From Cupriavidus necator (GTDB taxonomy: Bacteria; Pseudomonadota; Gammaproteobacteria; Burkholderiales; Burkholderiaceae), in the NCBI GenBank assembly GCA_022041995.1, contig CP074382.1:682001-746000 (forward strand): 64,000 nucleotides of DNA, in the 5' to 3' direction. The position numbers and the translations under genes were made by a program. The notes beneath the pieces were generated by a model. That model saw only the letters and a list, made by a program, of their open reading frames with translations. It was not told the origin of the DNA and ran no database searches. Of this stretch, positions 1 through 64,000 are shown piece by piece. The stretch's first letter is position 1, and the number at the start of each line of letters is the position of its first letter.

Positions 1-1877
1 GACACCAACGCGTTGTTGCGGCCCGAGGTGTTGCCTGAGTTGACGGTGGCATACGTGTAGGCGACTTCAGGGAACGACTTCAGCGCGGCTTCCACCTGCC
101 GCACCTTCGCCTCGGTAACTTCCATTGACGTTCCCACTGGCGTGGTGAATTTGACGGTCGTTTCACCTTGATCGGCGTTGGGCACAAATTCCGTTCCGAT
201 GAGCGGCACCAACGCAAAGCTGCCGAAGAAGGTCGCCGCGGCGATGATGACGGTGGCCAGGCGGTGCTTCAGCGCCCACCTCAGCATGCTGGCGCACCCG
301 TTGCCAAGCTTGTCCATGTTTGCCGAGAACCAGTCCAGCAGCCGCCCCACGGTGCGCCCGTACCAGCTGCGCTTGTTGCCGGTGCCGTGCAGGTCCGGGT
401 CGTGCCAGACCGATGACAGCATCGGATCCAGCGTGAACGAGACGAACATCGAGATCAGCACCGCCGCCACCACCGTGATGCCGAACTGGTGGAAGAAGCG
501 CCCGATGATGCCGCCCATGAAGCCCACCGGCAGGAACACCGCGACGATCGAAAACGTGGTGGCCAGCACCGCCAGCCCGATCTCGTTGGTGCCGTCCAGC
601 GCCGCGCTGCGGTGGTCCTTGCCCATCAAGTTGTGGCGCACGATGTTCTCGCGCACCACAATGGCATCGTCGATCAGCAGGCCCACGCACAGCGACAGCG
701 CCATCAGCGTGATCACATTGAGCGTGAAGCCGCACAAATACATCACGCCGAAGGTGCCGATCAGCGCGATTGGCAGCGTCAGCCCTGTAATCACCGTGCT
801 GCGCCACGAGCCGAGGAACAGGAACACGATCGCTACGGTCAGGAAGGCGCCTTCCACCAGCGTCGAGCCCACCTCTTTCACGCTGCTGCGGATGCCGCGC
901 GCGGTGTCGTTGACCACGTTCAGCTGCACGCCGGCCGGCACCAGCTTGCGCACTTCGTCGGTCATGCGCACCAGGCGGTCGACGGTGTCGACGGTGTTCT
1001 GGCCTTGTGCCTTCACCACCGACAGGAACAGCGCGCGCTTTCCGTCAAGCAGCGCCAGACTTTCCTGCTCTTGCTCTCCGTCGCGCACGTCGGCGATCTC
1101 GCCCAGCGTCACCGGCTGGCCGGCGCGGCGCGCCACGATGATCTGCCGGAACGCATCCGGCGTGGGCACGCGGCCCTTGATCTGCACCACGGTTTCGGTC
1201 GCCGAGGAACGCAACTCGCCGGCGGGCAGCTCTTGGTTCTCGTTGTGAATCGCGTTCATCACCTGGTCCACGCCGATGCCCAACGCCTCGAGCTGCGCCG
1301 GCCGGATGCGGATCTCGACCTCGCGCTTGGTACCACCGACGAGGTTGATGGCGCCCACGCCGCGCACGGTCTCCAGCCGCTTGCGCACGATCTGGTCGGC
1401 GATGGTGGTCAATTCGCGCTGGCTGCGGCTGGCGCCAGGCGCGTTGGAGACCGACAGATAGAAAATTGGCGCATCCGACGGATCATAGCGCAGCACGCGC
1501 GGTTCCTTGACCTCGTCGCGGAAATGCGGGCGGATCGACGCGATCTTGTCGCGCACGTCCTGTGCGGCTTGGCCGATTTCGACGCTGAGGGCGAATCTTA
1601 CGACGACAACTGAGATACCCTGATAGGAGTTCGAATACAACTCCTCAATGCCAGGAATGGTATTGACGATCTCCTCGACTTTGCGCGTGACGTCGGACTC
1701 GACCGACTCCGGCGCGGCGCCCGGGTAGTCGGTCTGTATCACCACCACCGGGAAGGTGATGTCGGGAAACTGGTCGACCGGCAGCCGCTGGTAAGAGAAC
1801 AGGCCCACCACGATGAAGGCCATCATCATCATGGTAGCGAGCACCGGGTTGCGGATCGACAGGCGGGTGAACCACAT
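1..1877 (-). CDS. RND (HAE1-type) efflux permease, 3' end beyond the window
   Basis: Inner-membrane proton-driven drug/solvent efflux subunit of a tripartite RND pump. The frame is open from an ATG at 1877 to the left edge (about 625 codons of a usual ~1030-1050). It starts MWFTRLSIRNPVLATMMMM, the cytoplasmic start plus TM1 typical of AcrB/MdtB relatives. The segment CVGLLIDDAIVVRENI carries the two TM4 aspartates (LIDDA) of the proton relay. The porter region and central membrane block follow in order. The adaptor gene lies 20 bp upstream on the same strand, so the two form an operon; an outer-membrane factor, if present, is not in the window. Family is clear; substrate unknown. Confidence 0.93.
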   Translation of the reverse strand, partial: MWFTRLSIRNPVLATMMMMAFIVVGLFSYQRLPVDQFPDITFPVVVIQTDYPGAAPESVESDVTRKVEEIVNTIPGIEELYSNSYQGISVVVVRFALSVEIGQAAQDVRDKIASIRPHFRDEVKEPRVLRYDPSDAPIFYLSVSNAPGASRSQRELTTIADQIVRKRLETVRGVGAINLVGGTKREVEIRIRPAQLEALGIGVDQVMNAIHNENQELPAGELRSSATETVVQIKGRVPTPDAFRQIIVARRAGQPVTLGEIADVRDGEQEQESLALLDGKRALFLSVVKAQGQNTVDTVDRLVRMTDEVRKLVPAGVQLNVVNDTARGIRSSVKEVGSTLVEGAFLTVAIVFLFLGSWRSTVITGLTLPIALIGTFGVMYLCGFTLNVITLMALSLCVGLLIDDAIVVRENIVRHNLMGKDHRSAALDGTNEIGLAVLATTFSIVAVFLPVGFMGGIIGRFFHQFGITVVAAVLISMFVSFTLDPMLSSVWHDPDLHGTGNKRSWYGRTVGRLLDWFSANMDKLGNGCASMLRWALKHRLATVIIAAATFFGSFALVPLIGTEFVPNADQGETTVKFTTPVGTSMEVTEAKVRQVEAALKSFPEVAYTYATVNSGNTSGRNNALV

Positions 1878-1897
1878 GGCGCGCGTCCTCTACACCG

Positions 1898-3004
1898 TCA
1901 GGCCTTGACGCGCCGGACCTGGCTGCCGCTGCGCAGCATGCCGAAGTTGTTGCGCACGATCTCGGTGCCAGCGTTCAGCCCGGAGACGATTTCCACCATG
2001 CCGCCGGCTTCGTCGCGCATGCCAAGCTGCACCGGGCGCTCCGCCAGCGTGTCGCGCTCGATGGCATAGACGAAGGCGCGTTCGCCCTCCGTGCGCACCG
2101 ACGAGACCGGCACGGCCACTACGGCGGCGCGTTGGCCCAGCACTAGGGCGCCGCGTGCGAACATGCCCGCGCGCAGTACCTGCTCGGCATTGTCGACGCG
2201 GATATAGACCATGATGCTGCGCGTGCCGTCGCTGATGGCCGGGCTGATGCGCACCAGCTTGCCGGTAAAGCGCCCGGCGCCTTCCACGTCGAGCTCGGCC
2301 ATCTGGCCGACCCTGACACTAGCTACGTCGGCCATCGGCACTGGAGCCTCCAGCTCCAGGAACCGCAAGTCGACCACGTCAACCAGGCGCATATCAGGCG
2401 ACACCTTTTCGCCTGGCTGCACCGCGCGCGCGGCCACCATGCCATCGAGCGGGGCCTTGACCACCGTGTCGGCCAGCATCTTCTCCGCCACCGCTAGGCC
2501 ACCCTGTCCGACATCGAGGTTGGCGCGTGCCACGTCCACCTCGGACTGGAACTTGTCGAACGCGGCCTGCGAGATAAAGCCCTTAGCCACAAGCATACGG
2601 TTGCGGTCCAAGGTCTGACGTGCGTTCTGAAATTGTCCCTGCATGGCAAGCATCTGCCCACGGGCCTGGGCCGCTTTAGCTTGGTATTCGGTCGGATCGA
2701 TGCGCACGATCACCTGCCCGGCGCGCACCGTCGCTCCTTCCCGTACAAGGACGGCCTTGACTTCGCCGGATACCTTAGCCTTGACCGACGCCTGGTTCAG
2801 CGCGCGTAAGCTACCCGACAGCGGCAGCGACACTTGCAGGTTCTGGGGACCCACGTGGACAAGGTCGGTCTGTAGAAACTCGAGCCCGTTGGCCTGCGCA
2901 GGCCCAAGTATCTGGTGCGCACTTCTAGCGGTACGCACGGAAACCACAACGCTCAGCATTAAAATAGCGCAGCCGATAGCGATTAGCAGGTTCTTTCGTT
3001 TCAT
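1898..3004 (-). CDS. RND efflux periplasmic adaptor (membrane fusion protein)
   Basis: HlyD/AcrA-type adaptor linking the permease to an outer-membrane channel. I chose the ATG at 3004 (368 aa): it begins MKRKNLLIAIGCAILML, a positively charged start plus one hydrophobic anchor, whereas the longer frame to 3100 adds an Arg-rich stretch with no membrane signal. The lipoyl halves flank a helical hairpin rich in Ala and Gln (about residues 85-165). The beta-barrel and membrane-proximal domains follow, with the characteristic VQPGEKVSPDMRLVDVVDL stretch. First gene of the pump operon. No regulator is visible upstream; the next thing is an IS630. Confidence 0.92.
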   Translation of the reverse strand: MKRKNLLIAIGCAILMLSVVVSVRTARSAHQILGPAQANGLEFLQTDLVHVGPQNLQVSLPLSGSLRALNQASVKAKVSGEVKAVLVREGATVRAGQVIVRIDPTEYQAKAAQARGQMLAMQGQFQNARQTLDRNRMLVAKGFISQAAFDKFQSEVDVARANLDVGQGGLAVAEKMLADTVVKAPLDGMVAARAVQPGEKVSPDMRLVDVVDLRFLELEAPVPMADVASVRVGQMAELDVEGAGRFTGKLVRISPAISDGTRSIMVYIRVDNAEQVLRAGMFARGALVLGQRAAVVAVPVSSVRTEGERAFVYAIERDTLAERPVQLGMRDEAGGMVEIVSGLNAGTEIVRNNFGMLRSGSQVRRVKA

Positions 3005-3328
3005 GTCGGCCTTTGGGGCGGTCACTAGGCTTTGGCGGAAACGCGAAACGCATCCTCTACGCCTTGCGCGATCATATGGTCGCGGAATGCTCGGCAGCAC
3101 GTGGTGCCTTTCTGCGTCGGGTCACGCTCATCTGGTTAGCCTGCGGTCTGGCTTGGCAGCAGCGTGTCCAGGAATTAGTCGAAAAAAGGCCGATGTCCAA
3201 TTTCAAAAACTGCGCCGCAGCTCGCGGCGCAACACCATCGCGAACGCCAGCGTGGATCACCGTGCGATGGTATTAACGCGCCCCAGAGCCTTGACGAACA
3301 ATTTGTCCCTCGGGACCACCACCTCCAA
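3005..3328. other. intergenic, no convincing gene
   Basis: Stretch between the adaptor gene and the IS630. It should hold the pump promoter, but I see no clear -10/-35 pair or operator. Short frames on both strands look random. Confidence 0.4.
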
Positions 3329-4414
3329 CTAGTGCAATGTTCCATTCTGTTTGGAACTTAAGCGGCGGTTGGCACGAATGACCTTCTGTAGGATGTCGCG
3401 AGCGCTCTTGGTCCAGATGAACGGCTTGGGGTTGGTGTTGTGGTGAGCGATGTACTCGTTGATGGCGTCGACCAGTTCCGGCACGCTGGTGAATACGCCG
3501 CGGCGAAGTCGCTCGGTTGTGATGTCACGAAAGAACCGCTCGACCATGTTCAGCCATGATGCGGAGGTGGGCGTGAAGTGCATGTTGAATCGCGGATGCT
3601 TGGCCAGGCAGTCCTGCACCGCAGGATGCTTGTGGGTGGCGTAGTTGTCTGCGATCAGATGCAGCGTTTTGTCCTTGGGCGTCTCGCGGTCGATCTTGCG
3701 CAGGAACTTCAGCCACTCGGTATGGCGGTGGCGCTGCTGGCACTGGGCGATGACCTGGCCATCGAGCACGTTGAGCGCGGCAAACAGCGTGGTCGTGCCG
3801 TTGCGCTTGTAGTCGTGCGTCATGATGGCCGCACGCCCCTTCTTCAACGGCAAGCCGGGCTGCGTGCGATCCAGCGCCTGCACCTGGCTCTTCTCATCGC
3901 AGCACAGCACCAGCGCGTGCTCGGGTGGCGACATGTAGAGGCCGACGATGTCTTCGAGCTTCTCGACGAACTTCGGATCGCGCGACACCTTGAAGCCGCG
4001 CACGATGTGCGGCTTCAACCCGTGGGCGTGCCAATGGCGCATGACGGTGCTGGCGCTCACGCCCAATTCGGCGGCCATCTTGCGCGTGCTCCAGTGCGTG
4101 GCCGCAACGGGCTTGGTTTGAGTGGTCAGCTCCACCAGCCGCGCCGTGTCCACCTTCACCGGCGGCGCACCGCGCGGCAAGTCGCGTTCGATACCGGCCA
4201 GCCCCGATTGCGCATACCGCTCACGCCAACGCGAGACCTGCACGCGTCCGACTCCCAACTGCTCGGCGATGTCCTTGTTCTGCATTCCGTTGGCGGCCAG
4301 CAGCACAATGCGCGCGCGCTGCGCCAGCCTCACGCTCGTGAGCTTCGACCGAACCAGCCTCGTCAAATTGGTTCGCTCCTCGTCGGTCAACATGATCTCG
4401 GGGGCAACTCGCAC
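3329..4414 (-). CDS. IS630-family transposase
   Basis: 361-aa DDE transposase, apparently intact. The N-terminal helix-turn-helix (AAGMQNKDIAEQLGVGRVQV-like region, about residues 40-75) is followed by a second HTH containing THWSTRKMAAELGVS. The RNase-H catalytic core then includes the motifs LCCDEKSQVQALDRTQPG, LIADNYATHKHP and FTPTSASWLNMVERFF, which carry the expected Asp, Asp and Glu. The TAG stop overlaps the duplicated TA target at the left end, so the stop is supplied by the insertion site. Likely functional by sequence. Confidence 0.93.
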   Translation of the reverse strand: MRVAPEIMLTDEERTNLTRLVRSKLTSVRLAQRARIVLLAANGMQNKDIAEQLGVGRVQVSRWRERYAQSGLAGIERDLPRGAPPVKVDTARLVELTTQTKPVAATHWSTRKMAAELGVSASTVMRHWHAHGLKPHIVRGFKVSRDPKFVEKLEDIVGLYMSPPEHALVLCCDEKSQVQALDRTQPGLPLKKGRAAIMTHDYKRNGTTTLFAALNVLDGQVIAQCQQRHRHTEWLKFLRKIDRETPKDKTLHLIADNYATHKHPAVQDCLAKHPRFNMHFTPTSASWLNMVERFFRDITTERLRRGVFTSVPELVDAINEYIAHHNTNPKPFIWTKSARDILQKVIRANRRLSSKQNGTLH

Positions 4415-4498
4415 TCACTCTCTCCACGCTGTGTCGCAGTGTGGGCATTGGAGACGCCGAATTCATATAAGTTCCATCAAGAACAGAACGCTACACTA
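3330..4498 (-). mobile_element. IS630-family insertion sequence, complete
   Basis: About 1.17 kb bounded by related ends: the left reads CTAGTGCAATGTTCCATTCT inward and the right, reverse-complemented, CTAGTGTAGCGTTCTGTTCT. Each sits on a TA dinucleotide (3330-3331 and 4497-4498), as expected for IS630/Tc1-type TA insertion. It carries one intact transposase. Confidence 0.88.
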
Positions 4499-5168
4499 GA
4501 GCGGGCGATGTCGTGAAGTTTGCTGACTCGACCATGAGCGCCTAGGTCAGTCCCTGCCAGAGGCGTGGTCACTATGAGCACCCGCAGCCTCGCAACAGCT
4601 CGCGTAGACGTGCCAGGGGGCACATTTTGAGTGCTCGAGCAACTCAACAGCCTCGCGACGGAGCGGTGCGCGCAACTAAACTTTGAACAGCTTTTCCCTT
4701 TTGGTGAAATACAGCTAGGCCGGCCCCGTCGATACAAGACCGCCGTAACCCCACCCACGAAGGTCACATGCAACCGCACTCCACGAATGGCCCGAGCATG
4801 GCAACTTAGGCCGGTGGCTGGGTCATAGAATGCACAACGGTGCGCCCCTATTGAACTAGTTTGTTCCCCATACAAAGCACTTCTTATTGTGCCATTATCT
4901 GTCGCACCTAATAGCCTGTCAGTCAGTCAGCGCTGAATTGCGCGTCAGGATTCCCTGATAGCTTTCAAGCTGATGACGCGCCCCAAACAGAGCGCCCCCC
5001 CTGGATGGGGCGGAGCCGTCCGAATACTGCTGCAGTAGGGAATTTAGGCGGAACGGATCCGGCAGTGGCGCCCTGCCTGCGAGCAGGCCAACGCGAACAC
5101 GCCTACCATGGCCGGTTTGGCACAGCGTCGCGAGGAGAGGCCGGCGCCATACCAGAGCGTGCCGAAAC
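4499..5168. other. no recognisable gene between IS630 and IS3
   Basis: About 670 bp with only short, unconvincing frames on both strands and no structure I can name. Probably decayed sequence left between two insertion events. Confidence 0.4.
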
Positions 5169-5219
5169 TGAATCGCCCCGGGTTTTGAGGAGGCTCCAAC
5201 TCTTGCGAGAATGGAGCCA

Positions 5220-5541
5220 TGAACAAGCAGATCAAGCATTCCCCGAAGTCCAAGATCGGGCTGTTCGCCTGGTGCGAGAGCAACTCGGCGAGCATCCTTC
5301 GCTATGGGCGGCGGTCCAGGCCATCGCCCCAAAGATTGGGTGCTCGGCCCATACATTGTTGAAATGGGTCAAGCGTGACCAGGTGGATAGCGGCGAACGC
5401 GACGGCGTCACGACGGCAGAGCGAGAGCGCATCAAGGCGCTGGAGCGTGAAGTCAAGGAATTGCGCCGGGCCAATGAGATTTTGAAGCTGGCCAGTGCGT
5501 TTTTCGCCCAGGCGGAGCTCGACCGCCGGCTCAAGTCCTGA
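5220..5541 (+). pseudogene. IS3 orfA, frameshifted
   Basis: Helix-turn-helix subunit of the IS3 transposase. It begins MNKQIKHSP at 5220, but the run CCCC at 5241-5244 has one C fewer than the intact copy (CCCCC at 21602-21606), so the frame is lost after about 9 codons. Downstream codons for [17 protein letters not shown] and the leucine-zipper-like [16 protein letters not shown] remain open in the shifted frame up to the stop at 5541. Either a real null allele or a one-base sequencing error. Confidence 0.85.
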
Positions 5542-6452
5542 AGGCCTTCGTCGATGAGCATCGAGATGCCTTCGGGGTCGAGCCGATCTGCAAAGTCTTG
5601 CAGATTGCCCCGTCGTGTTACCGACGCCATGCCGCACGGCTTCGTGATCCGTCGCGACGTAGCGCCCGTGCAATTCGCGATGAGCGTCTGCGGCCTGCGA
5701 TCAAGCGGGTCTGGGAGGACAATATGCAGGTCTATGGTGCGGACAAAGTCTGGAAACAGATGAATCGGGAAGGCATGGCGGTGGCGCGCTGCACGGTCGA
5801 ACGGCTGATGAAGCAGCTTGGCCTGGCGGGGGTGCGCCGGGGCAAGAAGAAGCGCACCACAGTGGCCGACGACTCGGTGCCGTGCCCTCTGGATCGCGTC
5901 AAGCGCCAGTTCCACGCCACACGGCCCAACCAACTGTGGGTGAGTGATTTCACCTACGTTTCGACTTGGCAGGGCTGGCTGTACGTGGCCTTCGTGATCG
6001 ACGTGTTCGCCCGCTGTATTGTTGGCTGGCGCGTCAGCACTTCGATGACCACGGACTTCGTTCTGGATGCCTTGGAGCAGGCGCTCTACGCGCGCCATCC
6101 CGACAACGACGGGACGCTCATTCACCATTCTGACAGGGGATCGCAATACGTCAGCATTCGCTATACCGAGAGGCTTTCTGAAGCCGGCATTGAGCCGTCG
6201 GTGGGCAGCCGCGGTGACTCCTACGACAACGCACTGGCTGAGACCATCAATGGCCTGTACAAGGCCGAACTGATCCACAGGCGTGGCCCCTGGAAATCCC
6301 GCGAGGCCGTGGAGCTTGCAACCTTGGAATGGGTGGCCTGGTTCAACAACCACCGCCTGATGGAATACCTCGGCTATATCCCGCCGGCTGAAGCTGAGGC
6401 AAACTACTATCGGCAACTCAGCGATACCGCTGCGGCCCCGGCATCAACTTAA
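5535..6452 (+). CDS. IS3 orfB (DDE integrase subunit), copy 1
   Basis: Catalytic part of the IS3 transposase, normally made as an OrfAB fusion by -1 frameshifting near the end of orfA. The orfB frame is open from 5535, overlapping the orfA stop. The rve-type core shows [20 protein letters not shown] (first Asp), [11 protein letters not shown] (second Asp) and [20 protein letters not shown] (Glu), the IS3 D,D(35)E set. It differs from copy 2 by one visible substitution (Lys for Gln near the start). With orfA broken it depends on copy 2 in trans. Confidence 0.9.
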
Positions 6453-6486
6453 ACAAAACAGCCTCCTCGATTCCCGGGGTGATTCA

Positions 6487-7649
<1,163 letters not shown>

Positions 7650-7653
<4 letters not shown>

Positions 7654-8090
7654 GGGTCGTGTCCTGTGCGGTCAGTCGTACGAACATCACGGAAGACCCG
7701 ACGACGCAGTGGTCCGAGGCGGACGAAGCCGGAGTATGCGCAACGGCAGAAGTGGCAATGCTCAGACACAGGTGTTGAGGCGCCAGCGGACGCCGGTGCT
7801 CTGGCCGGCGTCGTCAAGGTCAGCGGCAGTAGAGCATTGGCGGCCTGCGCGGCGGAACCCTGATGCGTCACTTTCTTTTGGCGGCAGCGGTAGCGGCGCA
7901 TGCGCTCCGCGTGCGCCAGGCGGCCGCGACGGCTGAGTTGGTAGCGCTGGGCGGCCTCGCGCAGGCTTGCGCGGCGCGCTGCTTGCGAGCAGCCGCCATT
8001 GCAGTAGATCTGGCCGCGGTCGCAGCGGCGGCAAACAATGGCCTGCGCCCGGCAATGGGCACAGACAAAGAGGCGGCCCGTGGCCGGCAT
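7650..8090 (-). CDS. Cys-rich small protein coupled to istA
   Basis: 146-aa protein of unknown function. I chose the ATG at 8090 because [13 protein letters not shown] starts just before the conserved-looking part. The motifs CAHC, CRRC and YCNGGC in residues 10-35 suggest a small treble-clef or MYND-like zinc site. They are followed by an Arg-rich helical region ([20 protein letters not shown]) likely to bind nucleic acid. The stop overlaps the istA start by four bases (ATGA), so it is probably translated as part of the IS21 transcript. A passenger or accessory gene of this IS21 lineage is the likeliest reading. Confidence 0.6.
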
Positions 8091-8455
8091 CGGCAATCTC
8101 CCAGTCATGCCGAAACGGCCTCGACGGGATGGGTGAGCCGTGCCATACTGGCCCGGCACGCGCGCCCTTGGCACGAGTGGGGCATGACATCGGGATGAAC
8201 TTGGCGGTTTGGAGCGGTGTCGTGCCTGTTTCTTTTCGGCGGTAAATCCGACCTTTTTACCGCATCCCAACTCCGACGTCACCACCTTGCGGAATGCCCG
8301 TCACCGGGCGCGTCTGCACTCGCCCTGCGGGCTCGTTCCGACGCGCCCGGTGACAACCTTCAATATCGAATCAGAAGACCTCGGGACAGTCCTGCAATAC
8401 AGGAGTTGCTCCGCATCTTTAAGCTACGCCGCCGTTTAGTGCCGGTTTTAGACAG

Positions 8456-9420
8456 CCGTTCACATGAGCACGGCGGTCCGGATTTGCAGCAGGTTGTGCA
8501 CGTACCGAGGCCGCCAAGCCATCTGCTGCCGTTTGACGAATCGCTTGCTGACCACCTGGTTGACGGCCGACTCGACAAAACCTGATGCAATGGGCTCCCC
8601 ATGCCGATAGCGGTCACCGTAGTTCACGATGAAGTGCCGGTTGTTGGCGAGGTAGACAATGAACTCCTCGAGCTTGCCAAGGAGTTTGGTCTCCTCGGGG
8701 CTGGCCTCAGCTTCTCCAGATCCCAGCTCAGGCTTTCCAGTCGGCGCAACGCCGGATGGGGGCAGCCATGCCACAGGTGTCACTTGGCGCCATGCAGCGC
8801 CTTGATCAAGGCGGCGTTACTAGGGCCGTCGCAGTGTGCCGACCTGCCCTTGATCATCTGTTCGAGGTTCTGTCCCCGCATGGCGATGTGGAACCAATCG
8901 AGAACCTACTCACCGCGGTCACCAAAGCCGAGTTGGGCAAACCGTACGGTATCCCCGCCGTCCGACAGGAACGTGACCGGCTGACTGGGTTGCACACCTT
9001 CTCGCAGCAGGCAGTTCCACATACGATCGGCCGGTCGGCGCTCCAGCTTGTGCATAGGCAAAACTATGGCCGGCATCCTGATCGCGCATTGACTTCCCGA
9101 CGATCACTTGAAACCAGCCGTCGTGGCGCCGGTGGCCGGCCCTCCGAATGTAGTCGCCGTCAATACCGACCGCGCGGACCGGACTGGACTCCGGGATCTC
9201 GGGCAGACCGACACTGGCGGCCACCTCCGCCTGCTGCCGTGCGTCGGTGATCTGTTCGGCTTCCGGCCGGCAACCGAGCGTGGTGACCTGGTGCCGAATT
9301 GAGCTGGCTGCCAGCACATGATCGAGCGGCAACACTTCCTGCAAGACGTTGACGGTCAGGCCATACGACATCAACGCTGCAAACTTGACCTCGAGATACT
9401 GCAGTTCTGACTGACCCGCT
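8456..9420 (-). pseudogene. ISKra4-type transposase remnant
   Basis: Decayed transposase in several frames. The N-terminal/core part reads YLEVKFAALMSYGLTVNVL and VGIDGDYIRRAGHRRHDGW (about 9400-9090). The C-terminal part reads NRHFIVNYGDRYRHGEPIAS and AWRPRYVHNLLQIRTAVL (8460-8690), the signature end of ISKra4 transposases. Between them the frame is broken. A second, shorter C-terminal remnant lies at 63439-63560. Confidence 0.75.
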
Positions 9421-9431
9421 CAGGCAAGCAT

Positions 9432-9782
9432 TTAGCGACCGGACTGAAGGTGGGGGCGTCGCCGTATCTCGTGGCGCCACCACGCGTTGAAGTCATACAC
9501 ATAGACGAAGCCTTCGTGTTCGCGGAGACGAAACGCAGTCAGTGACAGTTCGTTTGCCGCGGTAGAGAACGCCCTCATGCGCTTCGCCGTAACGCCTGCC
9601 ACGAATGCTGAACGTGCGCAGATGCTTTTGGCCCAGCCGATGACTACCTGGATGACATTGTGCAATTGTCCGAGCGTCAAGTGCTCTGGAACGAGGACGC
9701 GTCGCAAAACCGGCGGGCTCAGGCCGCGCAGAGCAATTCGAAGTTGCAGGACGGAGGTCGCCGGCGCCGGATCGGGAACCAT
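9432..9782 (-). pseudogene. pRiA4b ORF-3-like protein remnant
   Basis: The start (LQLRIALRGLSPPVLRRVLV, LTLGQLHNVIQVVIGW) matches the pRiA4b ORF-3 / IS1096 passenger family. After GW the expected HLRTFSIRGRRYGEAHEGVL is found in another frame (9540-9630), then the original frame resumes with NELSLTAFRLREHEGFVYVY. This implies two compensating indels. The family is usually longer at the C terminus; here it stops next to the ISKra4 remnant. Function of the family is unknown. Confidence 0.75.
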
Positions 9783-9952
9783 GCGCGCATTGTAGGTGCC
9801 TCATTGTCCTCTCAGCAGTGGCCCGGTCGTATGCCCCCGTTGCTTTGGCGCGGTCTCCTTTCCGGTGCTGAGCGGCATCGGCAGAGCACCAGACCGGGCT
9901 CCCCCGCTGCAGCGCCCGCATTCCTGCTTGGCTAGTAAATGTGGACCGCTCC

Positions 9953-10822
9953 CTACTCGGGCATCTGGTTGGCTGAGTTAAGCCCTCTCCTAAACAACTT
10001 GAGCGTACGTGCGGCCAACTCCATAGCTTCGTCCACGTTGGCCCTTGTCCGTGCCATGTGGATGGACAATCGATCAAGCAGATCGGGGGTCTCTAGGATC
10101 CTGACGCACTGGGCATAGGTGTCAGGGTGGGCCAGTGTCGCAATGTCTTTCCCGAGAAGTAATGCCCCCGCGTCGTCAGTGTCGTAACCTAATTCCGTAA
10201 GCAGGTTGTCACCTAGCTCGAAGATGCGGTCAAAGTTGCCTGCGTCGGTATAGGCTCGCATCAAGGTCAGCAAATCATCCGCGTCTTTCGTGCTTTCACC
10301 CCACCTATCTTGCCATGCGAAAAGTTTGAGCAAGGCGAGTCCAGAAAGCGAGGCCACATTGACGACGAGCCCGTCCGCCACTTCGACCTGTTCCGCAGCC
10401 TCCGCAACTTCTGGATATCCCGCCACGTTCATGAATATCTTCATGTCGGGAGGCCAACCAACGCGGTGTTCAGGCGTCGCTACCCCACCGAACGGCACGA
10501 GGTCTAGTGGGTAGGGAGGCTGATCGGCAATCTGATAGTAAAGGCGGTGCTGGATGTCACCCGATACCCGAAAACCTTCGATCCGACTTAGCTCGTCCCG
10601 GATCTCGTCAAAGTGAGCCCAGTTCTCGACTGCAAGTGCAAAATCAACGTCCTTGGTCGCTCGGGTGGCTCTAAGACCATGAACATGGATCAGAAGGATA
10701 TCTCTTGCCGTGGCTCCCACCACGAAGTATGTCAGGCCCCGTGCTTTGGTGACACCATCGACCGCGCGGAGAATGGCCACAGTGGTCGGGTCGAGCGGCC
10801 GGTCAGAATTGATCGAGAACAT
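9953..10822 (-). CDS. AbiEii-type nucleotidyltransferase toxin (type IV TA)
   Basis: 289-aa nucleotidyltransferase-fold protein. The ATG at 10822 (MFSINSDRPLDPTT) is preferred over a longer frame to 10975 that lies inside the antitoxin gene. Active-site features: GATARD (residues 36-41, the counterpart of the G-S/G-T motif) and KDVDFA with Asp58/Asp60 as likely metal ligands. The C-terminal half is alpha-helical. It overlaps the antitoxin gene by 20 bases, so expression is coupled. In the AbiE family the toxin is thought to use NTP to stop growth and the antitoxin acts as repressor; that role here is inferred from architecture. Confidence 0.82.
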   Translation of the reverse strand: MFSINSDRPLDPTTVAILRAVDGVTKARGLTYFVVGATARDILLIHVHGLRATRATKDVDFALAVENWAHFDEIRDELSRIEGFRVSGDIQHRLYYQIADQPPYPLDLVPFGGVATPEHRVGWPPDMKIFMNVAGYPEVAEAAEQVEVADGLVVNVASLSGLALLKLFAWQDRWGESTKDADDLLTLMRAYTDAGNFDRIFELGDNLLTELGYDTDDAGALLLGKDIATLAHPDTYAQCVRILETPDLLDRLSIHMARTRANVDEAMELAARTLKLFRRGLNSANQMPE

Positions 10823-11855
10823 GTTGAAGTTCTTCTTTGCGGATTTTCGCTGCAACTTCCAGGTTCCGGGAACTGAGGCTCGCCATGAGATCCGCATAGA
10901 CCAATACGGCCGGGGCAAGCTCTGACCGCTTTGTGTTGCTACTTTGAGGCTCCCAAAACGCATCAAGGATCTCAATGGGGCCGTTTGTATGCGGACGGAG
11001 TCGATGCGTTTGCACGAGCTGCTTCACGCTTTGTGCCATGTGCCCTGGTACCACATATAGCGTCTGGGTCTCGGGTCTGAGATAGGCCGTCATCTTCTCG
11101 GCTGCGACTTCCCCGCCCCAGTAGACATTTTTCAATTCTGCGAGCGACGTGTCCTGCCACCAATCGGGATGCGGCGCTGCGAAACGCCGAGCGTGCAGTC
11201 GCGGCCGGAGTATGGTCGGATAGTTGGCGACCCATTCGTCGAGCAACCGATCGGGTGCCGTCAGGCGCCGACGTGCCGCCGTAGCCGCCTCCACCAACCA
11301 CCCGCGCTCGGCTAGTTCATTGAACACGCTGCCCACCGAGCCGAGTGCGATGCCGCTAGCTTGGGCAATCTCTCGATAAGAGGCCTGCAATAGCGAAGGC
11401 CGGCAAAGCAGCGCGAAGATCATCCGTTGCGCCGTGGGATTTCCTCCCCCGTGCATCCTCACCGGGGTCGATGCTTCATCGGGACGCTGGCCACTGACAA
11501 ATATATAGAGGTCGTCCGCGTCAATGTGTGCATTGCCAGCCGTGTCGATGAACTGCAACCCGATTTCTTTGCACTGATTTGCAAGATACGGAGTGAGGTA
11601 CTGCGTAACAAGAAGCCGAGGACCGCGCCCGGCCGATTTGGCGCGTGCGAGGGTCAGTGCAGTCGCGCTTCTGATCGAACTCTTCCATTCGACTTCATAG
11701 CGACGGCAGACGTTGTGCCGAGTCAGCACAATGTGGCCATCGGTGGCGGTTGCATCGTCCGCGTTCGCGCGCTGAAATTGGCCTTCCAAGCCGGCAGACC
11801 GACGAAGTGCCGCCAAAGCCATATTGATCGTGTCGCGCGTTGCTTTCTCAGTCAT
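10803..11855 (-). CDS. AbiEi-type antitoxin / transcriptional regulator
   Basis: 350-aa partner of the nucleotidyltransferase. The middle region contains a winged helix (SLLQASYREIAQASGIALGS VGSVFNELAERGW, about residues 153-190) typical of AbiEi-like antitoxins. It is preceded by an N-terminal domain that may be nuclease-fold-like, and followed by a C-terminal region predicted to contact the toxin or DNA. Start ATG at 11855. First gene of the pair. Upstream at 11881-11897 is a perfect GTTCA/TGAAC inverted repeat, a likely autoregulatory operator. Confidence 0.8.
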   Translation of the reverse strand: MTEKATRDTINMALAALRRSAGLEGQFQRANADDATATDGHIVLTRHNVCRRYEVEWKSSIRSATALTLARAKSAGRGPRLLVTQYLTPYLANQCKEIGLQFIDTAGNAHIDADDLYIFVSGQRPDEASTPVRMHGGGNPTAQRMIFALLCRPSLLQASYREIAQASGIALGSVGSVFNELAERGWLVEAATAARRRLTAPDRLLDEWVANYPTILRPRLHARRFAAPHPDWWQDTSLAELKNVYWGGEVAAEKMTAYLRPETQTLYVVPGHMAQSVKQLVQTHRLRPHTNGPIEILDAFWEPQSSNTKRSELAPAVLVYADLMASLSSRNLEVAAKIRKEELQHVLDQF

Positions 11856-11880
11856 GCCCGTGTGTTCAGAATTCTAGTTT

Positions 11881-11897
11881 GTTCATTCAATCTGAAC
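11881..11897. promoter_or_regulatory. candidate operator of the AbiE pair
   Basis: GTTCATTCAATCTGAAC: a GTTCA/TGAAC inverted repeat with a 7-bp spacer, 25 bp upstream of the antitoxin start. Related half-sites (GTTCAAT, TTGAACA) recur up to about 11980 in an AT-rich stretch. AbiEi proteins bind inverted repeats in their own promoter; binding here is inferred. Confidence 0.5.
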
Positions 11898-11929
11898 GAA
11901 GTCTAGCACTGAACAGCATTTCGTTCAAT

Positions 11930-12560
11930 TTGTCATAGGGTTCGTGAAGCATGAACAATATTAAGTATTGAACATTCCTTCCCCATATGGTTCCAGGTAG
12001 CCGACGCTCTGCGCTGTTCGCCGATGTGGCAAGTACATCATGTGTGCAAGGAGCGCGGCCGCCCCGGACAAAATACCCATAAGCTCCCGGCATCGCTTGT
12101 CCACCAGCTTATTGCGTCGCCCCGTGTGCAATCGACAAATCCCCGTCCCCCCTGCTCCCTTTCTTGTACCGCCCGCTCCCGCGTGAGGCCTGCTCGGCCT
12201 TTTGGTGCGGGGTGCGCTCCCGACCGATCCCGCGCAGCGCTCGGTGACGCTGGCCCGCTCGCGCTCGAATTCCTGCAAGGAGGCCTTCTTGCCAACGCCG
12301 GCAGCAAAACGGTAGGTCACCCTCGCCTATGCAACTGCCCGAGTTTGGGTCATCCAAGTGGTGACGAAGCAAGCCAAAAATCTCAGCCCTTGCTTCCAAA
12401 ATTGGACAGCCCGCCAGCGTCACGCAAGCCGCGTCAACTGCGGGACTGATCAGGTCTTGCCCGAGCTCAAGACTCCCTGCAACGCGCACGTGGCTGTTTG
12501 TCAGCATCCGTAGTGTCGGCAGAAATGTGCCCATTGTGAAGGCGGTTGTGCATCGTCTCG
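11930..12560. other. no recognisable gene
   Basis: AT-rich at its left end (probable AbiE promoter), then about 500 bp of GC-rich sequence with overlapping unconvincing frames. I see no motif, repeat or RNA gene. Confidence 0.35.
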
Positions 12561-12565
12561 CGGCG

Positions 12566-12811
12566 GATCAACACATTGCCGCGGGTTCCTCAGCCTCGAA
12601 ATATCTCAATAATCTGGTCGAGCAGGACCACCGCAACATCAAGTCCCGGACGAAAGTCATGCTCGGCTTCAAACGTTTCAGGAACGCAGCGATCACTCTC
12701 TCTGGTATTGAGTTGGTACATCGGATTCGCAAGGGCCAATTCGGCCTCGCGAAGCTCGACCTCAAAGATACCACTGCGCCCGCAGTCTGGGAGGCCGTCC
12801 TGTCTGCTTGA
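12566..12811 (+). pseudogene. IS6-family transposase, C-terminal remnant
   Basis: Encodes KYLNNLVEQDHRNIKSRTKV followed by MLGFKRFRNAAITLSGIELV and HRIRKGQF, the conserved C-terminal third of IS6/IS26-like transposases including the catalytic Glu (VEQDHR). No N-terminal part is present. It is related to, but clearly diverged from, the IS6 copies at 53-55 and 62 kb. It cuts into the phosphate acetyltransferase remnant downstream. Confidence 0.8.
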
Positions 12812-12859
12812 TGAGGTATCCTTTATATAACAACAATCTCGTACAGACCGCCTATTTGC

Positions 12860-13041
12860 ACCAGAACCGATGCGGGAACGTGGCCCGACCGGGATCGGCG
12901 CGATCAGCCCCAGCCGGGCGGCCTCTACCGCGCCTTCCAGCGAAGACTGGTCGCACGGATGCGCCACCGCGGTCGGCGTGGGCGGCATGGTCTTGCAGTA
13001 GTCAATCAGACGCTGGTACTTCTCATGCTTGGCGTTCACGG
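12860..13041 (-). pseudogene. phosphate acetyl/butyryl-transferase, N-terminal remnant
   Basis: From a GTG at 13041, with GGAG correctly spaced upstream, the frame reads VNAKHEKYQRLIDYCKTMPP, then HPCDQSSLEGAVEAARLGLI and a VGPRSRI motif. This is the N-terminal end of Pta-like enzymes found with PHA/acetate genes in Cupriavidus and relatives (CoA-P acyl transfer). The frame decays after about 60 codons at the junction with the IS6 remnant. It lies directly downstream of the DUF3141 gene, the usual order for this locus. Confidence 0.65.
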
Positions 13042-13130
13042 TTTGCTCCTGCGTCAGGTTCTCGGTGTCGGCCGACAGCAAAGGCATGCGCCCGCCGACA
13101 GCCCGCTACGATGCGCGGGTAAGCGGCACG

Positions 13131-13435
13131 GCCGCGCCGCGCACGCGTTCCGGCCTGGTGCCGACCACCGTGCGGATCCGCTCCAGCATTGCCGCCTGCT
13201 CGACGGTGGGCGTGGCACCAAGCACGCGCTCATCGGTACTTCTCCGCCAGCGCCTGCAGCCGCTGGCGGTCGGCCTGATGCCTGAGCAAGGCCGGCAGCG
13301 TCGCGAGCACCTCCTCGGGCGCGTAGCGCGTGATCAGTTCCTGCCGGCCGCGGATCTTGCGCCAGGCGTCCGGCTCCAGTTCGGGCAGCAGATCCGCATG
13401 TCCGTGACCAACTCCTTGCGCAACTCCAGCCTAGG
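13131..13435 (-). pseudogene. DUF3141 gene, 3' portion
   Basis: Continuation of the gene interrupted by IS1182. After the target CTAG the minus strand reads LELRKELVTD, then in shifted frames DLLPELEPDAWRKIRGRQEL and ITRYAPEEVLATLPALLRHQ, then DERVLGATPTVEQAAML. At least two one- or few-base indels separate these pieces, so the C terminus is decayed. Confidence 0.7.
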
Positions 13436-15046
13436 AGCTCGTCGGAGTTGAGGTGAAGCGCGATTCAAAACATCAGGTTCATGACTGGGTTCGCGGCCGG
13501 ATTGCGGGCTCATCTCAGTCGTCAAAACGCGATGAAGGTATTTGAAAGTGGATGAGGAAGGCAATCGGGCGATTAGGCGGCACAAAGAGCCCGCTGATCG
13601 GCCCTACACACCCCGTAATACGTTCATCCGCTTGATGTTCCACGCGAGCGCGACCAGCGACCATTCCGCCGCGACGTTGGACAGCCCGCGCAGCGAGAAC
13701 TGCCGGAATCCCATCACATGCTTGATGATGCCGAACACCGGTTCGACGGTGCTCTTGCGGAGCCCGTACAGTGCTCGCCCCGCCTTCGTCTTATGTCGGT
13801 GTGTCATCCTGACGACCGGATCGGTGCTCTCGGGCGGCGCCGGATCGTCGGCAAAGCGTTCCATCAGCGGCAGATGATGGGCGTCGCGCTGGATCGCGAT
13901 CAGAGGGGTGATGTCCGCTGCCTCGCAGGTGACGACGTTGGCCGCACTGAAGTAGCCCGCATCCGCCAGCAACACCTCAGGCTGGCCCAATGGCTCGGGC
14001 AGCGCCCCCAGCACGTTGATCATCGGTGCGACCTGGCGCTTGTCGTTGCTTTGCTGGGTCACTGTCGTGCCCACGATCAACATCGTCTCGACATTCACCG
14101 CCGCCTGCGCGTTGTAGCCTTGCTCGAAGCCGCCGCTGGACACCGGCATGATGCGCGACTCTTCGTCCGTCAGGTTGATCTGGTCGCGTTCCTTGGCACC
14201 GCCTTGCGGCGGCTTCGGGTCCTTGCCCCGCGGCTTCTTGCCGTCTTTGCGCTGCGCCTCGCGACGCGCCACCTTGGCTTCATACTCCTGCTGCTCTTGC
14301 TCGAACCGTTCCTGCGCCCGCGCCTCGATCTTCGCCTTCGCTTCGGCCAACGCCTTCAGTCGCGCTTCGCGCCGTGCGATCTCCGCCGGTACATCCATCC
14401 CATCTGGCAGACTCTCTCGATCGGCGTTCTCGGCCATCGCTATCAACCGCTGCACTTCTTCATGCAACTGCGCTTCGATCCGGCCGATGTGCCCGTGCGA
14501 CAGCGCGCGGTGCTTGCTCGCATTCGCCTTCACCTTGGTGCCATCCAGCGCAATCCGGCCCAGCTTGACCAGCTTCATCTCCTTCGCGATCAGCAGCACC
14601 TGCACGAACAGCTTCTCTAACTGGCTCGCAAACCGCTTGCGAAAGGTGGCCAGCGTGTCATGGTCCGGATGCGTGTTCGCCGCAACGTAGCGGAACGCCA
14701 CCGAGTCATAGGTCGCTCTCTCAATCTTGCGGCTCGAAGACACTCCGGTCGCATACCCGTACACCAGCAAGCCCAGTAGCACCTCAGGGTGATGCGCCGC
14801 CATGCCGCGACCCGCGTACGCCCCGCTCAGCTCCGACAGGTCCATCTGCTCGATGACTTCCACCACGAACCGCGCCAGATGACCTTCGGGCAACCAGTCC
14901 TCCACTGACGGCGGCAACAGATAGTCGGTCTGACGATCAACGGGCACGAAGCGACTCACCTATGGACTCTCTCAGAAACTTGTTAATTTATTAACGCCCA
15001 ACCCGTCCCGCCGGACGACCGGGGATCCCGAAAATCCGACAGTCTC
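13436..15046 (-). mobile_element. IS1182-family element, complete, with CTAG target duplication
   Basis: 1611 bp. The ends read inward GAGCTCGTCGGAGTT (left) and GAGACTGTCGGATTT (right), an imperfect inverted repeat. CTAG is duplicated at 13432-13435 and 15047-15050. Removing the element and one CTAG rejoins the DUF3141 frame (…PLSRLELRKE…), which fixes the boundaries. Confidence 0.88.
13604..14959 (-). CDS. IS1182-family transposase
   Basis: 451-aa DDE transposase, intact. It begins MSRFVPVDRQTDYLLPPSVE. The N-terminal DUF772-like domain (HPEVLLGLLVYGYATGVSSS) is followed by LDGTKVKANASKHRAL with the first catalytic Asp. A Lys/Glu-rich coiled insertion covers residues about 190-255. The second Asp lies in VLLADAGYFSAANV and the last acidic residue in the STVEPVFGIIKHVMGFRQF region. 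Inserted antiparallel to nothing else; it reads in the same direction as the DUF3141 gene it disrupts. Confidence 0.93.
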   Translation of the reverse strand: MSRFVPVDRQTDYLLPPSVEDWLPEGHLARFVVEVIEQMDLSELSGAYAGRGMAAHHPEVLLGLLVYGYATGVSSSRKIERATYDSVAFRYVAANTHPDHDTLATFRKRFASQLEKLFVQVLLIAKEMKLVKLGRIALDGTKVKANASKHRALSHGHIGRIEAQLHEEVQRLIAMAENADRESLPDGMDVPAEIARREARLKALAEAKAKIEARAQERFEQEQQEYEAKVARREAQRKDGKKPRGKDPKPPQGGAKERDQINLTDEESRIMPVSSGGFEQGYNAQAAVNVETMLIVGTTVTQQSNDKRQVAPMINVLGALPEPLGQPEVLLADAGYFSAANVVTCEAADITPLIAIQRDAHHLPLMERFADDPAPPESTDPVVRMTHRHKTKAGRALYGLRKSTVEPVFGIIKHVMGFRQFSLRGLSNVAAEWSLVALAWNIKRMNVLRGV

Positions 15047-16979
15047 CTAGACAGCGGCAGGTGCTCACCCTTACGGCTCAGCAGGCAGGCCAGCCGGGCA
15101 ATGGCCTCGGCGTATCCGCCTTGCCAGACAGCGGCCAGCGCCGCTTTGACTTCCGGCAGGTCCCGCGGGGCGGTCGCCGCCGATGTACCCGCACGGGCGG
15201 AAGGCTCGCTCCTTGGCAGGAACGGGAACAGGGCATACACGTTGAAAAAGGTGTACTCGGTTATCGCATCGCGTACGGCCCGATATGCATCCACTCCAGC
15301 GCTGAGCACTTCCGCCCCCGCCTGTTCCTGCTGCCGCAGCGGATGGTCCGGTTCCAGCGCTTGCCGGTTTGCCTTGACCTCGTCGGCGGCAGGCTTTAAC
15401 CATGCCATCCACGGATTCAGGTCCGAGAATAACCAGTTCTGCATGCGTAGCGGATGGAATTCGCGCAGCACCCGCGCTGTCATCTCATTGGACACCGCCT
15501 GGACGTAAGGCTGCGCAAACAGCTCGTAGGCGCGCTGCGTGAAGTCCGACAGGTTGGCGACCGTCTGGAACGGCTTCTCGTCGACGCGCTCAAAGCGGTT
15601 AAGTCTGCTGGCAATCTCTTCGAGCGAGTGCTCCTCGAACTCGACCTCATACTCTACGCCAGCGCTGCCCTTGCGCTCATGGATGACCATGCCGTAGAGC
15701 CCCGGCGGCGGCAGTTCGATGCTCTTGAGCAGCGAGACGATCTGCGCGTGCTCCTTCTGCGCGACCTTGCCGGAGACGAAAATGCCGAGATGGCCGACGC
15801 TCCGGTGCATCATGCCGACGATCACCTGGCCGCGAGCCTTAATCTCCTCGGTACTGCCGTAGATGTCCACCACCCAATTGAATGCCTGCTGCGGCGGGGT
15901 GATATTGTCGCCCATCGAGGCAAACAGCACGATGGGCGAGCGGATCTCGCGTAAGTCGAACGCCTTGCCGCCGGCGTTTTTGACGTCACCCCCCAGAGCT
16001 TGTTGCCGACGAACAGATTGCGCGTGATCCATTCGATCTCCTCGCGGTTCATCAGGTAGTAGCCGCCCCACCAGCGTTCGAATTCCAGAAAGCGCGGCGG
16101 CTCGGTATCGGCCTTCTCGTACAGGTTGTAGTACTTGTCCCAGAGACTGTTGGCCGGATTCAGGTTCTCGAAATTCTGGACCAACCAGGCGCCGTCAAAC
16201 TTGCCGTTGCCCAGATCCGCCATGTACGAGGCCAGCCAGGTGCCGCCCAGGAGCCCGCCGGAATAGCGCATCGGGTTGTCGCCTTCGCCCTCGCTCCAGG
16301 CGCCGCTCCAGTACGACATCGGGGCGCCGTTGATCACGATCGGCCCGGTGTCGTCCGGGTCCGAGGCGCCGAGCATCATCGCGGCCCAGCCTCCCTGGCA
16401 GTTGCCGATGATCGCTGGCTTGGCGCTATGCGGATGCAGCGCACGCACTTTCTTGATGAACTGTTGCTCGGCTTCGCATACGTCCAGCAGGGTCTGCCCC
16501 GGCTCGGGATCTCGGAAGAAGATGACGAAATACACGGGATGGCCCGCACGCATTGCAACGCCGACCTGCGAGTCGTCCTTGAAACCACCGATCCCCGGGC
16601 CATGGCCGGCGCGGGGATCGATGATGACATACGGGCGGCGGCTATCGTCGATCGTCACGCCATCGGGCGGGGTAATCTTCAACATGGCATAGTTGACGGG
16701 CCGCTCAAACTGGCGCCCATCCAGGACGGTCTCGTAGCCAAAATGCAGGACCGGCTTGAGCCCCTGCATGGTATTTTCGACAAAGTTGTTGCCCCGTTGC
16801 CTGAGCGTGTCCCAGAACAGGACGGCACGCTGCATGCTGTCGATGGCATACGCATAGCCGCTCATCGGATCCATGCCGGCCACCGGCGTGGACAGACCGG
16901 CGCCCGGATCCCCAACGGCCTGCTGAACGCGGCCACTATAGGCCTCCTGCGCATGCTTCAGGCGCCTTTGCAGCACCAT
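15047..16979 (-). pseudogene. DUF3141 alpha/beta-hydrolase gene, 5' portion (frameshifted)
   Basis: Large DUF3141 protein related to PHA-synthase/depolymerase hydrolases. Visible features: the ACQRSVLF-like helix, DGRQFERPVNYAMLKITPP, a nucleophile elbow IIGNCQGGWAAMML (G-x-C-x-G as in PhaC) and the acid/His region LFASMGDNITPPQQA…MMHRSVGHLGIF. The 5' end is cut by the IS4 element near 16990. At 15989-15994 a run of six C (G on the coding strand) has one base fewer than needed to join NKLWG to GDVKNAGGKAF, and the 3' end is split by IS1182. In relatives it sits beside phosphotransacetylase genes, as here. Inactive as sequenced. Confidence 0.82.
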
Positions 16980-16989
16980 GCCGGTCTTA

Positions 16990-18461
16990 AGGCCACCCCT
17001 TTCAAGGTGACGAGAAATAGGGCACCCTCCGTGTTCTCGAACGAAAGCCGGAGTGAGTAGCGTGGTACTGGATGCAGTGGTGGAACGCTTTATCGAACAC
17101 AGCCCGATCAGTGTGATGGCGCGTCTGGGGTTGCAACGCGCCCTCGATGCGGCCTGGATCGACGAGTTGTTCGAGCAGGAGCGTGAAACGCAGTACACGC
17201 GGGAGCTATTGTTCTCGACGACGGTTGAGATCATGTCGCTGGTTGCCGTTGGCCTGCGCCCGTCGGTGCATGCGGCGGCCAAGGCCAGTCCGGCGCTGCC
17301 GGTTTCCATCACCGCGCTGTACGACAAGATCAGCCGGACCGAGCCGGGACTGGTTCGTGCCTTGGTGCAAGGTAGTGCGCGGCGGTTGGGGCCGGTTGTG
17401 CAGCCGATGTTGCGCAAGCAGCCGCCCTCGGTGGACGGCTATCGCCTGCGCATCGTGGATGGCAGCCACTTGCCGGCGAGCGAAAAGCGCCTGAAACCAT
17501 TGCGTGGGTTTCGGGGCGCGGCCTTGCCAGGGCAGTCATTGGTGGTTTATGACCCGGATACGGCGATGATTGTCGATCTGGTGCCCTGTGAGGATGCGCA
17601 TGCGCAGGAGCGGGCCATCATGGAAACCCTGCTCGAGTCGGCCGAGCCGGCCCAGTTGTGGATCGCCGATCGCAACTTCAGCACCCGGGCGATCCTTACC
17701 GGCTGGCAGCATCGCGGCAGCGCCTTCATTGTGCGCGAGCACGGCCGCAATCCGTGCCCCAGCGAGTTGGAGCCGGCACGCGAGGTGGGCCGAGTCGAAG
17801 CCGGCATCGTATACGAGCAGGCGGTCAGCATCCTGGATGAATCGAACACACCGCTGGTGCTGCGGCGCATCGAGTTGCATCTGGATCGTGCCACCGAGGC
17901 CGGTGACACCGTCGTTCGCTTGTTGACCAATGTCCCAGCCGCACACCTCACGGCCGACGTGGTCGCCCAGCTATACCGACGCCGCTGGAGCATCGAGAAT
18001 CTGTTTCAGCGACTCGAATCGGTGCTCAATAGCGAGATTCGTTCGTTGAGTCAGCCGCGTGCGGCGCTGCTGGCCTTCGGCGTGGCGGCGCTGGCGTATA
18101 ACGTGCTGAGCGTGATTGCGACGGCGGTGAGAATCCGCCATGAGTTGGATACCAGTGATATCGAGCTCTCACCGTATTACCTCGCCAGCGAAATCCGGGC
18201 AACGTATGCCGGCATGATGATCGCTGTGCCGGCCGAGGTATGGCAGGCATACGACCCACTCACGCCGGCCCAGCTTAGCCGGACGCTGCTAAAAATAGCA
18301 ACGCACGTTGATGCACTTGCGTTGCGAAAACATCCGCGGGGACCCAAAGCGCCCAAGAAGAAAAGCTATGTTGCAGGCTGCGTGGCAAGACGGCATGTCT
18401 CTACCGCACGTGTCATAAAGGCCGGACGTGTCGTTTGATCACCTTGAAAGGGGTGGGTCTT
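16990..18461 (+). mobile_element. IS4-family element
   Basis: Ends share the core CACCCCTTTCAAGGTGA as inverted repeats: at about 16993-17010 on the left, and reverse-complemented at 18439-18456 on the right. It carries one intact transposase. It removed the start of the DUF3141 gene; the exact outer bases and target duplication are ambiguous (TTAA/TTAC). Confidence 0.8.
17053..18438 (+). CDS. IS4-family transposase
   Basis: 461-aa DDE transposase starting at a GTG (GTGAGTAGCGTGGTACTG) with CGGAG just upstream. Catalytic motifs: IVDGSHLPASEKRL (first Asp), LWIADRNFSTRAIL (second Asp) and the Y-(2)-R-(3)-E-(6)-K-like signature YRRRWSIENLFQRLESVLNS with the catalytic Glu. Long C-terminal helical region ending Lys-rich. 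Intact, so this IS is potentially active. Confidence 0.92.
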   Translation: MSSVVLDAVVERFIEHSPISVMARLGLQRALDAAWIDELFEQERETQYTRELLFSTTVEIMSLVAVGLRPSVHAAAKASPALPVSITALYDKISRTEPGLVRALVQGSARRLGPVVQPMLRKQPPSVDGYRLRIVDGSHLPASEKRLKPLRGFRGAALPGQSLVVYDPDTAMIVDLVPCEDAHAQERAIMETLLESAEPAQLWIADRNFSTRAILTGWQHRGSAFIVREHGRNPCPSELEPAREVGRVEAGIVYEQAVSILDESNTPLVLRRIELHLDRATEAGDTVVRLLTNVPAAHLTADVVAQLYRRRWSIENLFQRLESVLNSEIRSLSQPRAALLAFGVAALAYNVLSVIATAVRIRHELDTSDIELSPYYLASEIRATYAGMMIAVPAEVWQAYDPLTPAQLSRTLLKIATHVDALALRKHPRGPKAPKKKSYVAGCVARRHVSTARVIKAGRVV

Positions 18462-18528
18462 ACTCATGGGTCGGTAAGTTAGTCGACAAGTTTGGAACTT
18501 CATGGGCCCTGCATCGGTCGGATCGTGC

Positions 18529-19564
18529 ATGAAGCGAGACGGACGGACATTTGATCATCAGACGCTGGAGGCGATTCGCCTCATGGCGATTGAGCGGGTT
18601 CGTGAAGGCGAGCGGCCGGCAGACGTGATTGCCTCCTACGGATTCAATCGCACCACGATCTATAAATGGATAAACGCTGCCCTTAAACCGGGCGTGGGTA
18701 TCAATGCGCTGCGCTCGACGCCGGCCACTGGCCGGCCCCCAACGCTGACGCCAGCCCAGGAGCGGCAGGTTTTTCGCTGGGTCAATGGGCGCGATCCGCG
18801 CCAGTACGGACTTGATTTCGGGTTGTGGACACGCGCAATCGTGGCGCAGTTGATTGAGAAGAAGTTTGGTGTGCGCCTGGGGACGACAGCGGTGGGAGCA
18901 CTGCTGGCAAAACTTGGGCTGACGCCGCAGAAACCATTGCAACGGGCCTACCAACGCGACCCCGAAGCGATCGAGCTGCTGGCAGCACGACACCTATCAA
19001 GCAATTGCCCGTCAGGCTAAGGCGCAGGGCGCGGAAGAGTTCTTCTGGGACGAGTCCGGCTTTCGCGCCGACACGGTGCATGGTAAGACCTGGGGTGTAC
19101 GTGGCCAGACCCCTGTGGTGCAGCGCCCCGGTCAGCGCCAGTCGATCAGCGCGGCGTCGGCGGTCAATGCGAAGGGAGCCTTCTGGTTTTGCACCTACAA
19201 GGGAGCGCTCAACGCCGAGTTTTTCGTCGAATTGCTCAAGAAGATGATGCGGCATCGCAAGAAGCCGGTGCATCTGGTGCTCGACAGTCTGCCCGCGCAC
19301 AAGAAGGCGCTGGTGCGCGAGTACGTTGACTCCACGCGCGGCAAGCTCACACTTCATTTCCTGCCGGGTTACGCCCCGGATCTGAATCCGGACGAATTGG
19401 TCTGGAGTCATGTCAAACGTACTGGCGCGGCAAGGCGGCCCCTGCAAAAGGGTGAAAAGCTGCAAGAGCGAATCGAGGCGCAGCTCGCGGATGTCCGGCA
19501 AAAGCCGTGTCTCGTTCGATCATTCTTCCAGGCTCCTTCTGTCGCCTATATTTCCGACTGCTGA
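18529..19564 (+). pseudogene. IS630-family transposase, one-base frameshift
   Basis: Starts MKRDGRTFDHQTLEAIRLMA with an HTH (PADVIASYGFNRTTIYKWIN). After QRAYQRDPEAIE the frame breaks near 18975: one extra T converts the expected ERWQHDTYQ into ELLAARHLS. The rest, EEFFWDESGFRADTVHGKTW, LVLDSLPAHKKALVREYVDS and YAPDLNPDELVWSHVKR, carries the DDE residues in the shifted frame to a stop at 19564. Only the indel prevents expression. Confidence 0.87.
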
Positions 19565-19759
19565 GTAAGGCCAACTTCACGCGCGTGAACCAGTTGCTTT
19601 GCTGCATCCATGCCGTACTCCACTAGACATTCTGTGATAGGGACGCCACGGAGGCGGGGTGGGTCCACCGTGGCGATACCGCATTGACCGCCTTCGACCG
19701 CGGACGCCAGGAACCGGACCGCATGACCGGCGGGCCTGTCCTGGAACAATTCGGTGCTG

Positions 19760-20347
19760 CTACCTGGCTGCGGCCGGTTGCACGGACACAGCAACGGCCT
19801 CGGTATAAACTGCTTCGACCCGGTCGCCCTTCTTGATCTCCTTAAGACGTTCCGGATCCTCGACCATCAGATCCACGGTGCGTCCCTTCGGACCCTTCAG
19901 GGTGACGGTCTTGGCGCTGGTGTTGACCGCGACAACGTCGGCGGTGACGGTCACTTCCCGGCCGACTGTGCCGCCTGGCTTTGCTCCCGGCGCCGCACGG
20001 TCGGAGATCTCGCGCGCGTTCATGGCAAGCGGCCCCTTGCCCTTCCTGAGGCTCAGGATCAGGGCTTCCTTGTACTCGACCGTGACGGTATCGCCGACCT
20101 TGAGCTGTTCGAAGTTCCTCGCCTCCGGCCCCACGACGAGGTCCGTGGTCTTGCCGTCGGCGGCTTTCAGCGAGACCGTTCGCGTCGGCGCATCGATCTT
20201 GACGATCTTGGCGGTGAGCTTCGCCGTGCCGGTCGCGGTCGCCTGTCCGGGCGACTGCGTGACATCCACACGGGTTTCGGGTTGCGCCCACACAGAAGCG
20301 GTAGCCGCGATCATCACCGCCGCAGCCAGTAGTGTCGTTCGTTTCAT
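19760..20347 (-). CDS. exported hypothetical protein with two beta-rich repeats
   Basis: 195 aa with a clear Sec signal peptide (MKRTTLLAAAVMIAATASVWAQ split after AQ at about residue 22). The mature part has two similar segments: KIVKIDAPTRTVSLKAADGK…VGPEARNFEQLKVGDTVTVE and DVVAVNTSAKTVTLKGPKGR…VEDPERLKEIKKGDRVEAVY. This is an internal duplication resembling small OB/KOW-like periplasmic domains. No enzyme motif. Related proteins occur widely in Burkholderiales without known function. Monocistronic here; a small RRM gene follows 80 bp upstream of its start. Confidence 0.72.
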   Translation of the reverse strand: MKRTTLLAAAVMIAATASVWAQPETRVDVTQSPGQATATGTAKLTAKIVKIDAPTRTVSLKAADGKTTDLVVGPEARNFEQLKVGDTVTVEYKEALILSLRKGKGPLAMNAREISDRAAPGAKPGGTVGREVTVTADVVAVNTSAKTVTLKGPKGRTVDLMVEDPERLKEIKKGDRVEAVYTEAVAVSVQPAAAR

Positions 20348-20428
20348 GCTGTATCCCCTCTGATCAGACTTGCATTGCGCCCATTTCGCGATGTCCTGTG
20401 CCGCCCTCGCTTCAGCTAAAGCGCTCTC

Positions 20429-20665
20429 TCAATACGAAGGCGGTGATCGTGTGACTTTTCCAAATATGTTGTGAATACGCGCCCGTAGCTTGTCCAGGGT
20501 GTCGTCGTTGAGCGTATCGAAGGTCAGGCGCACGGCAGGCCTGGTGCCGTCGCCTTCCATGTGTTCGATGCTGGTGTATTCCGGGAACCCGTACTTCACC
20601 AGGAAGGCGCCGATTTCCTCATCCGTGGTTTTGGCGTCGAGGTTTCCAAGTAGGAGAATAGACAT
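20429..20665 (-). CDS. RRM-domain RNA-binding protein
   Basis: 78-aa single RNA-recognition-motif protein. RNP2-like ILLLGNLD at residues 3-10 is followed by a helix (TTDEEIGAFLVKYGF) and an RNP1-like strand PAVRLTFDT. Bacterial single-RRM proteins bind RNA, but targets for this one are unknown. Stands alone, with no obvious operon partner. Confidence 0.75.
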   Translation of the reverse strand: MSILLLGNLDAKTTDEEIGAFLVKYGFPEYTSIEHMEGDGTRPAVRLTFDTLNDDTLDKLRARIHNIFGKVTRSPPSY

Positions 20666-20857
20666 GACTCACCTTCGGAGTTAGGCCAGGAATCTGATAA
20701 TGCCGTCGACAGCATCGGTAGAACGTCCAAGGGCTGGCATTTCAACACCAGCCTCGGCGTGGAAGAAATGCGCGTACGCCGCATTGGCCGCAATGAGCTG
20801 GCGGTGATGCAGACCTTACTGGCGGCAGAACGGGCAGGCAAGCAGCGTGTCACGGCG

Positions 20858-21118
20858 TCACCGCGTGCGACTGGCTCCAGGCTGCTTCCAGGCTTTCAGG
20901 AACTTATAGCGCACCTCAGCGCCGACAGGAGGAATCAGCAAGGTGTAATTGGCGCCGAGTAGTGCTTTCATGGCGTCGTCGCCGCTCGTTGCGACCGCCT
21001 CACCGAAGGCGTTCATCACGGCCTCGGGCGAAGCGAAGTTCTTTTGCGCGAAGGCCGGCATTATCGTCAGCACGACGAGCACCAGACCAAGCGAAACGCT
21101 GCCCTTATTAAACGGCAT
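20858..21118 (-). pseudogene. DUF2950 protein, N-terminal remnant
   Basis: From ATG 21118: MPFNKGSVSLGLVLVVLTIM then PAFAQ, a signal peptide. It continues KNFASPEAVMNAFGEAVATS…ALLGANYTLLIPP, the start of the periplasmic DUF2950 family, and ends abruptly after about 85 codons (usual length about 300). DUF2950 genes normally follow a DUF3300 gene, whose Gly-rich tail is found immediately upstream, so this is the relic of that pair. Confidence 0.72.
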
Positions 21119-21158
21119 CGAACAACTTGTTGTATGCGGTCCATATCGCGTCCCTCGC

Positions 21159-21232
21159 TCAACGCCGACCTCCGCCACCGCGGCCACCTCCGAAATAACC
21201 TCCGCCACCTCCACCACGGCCACCTCCACCGC
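21159..21232 (-). pseudogene. DUF3300 gene, Gly-rich 3' tail
   Basis: Encodes SGGGGRGGGGGGYFGGGRGG ending GRR-stop, the low-complexity tail typical of DUF3300 proteins, 41 bp before the DUF2950 start. It is fused upstream to IS5 sequence. Confidence 0.6.
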
Positions 21233-21505
21233 TTCGTGCCTTCTTCATCATCAGCCCGCGCTCGCACAGCATGACGCCGATCTCGTCGAACAGCGTTAGC
21301 GTCAGCTCTGCTCGACAAGCAGGCGGCGAAACTTGAGTAGCGTCGTCTCGTCCGGCGCTGCTTCGACCGCCAAGTCGATTCCGGCAAACGCGCGCATCGC
21401 CATGCTGTCATACAGCGCGCCTTCCAGCGCTTCGTCAGACAGTCCATACCACTGCTGCAGGAAGTAGATGCCAGTCCGATTGGCACCCGCCCGCGTTTCA
21501 GCCGA
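21233..21505 (-). pseudogene. IS5-family transposase, N-terminal remnant
   Basis: Minus strand reads YFLQQWYGLSDEALEGALYD, then AMRAFAGIDLAVEAAPDETT and LLKFRRLLVEQ, then after an indel LFDEIGVMLCERGLMMKKA. This is the start of IS5-group transposases. It is truncated on one side by the DUF3300 tail and on the other by IS3 copy 2. Confidence 0.75.
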
Positions 21506-21579
21506 TACCGTCTAAATGATCTGCGATCATGAATCGCCCCGGGTTTTGAGGAGGCTCCAACTCTTGCGAGAATGGAGCC

Positions 21580-21903
21580 ATGAACAAGCAGATCAAGCAT
21601 TCCCCCGAAGTCCAAGATCGGGCTGTTCGCCTGGTGCGAGAGCAACTCGGCGAGCATCCTTCGCTATGGGCGGCGGTCCAGGCCATCGCCCCAAAGATTG
21701 GGTGCTCGGCCCATACATTGTTGAAATGGGTCAAGCGTGACCAGGTGGATAGCGGCGAACGCGACGGCGTCACGACGGCAGAGCGAGAGCGCATCAAGGC
21801 GCTGGAGCGTGAAGTCAAGGAATTGCGCCGGGCCAATGAGATTTTGAAGCTGGCCAGTGCGTTTTTCGCCCAGGCGGAGCTCGACCGCCGGCTCAAGTCC
21901 TGA
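21580..21903 (+). CDS. IS3 orfA, copy 2
   Basis: 107 aa. HTH domain ([21 protein letters not shown], residues about 31-51) followed by a leucine-zipper-like helix ([20 protein letters not shown]) used for multimerisation. It ends [13 protein letters not shown]. The TGA overlaps the orfB frame, the normal arrangement for -1 frameshift production of OrfAB. This is the only intact orfA for this IS in the window. Confidence 0.92.
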
Positions 21904-22814
21904 AGGCCTTCGTCGATGAGCATCGAGATGCCTTCGGGGTCGAGCCGATCTGCCAAGTCTTGCAGATTGCCCCGTCGTGTTACCGACGCCATGCCGCACG
22001 GCTTCGTGATCCGTCGCGACGTAGCGCCCGTGCAATTCGCGATGAGCGTCTGCGGCCTGCGATCAAGCGGGTCTGGGAGGACAATATGCAGGTCTATGGT
22101 GCGGACAAAGTCTGGAAACAGATGAATCGGGAAGGCATGGCGGTGGCGCGCTGCACGGTCGAACGGCTGATGAAGCAGCTTGGCCTGGCGGGGGTGCGCC
22201 GGGGCAAGAAGAAGCGCACCACAGTGGCCGACGACTCGGTGCCGTGCCCTCTGGATCGCGTCAAGCGCCAGTTCCACGCCACACGGCCCAACCAACTGTG
22301 GGTGAGTGATTTCACCTACGTTTCGACTTGGCAGGGCTGGCTGTACGTGGCCTTCGTGATCGACGTGTTCGCCCGCTGTATTGTTGGCTGGCGCGTCAGC
22401 ACTTCGATGACCACGGACTTCGTTCTGGATGCCTTGGAGCAGGCGCTCTACGCGCGCCATCCCGACAACGACGGGACGCTCATTCACCATTCTGACAGGG
22501 GATCGCAATACGTCAGCATTCGCTATACCGAGAGGCTTTCTGAAGCCGGCATTGAGCCGTCGGTGGGCAGCCGCGGTGACTCCTACGACAACGCACTGGC
22601 TGAGACCATCAATGGCCTGTACAAGGCCGAACTGATCCACAGGCGTGGCCCCTGGAAATCCCGCGAGGCCGTGGAGCTTGCAACCTTGGAATGGGTGGCC
22701 TGGTTCAACAACCACCGCCTGATGGAATACCTCGGCTATATCCCGCCGGCTGAAGCTGAGGCAAACTACTATCGGCAACTCAGCGATACCGCTGCGGCCC
22801 CGGCATCAACTTAA
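21897..22814 (+). CDS. IS3 orfB (DDE integrase subunit), copy 2
   Basis: Catalytic half of the IS3 transposase. The frame is open from 21897 inside the orfA stop region. [20 protein letters not shown] precedes the HTH_21-like region, then the core [14 protein letters not shown] / [11 protein letters not shown] / [17 protein letters not shown] gives D,D(35)E. Nearly identical to copy 1. Expected to be translated as an OrfAB fusion. Confidence 0.92.
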
Positions 22815-22848
22815 ACAAAACAGCCTCCTCGATTCCCGGGGTGATTCA

Positions 22849-23692
22849 ACCTCGAGCCGCCAGCCGCGATCAACTTGCCTTCGGCCTGTACCTGCCTGGG
22901 GCCGAGATCATGCTCGCCGCCTCATTACACAGCGTGTACGAGAACGAACGCCAGATCCTGTTCGAGCATCTGGACCGCCTGCAATCCGACGACTTGCTCT
23001 TGCTCGACCGCGGCTACCCCGCCCGCTGGCTGGTGGCCGTACTCAACCAACGAAACATCCCTTTCTGCATGCGTGCCGACGGCAGCGGCTTTGCTGCCGT
23101 ACGGCGCTTCGTGCGCTCTGGCCGTGACGAGGCCATCGTCACGCTCCCCGCTCCAGCCCGCATTGACGCGCGCGACTACGAGTGTGCGGCTACCCCGCAG
23201 ACCGTTCGGCTGATCCGGCAGATCTCGCCAGCCGGCAAGGTGCGCGTGCTCATCACCAATCTGCTCGACATGCACCGCTATCCAGCGGCCACCTTCCGCG
23301 ACCTTTACCATCAACGCTGGCGCCTCGAGGAGGCGTACAAACGCCTCAAGCACCGCATGGGACTCGAACATCTGTCCGGCCTCTCGCAGTTGGCTGCCAG
23401 GCAGGACTTCGGCGCCAAAATCCTCAGTGATAACCTGCACGCTCTATGCTGCTTCAGCGCCGTGCAGGAACATGAGATTGACTCGAACTATCGGATCATC
23501 CGAACCTACGCCATCACCGCTCTCAAACCTGTCCTGCCAGCGGCGCTACTGGGACTGCGCTGGGCCAAGGCTGCGCTGAATGAGACCTTGGCCTTGATCG
23601 CAACACGTACCCATCGCGTGCGACCGGTTCGCGCTAAACCACGTCCGCCTCGCCAGAAACCTCATCGACATGCCGCCTATAAGGCTTGCTGA
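22849..23692 (+). pseudogene. IS4-family transposase, 5'-truncated by IS3
   Basis: Open from the IS3 right end. It contains the second Asp motif (LLLLDRGYPARWLVAVLNQR) and the IS4 YREK-type signature YHQRWRLEEAYKRLKHRMGL with the catalytic Glu, then a basic C terminus. The first third, with the first Asp, is missing. The distal inverted repeat (GGGTGGATTGACAG, ending about 23716) abuts the IS110 gene, so this IS4 had inserted into IS110 before IS3 cut it. Confidence 0.85.
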
Positions 23693-23716
23693 TGTCCTTA
23701 TCTTGGGTGGATTGAC

Positions 23717-24094
23717 AGTAACCCTCGCAGACTGTTCATCTGCATCGTTCGCATCTTAATTTTCTGTTGCCGCAACCGATGCAGCGCCAGAACGGCCTGC
23801 TGCGATTCGGTCTTGACTGCGACGGCCTTGCTTGGCATCTGTGTGGCCATCCAGATCGCGCGCATCCGCCGGGTCATTCTTGTTGCCGATCACGAATGCC
23901 TTGACGAACTTGGCCGGCATCAGCTTGACCTGATGGCCCATCTCGATCAATCGCCGTGCCCAGTGCTGGGCACCGCCACAGGCCTCCATACCAATCAAAC
24001 AGGGTTCGCGATTCGCAAAATGTTCGAGGAACACGGCGCGCTTCAGTTGCTTGTTTATGATTTCACCTGTGTCAGCATCCACCCAGTGAAGCTG
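23717..24094 (-). pseudogene. IS110-family transposase, exon 2 (frameshifted, 3'-truncated)
   Basis: Continuation of an IS110 DEDD transposase after the group II intron: QLHWVDADTGEIINKQLKR, then CLIGMEACGGAQHWARRLIE and GNKNDPADAR. Near 23865 two bases (one GC of a CGCGCG run) appear lost, shifting AIWMATQMPSKAVAVKTESQ out of frame. The gene ends at the IS4 end at about 23716. Exon 1 is at 26291-26335. Confidence 0.85.
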
Positions 24095-24128
24095 GTCGGG
24101 TAGCAGCGACGCATTACTGCGCCGCCGC

Positions 24129-24169
24129 CCCCTCAGAACCGGACGTGCAGGTCGCCCCGCATCCGGCTC
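24129..24169 (-). ncRNA. group II intron domain V
   Basis: Minus strand begins GAGCCGGATGCGGGGCGACC and ends CGTCCGGTTCTGAGGGGG: two base-paired arms with the AGC-type catalytic triad region and bulge typical of domain V. Domain VI and the 3' splice site follow within 35 bases. Confidence 0.85.
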
Positions 24170-24180
24170 AAGCCATTCCT

Positions 24181-25680
24181 TCAGCGCCACTGGGTGGCAC
24201 CGGACAGCCCGGCGGAACGTTTCGCGGTTCGACGGCGGGCAAGGTAGATGTCCCATGCCGGATCAAACGGATTAGCCAGTCCCCGGATTTTGACGTGGCG
24301 CTGGATGGCGGCCGTCGCTGCGCGGAAGAGTTGCAGGCCGCAGGTGTCATCCTCGGTCGAACCCTTCGTTGCAAAATCCCAGGACCGATGTCCGTCACAC
24401 CGGAAGTAACGTTTCCTGACCCACCGGGCTCCTTTCGTGGGGTGCCTACGTCTTGCCCACTTCCAGAGCAGGTGCCAGATGTGCGAGTCGATCGTTGAGA
24501 AGGTCGCTTTTGCCACGACGTGGCGATGATACATAGTCCAACCCCGAATGATCGGGTTCAGCCTACGGATCAACGCCTCTTGGGTGACACTCGCGTTGCC
24601 CTTGATGACTTCCCTGACCTTGTCGAGCAGCGATTTGATACTTTTCTTCGCTGGCTTGATCAGCAGTTTGCCGCCGTACTTGCGCACGTTTTGGCCAAGG
24701 AAATCGAAACCCTCCGCTATGTTGGTGATCCTGGTCTTCTCTTCCGAGAGTTCCAGACCTCGGGCGGCCATAAACTGCCTGACCGCGGGAAGCACCCGGG
24801 ATTCCAGCACATCTCTCGACACGCCAGTCACCACAAAGTCATCGGCATAACGGACGACGTTGAGCTGAGCCTTGCTGCGAGCAAGTTTGGATGTTCCCAC
24901 ACTTGCATGGACTGCCGCTTCAAGCCCATCCAGCGCCATATTCGCGATGACGGGCGAGATAACTCCCCCTTGGGGTGTACCCGCCCGCGACTCGAACAGA
25001 GTTCCCTCATCGATATATCCGGCCTGAAGCCACTTTCGCAGAACCCCCTTATCCATCGGTACGTTCTCCAGGAACCAGGAATGACTGAAGTTGTCGAAAC
25101 AGCCTCGAATGTCACCCTCCAGAACCCATTCTGGCGAGGCACGCTTAGCCAGAACGTTGAAGCACTGCTCGATGGCATCGGCGGTCGAGCGTCCGGACCG
25201 AAAGCCGTAGGAATTGGCATCCGCCAGAGTCTCCGCGACGGGTTCCAGAGCGAGCTTCCATAAAGCCTGCATCGCCCGGCACCGCATACAAGGAATTCCT
25301 AACGGACGCTTCTTGCCGTTACTCTTGGGAATGTAAACCCGCCGCAGCGGCATCGCCCGATAGCCGCGATGACGTAGCGACACCATTCCGTTCCATCTGG
25401 CCGCCGGGGACGGCCATATCCTGCCATCCACCCCCGGCGTCCTCTTACCGCGATTTTCCGTCACACGCTTCACGGCCAACATCTTGCCGCTATGCGAGCG
25501 GGTCAGCAGACGTTGCAAGGCTTTCACCTTGCCCCATCGGCCTTCCCGGACCACCTTGGCGATACGCACCTGAAGCCGTTTCACCTCTGCCTCAATGTGC
25601 GGCCAGTTCGCCTGATCCCACATCTGTGCAGCGTGCGAGGACGCACCAGCTCCCGACACTTTCGCATCGTACGCCGTCAT
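24181..25680 (-). CDS. ltrA: group II intron reverse transcriptase/maturase
   Basis: 499 aa from ATG 25680, preceded by GAGGGAAAGC; a longer frame to 25836 runs back into intron RNA domains. RT motifs: TPGVDGRIW, RRVYIPKSNGKKRPLGIPCM, SYGFRSGRSTADAIEQCF, GDIRGCFDNFSHSWF (motif A Asp), RAGTPQGGVISPVIANMALD and VVRYADDFVVTG (catalytic YADD). The maturase (X) domain follows (NPIIRGWTMYHRHV, WARRRHPTKGARWVRKRYF). The protein ends soon after ANPFDPAWDIYLARR without a Cys-containing HNH endonuclease, suggesting an En-minus type. The ORF ends 12 bp before domain V. Confidence 0.94.
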   Translation of the reverse strand: MTAYDAKVSGAGASSHAAQMWDQANWPHIEAEVKRLQVRIAKVVREGRWGKVKALQRLLTRSHSGKMLAVKRVTENRGKRTPGVDGRIWPSPAARWNGMVSLRHRGYRAMPLRRVYIPKSNGKKRPLGIPCMRCRAMQALWKLALEPVAETLADANSYGFRSGRSTADAIEQCFNVLAKRASPEWVLEGDIRGCFDNFSHSWFLENVPMDKGVLRKWLQAGYIDEGTLFESRAGTPQGGVISPVIANMALDGLEAAVHASVGTSKLARSKAQLNVVRYADDFVVTGVSRDVLESRVLPAVRQFMAARGLELSEEKTRITNIAEGFDFLGQNVRKYGGKLLIKPAKKSIKSLLDKVREVIKGNASVTQEALIRRLNPIIRGWTMYHRHVVAKATFSTIDSHIWHLLWKWARRRHPTKGARWVRKRYFRCDGHRSWDFATKGSTEDDTCGLQLFRAATAAIQRHVKIRGLANPFDPAWDIYLARRRTAKRSAGLSGATQWR

Positions 25681-26290
25681 CTGCTTTCCCTCGTATAACG
25701 GTTGGTCAAAGTTCTCTCGCCATGAATGACCCTGCGGAAGTCTGCCCACTTTCGTGTCGGGCAATGTTGCAGCCCGTATCCCGGCCATTACAGCCGGGCG
25801 TTCGCTTTCTCCGCATTCCTTTACCCACCGTGCCAACAGCGTTCCTTACGGTTCGCCTGCCGTCACCGGCAGCATGATGGGCTTACCCTGTTCCGCATGA
25901 ATCTCCGAGCGGGGCGGACCCTTCCTCTTCGCCGGCGGCTGGTTGTCCATGGTGGTCCAGTCTTCGAAGACCACTCCTCACCGCATACCGTTTTGGTTCA
26001 AGCCTGTCAGCACGTTTGGCTTGTCAAAGATCACGACGTTTATCAGAAGTTCACATATGTTGGTCGTACCCACTCATCCCTTGCTCCTCTCCGCCTTCGT
26101 GCTGGCAGATTCCGCTTCGCCTCGCGGCTGGGCGTACCGGTTATCCGGCGGCTACGTTGTCCCCAGAGCTTCACACCGAGCTGTTACCGGCTCCGCATGT
26201 CTGGGTAGGGAACGGTTGATGGAACAACCGGTTTCGTCAGGCCATACGTTCTCCTGTGAAACAGAAATTCAGGCGACTTGCAGGTCGCAC

Positions 26291-26335
26291 GAAGACATTT
26301 TTCGCGATGTCCACCCCGACCGTTGTGCGCATCAT
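26291..26335 (-). pseudogene. IS110-family transposase, exon 1
   Basis: ATGATGCGCACAACG… encodes MMRTTVGVDIAKNVF, the first 15 codons of an IS110-type transposase including the first catalytic Asp of the DEDD set. A good ribosome site (GGAGGGTTCGAA) lies directly upstream. The intron begins after GTCTTC. The rest is at 23717-24094. Confidence 0.85.
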
Positions 26336-26454
26336 TTCGAACCCTCCGCTGAAGGAAGTCAGTGATCTTCCTCATTCTGGCCACATTGATGCCGTCCGAA
26401 TGTGAGGAATCGCTCATTTCTCGGCTCACCTCCGGTAGGTGGGGGCGTTCATTC

Positions 26455-27565
26455 CATGCTTATCCGGTTGTCTCCCAAGCCCTCTACCGATAGTATGTTG
26501 GTCATCTGTGCCACCCCGGGGCAACCATGGTTATTGACGTGCTTGACCGAGGCGATCTGCCGTTTCCGGGCTCGCTGCCGGAGTTTCAGCGGATGTTTCC
26601 AGACGAAGCGGCATGCATGGCCTACCTTGAGCGCGCTCGATGGAGCGATGGGTTCATTTGTGACCACTGTGGCTTGCTTGGTGAGCCGTACCGCTTTGCC
26701 AATCGCCCCGGCGTTTTCCGTTGTCGCCATTGCACACGCGACACGAGCCTCACTGCTGGCACCGTCATGGAGCGCACGCACACACCGCTGTCGGTTTGGT
26801 TCTGGGCGGCGTAACTGGTCGCCAGTCAGACACCTGGCATGTCGGCCGTTCAGTTCCAGCGCCAACTCGGCCTGTCGCGTTACGAGACCGCCTTCCAGAT
26901 ACTCCACAAGTTGCGCGCCGGCATGGTGCGCCCCGACCAGGATCGGATCGGTGGCAAGCCTGAGGAACACGTCGAGGCCGATGAGGCCTACGTCGGTGGG
27001 CGTACTCGCGGCAAAGGCAGGGGCGTGCACGACATGGTTCTTGTGGCCGGCGCTGTCGAGGTTCGGCAACGCAAACTTGCCGGCAGCCGCAACAAACGCA
27101 AGAGCGGACGGTATGCCGGACGAGTTCGGCTCGCTCTGGTTCCTGACCGAAGTGCCCGGTCGCTGGGCGGATTCATCGAGCGTACCGTTGCACCCGGCGC
27201 AACCATCATCACCGACGACTGGAACGGTTATGCCAAGCTGGGCGAGCGCGGCTATGGCCATATCGCCATCGCGCAGCGCGGTGAGATGCAAGTGACCGAA
27301 TCCTTCCTGCCGATCATTCACCTTGTGTTCTCCAATCTCAAGACCTGGCTGCGCGGAATTCATCACGGTGTCAGCCCGCAGCACCTGCAAGCCTATCTCA
27401 ACGAATTCACCTTCCGCTTCAACCGTCGTTTCTATCCCTTCAATGCATTTCGCTCCCTGCTCGGCATCGCTGGTGACGTCACCGCGCCGACCTATGCCGA
27501 GCTCTATGCCAAAAAATCCCTACCCACTATATCTAGTAGGTTTGGGAGCTAACCGGATAAGCACG
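26455..27565 (+). mobile_element. IS1595-family element with 8-bp target duplication
   Basis: 1111 bp. Ends read inward CATGCTTATCCGGTTG (left) and CGTGCTTATCCGGTTA (right). GTTCATTC is duplicated at 26447-26454 and 27566-27573, the 8-bp duplication expected for IS1595. The transposase has an in-frame stop. Confidence 0.88.
26527..27552 (+). pseudogene. IS1595-family transposase with in-frame stop
   Basis: The N-terminal zinc ribbon (CDHCG…YRFANRPGVFRCRHC) leads to SLTAGTVMERTHTPLSVWFW, then TAA at 26812-26814 where an aromatic residue such as Tyr is expected. The same frame continues with LVASQTPGMSAVQFQRQLGL and the ISXO2-like DDE domain (HVEADEAYVGGRTRGKGRG, TIITDDWNGYAKL, ESFLPIIHLVFSNLKTWLRG). 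A single point mutation therefore separates it from an intact gene. Reinitiation at ATG 26839 could make a protein lacking the zinc ribbon. Confidence 0.9.
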
Positions 27566-27591
27566 GTTCATTCCATTTGTCGCGTCAGCCG

Positions 27592-28070
27592 CTAGTGTCC
27601 TGTTCCGCTAATACGTGAACAAAGTCGATGCAACTTCTCGAGAATCGAGTCCGCAGTGGCAGTCCAGCGAAACGGCTGGCAGTTCGTGTTGTACGCGGTG
27701 ACGAAATGGTCGATGCGTTGGACCAACTGCTTGACGCTGGTGAACGAGCCGCGACGGATGGCCTTATCGGTAATCAGCGAGAAGAAGCGTTCGACCTGAT
27801 TGAGCCAGGAACTGTAAGTCGGGATGAAGTGCATGTGCCAACGCGGGCGCGCTGCCAGCCAGGCCTTGATCTTCGGGTGGCTGTGCGTGGCGTAGTTGTC
27901 GGCGATGCAGTGAATATCCGATCTCTCGCAAGAACGACAGGAACTCCTGGTGACGATGGCGCGGTTTGCAACGAGCCAGCACGGCTCCATTCAGGACGTT
28001 CAGCGCGGCAAACAGCGTAGTGGTGCCATGACGTTTGTAGTCGTGCGTGACACCCTCAACGTATCCGAAT
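27592..28070 (-). pseudogene. IS630-family transposase, 3' portion (decayed)
   Basis: Reads GYVEGVTHDYKRHGTTTLFA…HRHQEFLSFLREI, then after a short deletion DIHCIADNYATHSHPKIKAW…PTYSSWLNQVERFFSLITDK with the second Asp and the Glu. The 5' portion continues beyond the IS256 at 29522. Distinct from the IS630s at 3.3 and 18.5 kb. Confidence 0.82.
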
Positions 28071-28079
28071 CCCAGGGGT

Positions 28080-29512
28080 GAGCTAAAGTCGAAAGTGGTG
28101 TACGGGCGGGGAATTTGAGGCGCGGAGTAGAGGGCGGTGGAGCTTTCCGCTGAGAATCTGATTGTCGAGATCGGAAACCAGCACACAAGAAAACTCCACC
28201 ATGAGCAAGGATAAATGTAAAGAAGCAGTCGGTCTATCGGAAATCGGGCTTGGGCTCGAGGAGCTGATCAGGCGCGGGGCCCGGCGGGTCATCCAGGAGG
28301 CGATTGAAGTGGAGCTGGCAGAGCTGCTTGAGCAGTTCAGTAACGTCAAGACCTTGAGCGGCCAGCGCGCCGTGGTTCGCAATGGCTACCTCCCGGAGCG
28401 AGAGGTGCTGACGGGTGCCGGACCGATTGCCGTGAAGGTGCCCAAGGTGCGCGACCGGTCCGGGTCTGGCGTGAAGTTCAACTCGGCGATCGTGCCGCCA
28501 TATGTGAGGAAGTCACCACGGGTGAGTGCGGCGCTGCCCTGGCTGTATCTGAAGGGAATCTCGACAGGCGACATGAGCGAGGCGCTGTCGGTGCTGCTGG
28601 GCGAAGATGCCAAAGGGCTATCGGCCAACGTGGTGAGCCGATTGAAGGCGCAGTGGGCAGACGAGCATGCACGCTGGAATCAGCGTGATCTGTCGGCGGC
28701 GCGCTATGTGTATTGGTGGGTGGACGGCATCCACACGGGTCTGCGCAGCGAGGGCTCGGACGGGCAATGCCTGCTGGTGATCATCGGCGTCACGCCCGAC
28801 GGCAGGAAGGAGCGCGTGGCGATCGGTGACGGCTATCGGGAATCGAAGGCATCGTGGGCGGAAGTACTGTTGGATCTGAAATCCCGCGGCCTGCAGGCTG
28901 GCCCGCTGGCGGCGGTCGGCGATGGCGCCATGGGATTCTGGGCTGCCCTGGAGGAGGTGTTCCCAGCCACGCGCGCCCAGCGTTGCTGGTTCCACAAGAT
29001 GGGCAATGTCCTGAACGCCTTGCCAAAATCCCAGCACGGCCGCGCCAAGGCAGATCTGCAGGCGATTTGGATGGCGGCCACCCGCGCAGATGCCTTTGCT
29101 GCCTTCGATCGCTTTGTGACGATCTACGGTGCCAAGTACCCCAAGGCCGCCGGCGTGCTCACCAAAGATCGAGACACCCTGTTGACGTTCTACGACTTCC
29201 CGGCCGAGCACTGGCAGCACATTCGCACGACGAACGCGATTGAGTCGACCTTCGCGACTGTGCGTCACCGCACGACGCGCACGCGAAATTGTGTGTCACG
29301 AGCGACCTTCCTTGGCTTGGCCTTCAAGCTGATCGAGGAAGCCGAGAAAACCTGGCGCCGCATCAACGGTGCCGAACATATCGAACTGCTCCTGAAGGGC
29401 ATCCCCTTCAAGGACGGTGCGCCGGCGCAAGACAATCCGCCGGATCAGCAGAAACTCGTCGCCTGACGACCGGCCACGATCAACCTTCGTACACCAGATT
29501 TGACTTTATCTC
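28080..29512 (+). mobile_element. IS256-family element inside IS630, 9-bp target duplication
   Basis: 1433 bp. Ends read inward GAGCTAAAGTCGAAAGTGGT and GAGATAAAGTCAAATCTGGT. CCCAGGGGT is duplicated at 28071-28079 and 29513-29521. Excising it with one duplicate rejoins the IS630 frame as QPMLPLGFGYVEGVTHDYKR, so the order is IS630 first, IS256 later. Confidence 0.92.
28201..29466 (+). CDS. IS256-family transposase
   Basis: 421 aa from ATG 28201 (MSKDKCKEAVGLSEIGLGLE), which follows AAACTCCACC; the frame extends upstream without a good start. Mutator-type motifs: YVYWWVDGIHTGLRSE (first Asp), PLAAVGDGAMGFWAALEEVF with the second Asp, AQRCWFHKMGNVLNALP (C-x2-H) and IRTTNAIESTFATVRHRT with the catalytic Glu. 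Intact and probably functional. Confidence 0.93.
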   Translation: MSKDKCKEAVGLSEIGLGLEELIRRGARRVIQEAIEVELAELLEQFSNVKTLSGQRAVVRNGYLPEREVLTGAGPIAVKVPKVRDRSGSGVKFNSAIVPPYVRKSPRVSAALPWLYLKGISTGDMSEALSVLLGEDAKGLSANVVSRLKAQWADEHARWNQRDLSAARYVYWWVDGIHTGLRSEGSDGQCLLVIIGVTPDGRKERVAIGDGYRESKASWAEVLLDLKSRGLQAGPLAAVGDGAMGFWAALEEVFPATRAQRCWFHKMGNVLNALPKSQHGRAKADLQAIWMAATRADAFAAFDRFVTIYGAKYPKAAGVLTKDRDTLLTFYDFPAEHWQHIRTTNAIESTFATVRHRTTRTRNCVSRATFLGLAFKLIEEAEKTWRRINGAEHIELLLKGIPFKDGAPAQDNPPDQQKLVA

Positions 29513-29521
29513 CCCAGGGGT

Positions 29522-29834
29522 AGCATCGGCTGCGTGCGCTCCAGTGCCTGGCACTGGCTCTTCTCGTCGACGCACAGAACCAGCGCATTGTCAGGCGGAC
29601 TCAGGTACAGACCTACCACGTCGCGCAGCTTCTCGACAAAGAAAGGGTCGGTGGACAGCTTGAAGCTCTCGGTAAGATGAGGCTGCAGCCCGAAGAGCTG
29701 AAGTAGCGCTGCACGCTGCTCTTGGAGATGCCTGTCTCGGCCGCGACGGAACACACGCTCCAGTGTGTCGAGCCGTTGGGCGGCTTGGTATGCAAAGTGG
29801 TTTGGATCAACTGCGCCGGCCCGGCACGCCGCAA
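29522..29834 (-). pseudogene. IS630-family transposase, 5' portion
   Basis: Reads [20 protein letters not shown]…SSVQRYF, then one base out of frame [20 protein letters not shown]…[20 protein letters not shown]. Upstream (N-terminal) sequence is replaced at about 29835 by the start of an IS21 istA, so the first ~100 codons are missing. Confidence 0.8.
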
Positions 29835-30140
29835 ATAGTCCCAAACCGTCGTCGGCGACATGCTCAGCGCACTGGCAATTTCCCGCTTAGATCGCCCGCA
29901 CTCAAGGTGCAGACGCAATACCTCTCTGATTTGGCGCATGAATAACCTCTTGTTCGGAAATTGGCATCTCTCGACGAAACGAAATCGTCGAGAGTGCCAT
30001 GGTTATCCATCCGGCGGGATTTTCTACCCCCGGCAAGGTGATCGGATTCCCGTAGAATCCATGGCCGCTTTGCCGTGGAATCGCCGGTCGGATTCGAGTG
30101 GAATCAGTGGTCGGCTTGGCGTGGAATACGCAGACAATCG
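29835..30140 (-). mobile_element. IS21-family left end with istA N-terminal fragment
   Basis: From ATG 29939 the minus strand encodes [20 protein letters not shown] and [20 protein letters not shown], the istA HTH, fused to IS630 sequence. From 30040 to 30135 several copies of a GGATTC…GGAATC-like repeat occur (GTGGAATCGCCGG, GTGGAATCAGTGG, GTGGAATACGCA), as in the multiple transposase sites at IS21 termini. Confidence 0.7.
29963..29998. repeat. stem-loop in the istA leader
   Basis: Perfect 10-bp stem CTCTCGACGA/TCGTCGAGAG with a 7-base loop, extended by GGCA/TGCC. It lies 24 bp upstream of the istA start in the IS21 remnant; no T-tract follows. Confidence 0.55.
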
Positions 30141-30149
30141 TCACGGCAC

Positions 30150-30302
30150 GATTATTGTGACCGGCGACGCTAGAAAAACATCGATCATAATAACTATGAC
30201 TATGCCCCCTCGACAAAGGCAATTTACGCCCGTCAACTTGACAGAGCCAAATTAGCAGATACTTTGTTTTACGGAATGTCAAAAAATGGAGGAATGGCTG
30301 GA
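30150..30302. other. AT-rich intergenic region
   Basis: Between the IS21 end and the methyltransferase stop. No gene, and no clear terminator for the methyltransferase operon. Confidence 0.4.
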
Positions 30303-31232
30303 TTATTCCGTAGGATAGTTGCTAGAGCCCCGCAACGAAACTGGTGACGTAAAATACTCGTATTTACCCGTCAAAATGCTCTGTGTGAATTGGAGTCCGT
30401 GTTTCCCAAAAATCCAGTCTTCAACCACATAGTTGCCCGTCAGCTCCGTAGGAGACGTCATGTTCCACCCTGGCATTTCAATCCGATTGACGTGTCTCGG
30501 ACGAACACCCATCGACTTGACTGCGGTAGCGTCGGCTCCAAGGGGTATACTGTCGAACAAGATTAAAGGAAGACTGTCGCTGTTCGAAAGATCGATCTTC
30601 GTCAACCCGAACTGCTCGACCGAGTTTGCTTTTCTCGAGAGAAACTTCTCAACGGCATGCACATGCGTCGGAATACCCGGATGGGAATCCCACTTCGCGT
30701 AGAAATCGGAACGAAGAATCTGCCAGTCCGCATATTGCGAGTCGAGATCGCCTCGGTCAAACGAATTGGCATGTCGACACTCGTGCGGAACTGGATAGCG
30801 AGGAATTCCAATAAACGATGTGAAGTTGTGAAATCCGCCCGGCTTAGTCCGTTGCCTCATTTCCCGAAGCAAGGGAATCCACACGTCTTTCGTCACGAAA
30901 TGTAGCGACGAGTGCGCCAAAGCTAGGTTATAATTTTCATCCGGTACGAAATCCTCGATCCGTCCCTCGATCACATTGATGTTCAACGAATAACGGTCAG
31001 CAATCGAACGAAGTTTCTTTACGGCGCTCGAGGAAAGTTCCAAGGCGGTCACCTTGTGTCCCCTGAGCGCAAGAAAGAGCGCATTTCTGCCTTCACCACA
31101 TCCGATGTCTATAACAGTCGAGTTTCGTGGTAGAAACTGTTCAATTTCAAATACCTCAACACTCGGTCCGCCCATCGTCCACACTTTCGCGTCCGAATAA
31201 CCTTTCTCCCAAAATCGCTCACTGTTGCTCAT
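30303..31232 (-). CDS. class I SAM-dependent methyltransferase (TehB-like fold)
   Basis: 309 aa. The N-terminal ~180 residues form a Rossmann-type methyltransferase: motif I VIDIGCGEGRNALFLALRG (residues 40-58), the acidic ALELSSSAVKKL motif, EGRIEDF and the LALAHSSLHFV motif. The C-terminal ~110 residues (DSLPLILFDSIPLGADATAV…WNMTSPTELTGNYVVEDWIF) are an extra beta-rich domain I do not recognise. The start overlaps the radical SAM stop by four bases (ATGA), so the two are translationally coupled. Codon use is AT-rich compared with neighbours, indicating transfer. The substrate cannot be deduced; a small molecule or peptide modified jointly with the radical SAM enzyme is the natural guess. 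Confidence 0.8.
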   Translation of the reverse strand: MSNSERFWEKGYSDAKVWTMGGPSVEVFEIEQFLPRNSTVIDIGCGEGRNALFLALRGHKVTALELSSSAVKKLRSIADRYSLNINVIEGRIEDFVPDENYNLALAHSSLHFVTKDVWIPLLREMRQRTKPGGFHNFTSFIGIPRYPVPHECRHANSFDRGDLDSQYADWQILRSDFYAKWDSHPGIPTHVHAVEKFLSRKANSVEQFGLTKIDLSNSDSLPLILFDSIPLGADATAVKSMGVRPRHVNRIEMPGWNMTSPTELTGNYVVEDWIFGKHGLQFTQSILTGKYEYFTSPVSLRGSSNYPTE

Positions 31233-32581
31233 CGTGGAACATACCTTTCTTCCAAGGTTTTCACATGGTTCGAGAAAAGATGGTGCGCGACCAAATTACT
31301 GTATTTGTAACCCTTCTTTGTCAATCGAATTTTGTCATTGGACAGTGGCTCGATGCACCCCTCAGCCTCGAGTGCATCAATCACGTCCGAAAAATCGGAA
31401 TACAGATTCCGGCCAAACTGTGATGAATAGTATGCCCCAGAAAGTTGGTTCAACGTAAGGTTGAGGATGAAATATCTCAAGCGCTCTTCGTAAGCATCAA
31501 GAACAATCCCGTACCTCACCATGCTATGTTCGGTGATTTCGAGGTTCAAATAATCTTCAATGGCCTTGCTGACCTCCTTGAGGTCGACCGCGTAGTCGAA
31601 GCTGTAGTGGTATTTTCCGTTGTAGCTTCTTGCGCCCGCTCCAATTCCGATCATCGGAACGCCGAGAAAGTCGGAAGTCTCTTGGGCGTACGCGCTGGTA
31701 TTCTCTGGCAGACGGGTGAACCTAGTGAAGGACTCTTGTCGGTATCCATTCATTTGCATGAACTCGACATTGCTATCGTAAATCGCATACTTGTTTTGGT
31801 CGTCGATGTATCGCTCCCGATGCAATCGCTGCTGCTTATGAATCGCTGTGAGAGGTCGGCTAACTGCGGGATACAGTGAGATAGTCAATGGACCTGATGA
31901 AACGATGTGGCGGAGCGAATTTTCCCAGCTTTCGTAGGTCTGACCTGAAAGGCCGTAGATGAGATCCAGATTGAAATTTTCGAAACGCTTTCGGATATTT
32001 TCTACCGCAGGGATTGTTGTCGAAACCGGGTATGGGCGACCGCTGGCCTTCAGCTCAGCTGAATCCATGGTTTGGATACCCATACTGATTCGGTTTACGC
32101 CTTGGCTTTTCAAGAAATCGAGAAGTTCCTCGGACATCGAGTCGGGAGAACCTTCGACACATAGCTCAGCAGAGGACGCAATATTTGGGAATCCATGTTG
32201 AATCGATGAAAAAATCTGCCCGAATTGTTTTTCGTTTAGAATAGTCGGGGTTCCGCCGCCAAAATACACAGATACAACAGCCTTCCTTCCGGTGTACGTC
32301 GCATAAAATTTGATTTGATCACATATCTTATCAACATAATTTTGTATTATGTCCTCTGTATGTTGGGTCGTTAGAAATAACGTACAATAGGTACACCGGT
32401 ATCTGCAAAATGGTATATGGATATATATTGAAACTGGCCCACGATCACCGGTGTGCCATACTTCCGTAATACCGATATTATTTAGATCTTTATACGATCT
32501 TTTCGAAGGATAACTATATACATACGACTTTAAGTGATTGTTACTTATAGAATGTCGAATTAAATCCGCGATTTGCTGCAT
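31229..32581 (-). CDS. HemN-like radical SAM enzyme
   Basis: 450 aa from ATG 32581, with GGAG six bases upstream; a TTG at 32593 is the longer alternative. Radical SAM cluster motif IYIHIPFCRYRCTYC with Cys59, Cys63 and Cys66 (C-x3-C-x2-C). VYFGGGTPTILN is the SAM-binding GGE-like motif, followed by VNRISMGIQTMDSAELKASG and LDLIYGLSGQTYESW as in HemN/HemW. A HemN_C-like winged domain (IGIGAGARSYNGKYHY…LTKKGYKYSNLV) completes it. HemN's fourth nearby cysteine is absent (CTLF follows). Genuine heme synthesis is less likely than a HemN-like methylase or cyclopropanase role, because it is coupled to a methyltransferase. Very AT-rich at its 5' end. Confidence 0.85.
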   Translation of the reverse strand: MQQIADLIRHSISNNHLKSYVYSYPSKRSYKDLNNIGITEVWHTGDRGPVSIYIHIPFCRYRCTYCTLFLTTQHTEDIIQNYVDKICDQIKFYATYTGRKAVVSVYFGGGTPTILNEKQFGQIFSSIQHGFPNIASSAELCVEGSPDSMSEELLDFLKSQGVNRISMGIQTMDSAELKASGRPYPVSTTIPAVENIRKRFENFNLDLIYGLSGQTYESWENSLRHIVSSGPLTISLYPAVSRPLTAIHKQQRLHRERYIDDQNKYAIYDSNVEFMQMNGYRQESFTRFTRLPENTSAYAQETSDFLGVPMIGIGAGARSYNGKYHYSFDYAVDLKEVSKAIEDYLNLEITEHSMVRYGIVLDAYEERLRYFILNLTLNQLSGAYYSSQFGRNLYSDFSDVIDALEAEGCIEPLSNDKIRLTKKGYKYSNLVAHHLFSNHVKTLEERYVPR

Positions 32582-32680
32582 GCTTTTCTCCAATCACTTC
32601 TGTATTTTGCAAGGATGGATGTGACGCGAAACTTGAAGTTAAGGGTACTCTGACCGGCGAGAGCGCCGAAATATAGAGGG

Positions 32681-32878
32681 CTACTTATGCAAGAGCGAGT
32701 AGAATTGCTGGACGGGAGAGAGTGCCCTACCGCCATCGTTCATCTGGGCTTTGCGAATCAGGCGCAGCTGGTCGAGCGTTAATGTAGGGTCGTCCATGAC
32801 GGGGTCATACCCGACGGTCTCGACATACCAGGCCAGGCATTGAGCCTGGCTCATCGTTGTGAAGCCTGGATTGCTCAT
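32681..32878 (-). CDS. small hypothetical protein (65 aa)
   Basis: Begins MSNPGFTTMSQAQCLAWYVE and has one Cys. The body is helical and acidic (DDPTLTLDQLRLIRKAQM) and the C terminus is PVQQFYSLLHK. A strong ribosome site (AAAGGAG, spacing 8) overlaps the end of the preceding gene. It sits 14 bp after the 169-aa gene and about 100 bp before the radical SAM start on the same strand. It lacks the repeated Cys/Ser/Thr core and Gly-Gly site expected of a typical modified-peptide precursor. Function unknown. Confidence 0.65.
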   Translation of the reverse strand: MSNPGFTTMSQAQCLAWYVETVGYDPVMDDPTLTLDQLRLIRKAQMNDGGRALSPVQQFYSLLHK

Positions 32879-32891
32879 AGCGTCTGCTCCT

Positions 32892-33401
32892 TTACATTCT
32901 CATAGCTGGCGCGTTTTTGGCCGCGTCTTTCCAGAACACATTGAGCTTGCTCAGCTTCTCCTGTGCTGTGCGACAAAATTCGTCGAAGTCGCCAGGTGAA
33001 TGCGCCTCCAGACGGTCCACTTCCGTCCGGAGGTGTCCGACCCCCTGTTCGAAATCATCGCGAATGCCCTTCATAACGCCGTGGATCGCGCTGGATGTGT
33101 CGTGGCTGATGACACTCGCCGCTTTGGCGGCATCCTGTGTCTCCTGCAGCGCGCGAAAGCTCGCCACGAAGGCCTTAACAAGTGCCTTCACGGAAGCGGA
33201 AGCCGCGCGCTCTCCGGACACCGAGTCATCCACAACTGCGGCAAAGGCTTGCGTCGTTGCGGCTATCGACTCGACCGCCGTCTGCACGCGCCCGCGCCGA
33301 AATGCCGCGATGGCATCTGCAGGACTTGGCACAACGCCTTTTGGCTCGCTGGCAATCTGGTTGTCGTTCATGTGCTCGGCAATCGTTGTTGTCACGATCA
33401 T
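32892..33401 (-). CDS. hypothetical helical protein (169 aa)
   Basis: Almost entirely alpha-helical and Ala-rich: AVESIAATTQAFAAVVDDSV, RAASASVKALVKAFVASFRA and GVMKGIRDDFEQGVGHLRTE. No membrane segment and no recognised domain; phasin-like or structural proteins can look like this, but I do not claim it. Start at 33401 or at ATG 33371 (MNDNQIASEPKG); neither has a good ribosome site. Coupled to the 65-aa gene downstream. Confidence 0.6.
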   Translation of the reverse strand: MIVTTTIAEHMNDNQIASEPKGVVPSPADAIAAFRRGRVQTAVESIAATTQAFAAVVDDSVSGERAASASVKALVKAFVASFRALQETQDAAKAASVISHDTSSAIHGVMKGIRDDFEQGVGHLRTEVDRLEAHSPGDFDEFCRTAQEKLSKLNVFWKDAAKNAPAMRM

Positions 33402-33476
33402 GGTCTGTGATGGCTTAGTTCTTGCCGCTGCCTATCGGGCATTCGTGCTCTGTGCGCGCAAAAGCTGGGCCTCGAT

Positions 33477-33575
33477 GAACAGCCCGATCTTGGACTTCGG
33501 GGGAATGCTTGATCTGCTTGTTCATGGCTCCATTCTCGCAAGAGTTGGAGCCTCCTCAAAACCCGGGGCGATTCA
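33477..33575 (-). mobile_element. IS3 (IS51-like) left-end fragment, copy 3
   Basis: 99 bp identical in layout to the first 99 bp of IS3 copies 1 and 2 in inverse orientation, from TGAATCGCCCCGGG (at 33575) to the orfA start. It has the five-base C run of the intact copy. It abuts the group II intron RT fragment. Confidence 0.88.
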
Positions 33576-33778
33576 GTGCCGTCTTACGGCGAATCTCGTC
33601 GAACATCCAGTCGATCTCATTCAAGTAGATGTTCGCGGCGAGTGGGCTGAATGGGCCACCTTGCGGCACCCCAACTTTGCCCGCTGCTTTGATAACCTGC
33701 TTGACCAAGTGCATGACCTGGGGATCCTGAATGCGCTTCGCGATCTTGCCCAACAGGGTCGAATGTTGGATTGTGTCA
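33576..33778 (-). pseudogene. group II intron RT, central fragment
   Basis: Reads FDTIQHSTLLGKIAKRIQDP, then KVGVPQGGPFSPLAANIYLN and EIDWMFDEIRRKT. These are RT motifs A (end) to B' of a bacterial group II intron protein. It is separated from its N-terminal half (36501-37010) by the serine-recombinase element and truncated by the IS3 fragment. Different subclass from the intron at 24-26 kb. Confidence 0.85.
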
Positions 33779-34259
33779 AAGGAAACCACCACAGACTACC
33801 CCTCTCCACCACGTTCCTGAATCTGTTGTCATCACACGATCCGGCCACCCGTTCGAGGGCCGGCGCCTCCAGGTCATCAGCCGACGGCAACGGGCCGGCC
33901 GATTGCACCTTCTGCTGACACTCCCCGACCAATCACGCGGACTCATTCCCGCCGACTGGACCGATTTCGCCGCCGGCTCCGGCAGCGTTCCGGCAAGTAC
34001 TCCCGCTCTAGCATCTGACACGCTGGGCTCGATTGCCGACCTGCTCCACGCTCGCCTCATCATTGACGCTTTGCTGCGCCAGACGGAACAGGAGAGCAAT
34101 GATGCAACTGAACCTACCCCTCGCGGATCTGCCGTCCGGCGACGACAGCCTGTGGGAACAACTCGATCCAGCGACACAAGACGCGGTAATCAACGGTCTC
34201 GCCCAGGCGATCGCGAAGCTCGTGACCCACAACAACCCGATGCCACGGGAGAGCAATGA
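33771..34259 (+). CDS. DUF5372-like protein
   Basis: Family-like region from about 33810: VPESVVITRSGHPFEGRRLQ then VISRRQRAGRLHLLLTLPDQ, RGLIPADWTDF and LGSIADLLHARLIIDALL. It matches short DUF5372 proteins that accompany recombinases of this type. The only in-frame ATG (33771) lies in the flanking RT sequence, so the true start is unclear. The frame runs on past 34099, overlapping the next gene entirely, whereas relatives are shorter; a one-base indel near the 3' end is possible. Function unknown. Confidence 0.55.
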   Translation: MCQRKPPQTTPLHHVPESVVITRSGHPFEGRRLQVISRRQRAGRLHLLLTLPDQSRGLIPADWTDFAAGSGSVPASTPALASDTLGSIADLLHARLIIDALLRQTEQESNDATEPTPRGSAVRRRQPVGTTRSSDTRRGNQRSRPGDREARDPQQPDATGEQ

Positions 34260-34266
34260 TGACTGA
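34099..34266 (+). CDS. small recombinase-associated protein (55 aa)
   Basis: MMQLNLPLADLPSGDDSLWE then QLDPATQDAVINGLAQAIAK: short acidic-helical protein of the type usually encoded just before y4bA-like recombinases. GGAG precedes the ATG pair at 34099/34102. Its stop overlaps the recombinase start (AATGATGACTGA), giving coupling. Function unknown. Confidence 0.65.
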   Translation: MMQLNLPLADLPSGDDSLWEQLDPATQDAVINGLAQAIAKLVTHNNPMPRESNDD

Positions 34267-36471
34267 CACCGCCAACAAGATCGGCCCCAGCCATTTGCAA
34301 CGCACCGCCTTCGTCTACATCCGCCAGTCCAGTGCCAGCCAGGTCGAGCACAATCGCGAATCGACGCAGCGTCAGTACGCGCTCGCTCAACGGGCCACCG
34401 CCCTCGGTTGGACCGCGCAGCAGGTCAGCGTGATCGACGAGGATCTGGGCCTCTCGGGCGCCAGCGCCGCGAACCGTGGCGGGTTCGCCCGCATGACCGC
34501 CGAAGTCGCGCTCGGGCACGCGGGCATCATTCTCGGACTGGAGGTCTCTCGCCTGGCGCGCAATAATTCCGACTGGTACCGCCTGCTGGACCTGTGCAGC
34601 ATGACCGATACGCTCATCGGCGATGCTGACGGCGTGTATAACCCGGCGCTGTTCAACGACCGTCTGTTGCTCGGCCTGAAGGGCACCATGAGTGAGGCCG
34701 AACTGCACATCCTGCGCGCGCGTCTGGACGGCGGCATCCGCAACAAGGCGGCCCGGGCGAGTTGCGCCGCGGCCTGCCAATTGGGCTGGTGTGGGGTGAG
34801 GCAGAGGGCGAAGTCAGACTGCATCCGGACGAAGCCGTTGTCGGTGCGCTGCGCGCCGTGTTCGAACGTTTTAGCGAATTCGGCTCTGCTCGCCGCGTCT
34901 GGCTGTGGTTCCGCGCCGAGAATCTGTCGTTCCCGCTGCAGCTCAATCACACCACGCAGATCCGTTGGGTCGCCCCGACCTATACCGCCATCTACAATGT
35001 CCTCACCAATCCGGTTTATGCTGGCGCCTACTGCTATGGCAAGACCCGGCAGGAGCGCTACGTCGATGAACATGGTGTGCTCAAGACCCGATTGCGTCGG
35101 CTGCCCCAGTCGCAATGGGCCGTGCTCATCCGGGACCACCACGAAGGATATCTCGATTGGATGACCTATGAAGCCAATCAAATGCGCCTGGGGGCCAATA
35201 CCAAGCCCCGGCCTCATCAGGCCGGAGGCGCCGTGAGAGAGGGGGCCGCCTTGCTGCAAGGCCTGGCCTGCTGTGGTCACTGCGGTCGGCGACTCAAGAC
35301 GCACTACCGCGGAACCAATCAGACGCCCGGGTACCATTGCTCCAACAAAGGCATCGAGAATGGCCGCGGCGTCTTCTGCCTCAATGTCGGGGGCCTGCAA
35401 ATCGATGCCGCCGTTGCGCAGGCCTTCTTGCAAGCCGTGGAGCCCGCCGGCATCGCAGCAGCCGTGCGTGCGGCCGAACGCCTCGAGGCCGATCACGACG
35501 CGGCGCTTGCACAGTGGCGACTGAATGTTGAACGTGCCCACTACGAGGCACAGCGCGCCGAACGGCGGTACCACGCCGTCGACCCCGAGAACCGCTTGGT
35601 GGCACGCGGTCTCGAAACGCAGTGGGAGCAGCAGTTGCGTGAACTCGAACAGGCTCAGGCAGAACTTGCTCGGCGTGAACAGCTTCGTCCATGCACGCTG
35701 AGCACTGAACAGCGCAAGAGTCTGCTTGCTATCGGTAAAGACCTCAAACGGTTGTGGGACGCGCCGACCCTCACACTGCGCGACAGGAAGCAATTGCTGC
35801 GCACGCTGCTCGAGGAAGTGAGTATTACCGTCCATCGCGAACAATATCGGGCGCATCTGAAGCTGCGTTGGCGCGGCGGCAAGCTCACCGATTGCGAGGT
35901 CGCCTTGCCACGCTCACGACCCGCGACCATTCGCACCGACGAAGACACGATTGCTCTGGTCCGCCGTCTGGCCGAGCACTATCCCGATGCCACCATCGCC
36001 GGCATCCTCAACACCCAGGGCCGGGTAACTGCGCGCGGTTTGCGCTTCAACCAGAGCCTCGTCGGAAACTTACGGCGGCACTGGCAAATCCCTTGTTTCG
36101 AACGCCCCACCGAACTCCCGGACGGCGAGTTGCTCAGCATCCGCCAAGCCGCTCGCGTGTTGGGTACCGCGCCGTCAACGCTGCACCGCTGGGTCAACGA
36201 CGGCTTTATCGCCGGCGAACAGACCACGCCCGGTGCGCCCTGGCGCATCCGCATCACCGATGCGCTGCGACAACAATTCGTCGCGCACAGCCCAGATGGC
36301 TACGTCGTCATGCAGGAAGCAACCAAGCTGCTCGGCGTGTCCCGCCAAACTGTGTTGCAGCGTGTAAAGCGCGGCGAACTCGATGCCGTCCTGGTCTGCC
36401 AGGGACGGCGCAAAGGCTTACGCATCAAGGCAGTCAGCGAACAACCTGACCTCTTCGAGCACGCTTCATGA
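34256..36471 (+). pseudogene. large serine recombinase with C-terminal HTH domains, one-base frameshift
   Basis: About 738 codons. The resolvase domain at the N terminus has the catalytic-Ser motif AFVYIRQSSASQVEHNRES, with GLEVSRLARNNSDWYRLLDL and the SEAELHILRARLDGG motif. Then the recombinase domain (RRGLPIGLVWGEAEGEVRLH…TYTAIYNVLTNPVYAGAYC), a zinc ribbon (CCGHCGRRLKTHYRG…YHCSNKGI) and a coiled coil follow. Two tandem helix-turn-helix modules (LSIRQAARVLGTAPSTLHRW; VMQEATKLLGVSRQTVLQRV) end the protein. At 34755-34757 GGG has one G fewer than needed to join KAARGE to LRRGLP. Without that indel the protein would be complete. Confidence 0.88.
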
Positions 36472-36500
36472 ACCAAAGGGCATTGCTATGTATGATCCAA

Positions 36501-37010
36501 GTAGCGCGACAGATCCACATCAACCACCGTCGACATGCGCCGCAGCACACTGCGTCTGACTTCCGCCAGCGCGCGGTGTGGGGACCGCTTTGGTCTAAAC
36601 CCGTAGGAGTTCGGGCAGAAGTCCGCCTCGAATACCGCTTCGAGGATTAGTTTCAGCGCACCCTGCACCACGCGGTCGCGGATGCAAGGAACCTGGAGAA
36701 CGCGGACTTTGCCGTTACTTTTCGGGATCTCTACCTTGCGGTTCGGCTTGGGTTCATACCTGCCTGTCTTGAGGTCTGCCTGAATCTCCGCAAGAAAGAC
36801 AGTGCGTCCGGATGCCTCGATGTCATTAAAGCTCAGACCATCGATTCCCGGTGCACCGCCGTTCCTCTTGGCGATACGGTAGGCCTCGTCTAGGGTTTCA
36901 CTCTTCGCAATATGCACGGAGAGCCCCCAAAAGCGATGGGTCTTGTCAGACTTCGCCTTGCGATATATCCGCCTTCTCAGTTCCTGCAGACTACTGGATG
37001 CCTTTGTCAT
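36501..37010 (-). pseudogene. group II intron RT, N-terminal fragment
   Basis: From ATG 37010 (AGGGATGAA upstream): MTKASSSLQELRRRIYRKAK, then GGAPGIDGLSFNDIE, KVEIPKSNGKVRVLQVPCIR, FCPNSYGFRPKRSPHRALAE and TVVDVDLSRY. These are RT motifs 0 to A of an LtrA-type protein. Interrupted exactly before FDTI by the serine-recombinase element; continues at 33778. Confidence 0.87.
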
Positions 37011-37528
37011 TTCATCCCTGCCTCACCTTGTTGAACGGAGTACTCACCGGTCCGGGCCCTTCCCTCCGGGCGCGTTTTGCTGCACGCCCATCGACAGTAC
37101 TACGACCCGATCCGTCACCCTTGCACCTATGCCCGCATTTCCCACTCGCGGTTATAACGGACATCTCCTCGACGGGCTTTCTCCGCCGGGTGCCGAGGGC
37201 TTCTCCAGTTTCCACGTTATCCTTCACACCATGTCGCCGCTGATACCTCGCCGGTGAGAGCTGCCGCATCGGACTCGTTTCGGACAACTCTTGCTGCTTT
37301 CGCGCGTTATAGACCGTCTCAGCCACCGGGTTTTCGTGTGACGAGGCTACATCTGCGTTCACTGCACGTTGCAACCTGGTGCGTTGCATATACTCCTTTC
37401 TGAGCATACTGTCGGAGGGCTCCGTCATCTTGCTTTCGCGCCATGACGCCTCCCGAGCTACGAGGCTTGAGTCTTTTGCCTCGGTCGGACTTTCACCGAC
37501 TGGACAACGTGTCATTATCTGGACACAC
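36501..37528 (-). mobile_element. second group II intron, 5' half
   Basis: The minus strand begins GTGTGTCCAGATAATGACAC (GUGYG consensus) at 37528, followed by the typical GTCGGTGAAAGTCCGACC helix of domain I, then the RT ORF. The intron sits in a Tn5-like transposase gene after RARWEV. The 3' half (including domains V-VI) is lost at the IS3 fragment. Confidence 0.82.
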
Positions 37529-38477
37529 CCACCTCCCAACGCGCGCGGTACCAGTCAATAAGCTGCGCCGCTGCGTCAAGGTCGTCCACCTCGCGATTAC
37601 TCAGCAGTCGCCATTCAATCGGCTTGACGCCGGCCGGCGGGTCGACCTCCCGGGCGACGATACAAGTGGCACTCACCACGCCGCCTGCAGCATCAGGCAA
37701 CGCAACACGTTGCGCCCACACCTGCTGCCGTACCGCGCGCGCTGGCTGAGCCTGACGGGCTGCCAGCGTAAAGTGAATCCTGCCCACTGGCTTGCCCGCA
37801 GTTACTTGGTCCCACAGCTTGCCGCCGCCAGGCAAGGTGCGATTGTGCTGCGAGCGCAGTAGCCAATCCGCCGGGTGGCCCAACTCCTTTGCCTTGACCA
37901 TCAGCGCCATGATGTCCGACTCTCGGTCAGCCACATAGACGAGTCGCGTGGCAGGCAGTGCGGCCGCCTGTTCGGCGACCCGCTCATATCCTTCAGTCCA
38001 GCGGGTGCTTTCCTTGATGCCGGGGCGCACGCCATCCGCACCCTTGGGCTCGCGCGCCCACATGTAGGCGTCGAGCACGCCCAGCGGTTCGCGCGCTGGC
38101 GTTACCGCGTAAGTCGGGTGCAGATATAGCCCGCGTTGCGCCTCATACGACAGCGGTCCCAGGCCTGCGATGGCCTGGCCGTTAAAGTCCAGCTCCGTGG
38201 TGTCTTGGATGCATAGCACCACTTCGCAAGCTCGCATCCGCTCGGCTGAGCTCTGCCAATGGGGCGCCAGAATATCGCGCCAGTCCAATTCATCCTGAGC
38301 CAGGAAGCGGTACGCAGCAGCCGTTTCCGCCCAGCCGCCGCACGCACTCGGTATGCTTGCCGTCGGCTTCTCTGCGAGTCGCTCCGCTAGCAGCACCGCC
38401 CGCTTATTCAGGCGCTGGTCGCCCAAGTCAATGTCCTTGAATTCTGCCGCTGCCCAACTCGTTGCCTCTCGCTGCAT
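37529..38477 (-). pseudogene. IS4-family (Tn5/IS50-like) transposase, 3' end cut by intron
   Basis: From ATG 38477: MQREATSWAAAEFKDIDLGD, then AETAAAYRFLAQDELDWRDI, LCIQDTTELDFNGQAIAG (first Asp), LVYVADRESDIMALMVKAKE (second Asp), IEWRLLSNREVDDLDAAAQL and IDWYRARWEV. The gene stops at the intron exactly where the Y-(2)-R-(3)-E signature with the catalytic Glu should continue, and the C-terminal exon is gone with the intron 3' half. Otherwise open throughout. Confidence 0.87.
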
Positions 38478-38495
38478 GTGCCGTCCAAAATGCAA

Positions 38496-38800
38496 GAGTG
38501 AACGACAATCCGAAAGAGTTTACAACCCCACCCGCTATGTCATTGACCGTAAACGACTTTCTGCGGCGCACCAGCCGCCAGGAGTTGTGTGTAATGAGGT
38601 GGGTATAAAGCCGGCGTTGATGTTCAAGTCAAGCTACCAGCGCTTGCGACATACATGGGACACGTATCGATTTCTTCGAAACCGAGTACTACCTTCCGTT
38701 TGTTGCAGAGCTTGCAGCTGCGGCCAGCAACCGTTTCGCGGGTCGCTATGGCGCGCTCATTCAGCCGTCCCCTGGTGGAGGTGTACTATGAAAAATGGTT
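38496..38800. other. no gene; probable IS ends
   Basis: Contains the upstream end of the Tn5-like IS and the downstream end of the ISL3 element, but I cannot match inverted repeats. No convincing coding sequence. Confidence 0.35.
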
Positions 38801-38802
38801 CG

Positions 38803-39405
38803 TCAGGAAAAAGTGTGGGTTGACGAAGGCTCAGGAAGATTGCCAAATGCATGATATAGCGCGATTTCCGTCGCCCTGAAGGTTCGGAATCCGTACGATT
38901 TTCTCATGGTGACTTTGGCCTTGTTGTTCAGGCCCTCGACGACGCCGCTGGAGAACTGCTTGCGGGCACGGAAGTAGTTGAGGATCAGCTCACGGTGGGC
39001 ACGCACGGTGCGGGCGAACTTCTTCATCGGCTCGATGCGCGAGCGCATCACCTGCGTACACCACTGGTCGAGGAATTTTCCGGCCCAGTCCGGTGAGATG
39101 TAATCCCAGAGCTGCTGGAATTCCTCTTTGAGCAGCCAGGCGCGTACGGTGCGCAGGTTGTACTGCAACAAGTCACGCATGCGCAGTCGCTGTTTGTCGG
39201 TCAGGTTTTCCGGACGTTTGAGCAGGCACCAGCGGGACTTCTTGAGCACCGGCTCGTATCCGTCGCGGACCATGCGGCGGGACTCTTCAGCGCGAACCTC
39301 ATCGATAGCCTTATTCATCTTCGCAACGATGTGGAAGCGGTCCAGGATGTTCAGCGCATTGGGGCAATGCAGCGCTATCATCTCAAGGTAGGGCTTCCAC
39401 ATATC
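38803..39405 (-). pseudogene. ISL3-family transposase, 3' portion
   Basis: Reads MWKPYLEMIALHCPNALNIL then DRFHIVAKMNKAIDEVRAEE (second Asp region), RARKQFSSGVVEGLNNKAKV (catalytic Glu) and SYGFRTFRATEIALYHAFGN. It is continuous with the 5' portion at 40800-41444 once the IS256 is removed (…VEFVCSD|MWKPYLEM…). Confidence 0.9.
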
Positions 39406-39414
39406 CGAGCAGAC

Positions 39415-40799
39415 GGGCCTGTCAGTTTTTTTGTGTGCAGGGCAGGTAAAGGCTCACCGGCGATTGGACCGGTGAGCCAGCATTATCTCAGCGATGGGGG
39501 TGGGTGAAGCGTTCTTCGTACAGGATCGCAAACTGGTTCATGGCTGCCTTCCAGTCATGGGTTGAGCTGCCCCACCTTCCCGTAATATTGCGCAGCGCCA
39601 GCCACAGCAGCTTGGTCGCCGCCTCATCGCTGGGGAAGTGACCTCGGGTCTTAATGATCTTGCGCAGTTGCGCGTTGATGCTCTCGATCGCGTTGGTCGT
39701 GTAGAGGATCTTGCGGATCGCCGGCGGGAACGTAAAGAACGGAATCACCTGATCCCAGGCGCGACGCCAGGAGGCGGCGATCGGCGTGTACTGCCGGCCC
39801 CATTCCCCTTGCTCGAAGGCCTCCAGCTCGGCCAGCGCAGCCTCGACCGTGGGGGCCGTGTACACGGGCTTGAGCGCGGCCGCCACGGCCCGGCGCTCCT
39901 TCCAGCTGACGTACCCCAGGCTGTTGCGGATCAGATGCACGATGCAGGTCTGCAGGGTCGTCTCCGGGAACACCGCATTCAGGGCCTGCTCCATCCCTTT
40001 GAGGCCATCGGTCACCGCAATCAGGATGTCCTGCGTGCCGCGCGTCTTCAGGTCGTTGAACACCTTCATCCAGAACTTGGCGCCTTCGGTGTTCTCGATC
40101 CACAGGCCCAGAATGTCGCGCGTGCCGTCAGGCAACACACCCAGGGCCAGGTAGACCGCCTTGTTGCGCACCACCCCGTCTTCGCGCATCTTGACGCGCA
40201 GCGCGTCGAAGAACACCACCGGGTACATCGCCTCAAGCGGGCGCGCCTGCCAGGCGATGACTTCGTCCATGACCGCATCGGTCACCGAGCTGATGAACTC
40301 AGGCGAGACCTCGGTGCCGTACTGTTCGGCCAGAAACGCCTGGATCTCGCGCACGGTCATGCCACGGGCGTACATGGCGATGATCTTGTCATCGAAGCCG
40401 GTGAAGCGCCGCTCGTGCTTGGGGATCAGGATCGGCTCGAAGCTGCCGTCGCGGTCGCGTGGGATGTCCACTCGCAGCGGCCCGTCCTTGGTCAACACCG
40501 TCTTGGCGCTCTTGCCATTGCGCTGATTGGCCGTGCCAGCCGGGCGCTCGGCGTCCGGTGCATAGCCCAGATGATGGCCAAGCTCAGCTCCCAGGGCCCG
40601 CTCGATCAGGGCCTTCTTGAACGCCATCGAGGCCTCCTCGACGGCTTCCGCGGTCATGGGACCCTTTACCAAATGGGCGATCAGGTCCTCGGGAATGCTC
40701 GGCAGCGCGCGGTCGGCGGCTTGGCTGGTCTTCGTCTTGCGTGGCATACATGCTCCTTGGTGACATGTTATGCCCTAAACACAAAATTTCTGACAGGTC
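39415..40799 (-). mobile_element. IS256-family element inside ISL3, 9-bp target duplication
   Basis: 1385 bp. Ends carry CCTGTCAG…TTTTGTGT inverted repeats. CGAGCAGAC is duplicated at 39406-39414 and 40800-40808. Removal restores the ISL3 transposase frame. Different from the IS256 at 28.1 kb. Confidence 0.88.
39488..40747 (-). CDS. IS256-family transposase
   Basis: 419 aa, intact. Mutator-type motifs: YPVVFFDALRVKMREDGVVR (first Asp), ILIAVTDGLKGMEQALNAVF (second Asp), TTLQTCIVHLIRNSLGYVSW (C-x2-H) and LYTTNAIESINAQLRKIIKT with the catalytic Glu. The helical C terminus ends FTHPHR. The start codon ATG at 40747 follows AAGGAGCATGT on the coding strand. Likely active. Confidence 0.93.
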   Translation of the reverse strand: MPRKTKTSQAADRALPSIPEDLIAHLVKGPMTAEAVEEASMAFKKALIERALGAELGHHLGYAPDAERPAGTANQRNGKSAKTVLTKDGPLRVDIPRDRDGSFEPILIPKHERRFTGFDDKIIAMYARGMTVREIQAFLAEQYGTEVSPEFISSVTDAVMDEVIAWQARPLEAMYPVVFFDALRVKMREDGVVRNKAVYLALGVLPDGTRDILGLWIENTEGAKFWMKVFNDLKTRGTQDILIAVTDGLKGMEQALNAVFPETTLQTCIVHLIRNSLGYVSWKERRAVAAALKPVYTAPTVEAALAELEAFEQGEWGRQYTPIAASWRRAWDQVIPFFTFPPAIRKILYTTNAIESINAQLRKIIKTRGHFPSDEAATKLLWLALRNITGRWGSSTHDWKAAMNQFAILYEERFTHPHR

Positions 40800-41444
40800 C
40801 GAGCAGACGAACTCAACCTTCTCGCATACCTGTTCTCCGATCATGGCAAAGAACTTCGCGAAGCTTTCTTTCGTGCGCTCCTGCCCCACCCATAGTAGAC
40901 GCGTGCAGCCAGCCTCGATCTGGTAGACCAGTGTGAGGTACTTGTGTCCACGACCATACTGGATCTCGTCGACACCAAAGGCACGGATCGTACCGAGTTC
41001 GCGATGGGCCAGGCCCCAGTCCACCACCCACTCCACTGCGTTGAAGACTTTCTCCCAACTGGTGCGGAAGCTTTGTGCCGTCTCCTTCCACGACAGCTTG
41101 CGTGCCCACTGCGCCAGGAAGATCATGTAAGCGCGGGTGAGCGTGTGCTTGCCATTGGCCCACGGCAGGGCTTCGACCTTCACGCCACAGTCACGACAGT
41201 CGACGCGCCGCATGGTATAGAGCAGGAATACTGCAAAACCCCAGACGGGAATAAACTCGAAGCGGCGCTCCGTGAGTGAGTCGTAACCCCGCGCAGGCTG
41301 GTTGCAGCATGAGCAGACCGGCTTCGAACCCTTGCGCGGCCGAACGTCGATCTCGATGGACTGGGTTGCCTCGCACAGCCGCGCACCTTCATAGACAAAG
41401 CCGGGAAAATGATGACAAGCGTTAAGCAGACGAGTCAGCAACAT
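40800..41444 (-). pseudogene. ISL3-family transposase, 5' portion
   Basis: From ATG 41444: MLLTRLLNACHHFPGFVYEG, zinc-finger region CSCCNQPARGYDSL…CRDCGVKVEALPW, HTH LTRAYMIFLAQWARKLSWKE, and IRAFGVDEIQYGRGHKYLTL with the first Asp, ending VEFVCSD at the IS256 target. The start codon overlaps, on the opposite strand, that of the next gene. The complete gene would be about 400 codons and open apart from the insertion. Confidence 0.88.
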
Positions 41445-41874
41445 GGTTAGCAAGCTCAAAACCGGCAAGGGCAAAGCTGCCATTGTCACCGAACAGCAAA
41501 CGCTCACCCAGTACATTTCAGACCTGCATAACTGGCCGGCTTCGTGGCGAGTCGATGACGAAGATATCTCGACTGGAGAGGAAATCGTAGCAATACTCAC
41601 GCCTTTCCTTGAGCATCTCCCAACCTTGGGATACGCACGCAAGACATTGCTTCGGCACCGCGATCACATCTGGATGCTCGGTGGCGAAATGATCCGACGA
41701 CGCCATGAAGATCCCGATCTCCTTACCCTCCCTGTGGCAACCCTCCTGGACAAGCTCATCGAGGAAGACGGCGGCCCTCTCATCTGGCCAGTTATCTCCG
41801 AGTCCGCACAAAATTCCTTTGATGCAACCTGTCGCAAGCTCTATCAGTACCTGAATCGGGCTTCACTCGGCTAG
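41443..41874 (+). CDS. hypothetical protein (143 aa)
   Basis: Reads MVSKLKTGKGKAAIVTEQQT, ISDLHNWPASWRVDDEDIST, TPFLEHLPTLGYARKTLLRH, HIWMLGGEMIRRRHEDPDLL. It is charged, soluble and helical, with no recognised domain; it looks like a real protein by composition. No Shine-Dalgarno is visible, and its ATG lies in the same CATG as the ISL3 transposase start on the other strand, so it may be an ISL3-linked passenger or its native start may have been replaced by the insertion. Confidence 0.55.
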   Translation: MVSKLKTGKGKAAIVTEQQTLTQYISDLHNWPASWRVDDEDISTGEEIVAILTPFLEHLPTLGYARKTLLRHRDHIWMLGGEMIRRRHEDPDLLTLPVATLLDKLIEEDGGPLIWPVISESAQNSFDATCRKLYQYLNRASLG

Positions 41875-41888
41875 CCGCACATCCGCTT

Positions 41889-42248
41889 TCACCCACAGAT
41901 TCCGCCGACGAGCCAAACATTCTGGCGTGACAGATTACTTTGCCCTGACGCAGCATAGGCGGGGTGTCGCTGCACGTGCCAAGGCGCTGGGTTCTCCGCA
42001 GTACGACGTACATATAGCCGTCCACGACGAACACGCGCAACGGGATCAAAGGAGTCTTCCCGGAAAAGCATCGGTGCATCCTCGAGACGCGCAAAGCTCC
42101 GATTACGGGGCCAGTCAGAAAGCGCACCCACATGAGCCGCAAGAGAGACGAAGGGCGGCGATGGCCAGATGGCATGCCCGTACAGGCTCAGCGAGCCCTC
42201 GTAGAAGAGGGACGTATCTTGGTCGATCCCGATGGCTGTCCCACTCAT
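41889..42248 (-). CDS. hypothetical protein (119 aa)
   Basis: The ATG at 42248 has an excellent ribosome site (AAAGGAGGATC), which is the main evidence. It reads MSGTAIGIDQDTSLFYEGSL, SLYGHAIWPSPPFVSLAAHV, PMLFREDSFDPVARVRRGRL. No known motif; the C terminus (WHVQRHPAYAASGQ…) may be out of frame. It begins 26 bp from the left arm of the 172-bp inverted-repeat element. Confidence 0.5.
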   Translation of the reverse strand: MSGTAIGIDQDTSLFYEGSLSLYGHAIWPSPPFVSLAAHVGALSDWPRNRSFARLEDAPMLFREDSFDPVARVRRGRLYVRRTAENPAPWHVQRHPAYAASGQSNLSRQNVWLVGGICG

Positions 42249-42273
42249 GATCCTCCTTTTCTGTATGGTTATC

Positions 42274-42445
42274 GGGGTGATCGTACCTTTCGTGCAAAAA
42301 GTGGCGGCGATCAACCGGAGAACCGCCTCCGGCAAGGCTATGCCCCTTCCCGCCTTTCGCACGACCGGTGAGATTGCAACCCCTTGATTCACAATAGCTT
42401 TTGGGGCCAGACCGCCAGATTTAACACGAAAGGTACGATCACCCC
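42274..42445. repeat. 172-bp inverted-repeat element (MITE-like)
   Basis: Perfect 21-bp terminal inverted repeats (GGGGTGATCGTACCTTTCG plus two bases; 42274-42294 and 42425-42445). They extend imperfectly to about 36 bp: inward CGTGCAAAAAGTGGCGG on the left against CGTGTTAAATCTGGCGG on the right. No ORF inside and no obvious target duplication. The right arm supplies the stop of the 79-aa H-NS gene. Confidence 0.75.
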
Positions 42446-42666
42446 TTGAGCCACGAGGGCATCTCGCCCTGCCCGTCCCAGGTCAGCCCTTCCGCGTTGC
42501 GGTAGCAGACCACCGGCGCCGGTGGTGCGGGCGGTGGAGGTGGCTCGGGTGGGGGCGGCGGCGCAAAGCACCCCGCCGCGTCGAGCTCTTCGAGGGTGAG
42601 CCCGTAGTCGTCCATCTGCGCCTGGATCCAGCGGATCGCGTCCGCCCGCTCAGTTTTTGCTGTCAT
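42439..42666 (-). CDS. small H-NS family protein with Pro-rich linker
   Basis: 75 aa from ATG 42666 (MTAKTERADAIRWIQAQMDD), which overlaps the stop of the kfrA 3' remnant upstream. Architecture: N-terminal dimerisation helix, YGLTLEELDAAGCF, an unusual linker APPPPPEPPPPPAPPAP, then the C-terminal DNA-binding motif YRNAEGLTWDGQGEMPSWLKG-like. The stop comes from the right arm of the inverted-repeat element, so the last few residues usual after W-(L/I) are probably lost. Expected role: AT-rich DNA binding and silencing. Confidence 0.78.
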   Translation of the reverse strand: MTAKTERADAIRWIQAQMDDYGLTLEELDAAGCFAPPPPPEPPPPPAPPAPVVCYRNAEGLTWDGQGEMPSWLKG

Positions 42667-42787
42667 CGCTGCCGTCACTGCTGTCGTTGCCTTCGTCCTG
42701 GTTGTTAGGCAGCGCTGCCCCCGGGTCGTTGCCCGGCTCTTCCCCTTGGGCTTCCTGCGCAGTGGCCGCCGAACTTCCGGCCTGCCG
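42650..42787 (-). pseudogene. kfrA 3'-end duplicate
   Basis: Encodes RQAGSSAATAQEAQGEEPGN then DPGAALPNNQDEGNDSSDGS and DDSKN-stop, a diverged copy of the acidic end of the complete KfrA (SSAATALEEQ…PNNQDDGNDSSDGSDDSKD). It overlaps the H-NS start exactly as the real kfrA overlaps the H-NS stub at 44019. Clear product of a segmental duplication. Confidence 0.85.
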
Positions 42788-42838
42788 AGTTTGCTAATCA
42801 GAATGGGGGCGGACCGGCCGCGCCCGCCAACCTGTCGT

Positions 42839-43888
42839 TCAGGACAAGAGATCGATTAGGAAACGCTCGGGCTTCTTGCCAATCCACGCGGGAGCCCTAC
42901 CGCGCCCCGACCAGGTCTGGCCCGTCTTCGGGTTGCGGTACCTCGGAGGCGGCGCGGCCTTCGTCTTGCTCGGAACAGCGCGGGCAGCGGGCTCAACACT
43001 GGGCTTGCCCGCAATGTCCTCAATGCTGAGGTCATACTCCTGCATCCACTGCCGAATCTCCTCCACGACCTTTGGCACTTCCGTGGCTCGCCACTGCTCA
43101 AGTTGCGCATTGACAGATGCCAGTTGAGCGAGCAGTGAGGATTGGGACGGGCGTTGGGTTGCGGTAGGCGCTTTTTGCTCCTGTCGCGGCTTCCGGGTTC
43201 GCGTCTTCTGAGTCGGCGCTTCCGGGGCAGCCTCCACGCCACGCAGTGTTATCTGCTTCGGCCCGCGCTTCCGGGTTGGGGTCGCTTGAGTCGTGACTTC
43301 CGGAGCGGCAACTTCGGCTCGGGTTTTCGGCTTTCGACCGCGCTTCGCGGCCCGCGTCTCTTCAGGCGCTGCTTCCGGAGCAGGGACGTAAAGCGGTGCT
43401 ACCGGGGCGGCCGTTTCGGTCAGTTCATCCTGTGCGGCAGCTTCCATCGGTTCGTCCGTGGCCAGGACTTCAACCGGAGCTTCGGCCACGGCTTCAGTGG
43501 TCGCTTCCGAGGGCATGGCTTCAATGGGCGCTTCTGGCGCGTCAGATTCAGTCAACGCTTCCGAGGCGGCGGCTTCCCTCGATGCTTCCGGTGCCACGTC
43601 TTCCGTTGAAGCGTCCGGGGCTGCGTAAGGCCGCCGGCGCCGATATGACACGGTCGCCGTCGGGCCGCTATCCCGGCTTGTCGACCAGAAGTCCAAGCGT
43701 CGGGTCTGAGTGTCAACGCTGCCACTACCGGCGCATGCATCACTGGCTTCACCCATGACGGGATCCGCGTCGCGCATCGCCTCAGCGAGGGGAAGCTCCT
43801 TCTGACCCAATCCGTCCGTCGCATTGCTCGGGACAAGGGGTTCAACCACTTGCTCTGGGGCCAATTCGTTCTCCTTCATTGAAGTCAC
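42839..43888 (-). CDS. unusually large H-NS family protein (349 aa)
   Basis: The C-terminal 100 residues are a normal H-NS: coiled helix (SLLAQLASVNAQLEQWRATE), IRQWMQEYDLSIEDIAGKPS, then the DNA-binding motif RYRNPKTGQTWSGRGRAPAW. The first ~240 residues are a low-complexity extension rich in Ala, Glu and Pro (APEAPIEAMPSEATTEAVAE), ending in basic AT-hook-like blocks (RGRKPKTR, RKRGPKQ, RTRKPRQ). Start GTG 43888 overlaps the stop of the H-NS stub (GTGA), implying coupling to kfrA; ATG 43879 is the alternative. Usual H-NS length is 90-140 aa. Probably a plasmid-encoded silencer with extended DNA contacts. Confidence 0.82.
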   Translation of the reverse strand: MTSMKENELAPEQVVEPLVPSNATDGLGQKELPLAEAMRDADPVMGEASDACAGSGSVDTQTRRLDFWSTSRDSGPTATVSYRRRRPYAAPDASTEDVAPEASREAAASEALTESDAPEAPIEAMPSEATTEAVAEAPVEVLATDEPMEAAAQDELTETAAPVAPLYVPAPEAAPEETRAAKRGRKPKTRAEVAAPEVTTQATPTRKRGPKQITLRGVEAAPEAPTQKTRTRKPRQEQKAPTATQRPSQSSLLAQLASVNAQLEQWRATEVPKVVEEIRQWMQEYDLSIEDIAGKPSVEPAARAVPSKTKAAPPPRYRNPKTGQTWSGRGRAPAWIGKKPERFLIDLLS

Positions 43889-44019
43889 TGCAGGTGCAGA
43901 CGCTTCCTAATTCCATGGACGGTGAGACCTTGTCTCTCGCGTGTCGTTCGCTTCTCGCCTACGCCCATCTGCGCCTGGATCCAGCGAATCGCGTCCGCCC
44001 GCTCAGTCTTTGCTGTCAT
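43885..44019 (-). pseudogene. H-NS N-terminal stub
   Basis: From ATG 44019 it reads MTAKTERADAIRWIQAQMGV, the same first 18 residues as the small H-NS at 42666 apart from the last, then diverges (GEKRTTRERQGLTVHGIRKR) and stops after 44 codons. It overlaps the kfrA stop by 17 bases and its own stop overlaps the large H-NS start. A relic of the original kfrA-hns pair that still could pass ribosomes along. Confidence 0.75.
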
Positions 44020-45232
44020 CGCTGCCGTCACTGCTGTCGTTGCCATCGTCCTGATTGTTGGGTTGCGCCGCCGATCCCGGCTCGTCGCCCTGTTCTTCGC
44101 TTAGCTCATCCCGCTGAGCTTCTCCCTGACCGTCGCCCTGCTCTTCCAGCGCGGTCGCCGCCGAACTGCCGGCCTTGCGCCGCCGGCTCCCTTCGCGTTC
44201 GCGCGGCGCGACGCGCAAGGTGGCCAGCAACTGGCGCGCGAGCGCGGCTTCCGCTTCGGCCCGCTCGGCCCGGCGCTGCGCTGCGGCGAGCTCCGCCTGC
44301 ATGGCATCAAGATCGCCCGCCGCCTTGTGTTGCGCCGCCTCGGCGGCCGCGAGCCGCTCGGTAAGCCGCTCCGTGAGCGCCGCGGTCTGCGCTTCCAGCT
44401 TGGCGCGGCTCTCCGCCTGCGCCACGGCCGCATCGCGCGCTTCGCTGCGCGCCGCCGCCAGTTCGGCGCGCAGGTCTTCGGCCGTGCGCTCGCTCTTCTG
44501 GCGCGCGGTGCGCTCCTGGTCCAGTTCGCGCAGGCTGCGCCGCTCGCTGGCTTCGGCGCGTTCCTGCGCGAGTGTCACCGCCTCGCGCGCCCGCTCCAGC
44601 TCCGTCGAGAATTGGGTCCGCAACGCGTCCAGTTGGCGCCGGCCCGTCTCCAGCTCCGTCCGCCCCGCCTCGAGTCGGGCCTGCGTGGCGGCGTGCGCCT
44701 GCCGCTCCGCGGCCAGGTCCGCCTGCACGGTGTCGTGGGCCTGCCGCGCTTCCGCCAGCTGGGCCGCGATCGCCGCCGCGTCCTCGCGCGCGGCGGCCGT
44801 CTCCACGCGCGCCGCATCCCGCTCGGCTTCCGCTTCGCTCGCGGCGTGCCGGGCTTCCGCGCGCAGCGTGGCGAGTTCCGCCGTCGCGGCCTCGTTGGCC
44901 GACTGCCAGATGGTCTGCACCGCCTCGGCGGCGATCTGCTTGAGCGCATCCGGCAGGTCCGGATGGTCGATGGTCACGCGCGTGCGCCCCCGCAGCTCCT
45001 GCCAGAACGACTGCAGCACCTCGGCGGGCGTGCCCATGCTGCCCTTGCGCACCAGGCTGTAGAGCTTGTTGGCGGTAGGCGTGACCCCGTAGCGGAAGAA
45101 CAGCAGGCCGCAGACCTCGCGGTACAGCGCGCGGGTTTCGGGAAAGCGGCTGCGCAGTTCGGCAATGTCGTGGGCCAGCGCGGCCTGCAGGGTGGCGTCG
45201 GTCAGATCGAGGTCGGCGGCGGCCATCGGCAA
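44003..45232 (-). CDS. kfrA: KfrA-type plasmid DNA-binding coiled-coil protein
   Basis: 409 aa. The N-terminal DNA-binding domain (residues about 1-115) includes LRSRFPETRALYREVCGLLF, YGVTPTANKLYSLVRKGSMG and TPAEVLQSFWQELRGRTRV, the KfrA_N signature. An extended Ala/Glu/Arg coiled coil covers about 115-350 (AARVETAAAREDAAAIAAQL…), and the tail is acidic Ser/Asp (NDSSDGSDDSKD). KfrA proteins bind operators at their own promoter and support stable plasmid maintenance as filamentous nucleoid-associated proteins. Upstream is a perfect inverted repeat (45303-45324). Start MPMAAADL; the second Met is an equal alternative. Confidence 0.9.
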   Translation of the reverse strand: MPMAAADLDLTDATLQAALAHDIAELRSRFPETRALYREVCGLLFFRYGVTPTANKLYSLVRKGSMGTPAEVLQSFWQELRGRTRVTIDHPDLPDALKQIAAEAVQTIWQSANEAATAELATLRAEARHAASEAEAERDAARVETAAAREDAAAIAAQLAEARQAHDTVQADLAAERQAHAATQARLEAGRTELETGRRQLDALRTQFSTELERAREAVTLAQERAEASERRSLRELDQERTARQKSERTAEDLRAELAAARSEARDAAVAQAESRAKLEAQTAALTERLTERLAAAEAAQHKAAGDLDAMQAELAAAQRRAERAEAEAALARQLLATLRVAPREREGSRRRKAGSSAATALEEQGDGQGEAQRDELSEEQGDEPGSAAQPNNQDDGNDSSDGSDDSKD

Positions 45233-45302
45233 AAAGCGTCGTTTAACTTGTCATATATTACTACGTAATACGCAATACATACAACTTTATCGTCAATACT
45301 TT

Positions 45303-45324
45303 AGACATAAGTTTGATTATGTCT
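45303..45324. promoter_or_regulatory. candidate KfrA/recombinase operator
   Basis: AGACATAA-GTTTGA-TTATGTCT, perfect 8-bp arms (9 with the flanking T/A), in the AT-rich divergent region between kfrA and the recombinase gene. KfrA proteins bind such palindromes; which promoter it controls is inferred. Confidence 0.55.
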
Positions 45325-45364
45325 ATAATACTGACCTCGACCCACCGCAACCACTGCCCCGACC

Positions 45365-46654
45365 TTGGACCTTCCCGCCCCGCAGCCCGCCCCACCCGTG
45401 TCCGGCCTCCTCGCCACCCAGCCGACGCCGCTGGAGCAGTTGCGCCTGCCGCCGGCGCTGTCCGGACGCGACGGCAGCAACCGCGCGCCCGCCACGGCCA
45501 CCCGCATCGCTGCAGCCGACGACCTCGCCGCCGTCACGGCCTGGCTCGCGCGCTATGCCGACAGCGCCGCCACGCTCACTGCCTACCGCCGTGAAGTCGA
45601 ACGGCTGCTGCTGTGGGCCGTGCTGCAGCAGGGCAAGCCGCTGTCGTCACTGACGCACGAGGACCTGCTGGTCTATGAACGCTTCCTGGCCGACCCGCAG
45701 CCCGCGGCGCGCTGGGTGCTCGCCGGCAACAAGAAGCTCGGCCGCGGCCACCCCGACTGGCGCCCGTTTGCCGGGCCACTGTCGCCGGCGAGCGTGCGCC
45801 ACGCGCTGGTGATCCTGAACGCCCTCTTTGCCTGGCTCACCGAGGCCGGCTACCTGGCCGGCAATCCGTTGGCGCTGGCGCGCCGCCGGCGCGCGCCGAC
45901 GCAGCCCCGCATCACGCGCTACCTGAGCCACGAGTTGTGGGACGCGGTCAAGGAAGCGATCGAGGCGATGCCGGGGACGACCGACACCGCCACCGCGCGC
46001 GAGCGGCTGCATGCGGCGCGCTGCCGCTGGCTGTTGAGCGTGCTCTATCTGGGGGGCTTGCGCGCAGCCGAAGTCACCGGCACGGCGATGGGGGCGTTCT
46101 TCTGCCGGCGCGATGCGCAGGGCGTCGAGCGCTGGTGGCTGGAGGTCACGGGCAAGGGCAACAAGACCCGGCTGGTGCCGGCCACCGACGAGCTGATCGC
46201 CGAACTGGCGCGCTACCGCCACGCCCATGGGCTGGGGCCGAACCCGCAGCCGGGGGAGACCCGCCCCTTGCTGCTGCCGGTCATTGGCCAGGAGAACCGA
46301 GAAAAGGGTCTGTCACGCGGGGCGCTGCACCTGATCCTGAAGGAAGTATTCGGCCTGGCGGCCGCGCGCCTGCGCGCGCGCGGGCCCGAATGGGAAGCCC
46401 AGGCCGCGGTGCTGGCCAGTGCCTCGGCCCACTGGCTGCGCCACACCGCCGGCTCGCACATGACCGACCGGCAGGTGGACCTGCGGTATGTGCGGGATAA
46501 TTTTGGACACGCGTCCATTTCTACCACCAGCGCCTATCTGCATACGGAGGACGACGCGCGCCATCAGGCCACGCAGGAACGGCACCGGATCGGGTGGGCC
46601 GCCTCAGCCGGAACGCCCGCACATGCCGTGGCCGCGAAGGCCACTGGAGACTAA
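45365..46654 (+). CDS. tyrosine site-specific recombinase
   Basis: 429 aa if started at TTG 45365; GTG at codon 12 is also possible, no good ribosome site is seen, and a stop lies in frame at 45332. SAM-like N-terminal core-binding domain (DDLAAVTAWLARYADSAATL…LLLWAVLQQGKPLSSLTHED). Catalytic domain with Arg233 (LGGLRAAEVTG), a beta-hairpin Lys (VTGKGNKTRL), His356-x-x-Arg359 (HWLRHTAGSH), GHASISTTSAY and Tyr391. Divergent from kfrA; plasmid recombinases of this kind probably resolve multimers. The ISAzo13 lies 12 bp after its stop. Confidence 0.87.
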   Translation: MDLPAPQPAPPVSGLLATQPTPLEQLRLPPALSGRDGSNRAPATATRIAAADDLAAVTAWLARYADSAATLTAYRREVERLLLWAVLQQGKPLSSLTHEDLLVYERFLADPQPAARWVLAGNKKLGRGHPDWRPFAGPLSPASVRHALVILNALFAWLTEAGYLAGNPLALARRRRAPTQPRITRYLSHELWDAVKEAIEAMPGTTDTATARERLHAARCRWLLSVLYLGGLRAAEVTGTAMGAFFCRRDAQGVERWWLEVTGKGNKTRLVPATDELIAELARYRHAHGLGPNPQPGETRPLLLPVIGQENREKGLSRGALHLILKEVFGLAAARLRARGPEWEAQAAVLASASAHWLRHTAGSHMTDRQVDLRYVRDNFGHASISTTSAYLHTEDDARHQATQERHRIGWAASAGTPAHAVAAKATGD

Positions 46655-46740
46655 GGAACGAGTGAGAAATAACTTCCCGAAGTGGACCTGGCGTGCGCAA
46701 AGCGACGCGGGTAAGATGTGATGCCTCTGGAGGACAAACG

Positions 46741-46977
46741 ATGCAGGCTGGTTACCGGGCTGAGGTTGAAACGCGGATGAAGCGGCTGTACGCGCGCTTG
46801 TCGGAGAAGGACCGACGGCGGTATGCGGCTGTGGAGGCGGACAAGCTGGGCCATGGCGGTTTCGAATATATTGCGAAACTGTTTGAAATGGACCCGAAAA
46901 CAATTAGACAAGGGCTAAAGGACCTGGAAGAAGAGCTGGATCCGGTTGGAGAGCGGATCCGAAAAAAAGGGGCGTAA
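46741..46977 (+). CDS. ISAzo13 transposase, N-terminal ORF
   Basis: 78 aa: MQAGYRAEVETRMKRLYARL then DRRRYAAVEADKLGHGGFEY and KLFEMDPKTIRQGLKDLEEE, an HTH-type N-terminal domain of ISAzo13 transposases. It ends IRKKGA-stop just after CGAAAAAAAGGGG (46960-46972). GGAGGACAAACG precedes the ATG. The full transposase needs loss of one A at the A7 run, by slippage or because the true run is A6. Confidence 0.82.
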   Translation: MQAGYRAEVETRMKRLYARLSEKDRRRYAAVEADKLGHGGFEYIAKLFEMDPKTIRQGLKDLEEELDPVGERIRKKGA

Positions 46978-47947
46978 ATCCAGGTTAACGGACCATCCGG
47001 AGTGGAACGCGGTATTTCTAGATGTGGTGCGAGAGCATACGGCGGGTAATCCACAACACGGCATCATCTGGACGGATCTGAAGCCACGCGAAATCGCACA
47101 GGCGATGACGCAGCAAGTAGGCGAACGGGTGAGCGTGCGAACGGTCCGGCAGCTGCTAAAGCGCAACGGTTTTTCCCGGCGGCAATCACAGAAAAAGAAG
47201 TCGTTCAAGTCCCACGCACAACGCGACGTACAATTTCAGCGTATTACGCAACTCAAGGCGGAATATCTCGAAGACGACCAGCCTGTCCTCAGCATCGATA
47301 CGAAGAAGAAGGAGATGCTGGGCAATTTCTATCGCGACGGCAAGCTCTACACGCGCGAGCAGCTTGAAGTCCTCGACCATGATTTTCCGAGCTACAGCGA
47401 AGGCAAGGTCATCCCGCATGGGCTGTACGACATCGGGCTGAACAAGGCACATGTGAACATCGGGGTGAGCCGTGACACGACGCAGTTTGCCTGCGACAGC
47501 GTAGCGCACTGGTGGGAAAAACAGGGTCGCGCCGATTATCCCCAAGCCACACGGTTACTGCTACTGTGCGATGGCGGAGGTAGCAACCCAAGTGATTCGT
47601 GGCTTTTCAAAGCGGATCTGCAAGATCTGGCAGACCGGCTCGGACTGGAAATCCGGGTGGCCCACTACGCCCCATACTGCTCGAAACATAATCCGATCGA
47701 GCACCGCGTGTTTCCACACATTACGCGAGCCTGTGCTGGCGTAGTCTTCAGCAGCGTTAGTCTGGTTCGTGAACTGATCGAAAAAGCCTGCACAAAAACC
47801 GGACTGAAAGTTACTGCTGACATTCTTGACGGAGTCTATGAAGCCGGACGGACAGTCACTCGTTGCGTCCGTGCTTCACTGAACATCGAGTACGACTCAA
47901 CCTTGCCTGCGTGGAACTACAGCATCCGCTCACGGAACGCCGCATAG
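46961..47947 (+). CDS. ISAzo13 transposase, catalytic ORF
   Basis: Frame opened by slippage at the A7 run: EKKGRKSRLTDHPEWNAVFL, then IWTDLKPREIAQAMTQQVGE, VLSIDTKKKEMLGNFYRDGK (first Asp), LLLLCDGGGSNPSDSWLFKA (second Asp) and YAPYCSKHNPIEHRVFPHIT (Glu). This is the DDE core typical of the family, and it is complete to a stop at 47947. Probably made only as a fusion with the N-terminal ORF. Confidence 0.87.
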   Translation, partial: EKKGRKSRLTDHPEWNAVFLDVVREHTAGNPQHGIIWTDLKPREIAQAMTQQVGERVSVRTVRQLLKRNGFSRRQSQKKKSFKSHAQRDVQFQRITQLKAEYLEDDQPVLSIDTKKKEMLGNFYRDGKLYTREQLEVLDHDFPSYSEGKVIPHGLYDIGLNKAHVNIGVSRDTTQFACDSVAHWWEKQGRADYPQATRLLLLCDGGGSNPSDSWLFKADLQDLADRLGLEIRVAHYAPYCSKHNPIEHRVFPHITRACAGVVFSSVSLVRELIEKACTKTGLKVTADILDGVYEAGRTVTRCVRASLNIEYDSTLPAWNYSIRSRNAA

Positions 47948-48112
47948 CGGGAAGTTATTTCGAGCACGTTCCTAAGCGACCAAGCGCAGGCTGCCGTCGT
48001 GCCGAACCTATTGATCGGTGGAGGGGCGAGCCATGGCGGTCGGTTCGCTATCAACCACGACCAGCGGTTGGCGCCCACCGTCTGAGCGGTGGCAAATTTC
48101 CCCATCTTGTTC

Positions 48113-48140
48113 TATCATGAAACGTCAAGTTTTATCATGA
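48113..48140. promoter_or_regulatory. candidate antitoxin operator, direct repeats
   Basis: TATCATGA occurs twice, at 48113-48120 and 48133-48140, start-to-start 20 bp (two helical turns), just upstream of the antitoxin start. Suits binding by a ribbon-helix-helix antitoxin. Confidence 0.5.
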
Positions 48141-48151
48141 TGGAGCCCGCT

Positions 48152-48382
48152 ATGACCACTGTCGCCCGCGAAAAATTCTCCTCCCAAGCCGCGCCTGACG
48201 TGCTGGCAGCGTTGCGTCAGATTGCCGAAGCGCAGGGACGCCAGTTTCAGGCGGTGCTCGACGAGGCTCTGCGCGACTACATCGACCGCCAGCAGAAAGA
48301 ACGTCCGCGCCGTCATGTGATGGCGTCGTTCGCGTCCAGCCTCGACGAATTCGACAGCCTGTACCGCGAACTGGCCAAGTGA
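48152..48382 (+). CDS. ribbon-helix-helix antitoxin of a Doc-type TA pair
   Basis: 76 aa from ATG 48152 (GGAG upstream; ATG 48137 also in frame). MTTVAREKFSSQAAPDVLAA then LRQIAEAQGRQFQAVLDEAL form a short strand plus two helices, as in MetJ/Arc folds. The C-terminal tail RHVMASFASSLDEFDSLYRE is likely to be the toxin-binding segment. Followed after 6 bp by the toxin. It should bind the repeats at 48113-48140. Confidence 0.75.
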   Translation: MTTVAREKFSSQAAPDVLAALRQIAEAQGRQFQAVLDEALRDYIDRQQKERPRRHVMASFASSLDEFDSLYRELAK

Positions 48383-48388
48383 TCGGTG

Positions 48389-48772
48389 ATGAGCGGACGT
48401 GACTACCTGACCGTAGCCGATGTGCTCGGAATGCACACCGCGTTGATGCAACGCTATGGCGGCGCGCCCGGAGTCCGTGATCCCGGCGCTCTGGAGGCCG
48501 CGCTGTTCAGGCCGCAGACGGGCTACTACGAGGACATCGTGGCCGAGGCGGCGGCGCTGCTCGAGAGTCTCGCCATCAACCATCCTTTTGTGGATGGCAA
48601 CAAGCGGATCGCCTTCGCTGCTGCCGATGTGTTCTTGCGCATCAACGGCTGGCGCTTGCAGCGTCCGTCGATGCAAATCTACATCGAGATGATTCAGATG
48701 TTGGAGTCTGGCACTTTCGACATTGCTCATTTGGAGCCCTGGTTGCGCGCGTTTGCCAGGCCAACGGCGTGA
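48389..48772 (+). CDS. doc: Fic/Doc-family death-on-curing toxin
   Basis: 127 aa. The Fic motif HPFVDGNKR (residues 65-73) has the catalytic His and the nucleotide-binding Asp-Gly-Asn-Lys-Arg. YLTVADVLGMHTALMQRYGG and RDPGALEAALFRPQTGYYED match Doc proteins. Doc of phage P1 phosphorylates EF-Tu; the same activity is expected but not shown. The HTH antitoxin gene precedes it. A typical plasmid-stabilising module. Confidence 0.88.
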   Translation: MSGRDYLTVADVLGMHTALMQRYGGAPGVRDPGALEAALFRPQTGYYEDIVAEAAALLESLAINHPFVDGNKRIAFAAADVFLRINGWRLQRPSMQIYIEMIQMLESGTFDIAHLEPWLRAFARPTA

Positions 48773-48905
48773 TCTTCATGCATCGAACGAACCACGCCAC
48801 CAGCTCCCGCTGCACGCCCCAATCTCCGCGGAGCGGGTTCGGCTGAAACCAAAGCAAGCTCATCAAGCCCTGCGGCGGCATCTTTATCCTTCACGGGCGG
48901 CGGTA

Positions 48906-49460
48906 TTAGTGGACGCGGCGACCAAAAATGCGTTGCCTATCAACAATAGTGGACACACCGCAATTCCTTGCCGCCTGGTCAATTTGGTATCCCTTCCCTG
49001 CCCGGCTCGCCCAGTGAGTGAATGGTGCAAATCGTCGCGCGTTAATGTGGAGCTGGATCAGGTAGTGATCGCGACATGGAAGCCGTCCCGGGCCGTACTG
49101 GTGACCGCGCGCGATCGCCCAGTCATCGATGCCGACGACCCGCGGTCGTGGTTTGAGCTTGCGCCCAGGAGCTCTTCGCAACTCCCGCAGCACGGTGTCG
49201 GCACTGGTGCGCAAGCCCAAGACGTTAGCAAGCCTGGCTGCCGCCTCACCACCGAGGGCGTGGCCCAGCGCGTGCAACGCCCGAGCCTGCGATCGCGTAT
49301 GACGTTGATGCCGACCGGCCAAGGCGTGGATGTTCTCGGCAAACGTACGACGGGGGCAGCCGGCGTTCGCACACTTGAAGCGACGCACCTCAACGGCGAG
49401 AACAACCCGCACTCGTTGCCAGAAGTCGAAACGTCTGCTGCCCCCCGAGCTATAGCCGCA
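48906..49460 (-). pseudogene. ISL3-family transposase remnant
   Basis: Reads VRVVLAVEVRRFKCANAGCP, RRTFAENIHALAGRHQRHTR, LANVLGLRTSADTVLRELRR and PRVVGIDDWAIARGHQYG with the first Asp. It then degenerates (QLHINARRFAPFTHWASRAG) without the rest of the catalytic domain. Distinct from the ISL3 at 39-41 kb. Ends 180 bp before rpoD. Confidence 0.75.
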
Positions 49461-49640
49461 TATTGCGCTGCACAACGGCTTGCGGTATGATCCACAATTC
49501 CCCATTTTTCGCACTCCGGATTCCGCTGGAGACTTCCGGCCTCAACTGTCCGTGCGACTCTCCCGATTTCGTTCGTACCCCGCAGGCTTGAGTAACCGTC
49601 ACGCCGCGACGATCGTCGGCCAAACCTCCAGGAGAACGTA

Positions 49641-51629
<1,989 letters not shown>

Positions 51630-51671
51630 CCCAAGACGGAGGCGCCCCCTTCGACGTCCTGCGTCAGATCT

Positions 51672-51701
51672 GCAGCGATCACGCATTTGCCTGATCGCTG
51701 C
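51672..51701. terminator. hairpin between convergent rpoD and cspA
   Basis: GCAGCGATCA and TGATCGCTGC form a perfect 10-bp stem around a 10-base loop, placed between the two converging stop codons. There is no T-tract on either strand, so intrinsic termination is plausible but not certain. Confidence 0.5.
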
Positions 51702-51730
51702 CTCACAGGGCGGGTTCGCCGCGAGGAAAC

Positions 51731-51934
51731 TTACAGCGGTTTGATGCTTCCTGCCTGCTTGCCCTTGGGGCCCTGCTTCACTTCAAAACTGACCTTCTGG
51801 CCCTCCTGAAGCGATTTGAAGCCATTGCCCTGAATCTCGGAGAAGTGCGCAAACAGGTCCTCGCCGCCATCATCCGGCGAGATGAACCCAAAACCCTTCG
51901 CATCGTTAAACCACTTCACGGTACCTGTTGCCAT
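51731..51934 (-). CDS. cold-shock protein (CspA family)
   Basis: 67-aa single cold-shock domain that binds single-stranded RNA/DNA. RNP1 ([10 protein letters not shown]) and RNP2 (DLFAHFSEI) are intact in the sequence [18 protein letters not shown]…[14 protein letters not shown] long, AT-richer leader lies upstream (51935-52010), as common for csp genes. Convergent with rpoD. Confidence 0.95.
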
Positions 51935-52204
51935 GTTCTGAATGTTCCAAGAAAAACGAGATGAAGATGACGCCGTCGGCCTGCGCCAGACGTCCGCCTA
52001 TCTTGTATCACAGTTGATCGGCAGCAGACAAATCCGGGTTGTTTTTAACGGCTCTGCTGATCTGAGCTGAGCCATGACTTTGCCCGTGATCGGGCCCCTA
52101 ACAATTTTCCAGTCAAGGAGCATGCCGGGATAAGCGCGGATTGGGCTATCCATAACCGGAGTTAGCCGCATACTGCCACGAGCCGGTAGCACAATTGCTT
52201 CGCT

Positions 52205-52647
52205 CTACGCGAGGCGACCACGAAGGAGGTGCGGGACGAAGCAGTACGCCAGGTGCTGGCCATCACCGAGCAACGAGATCGGGTACAGGCGCAATGCGAC
52301 AAGCTTGCGGCACGCAACACAACGCTTTCAGGTGAGCTTGAGCTGCTTCAGCAAAAGGTTGCTGAGCTGCATCAGTCAGTTGCAGCTGAGAGAGTTGGCC
52401 GGGTTGCAGCTGAGGCGCACGCTGCGGAGTGGAGGGCCGAGTTCGAGAACACACAGCAGCTGCGACGGCAGGAGGCCGAGCTCGCAGCGCAAGCGCTCAA
52501 TGGAGTCCAGCAACAGGTAGAGCAGCTCATGAGCGAACAGCGCCGCCTATTGGCGACGGCAGATGACTTCAAGCAAGCCGCACTTCGGGACAGGGTGGCG
52601 CGTGAAGGAGCTGAAAAGCGGGTGGCAGAGGTGCTAGGCCGCTGTGA
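52205..52647 (+). pseudogene. KfrA-like coiled-coil gene, internal fragment
   Basis: Continuous coiled coil: TKEVRDEAVRQVLAITEQRD, NTTLSGELELLQQKVAELHQ, RVAAEAHAAEWRAEFENTQQ, EQLMSEQRRLLATADDFKQA. It has the composition of KfrA/Kfr-type plasmid proteins. The N-terminal DNA-binding domain is missing, and the 3' end is cut by the IS6 at 52648 (after GRCEA). Different in sequence from the complete KfrA. Confidence 0.65.
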
Positions 52648-53478
52648 GGCATTGTCACGTTGGCGGTTTGGCGATTTCAGGGATGCTGGGCGAGAATCGA
52701 CTCAGAAAGCGGAGGACGGATTTTGGGTGGTTTCGGTAATTTCGCGCCAGCTTTCGAAACGATCGGCGAGGTGTTTGCGATAAAGCGACGCGCGCAGCAG
52801 ATGGCGCTTGAGGGCAAAGTGCTGCCGGATCGGGCCGAAATTTGAGAGGAATGCCTGGGTGCGCGTCCGTTCGCGGAAACCGCGCATGCGGCGTTCACGC
52901 TCGCGTGTGGGCTGGTGACTGTTCTCGGCCCGGTTGTTCACGCGCGCGCTGGCTTTCACGAACACATGCTTGACGTTCGCCAGTTCCGGGATGTCGGCCT
53001 TAGCGGCCGGGTAGCTGCGCAGCTGATCGGTGACGATCTTGCGCAGCACCGGGCAGGAGTGCAGAACGCGCAGGAAGAAGCGTTTGGCCGCAGCCTTGTC
53101 GCGGCGCTTCTGCAGCAGGATGTCGAGTTCGGCGCCATGTTCGTCGACCGCCCGCCACAGCAGGTAAGGCTCGCCGCGCAGCGTCACGAACATCTCGTCC
53201 AGGTGCCAGGTGCAGCCCGGCTTGCGCCGGGCAGCCTTGACGCGACGGGCGAAGCCCGCGCCGAATTTATCGCACCAGCGACGGATCGTCTCGTAGCTGA
53301 CCACGATGCTTCGCTCGAACAGCAACTCCTCGATGTCACGCAGGCTCAGGTTGGACCGGTAGTACCAGCGCACCGCGCAGCTGATGACCGCTGCAGGAAA
53401 GCGATGGCCGTGATAGAGCGAGTTCGTCTTCTTCATCGTCCGAATCTTACGCCACCCCTTCGCCAACGTGACAATGCC
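52648..53478 (-). mobile_element. IS6-family element (type A)
   Basis: 831 bp with 18-bp perfect inverted repeats GGCATTGTCACGTTGGCG (52648-52665 and 53461-53478). No 8-bp target duplication, as often seen after IS6 cointegrate resolution or deletion. Confidence 0.9.
52702..53436 (-). CDS. IS6-family transposase (type A)
   Basis: 244 aa from ATG 53436 (MKKTNSLYHGHRFPAAVISC). The HTH includes LSLRDIEELLFERSIVVSYE. DDE core: GCTWHLDEMFVTLRGEPYLL (first Asp), VLRKIVTDQLRSYPAAKADI (second Asp) and RVNNRAENSHQPTRERERRM (Glu). Full length and apparently intact. Confidence 0.92.
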   Translation of the reverse strand: MKKTNSLYHGHRFPAAVISCAVRWYYRSNLSLRDIEELLFERSIVVSYETIRRWCDKFGAGFARRVKAARRKPGCTWHLDEMFVTLRGEPYLLWRAVDEHGAELDILLQKRRDKAAAKRFFLRVLHSCPVLRKIVTDQLRSYPAAKADIPELANVKHVFVKASARVNNRAENSHQPTRERERRMRGFRERTRTQAFLSNFGPIRQHFALKRHLLRASLYRKHLADRFESWREITETTQNPSSAF

Positions 53479-53585
53479 CTCCAGTCGATTGCTTGACGGT
53501 AGAGCGCCAGCCAGCCCTGATGATCCGGGTTCTGTCGCGATAACGGGAAGTAGAATGGCCGGATTTGGAAACCGCAAGTCAGCAG

Positions 53586-53819
53586 ATGAATAAGCCAGCG
53601 AAGACGCCGCGCACGAGCCTGCCAGGCGGCATTGCCAATGTCCTCAAGCGCCTGCACCATCCGGTGGACGTGATTCTGCTGTGCGTGCGCTGGTACGTGG
53701 CGTACTCGCTGAGCTTGCGGGATCTGGAAGAGATGATGGCCGAGCGCGGCATCGAGGTGGATCATTCCACGGTGCATCGCTGGGTGATCAAGCTGCTGCC
53801 GATGCTCGAGAAGGCCTTT
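53586..53819 (+). pseudogene. IS6 (type B) transposase, 5' part
   Basis: MNKPAKTPRTSLPGGIANVL, VDVILLCVRWYVAYSLSLRD, RGIEVDHSTVHRWVIKLLPM, LEKAF, then interrupted by the IS3. It continues at 55107. Confidence 0.9.
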
Positions 53820-53909
53820 AGAGGTGGCGCCGGAAATTCGGACAGTCGGATAAATGGAAGAGCTGGGGTCTGAGCCGGCCATAATGGCGGGCAGAAAGGA
53901 CCTCAGAAG

Positions 53910-54218
53910 ATGACGAAACGAAGCAGGCGAACCCACTCGGCGGGGTTGAAGGCGAAGGTAGCCCTGGCGGCCCTCAAGGGCGAAAAGACGCTGGCGGAGC
54001 TGGCCCAGCAGTACGACGTGCACCCCAGCCAGATCACAGCGTGGAAGCAGCAGTTGGTGGAGCATGCCGCGGACCTGTTCGGCGGTGGCAAGGAAAGTGG
54101 GGGCGAGCCGCCGGTGGATTTGAAGGTGCTGCACGCCAAGATCGGCCAGTTGGCGCTGGAGAACGATTTTTTGTCCGGCGCGCTCAGCAAGGCCGGCCTG
54201 CTGAGCGCAAAGCGATGA
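53910..54218 (+). CDS. IS3 orfA (element inside IS6)
   Basis: 102 aa: MTKRSRRTHSAGLKAKVALA, HTH KTLAELAQQYDVHPSQITAW, then the leucine-zipper-like DLKVLHAKIGQLALENDFLS. The stop overlaps the orfB ATG (CGATGATC), the arrangement for -1 frameshift production of OrfAB. Intact. Confidence 0.92.
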   Translation: MTKRSRRTHSAGLKAKVALAALKGEKTLAELAQQYDVHPSQITAWKQQLVEHAADLFGGGKESGGEPPVDLKVLHAKIGQLALENDFLSGALSKAGLLSAKR

Positions 54219-55045
54219 TCGACCGCGAGCACGCGCTGCCGGTGAGCCGGCAGGTCAAGCTGGTGGGCATCGCCCGGTCCAGCGCGTACTACCAGCCGCA
54301 ACCGGTCAGCGAGGCAGATCTGAAGCTGATGCGCCGCATCGACGAACTGCATCTGGAGCATCCCTTCGCGGGGGCTCGCATGCTGGCGCGCCTGCTGCGC
54401 CGGGAAGGCATCCAGGTCGGTCGCCGGCACGTGGGCACGCTGATGAAGCGCATGGGCATTGAGGCGCTGTATCGCCGGCCGAACACGAGCCGCAAGCACG
54501 CGGCGCACAAGATCTGGCCGTACCTGCTGCGCGACCGGAAGATCGACCGGGCCAACCAGGTGTGGGCTCTGGACACGACCTACATTCCGATGGCACGGGG
54601 CTTTGTGTACCTGACGGCAGTGGTGGACTGGGCCAGCCGCCGGGTGCTGGCCTACCGGGTGGCGATCACGCTGGAGAGCTGTCATGCCGTCGAGGCAATC
54701 GAGGAGGCCTTTGCCAAGTACGGCGCGCCGGAGATCGTCAACACCGACCAGGGCAGCCAGTTCACCGCCACGGAGTTCACAGACGCCGTGCTGGACCGCG
54801 GCATCCAACTGTCGATGGACGGCAAGGGCAGTTGGCGCGATAACGTGTTCGTCGAACGCCTTTGGCGCAGCGTCAAATACGAGGAGGTCTACCTGAAAGC
54901 CTACGACTCGGTCAGCCATGCGCGCCGCTCTATCGCTAACTACCTAACCTGGTACAACCAACGACGGCCCCATTCCAGTCTGGCGGACCAGACCCCGGAT
55001 GAGGCATACTTCGCCACGCTGCCAGCGATCAAATCGGCAGCCTGA
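54215..55045 (+). CDS. IS3 orfB (element inside IS6)
   Basis: 276 aa from ATG 54215: MIDREHALPVSRQVKLVGIA, HTH-like EHPFAGARMLARLLRREGIQ, then the rve core NQVWALDTTYIPMARGFVYL (first Asp), IVNTDQGSQFTATEFTDAVL (second Asp) and SWRDNVFVERLWRSVKYEEV (Glu). The C-terminal YNQRRPHSSLADQTPDEAY is typical of IS3. Intact, so this IS is probably active. Confidence 0.93.
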   Translation: MIDREHALPVSRQVKLVGIARSSAYYQPQPVSEADLKLMRRIDELHLEHPFAGARMLARLLRREGIQVGRRHVGTLMKRMGIEALYRRPNTSRKHAAHKIWPYLLRDRKIDRANQVWALDTTYIPMARGFVYLTAVVDWASRRVLAYRVAITLESCHAVEAIEEAFAKYGAPEIVNTDQGSQFTATEFTDAVLDRGIQLSMDGKGSWRDNVFVERLWRSVKYEEVYLKAYDSVSHARRSIANYLTWYNQRRPHSSLADQTPDEAYFATLPAIKSAA

Positions 55046-55106
55046 CTGCCCCAGCGCTTCCACTTAAAAACTCCGGATCCCTGTCCGAACAAACGGTGCC
55101 ACCTCT

Positions 55107-55601
55107 TTTCGTCGGCGCCAGCGCCCGGTGGGCAACAGCTGGCGCATGGACGAGACCTACATCCTCGTCAAGGGCCAGTGGAAGTATCTCTACCGGGCCG
55201 TGGACAAGGCCGGCAAGACCATTGACTTCCTGTTGCGCTCGCGCCGAGACACTGCCGCTGCCCGGCGCTTCTTCGAAAAGGCCATCGCCCAGAACGGTGC
55301 GCCAAAGACCGTCACGGTGGACAAGAGTGGCGCGAACCTCGCGGCCCTGCAGGCGATCAATGCTGAGCGGGAAACGACGATCAAGATCAGGCAGAACAAG
55401 TATCTGAATAACCTCGTTGAGCAGGACCACCGCGGCATCAAACGCCGGGTCAGGCCGATGTTGGGGTTCCAGAATTTTCGCTGCGCTCGCATCATCCTCG
55501 GTGGCATCGAGACCATGCGCATGATCCGCAAAGGGCAGATGGTTATCCCCAAGGGGAGCAGTCCGTCGGACGCCGAGCAGTTCTATTCCTTGGCCATATG
55601 A
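55107..55601 (+). pseudogene. IS6 (type B) transposase, 3' part
   Basis: Resumes RRRQRPVGNSWRMDETYILV (first Asp), NGAPKTVTVDKSGANLAALQ (second Asp), KYLNNLVEQDHRGIKRRVRP (Glu), ending DAEQFYSLAI. Identical in frame to the intact copy at 62 kb. Confidence 0.9.
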
Positions 55602-55655
55602 CCGCGGCGCTCTCGCCACCCTCGGTCGCCCTTAATTCCTTATCGCGACAGAACC

Positions 55656-56005
55656 GCGCTGACCTGTAGGAGCGCCTCACGGACCTTCGGATCGAGGTCG
55701 ATATGACCGTGACGTTGCATCGCCTCGATCAGGGTTGGCAGCAGTGCTTTCAGCCTCTTTCCACACACTCGGTCAGCCGCTTCCCACAACATCGTCAGCG
55801 CTTGTCGCACCGCTTCGTCGTACACGCATCGCCGCTGACTGGGCGTGCGGGCTTCCTCAGGCTCGCGCCATAACAAGCGCAAGGCATGCTTGCGGTGGTA
55901 TCCCGTGACAGCTACGAATTCATCAAGGATCGCTATCTTCTCTTTTCTTGATGCCCCGCGGTAGCGCGAGCAAACCGCTGCGACAAGTTCCTTGCGTGTT
56001 GCCAT
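55656..56005 (-). pseudogene. integrase/transposase N-terminal fragment
   Basis: From ATG 56005: MATRKELVAAVCSRYRGASR, DEFVAVTGYHRKHALRLLWR, YDEAVRQALTMLWEAADRVC, LKALLPTLIEAMQRHGHIDL. This is the helical N terminus seen in large integrase-core transposases (family not certain), cut off by the IS6 end at 55655. No catalytic residues remain. Confidence 0.65.
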
Positions 56006-56160
56006 GCTGACCTTCCCCTTCACGTTGTTCTGCTCCCACGGCACTATGCCGTGGGTAGCAAATTACGTGAGGCAACGGGACAGGCCGTCCTGCTTGACGC
56101 TATCTAACGAAGAGCGAGAGATCGCTCAATTCGGCGAGCATGCCCACGGTAGTAGGGGTT

Positions 56161-56220
56161 GGCGTGGTTCAAAAGCCCGCTTTTTTGCGTTACACGGACG
56201 AACTGAACCGTCCTGCATAA
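56161..56220 (+). pseudogene. GNAT acetyltransferase, C-terminal remnant
   Basis: Encodes GVVQKPAFLRYTDELNRPA-stop, the same sequence that ends the GNAT at 61548 up to the point where IS6 cuts it (GVVQKPAFLRYTDEL). So this is the natural C terminus of that gene or of a second copy. Confidence 0.7.
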
Positions 56221-56280
56221 AAATGCAGAATTGGTAAGGAATGCGATGCAAACTGGAGGCCTGCAACGACCTCCCCGGCA

Positions 56281-57777
56281 TCAGATCTGCCGGGGTTGAA
56301 GCGGACCGAGTCCGAGCAGCGTCAGCCAGTGCGAATGTGCTTCCCCGGTCATCGCTTCGCGCGGACTTTTGCCGACCCGCCCGCTGCAACGGCTGCGTGT
56401 GAAGCGACGATGATTGACGAAGAATTTCAGCAGCTCCAGCCAGGCGCGACCGCCGTCCAGATGATGCCGCAGCGTCAGGCAGTTGCGCAGGCGCGAGTTC
56501 AGGTTCTCCACCAGGGAACTGCTACGCGGAGTGTCGTGCAGCGCCTGCGAAACCGCAGTCCAGACTTCGTGGAACCGGCGGCCGATGGCCGCATGCAGCC
56601 GGTTCCATGCCTGCCAGAATGCGACGGAGGTTTCCGGCTTGCGGTGCAACAGGCACGTTGCCCGTACGAGATGCCCGGCGACGGCAGTATCGCTTGCGAT
56701 GGCGTCGAGCTTCTGGTCCAGCACGCCGGCGAAGGCGAGCAGATCGTTGCGCTGGTTTTGCAGGGCCACGCGCATCGTGCCGATGCGTGAGGGATCTTCA
56801 GGTTCACGCTGACGAAGTTGCTCGACGATAAAGTCGAACAGCTCCTGGCGGGTCGGCAGATCGGGCCCGGCCAGCGACAGGACATCGCGCTCCAGCCACA
56901 GGGCAAGTGTGCGAAGGTCGTCCGCGCGCTGATGTGCCCGCGCCTCGAGCGGGCGAAGTTCGTCAAGCCGGTCAATCAGGAGGCTGTCCTGGCAGCGCCG
57001 GCGGGGATTGGCCAGTCGCGCTTCGAGGGCTTTGCGTTCAGTGCGTACGCCGCTGGCCAGACGTGTCCAGATGTTGGCCAGGGTTTCGAACTGCTGGCAG
57101 ATATGGAAAACATCGCCGTGACAGGGGGTATCGGGCCATGCGAGCTTCTGGCCTGCGCGCAGACCCGTGCCGGCGTCGGCAATCGTAAAGTCGGGATGCA
57201 GTCCCTGCCTCTGCAGGTCCAGCAGATGGATGGCCCAGGTATCGCCATCACGGTGGTCTTCGTCAGCCAGCAGATAGCAGTAGGTGGAAGCCGCATCGAT
57301 GCCGGTAAGAACCGGCCGGGTCCCCTGAAAGATCTCGTCGTGCAGTCCCACCCGGATGGCCGACAGGTCGATGCTGTTGTTGATGGCCATCGCCCGCTGC
57401 GCGGCACGCTGGTGAACATTGTGCACGGTGCCCAGGCTGATGGACACGCCCAGCAGGTCGCTCATGAATTCGATGACGACGCGCATCGAGGCGTGGCCGA
57501 TCATCGTCAGTGCGAGGATGACCTGCTCCAGCCATCGTCGGGTCACCGGCAGCGAGAACAGGACCTTGTCGGCGTCTTCGTCGATTTGCGTTGGCGAAAA
57601 GGCTTCATCCAGCGCGGCGCTCGCCTTGCGCATCTGGCGATAGACGAGTGGACGGCTGACACCGTGGCGGGCGGCCACGGCGCTGACGGGTTCAGCGCCC
57701 GCCAGGGCGCGAACGGCCATCATCTTGCGGTCGCAGCCAGCCGGTTTTACGGAAACAGGGCAGACGGATGAAGTCAT
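56281..57777 (-). CDS. large DDE-type transposase (ISNCY-like, family unresolved)
   Basis: 498 aa from ATG 57777 (MTSSVCPVSVKPAGCDRKMM). HTH AEPVSAVAARHGVSRPLVYR near the N terminus. The core includes HDEIFQGTRPVLTGIDAAST and DFTIADAGTGLRAGQKLAWP with probable catalytic Asp residues. GDVFHICQQFETLANIWTRL and a helical insertion follow, then SSSLVENLNSRLRNCLTLRH with the probable Glu and RVGKSPREAMTGEAHSHWLT at the end. Open throughout. The ends of its element were not resolved. Confidence 0.75.
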   Translation of the reverse strand: MTSSVCPVSVKPAGCDRKMMAVRALAGAEPVSAVAARHGVSRPLVYRQMRKASAALDEAFSPTQIDEDADKVLFSLPVTRRWLEQVILALTMIGHASMRVVIEFMSDLLGVSISLGTVHNVHQRAAQRAMAINNSIDLSAIRVGLHDEIFQGTRPVLTGIDAASTYCYLLADEDHRDGDTWAIHLLDLQRQGLHPDFTIADAGTGLRAGQKLAWPDTPCHGDVFHICQQFETLANIWTRLASGVRTERKALEARLANPRRRCQDSLLIDRLDELRPLEARAHQRADDLRTLALWLERDVLSLAGPDLPTRQELFDFIVEQLRQREPEDPSRIGTMRVALQNQRNDLLAFAGVLDQKLDAIASDTAVAGHLVRATCLLHRKPETSVAFWQAWNRLHAAIGRRFHEVWTAVSQALHDTPRSSSLVENLNSRLRNCLTLRHHLDGGRAWLELLKFFVNHRRFTRSRCSGRVGKSPREAMTGEAHSHWLTLLGLGPLQPRQI

Positions 57778-57917
57778 GGGGACGCCGAAATTAAAGTGGG
57801 CCACATTATCCCGCACTTTCATTTCTGCCCTGCCTGTGTAACGCCGGGATGAACCACGCCCGATAGGGCACTCTCTCCCGTCCAGCAATTCTATTCGCTT
57901 TTTTCATACGCAATCCT

Positions 57918-58152
57918 CTATATTTGAGCGATCTTGCCGCTCAGCTTCCTTATTGCGACATTACCCGTGCCGGAATGAGGCGCGTCAGGCGACGCGAAGG
58001 CGCCCTCGACGAATGTGCGCAATTGCGAGAGATCGGTTTTCGCGAGCCGACCGACCGCGGCGATGAAGATCGCCTTGACCTCATCATAGAGCCTCGAGCC
58101 TTGCAGCGAACCGCCCTGGAGCCCATGGATCAGCGCCGCATGTTCGTAGGAT
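57918..58152 (-). pseudogene. unidentified C-terminal protein fragment
   Basis: Open without a start codon: HAALIHGLQGGSLQGSRLYD, EVKAIFIAAVGRLAKTDLSQ, LRTFVEGAFASPDAPHSGTG, ending RKLSGKIAQI. Composition looks genuinely coding, but I do not recognise the family. Probably the tail of a gene lost in rearrangement. Confidence 0.4.
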
Positions 58153-58154
58153 TC

Positions 58155-59249
58155 CTACGGGATGTCCCTCGAATCCAGATAGGCGCGTAGCGCGATCGGG
58201 CTGTCGGTGGTTATGAACTTAAAACCCTGCTTGATCAAATAGTCCCAGTCGCCCCGATTGTCGGCCGTGTCCTTGCCACCGCCGTAACTGAAAAAGAGAT
58301 CGGACAACCGGTAGCAGCAATGCCCGTCTTTGTCATAGAACTGACCGTCGCCTGGTCCATCAGGGATAGCGTTGAAAACGCCAGCGCCAAAGCTGGCGCT
58401 TTTGATAGCATCGAGCTGGTCTTGAAGCAACCCGCCAAGCTGCTTTACGTTGACCTCGAGCACTGAGCTCCCGTCTTTCTGCCAGTTCTCGCGAGAAGCT
58501 GTTACATCAATTTTGGTCAGCATATTGGTTGTATAGACGGGAATGGCACGAATAACGAGTGCATCCTCTCTGAATGACGCATAGGTCGGATAGAGAGTCG
58601 CGTTGACCTTCACGGCGACAATGTCGCGTGCTCGCTCCTCGAAATGTTTTCGTGCGAGGAGGTCAATAGCACGCACCGCTTCTTTGGTTTTGGCGTCGAA
58701 TATCATCGGCGTCGTCAGATGATGATCCGCCCAGTAGCTGAGCACTGCAGAGACATCAGGCACCGTATATGTTGTGGCGCTGTCACGCGAGGGCGTTAAC
58801 AGATGCAGTTGCTGGACCGTTTCCCAACTCACTGTATTGACGGCCGGATTTGGGCCGGTATTAAGCATCGGATCATATTGCGTCTTATTGCCGATGAAGT
58901 TATAGACGTCGGTCGTACGCCCCAGGTTGAGATCGTGCATGAGGACCGGTATGCCTTCGCTCGTTAGCTTCACGTCGAGCTCCACAGCGTCAGTGCATGC
59001 ATCATCTGCTGCCTGCAGCGACGCGAGCGAATTCTCGGGCGTGCGCGGGTTCGGCGCCTCTTTGCCCCAGAGTCCGCGATGCGCGAGCACTGTGACGGTA
59101 GGCTCCGGTATTGGATTAAACAAGCTGGCCATCCTTTCCTCAACTGGCGGACAGGCCGCCGACGGTTGAGGCGTAAGCATGACGGCGGTCAGAACGACAA
59201 AGCTTGAGAACCGTGTTCGTAGATGTGGCAACGCGAGCACTGGGTACAT
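58155..59249 (-). CDS. secreted glycerophosphodiester phosphodiesterase
   Basis: 364 aa from ATG 59249 (GGAG eight bases upstream). A signal-peptide-like start (RTRFSSFVVLTAVMLTPQPS, AAC) predicts export. GDPD motifs: AHRG with His57-Arg58, PENSLASLQAADDACTDAVE then LDVKLTSEGIPVLMHDLNLG with metal-binding Glu/Asp and the catalytic His of MHD. TTP-type ends YLIKQGFKFITTDSPIALRA fit the TIM barrel C terminus. It would hydrolyse glycerophosphodiesters to an alcohol and glycerol-3-phosphate. Same strand as, and downstream of, the metallopeptidase. Less GC-rich than the IS-laden flanks. Confidence 0.87.
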   Translation of the reverse strand: MYPVLALPHLRTRFSSFVVLTAVMLTPQPSAACPPVEERMASLFNPIPEPTVTVLAHRGLWGKEAPNPRTPENSLASLQAADDACTDAVELDVKLTSEGIPVLMHDLNLGRTTDVYNFIGNKTQYDPMLNTGPNPAVNTVSWETVQQLHLLTPSRDSATTYTVPDVSAVLSYWADHHLTTPMIFDAKTKEAVRAIDLLARKHFEERARDIVAVKVNATLYPTYASFREDALVIRAIPVYTTNMLTKIDVTASRENWQKDGSSVLEVNVKQLGGLLQDQLDAIKSASFGAGVFNAIPDGPGDGQFYDKDGHCCYRLSDLFFSYGGGKDTADNRGDWDYLIKQGFKFITTDSPIALRAYLDSRDIP

Positions 59250-59369
59250 AGACAACACTCCGATTGGGTATTGAAATGGGGCGTCGGACGCGACGCGTGC
59301 TTTGATGAAGACCAATAACACGTGAGGCATAGGTCTACAGAAGGTGAGTGACAGCAGCCATCCTTCGCA

Positions 59370-61003
59370 TCATTGAATCACGACGGAGAGTGAGGAGTTG
59401 GGCGGGATCTTGACCGTCTCGCTATACATACCTGTCACATTCTGCCGACCTACTGGCACGTAGGCATACGGCTGGAGCGCGGCGGGCACTGCTGATAACT
59501 GATTAGAGTTCGTTAGAAAAGCGTGCGCGTCAAAAGCGTGCGCGTCAATTACAGGCAGCACGAATCTACCTTCCTCCCGCAAGGGGAAGCCAAAGCCAAC
59601 TGGGGCGGGTTCCTTCATCAGTGCGCCTGATGTCGCGGCAAAGCCGCGCAGCTGCTGTTGAAAGCTGGAGGTCGCTGCCGTGGCCCGAATTGAAGAGTCG
59701 AGAACCGTCATCGAATCTGTGCTGCTAAAGTTGTAAAGAAGATGTTTGTAGAAGCTCAGTCCGAGTTGGCGATTGAGAAATCCACCGAGCGAGCCCCAGA
59801 TCGAATATCCGTTGCATGTACCGGTTGGGTTCCACTCAAGCAGGCTGCAATTGTGAATTCTGTCGCCCGAACGTACGTAGCTGGAGAAGCGGGCGTCCCT
59901 GATCGCATTGAAGTTCTCCCCGGTGGAGTGGCTCGCAAAGTCCTCAACATCATGGCTGTAGCTTCCTCCAGCCATAAGTCGTAGGACGCATCCGAACCCT
60001 GGGAAACGCCGCGGCGGTAGAAATTCTGCATATGCATAGCTTCATGGGCCATCGCAGAGCGCATGTAGTTCAAGGTGTAAGTGCCATCATGGGGATACAG
60101 TTCCTCAGAGTTCAGGTAAAGGGACACCGATTCGTTTGAGTATGGGTTCAGGTTCAGATCACGCTTGAGTGCGTTGCGCGCATGGAAGTATCCGGCCATC
60201 CCCCAACTGAACTTAGCGATTACGATGTCAATCGGCTGATCACTACCGATAATGCTACTGCTATAGCTTTGGGGACCCCAGAGCGGGCCACCAATTGACT
60301 TCAGCATATCGTAGATCTTGCCAGGCGAGACGAACTCGCCAGCTAGCGTGTCGACAACCGCTTGACTCACCTTTGTCGGGTCGAGTTCAGTTGTCTCGAC
60401 CCAGAAATTGACAGTGGTTCCGTCAGTTGTCTTGAGTTTCCGAACCAAGGTTGTGGTGTGAGACGTATCGTCCGCGAGATACCAGGTTTTTACCCCATCC
60501 ATATCCAATTTACTAGGAAAATAGCTTGGAGAATATCTTCGATCTTTAGCGAGCGTTTTCCAGCCGTCTCGATTGAAACTTGATATTCGGCGTTTAAGCG
60601 CTTCCGTGCCGTCGTCCCATCGTAGTTGGTCGGCGACGAGGGGATCGTACGACGTCGTTAGCGCGATTTTCGGCATAACTTGTGCAGTGCCGGTTTGATT
60701 AGTGAAAACGAGCGTTACATCCTGGCCGTTCAGCCCTGAGATGCTGATGGGAGTCTCCACAGCCGAGGATGTGGTATTAACGCTTTCCCAGACGCCTATG
60801 CCGCTACCAGCATAGGTGTGCGCGTCCAACGCTCCGCAATTCGAACAGACCTTCTCGACGAGGACCGACGCGGTGGCAGTGGACGTCGCCGCAGGATCGC
60901 CGCCGTCACCTTCCCCTCCACCGCAAGAGGCCAGCACTACAGATATCAGCGCTGCCTGAGCAAGCGTCCAAAAAGAATGCAACGTGCGCTGTTTGTACTT
61001 CAT
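59370..61003 (-). pseudogene. M30-type zinc metallopeptidase lipoprotein, frameshifted
   Basis: Starts MKYKQRTLHSFWTLAQAALI followed by SVVLASC: a lipoprotein signal with lipobox LASC (Cys27). Ser/Thr-rich N-terminal domain, then the catalytic HEAMH motif (His320, Glu321, His324; MAHEAMHMQNF) with a downstream WLEEATAMM providing the likely third ligand Glu. At about 59946 one T appears missing (coding ATGATGTTGAGG for ATGATGTTTGAGG), after which EDFASHSTGENFNAIRDARF continues in another frame to a stop at 59370. Corrected, it is about 544 aa, resembling hyicolysin-type (M30) proteases. Confidence 0.82.
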
Positions 61004-61019
61004 AGATCTTCGTCCTAGT

Positions 61020-61547
61020 TATACTTCAATACGCGGCATCCCGACACAGGTCCTTTTGCGATACGTTTTCTTGTAGCGTTGGCCTATACTTTTTTACACC
61101 ATGCCACCGCAAGTCAACATGGCAATCCTGCCAAATTCCTGAAGCGCCTGTCATTCAAGTCTCTAACTTGCGTAACGAAATCGTCATCCAACTTTAGTCA
61201 GCTACCACACGATTGAAGGGAAAGCGAAATCTATGCCAATTCATTGTAGAGGTGCACATATTGTTGTACCTTAGTATTGAAGGATTTTTTTGAAATGCGG
61301 TGAGATGGGAATTCAAAACCCACAATGGCGCCAATACTTTGTCGATGTTGCGACAGGCAATAACGGGGTTTTCTTGCGGCATCGATTCGACTCTTTCGCA
61401 CGGACGACTCAGTCAGAATCTGGACTTTTGACATAGGTCAATCTACGCTGTCGTTTTCAATGCCAGGATATTTTTTGGTACCAGCAAAAGGAGCGCTTCC
61501 GGTGACCGCGCGAATTCCGTGTTCACCCCTACAACTCAGGGGTTCCA
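61020..61547. other. intergenic, no gene
   Basis: About 530 bp of AT-richer sequence between the divergent metallopeptidase and GNAT genes. It should hold both promoters; no palindrome or conserved site stands out. Confidence 0.4.
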
Positions 61548-62075
61548 GTGAGAGATATTACGCATCTGAAATGGATTTCTGATTTTTGCGATATAGGCGC
61601 TAGACTCATTGTCAAACTCGTCCAATTCACCGCTATTGAAGGCGCCACACTGGACCGAGCATGCTTTATTTCGGACGACGAGGCCGAAGCGCTCGTTACC
61701 GAATTGCGCTATCAAATTTCCAGAGGAGGGCTCGCGTTGATTGGAGAAACGGATGGTGGCAACATAGTATTCTTTTGCATGATGATTCGTAGTGAGACGC
61801 CCACCTGTCATCATCGCGCGGAAGTAAGCAAGCTAGCGGTGCATCCCGCATACCGCGACCAGAACATCGTTTTGCGTGCCGTTCGGCAGATCGTGGTCAA
61901 AGCAGATGCACTTGGCATCGAGCAACTATTCCTTCATGTACGCGAGGGGAGCCCAACCCACTTGTTGTGGGAGCGCTTTGGATTCAAGTCATATGGTGTG
62001 CTCGGCGTGGTTCAAAAGCCGGCTTTTTTGCGTTACACGGACGAGCTGAGGTTCTGTCGCGATAACGGGAAGTAG
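61548..62075 (+). CDS. GNAT-family acetyltransferase, 3' end replaced by IS6
   Basis: Begins at GTG 61548 (AGGGG upstream): MRDITHLKWISDFCDIGARL. GNAT core: AEVSKLAVHPAYRDQNIVLR (motif A, acetyl-CoA binding), AVRQIVVKADALGIEQLFLH, then EGSPTHLLWERFGFKSYGVL (motif B). Native codons end at YTDEL, and the last residues (RFCRDNGK) come from the IS6 inverted repeat. The missing native end NRPA is seen at 56161-56220. Only about four residues are changed, so activity may survive. Substrate unknown. Confidence 0.75.
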   Translation: MRDITHLKWISDFCDIGARLIVKLVQFTAIEGATLDRACFISDDEAEALVTELRYQISRGGLALIGETDGGNIVFFCMMIRSETPTCHHRAEVSKLAVHPAYRDQNIVLRAVRQIVVKADALGIEQLFLHVREGSPTHLLWERFGFKSYGVLGVVQKPAFLRYTDELRFCRDNGK

Positions 62076-62887
62076 AATGGCCGGATTTGGAAACCGCAAG
62101 TCAGCAGATGAATAAGCCAGCGAAGACGCCGCGCACGAGCCTGCCAGGCGGCATTGCCAATGTCCTCAAGCGCCTGCACCATCCGGTGGACGTGATTCTG
62201 CTGTGCGTGCGCTGGTACGTGGCGTACTCGCTGAGCTTGCGGGATCTGGAAGAGATGATGGCCGAGCGCGGCATCGAGGTGGATCATTCCACGGTGCATC
62301 GCTGGGTGATCAAGCTGCTGCCGATGCTCGAGAAGGCCTTTCGTCGGCGCCAGCGCCCGGTGGGCAACAGCTGGCGCATGGACGAGACCTACATCCTCGT
62401 CAAGGGCCAGTGGAAGTATCTCTACCGGGCCGTGGACAAGGCCGGCAAGACCATTGACTTCCTGTTGCGCGCGCGCCGAGACACTGCCGCTGCCCGGCGC
62501 TTCTTCGAAAAGGCCATCGCCCAGAACGGTGCGCCAAAGACCGTCACGGTGGACAAGAGTGGCGCGAACCTCGCGGCCCTGCAGGCGATCAATGCTGAGC
62601 GGGAAACGACGATCAAGATCAGGCAGAACAAGTATCTGAATAACCTCGTTGAGCAGGACCACCGCGGCATCAAACGCCGGGTCAGGCCGATGTTGGAATT
62701 CCAGAATTTTCGCTGCGCTCGCATCATCCTCGGTGGCATCGAGACCATGTGCATGATCCGCAAAGGGCAGATGGTTATCCCCAAGGGGAGCAGTCCGTCG
62801 GACGCCGAGCAGTTCTATTCCTTGGCCATATGACCGCGGCGCTCTCGCCACCCTCGGTCGCCCTTAATTCCTTATCGCGACAGAACC
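62050..62887 (+). mobile_element. IS6-family element (type B), intact
   Basis: 838 bp with GGTTCTGTCGCGATAA inverted repeats (62050 and 62887). No 8-bp target duplication. Nearly identical to the interrupted copy at 53528-55655 and in the same orientation, so the two bracket about 6.4 kb as a composite-transposon-like segment. Confidence 0.92.
62108..62833 (+). CDS. IS6-family transposase (type B)
   Basis: 241 aa, intact: MNKPAKTPRTSLPGGIANVL, SLSLRDLEEMMAERGIEVDH, then the DDE core NSWRMDETYILVKGQWKYLY (first Asp), NGAPKTVTVDKSGANLAALQ (second Asp) and KYLNNLVEQDHRGIKRRVRP (Glu). It differs from the split copy at a few positions (EF for GF after RPML, C for R in ETMCMIRKG). Confidence 0.93.
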   Translation: MNKPAKTPRTSLPGGIANVLKRLHHPVDVILLCVRWYVAYSLSLRDLEEMMAERGIEVDHSTVHRWVIKLLPMLEKAFRRRQRPVGNSWRMDETYILVKGQWKYLYRAVDKAGKTIDFLLRARRDTAAARRFFEKAIAQNGAPKTVTVDKSGANLAALQAINAERETTIKIRQNKYLNNLVEQDHRGIKRRVRPMLEFQNFRCARIILGGIETMCMIRKGQMVIPKGSSPSDAEQFYSLAI

Positions 62888-63438
62888 GGCTCCGGCGCCA
62901 GTAGCGGTCCGTTCGGCTTCAGCAAAGCTTATCGATGCTTAACAGACAACCACCTCGGATACAGGCAAGCGCCTCTTGCTCTGGCAGGGCGCAGTGCAAA
63001 TCAAGTTCGCCGAAAGGTCGGATGCTGGGACTTTGAGATTTTCGACGCCTTCTGCTCTGGTCATGCCTTCCTGTTAGCGGCCAAGCAGGTCAAGCTCCTT
63101 GTAGATAACCGGCCCTGAAAGTCCGCTCAAGCTTGATTTGGCAAGGGAGGCATCCATGACTCATCGACTTGGACGCGTTGTGGCGGATGGTAGAACGGTC
63201 ACACAGGCTATTGGCATAGACTTGACGCCGTCGCCAGGTCTGTTTGGACTCGTGCGCTTCGTCATCCTGTACCGACAATGTCAATCTCGCCGCCGGCGCC
63301 TAGCTGACCGTTCCACCGGGATATGGCACCGCAGGCGCGGGGCCCCACCTTCTGGTCCAGACCGGTGGATGTCGCGGTGTTGCCGATCCAGATCAGGATC
63401 ACCGGTGGCGAGGGAGACCGCGCCAAACCGGGGGCTGA
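62888..63438. other. no recognisable gene
   Basis: About 550 bp downstream of the IS6 with no convincing frame, repeat or RNA. Confidence 0.35.
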
Positions 63439-63560
63439 CTAAGCGTCAAGGCGGCGGTCTTCTTCTCGGGAGTTGGAGGGATACCATCGTTCAACGTAAG
63501 ATCGGAACTGGCTATTGAGCACGGCGGTCCGGATTTGTAGCAGGTTGTGTGCGTGCCGAG
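63439..63560 (-). pseudogene. ISKra4-type transposase, C-terminal remnant
   Basis: Minus strand encodes PRHAHNLLQIRTAVLNSQFR then SYVERWYPSNSREEDRRLDA-stop, matching the end of the ISKra4 transposase at 8.5 kb (RYVHNLLQIRTAVL). Everything upstream is lost. Confidence 0.65.
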
Positions 63561-64000
63561 GCCCCCTTTTTGGCGTGGTCTCCAAGACTCGCAACGACGC
63601 TCGAGCCACGCCGAGAATTGGGTACGGCTTTTGCTCGCGAGGCCCTCCAAGAGCGCAAATGCTCGGTTCTCGGTGCTCGGCAAGATAGACCACGGGCCTG
63701 CCCGGGAAAATGCCAGCGACCGCCCGCGCTCAGACCGCCCTGGCGCGCGAAATGGACGGTCGATCCGCAGAACCGGGGCGCGGCCCATCAATCGGGCGTG
63801 GTCGCTCGCGTGTCGGTCTCGCCCAACCGATCCGGCCAATGACGTGATCACGCTGACAAATGCAGACCAAATCGACTGCGGCCGGTGAAACTCGGCCGGC
63901 TGATGGGCAAGCCGTCAAGCTCTGGCTGGAGGGGGGCTGCCCGTAACTGGAACCGAAGGTGGTCCAGTAGCGCCATCCCTTGGCCGCGCACGGCGAGGTT
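63561..64000. other. no recognisable gene at right edge
   Basis: About 440 bp, GC-rich, overlapping spurious frames only; nothing I can name. Confidence 0.35.

Follow-up and report, generated by a model that had tools for sequence, protein, structure and literature searches.

Two described kinds of system with a HemN-like radical SAM enzyme resemble, in part, the gene pair considered here. In the two-component C10P/C10Q system, C10P needs C10Q, by which a HemN-like enzyme and a methyltransferase can work as one system (available text of PMC6050322); the class C radical SAM methylases (e.g., NosN and NocN) share the HemN fold and a three-cysteine CxxxCxxC cluster. A further HemN-like family, STM4012, was met in our searches; searches of open-licence literature yielded no paper on this family or on the gene pair. 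This pair, a radical SAM gene (rSAM) coupled to a methyltransferase gene (MT), lies in a 64,000-nucleotide stretch of Cupriavidus necator DNA (hereafter the window), part of contig C3 (770,893 bases) in a 9.6-Mb genome. The same contig carries NodA (nodA) and nifH pieces.

Architecture of the locus

A preliminary description of this DNA had delineated an AT-rich, mobile and self-contained island of four minus-strand genes, bordered by IS elements on both sides. All four open reading frames were found in place. The rSAM gene (31229..32581, minus strand) encodes a protein of 450 aa when read from ATG (454 aa when read from TTG 32593), with a HemN fold and the cysteine motif C59-x3-C63-x2-C66, while the MT gene (30303..31232, minus strand) encodes a class I SAM-dependent methyltransferase of 309 aa, in which a TehB-like domain (approximately residues 1-201) is followed by a C-terminal domain (residues 202-309; 30303..30629, minus strand) present only in copies of the pair. 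The rSAM stop and the MT start overlap as ATGA (31229..31232, minus strand), as had been described. Since a ribosome-binding-like sequence (ggagaaaagc; 32582..32591, minus strand) directly before the rSAM ATG is conserved, together with that ATG, in 8/8 beta loci compared, the start is better placed at ATG 32581 than at TTG 32593.

The low GC content of the island was confirmed (0.43-0.50 at 30000-32999 vs 0.55-0.65 at 26000-29999 and 33000-37999, in 500-base bins), but its extent was not. By DNA match, the AT-rich segment common to the window and C. taiwanensis STM 8555 spans 30294..32760 only (in two pieces, with about 104 bases, 32594-32697, missing in C. taiwanensis), and from the junction at 32760/32761 rightwards the DNA matches ordinary, non-symbiotic Cupriavidus plasmids at 82-90%. 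Both small proteins, which had been flagged for structure searches, match Cupriavidus plasmid backbone genes: the 65-aa ORF (32681..32878, minus strand) resembles its relatives in residues 1-39 only, i.e. as far as the junction, its first 39 codons being a truncated backbone gene and the remainder entering the island, and the 169-aa gene (32892..33401, minus strand), whose stretch is not AT-rich (GC 0.606), has 83-89% identity to a neighbour of traW found in three Cupriavidus plasmids. Considering that the segment shared with a symbiotic plasmid stops where the backbone begins, the two small genes are bystanders and the module consists of rSAM and MT alone. The idea of a unit that moved between genomes, with a HemN-like radical SAM protein translationally coupled to a class I methyltransferase, thus stands for two genes, not for four. 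As for the flanks, an IS630-family remnant was recognized on the left (DNA match, about 29513..29817), but the right side is plasmid backbone, and recombinase-type DNA begins only near 33769. Between 29900 and 33500, sigma-70-like and terminator-like sites were at chance level, and no NRPS, PKS or precursor peptide was seen beside the pair in the window, in agreement with the preliminary description.

Distribution on nodulation plasmids

The search of 72,556 plasmid records returned 405 matches to rSAM (only 9 at >=60% identity), 78 to MT (only 9 over >=80% of its length) and exactly 9 to the MT C-terminal domain (E <=1). The nine records are the same by all three queries, and comprise one plasmid of C. 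taiwanensis and eight of Rhizobium (R. tropici CIAT 899, R. jaguaris, NXC24, CCGE531, CCGE532, CB3060, CB3090 and CB3171), with Calliandra, Leucaena, Gliricidia and Phaseolus as the source plants given in the records. NodA is encoded on 9/9 of these plasmids and on 233 of the 72,556 records overall. Among 299 Burkholderiaceae genomes, five carry MT/the pair and 16 carry NodA, all five being within the 16 (chance about 2e-7, the two counts taken as one draw of 299, as the genome handles agree). Within the plasmid and Burkholderiaceae searches the pair was hence found only in NodA-carrying genomes or plasmids. The reverse does not hold: 224/233 NodA-positive plasmids and 11/16 NodA-positive Burkholderiaceae genomes are without it, so nodulation itself does not depend on the pair; and, since none of the 20 NodA-positive genomes among 374 Rhizobiaceae (nor any of the other genomes) has the MT, the unit is rare.

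Six close copies were recovered from the species-genome collection (five Paraburkholderia records and one Cupriavidus), several of the copy-bearing species being Mimosa symbionts. A partial second MT piece was registered in one genome (G248). The association with nodulation plasmids was absent from the preliminary description, as were the link to pseudoazurin and fixNOQP and the exporter that forms the third gene in Rhizobium, both detailed below.

Gene neighbourhoods and regulation

The eight Rhizobium plasmids share one gene order: fixNOQP (divergent), pseudoazurin, rSAM, MT, an MFS exporter, carbonic anhydrase and a SulP transporter, with nodA2-hsnT-nodFE following in 7/8 of the stretches read (gene names nodA2, hsnT, nodF and nodE after R. 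tropici, from the available text of PMC4782375). In 6/8 plasmids rSAM begins 23 nt after pseudoazurin. The MFS gene stands behind MT in all eight (complete in the annotation of 4, fragmented in 3 and not annotated in 1); it was not found at the beta loci, and the window's genome holds no close copy (best 29%). Neighbours of the beta copies vary with the strain and include transposases, a gene resembling adenosine deaminase, a gene with a condensation domain together with a MatE transporter, and a TylF-like methyltransferase accompanied by sugar genes, so that only the pair is constant, with no common partner gene, and no fix genes lie beside it in the beta loci read.

Simple pattern searches before the beta genes recovered neither sigma-54 nor NifA sites, nor a FixK site in the strict sense, with the sole exception of a NifA-like triplet pair approximately 780 bases before the gene at locus L011. 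A weak FixK-like box with one mismatch occurs in 8/8 related plasmids, but such matches are no more numerous than expected by chance, and none was seen before the beta genes. The nod-box gene rows examined from the R. tropici RNA-seq data (PMC4782375, in part) contain none at the place of the pair (202379-204696), and an unrelated methyltransferase of the tropici pSym, which may or may not equal the MT of the pair, is named in the available text of PMC3557214.

Conservation and selection

The ATGA overlap is kept in 15/15 loci with an intact pair; a sixteenth locus (L016, Cupriavidus), in which the rSAM frame is broken, was excluded from both the overlap and the dN/dS counts. Compared with the beta loci, dN/dS was 0.21-0.26 for rSAM and 0.21-0.47 for MT, values showing purifying selection on the pair. 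The overlap in all these loci, along with the dN/dS values, shows that the two genes do not adjoin by chance, the condition that had been put forward as refuting the module. The window and R. tropici copies share 67.8% (rSAM) and 74.4% (MT) identity, close to the 69.4% of NodA (with synonymous sites saturated or nearly so), and those of the window and C. taiwanensis 89.6%, 92.9% and 88.6%, respectively. From these similar identities, the pair has diverged about as much as nodA.

Such figures bear on the notion that the pair has no role, travels passively on nodulation plasmids and is slowly decaying. Its rarity, the MFS gene broken in several plasmids, the split rSAM of L016 and the partial second MT in G248 fit decay; however, an intact, coupled pair in 15 loci under purifying selection, retained by two proteobacterial classes with a divergence like that of NodA, makes this reading quite improbable.

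The methyltransferase and its private domain

Over its first 200 residues the MT is closest to TehB: the Pfam TehB model scores 71 bits over residues 36-174 (above the Pfam domain cut-off), and the matches of other genomes end at profile residue 174. A metalloid-methylating detoxification pair with a TehB-like MT could be envisaged from this Pfam score, but the NCBIfam TehB models (70.3-86.3 bits) are far under their cut-offs of 218-303, and detoxification would leave both the rSAM partner and the nod association unexplained; we consider it very improbable.

The unexplained C-terminal domain of about 110 residues noted previously measures approximately 108 residues past the part common to relatives, and these last residues had no match in Pfam or PDB profile searches. 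Across 11 sequences it has 45 invariant positions, but it evolves faster than the catalytic domain (60% vs 84% identity between the window and R. tropici). Structure prediction of the MT reached a mean pLDDT of 30.8 (five near-identical sequences in the alignment). The viral contig scan contained no MT relatives, and three weak matches from a phage search were all devoid of the extra domain.

Placement of the radical SAM protein

The rSAM protein satisfies the NCBIfam STM4012 model (NF006067) with 416.8 bits (cut-off 380), as do the copies of R. tropici (444.8) and R. jaguaris (430.6), while a Streptomyces STM4012 member scores 588 bits. In the full-length tree the pair rSAMs form their own clade, outside and sister to that of seven STM4012 rows (support 100/99 for the grouping), with each of the two clades supported. 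L002 and L004 were dropped from the first tree by the motif filter (L039, L042 and L045 having been removed beforehand), and L004 from the second, which included a NocN stretch. Retention of an STM4012-type reaction from the ancestor, with MT replacing the STM4011/4013/4014/4015 partners, would agree with the sister position and with three scores above the cut-off. Yet these partner genes occur in 0/16 pair loci vs 3/3 STM4012 control loci, Tyr106 and Ser235 of the pair rSAM differ from 7/7 STM4012 sequences (Ala/Thr and Phe/Tyr there), and the papers searched describe no STM4012 reaction; we hold this improbable. Queries with STM4013 and STM4011 against the window's whole genome (run without a positive control there) gave no match.

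The protein groups with neither HemN nor HemW, the check that had been proposed for it: it scores 160 bits with the HemN model (cut-off 324.95) and 156.2 bits with the HemW model (cut-off 205.4), falls outside the HemW-type rows of the tree, and has, as formerly noticed, the C-x3-C-x2-C cluster without the additional cysteine of HemN (Leu68 at the position of Cys71 in E. coli HemN). The rSAM matches of the viral contig scan were distant HemN/HemW-type only (those scored being HemW), and served to deepen the rSAM alignment. A heme or porphyrin role for the cbb3 oxidase adjoining the pair in Rhizobium draws on the HemN fold and on the adjacency of fixNOQP and pseudoazurin; set against these scores, the missing cysteine, beta copies away from fix genes and a genome that already has HemN and HemW above their cut-offs, it has little to commend it.

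The preliminary description inferred a C-methylation or cyclopropanation module and named class C methylases among its examples. The rSAM would at most be a candidate class C methylase, as the closest family is the uncharacterised STM4012 and the only class C sequence used, a 218-residue stretch of NocN, grouped outside the pair clade in a weak, poorly resolved tree. The HemN fold and CxxxCxxC cluster are nevertheless those of class C enzymes, and the SAM-II side chains named for NocN (5/5) and its Tyr227 are kept in the window rSAM, the catalytic Tyr276 lying past the aligned part of NocN. As HemW proteins keep the SAM-II residues too, they are no proof of methylase chemistry. A true two-component methylase or cyclopropanase like C10P/C10Q, in which a SAM methylene radical is added to an sp2 carbon, with the MT assisting in ring closure or adduct resolution, would account for these residues and for the same two protein kinds standing side by side, C10Q being required together with C10P (PMC6050322, available text). 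Against it, the full-length tree joins the rSAM to STM4012, the NocN stretch lies elsewhere in a weak tree, and no biosynthetic cluster surrounds the beta copies; we regard it as doubtful.

A putative symbiotic role

We reason, with a probability of roughly 55%, that the pair is an accessory module, rare among legume-nodulation plasmids, by which a small molecule is made or tailored in symbiosis. The NodA association, the nodA-like divergence, the operon position in Rhizobium and the dN/dS of 0.21-0.47 count in favour of this reading; the absence of the pair from most NodA-positive genomes and plasmids, an MFS gene broken in three Rhizobium plasmids and unannotated in a fourth, the broken rSAM frame of L016, the lack of a common beta partner gene and the weak FixK-like box count against it. 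The tRNA or lipid substrate suggested earlier received no support in the analysis.

Because the cluster is oxygen-sensitive and the genes stand behind pseudoazurin, expression of the pair may take place in the low-oxygen nodule or en route to it. The rSAM would bind two SAM molecules and perform radical chemistry on a small molecule (methylene or methyl transfer, or some other radical step), the MT would act on the same molecule or complete the reaction, with its extra domain possibly holding the substrate or the partner, and in Rhizobium the product could exit through the MFS exporter. Given that most NodA-positive genomes are without the pair, the plainest reading is an accessory compound that is methylated and has limited effect. 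More ambitiously, and only tentatively, the pair might belong to a new symbiotic metabolite pathway common to alpha- and beta-rhizobia, with nodule-stage activity, MFS export in Rhizobium, and a product acting as a legume signal or a rhizopine-like nutrient or kin marker; the MT domain and the HemN-like branch beside STM4012 would then both be new.

A two-gene unit kept on the nodulation plasmids of two bacterial classes at nodA-like divergence points strongly to a symbiosis trait other than Nod factors and nitrogenase. The unit also provides the uncharacterised STM4012 branch with a tractable relative in a clear biological setting and, as the genetically workable R. tropici CIAT 899 carries the pair, direct testing is possible.

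Comparison with known systems

HemN and HemW differ from the pair rSAM by clade, by model score and, for HemN, by Cys71. TehB-like class I methyltransferases share the SAM-binding domain (MT residues 36-174) and differ by their NCBIfam scores and the absence of the additional 108 residues. The likeness to C10P/C10Q is one of make-up, a HemN-like radical SAM protein with a class I methyltransferase in both, and beyond that our comparisons do not establish membership in their kind: the MT carries a private C-terminal domain, and, as also for NosN and NocN, with which the rSAM shares the three-Cys cluster and (for NocN) the SAM-II side chains, the pair has no assembly-line or RiPP cluster and is not joined to them in the (weak) tree. 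The family closest to the pair rSAM, by model and by tree, is STM4012; common to both are the N-terminal YSYP-K-xY motif, CNLF/CTLF past the cluster and the HY-x3-YAV segment. Unlike STM4012, the pair rSAM forms a separate sister clade with its own Tyr106 and Ser235 and, in place of the STM4011/4013/4014/4015 operon, is partnered with a methyltransferase and, in Rhizobium, with an exporter.

Further copies of the pair and HemN-like genes on plasmids

Besides its intact methyltransferase gene, genome G248 was found to carry a second, partial copy (locus L010, G248:C242:4679-4954), which matches residues 161-260 of the protein at 84%. The radical SAM frame is broken in Cupriavidus sp. UYMMa02A (locus L016, 4971-6331), the assembly of which is a draft.

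An additional HemN-like radical SAM match was recovered from the contig that harbors the pair (locus L004, G000:C3:566330-566893); it shares 29% identity with the pair's radical SAM protein and has the CxxxCxxC motif. On the same contig, nifH is represented by two overlapping frames (G000:C3:364059-364873; locus L060, 4050-4900), both scoring under the family cut-off; the split reflects either a genuine break or an assembly error. The window itself encodes a complete-looking sigma-70 factor of the housekeeping type (49641-51629); it is a second RpoD-like factor, located on this symbiosis contig, a plasmid-like replicon. A glycerophosphodiester phosphodiesterase gene (58155-59330) and an M30-family peptidase gene (59756-61003) are also present in the window.

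HemN-like genes were observed on other plasmids as well. In Bradyrhizobium (locus L057, 3613-6344), two radical SAM genes, one of them HemN-like, adjoin glycosyltransferases and galE. In Burkholderia stagnalis (locus L053, 184-6329), a HemN-like radical SAM gene is preceded by two methyltransferases, a short ORF and a gene of the DUF692 (multinuclear iron) type, and the stretch looks like a RiPP-type cluster that includes a HemN-like enzyme.
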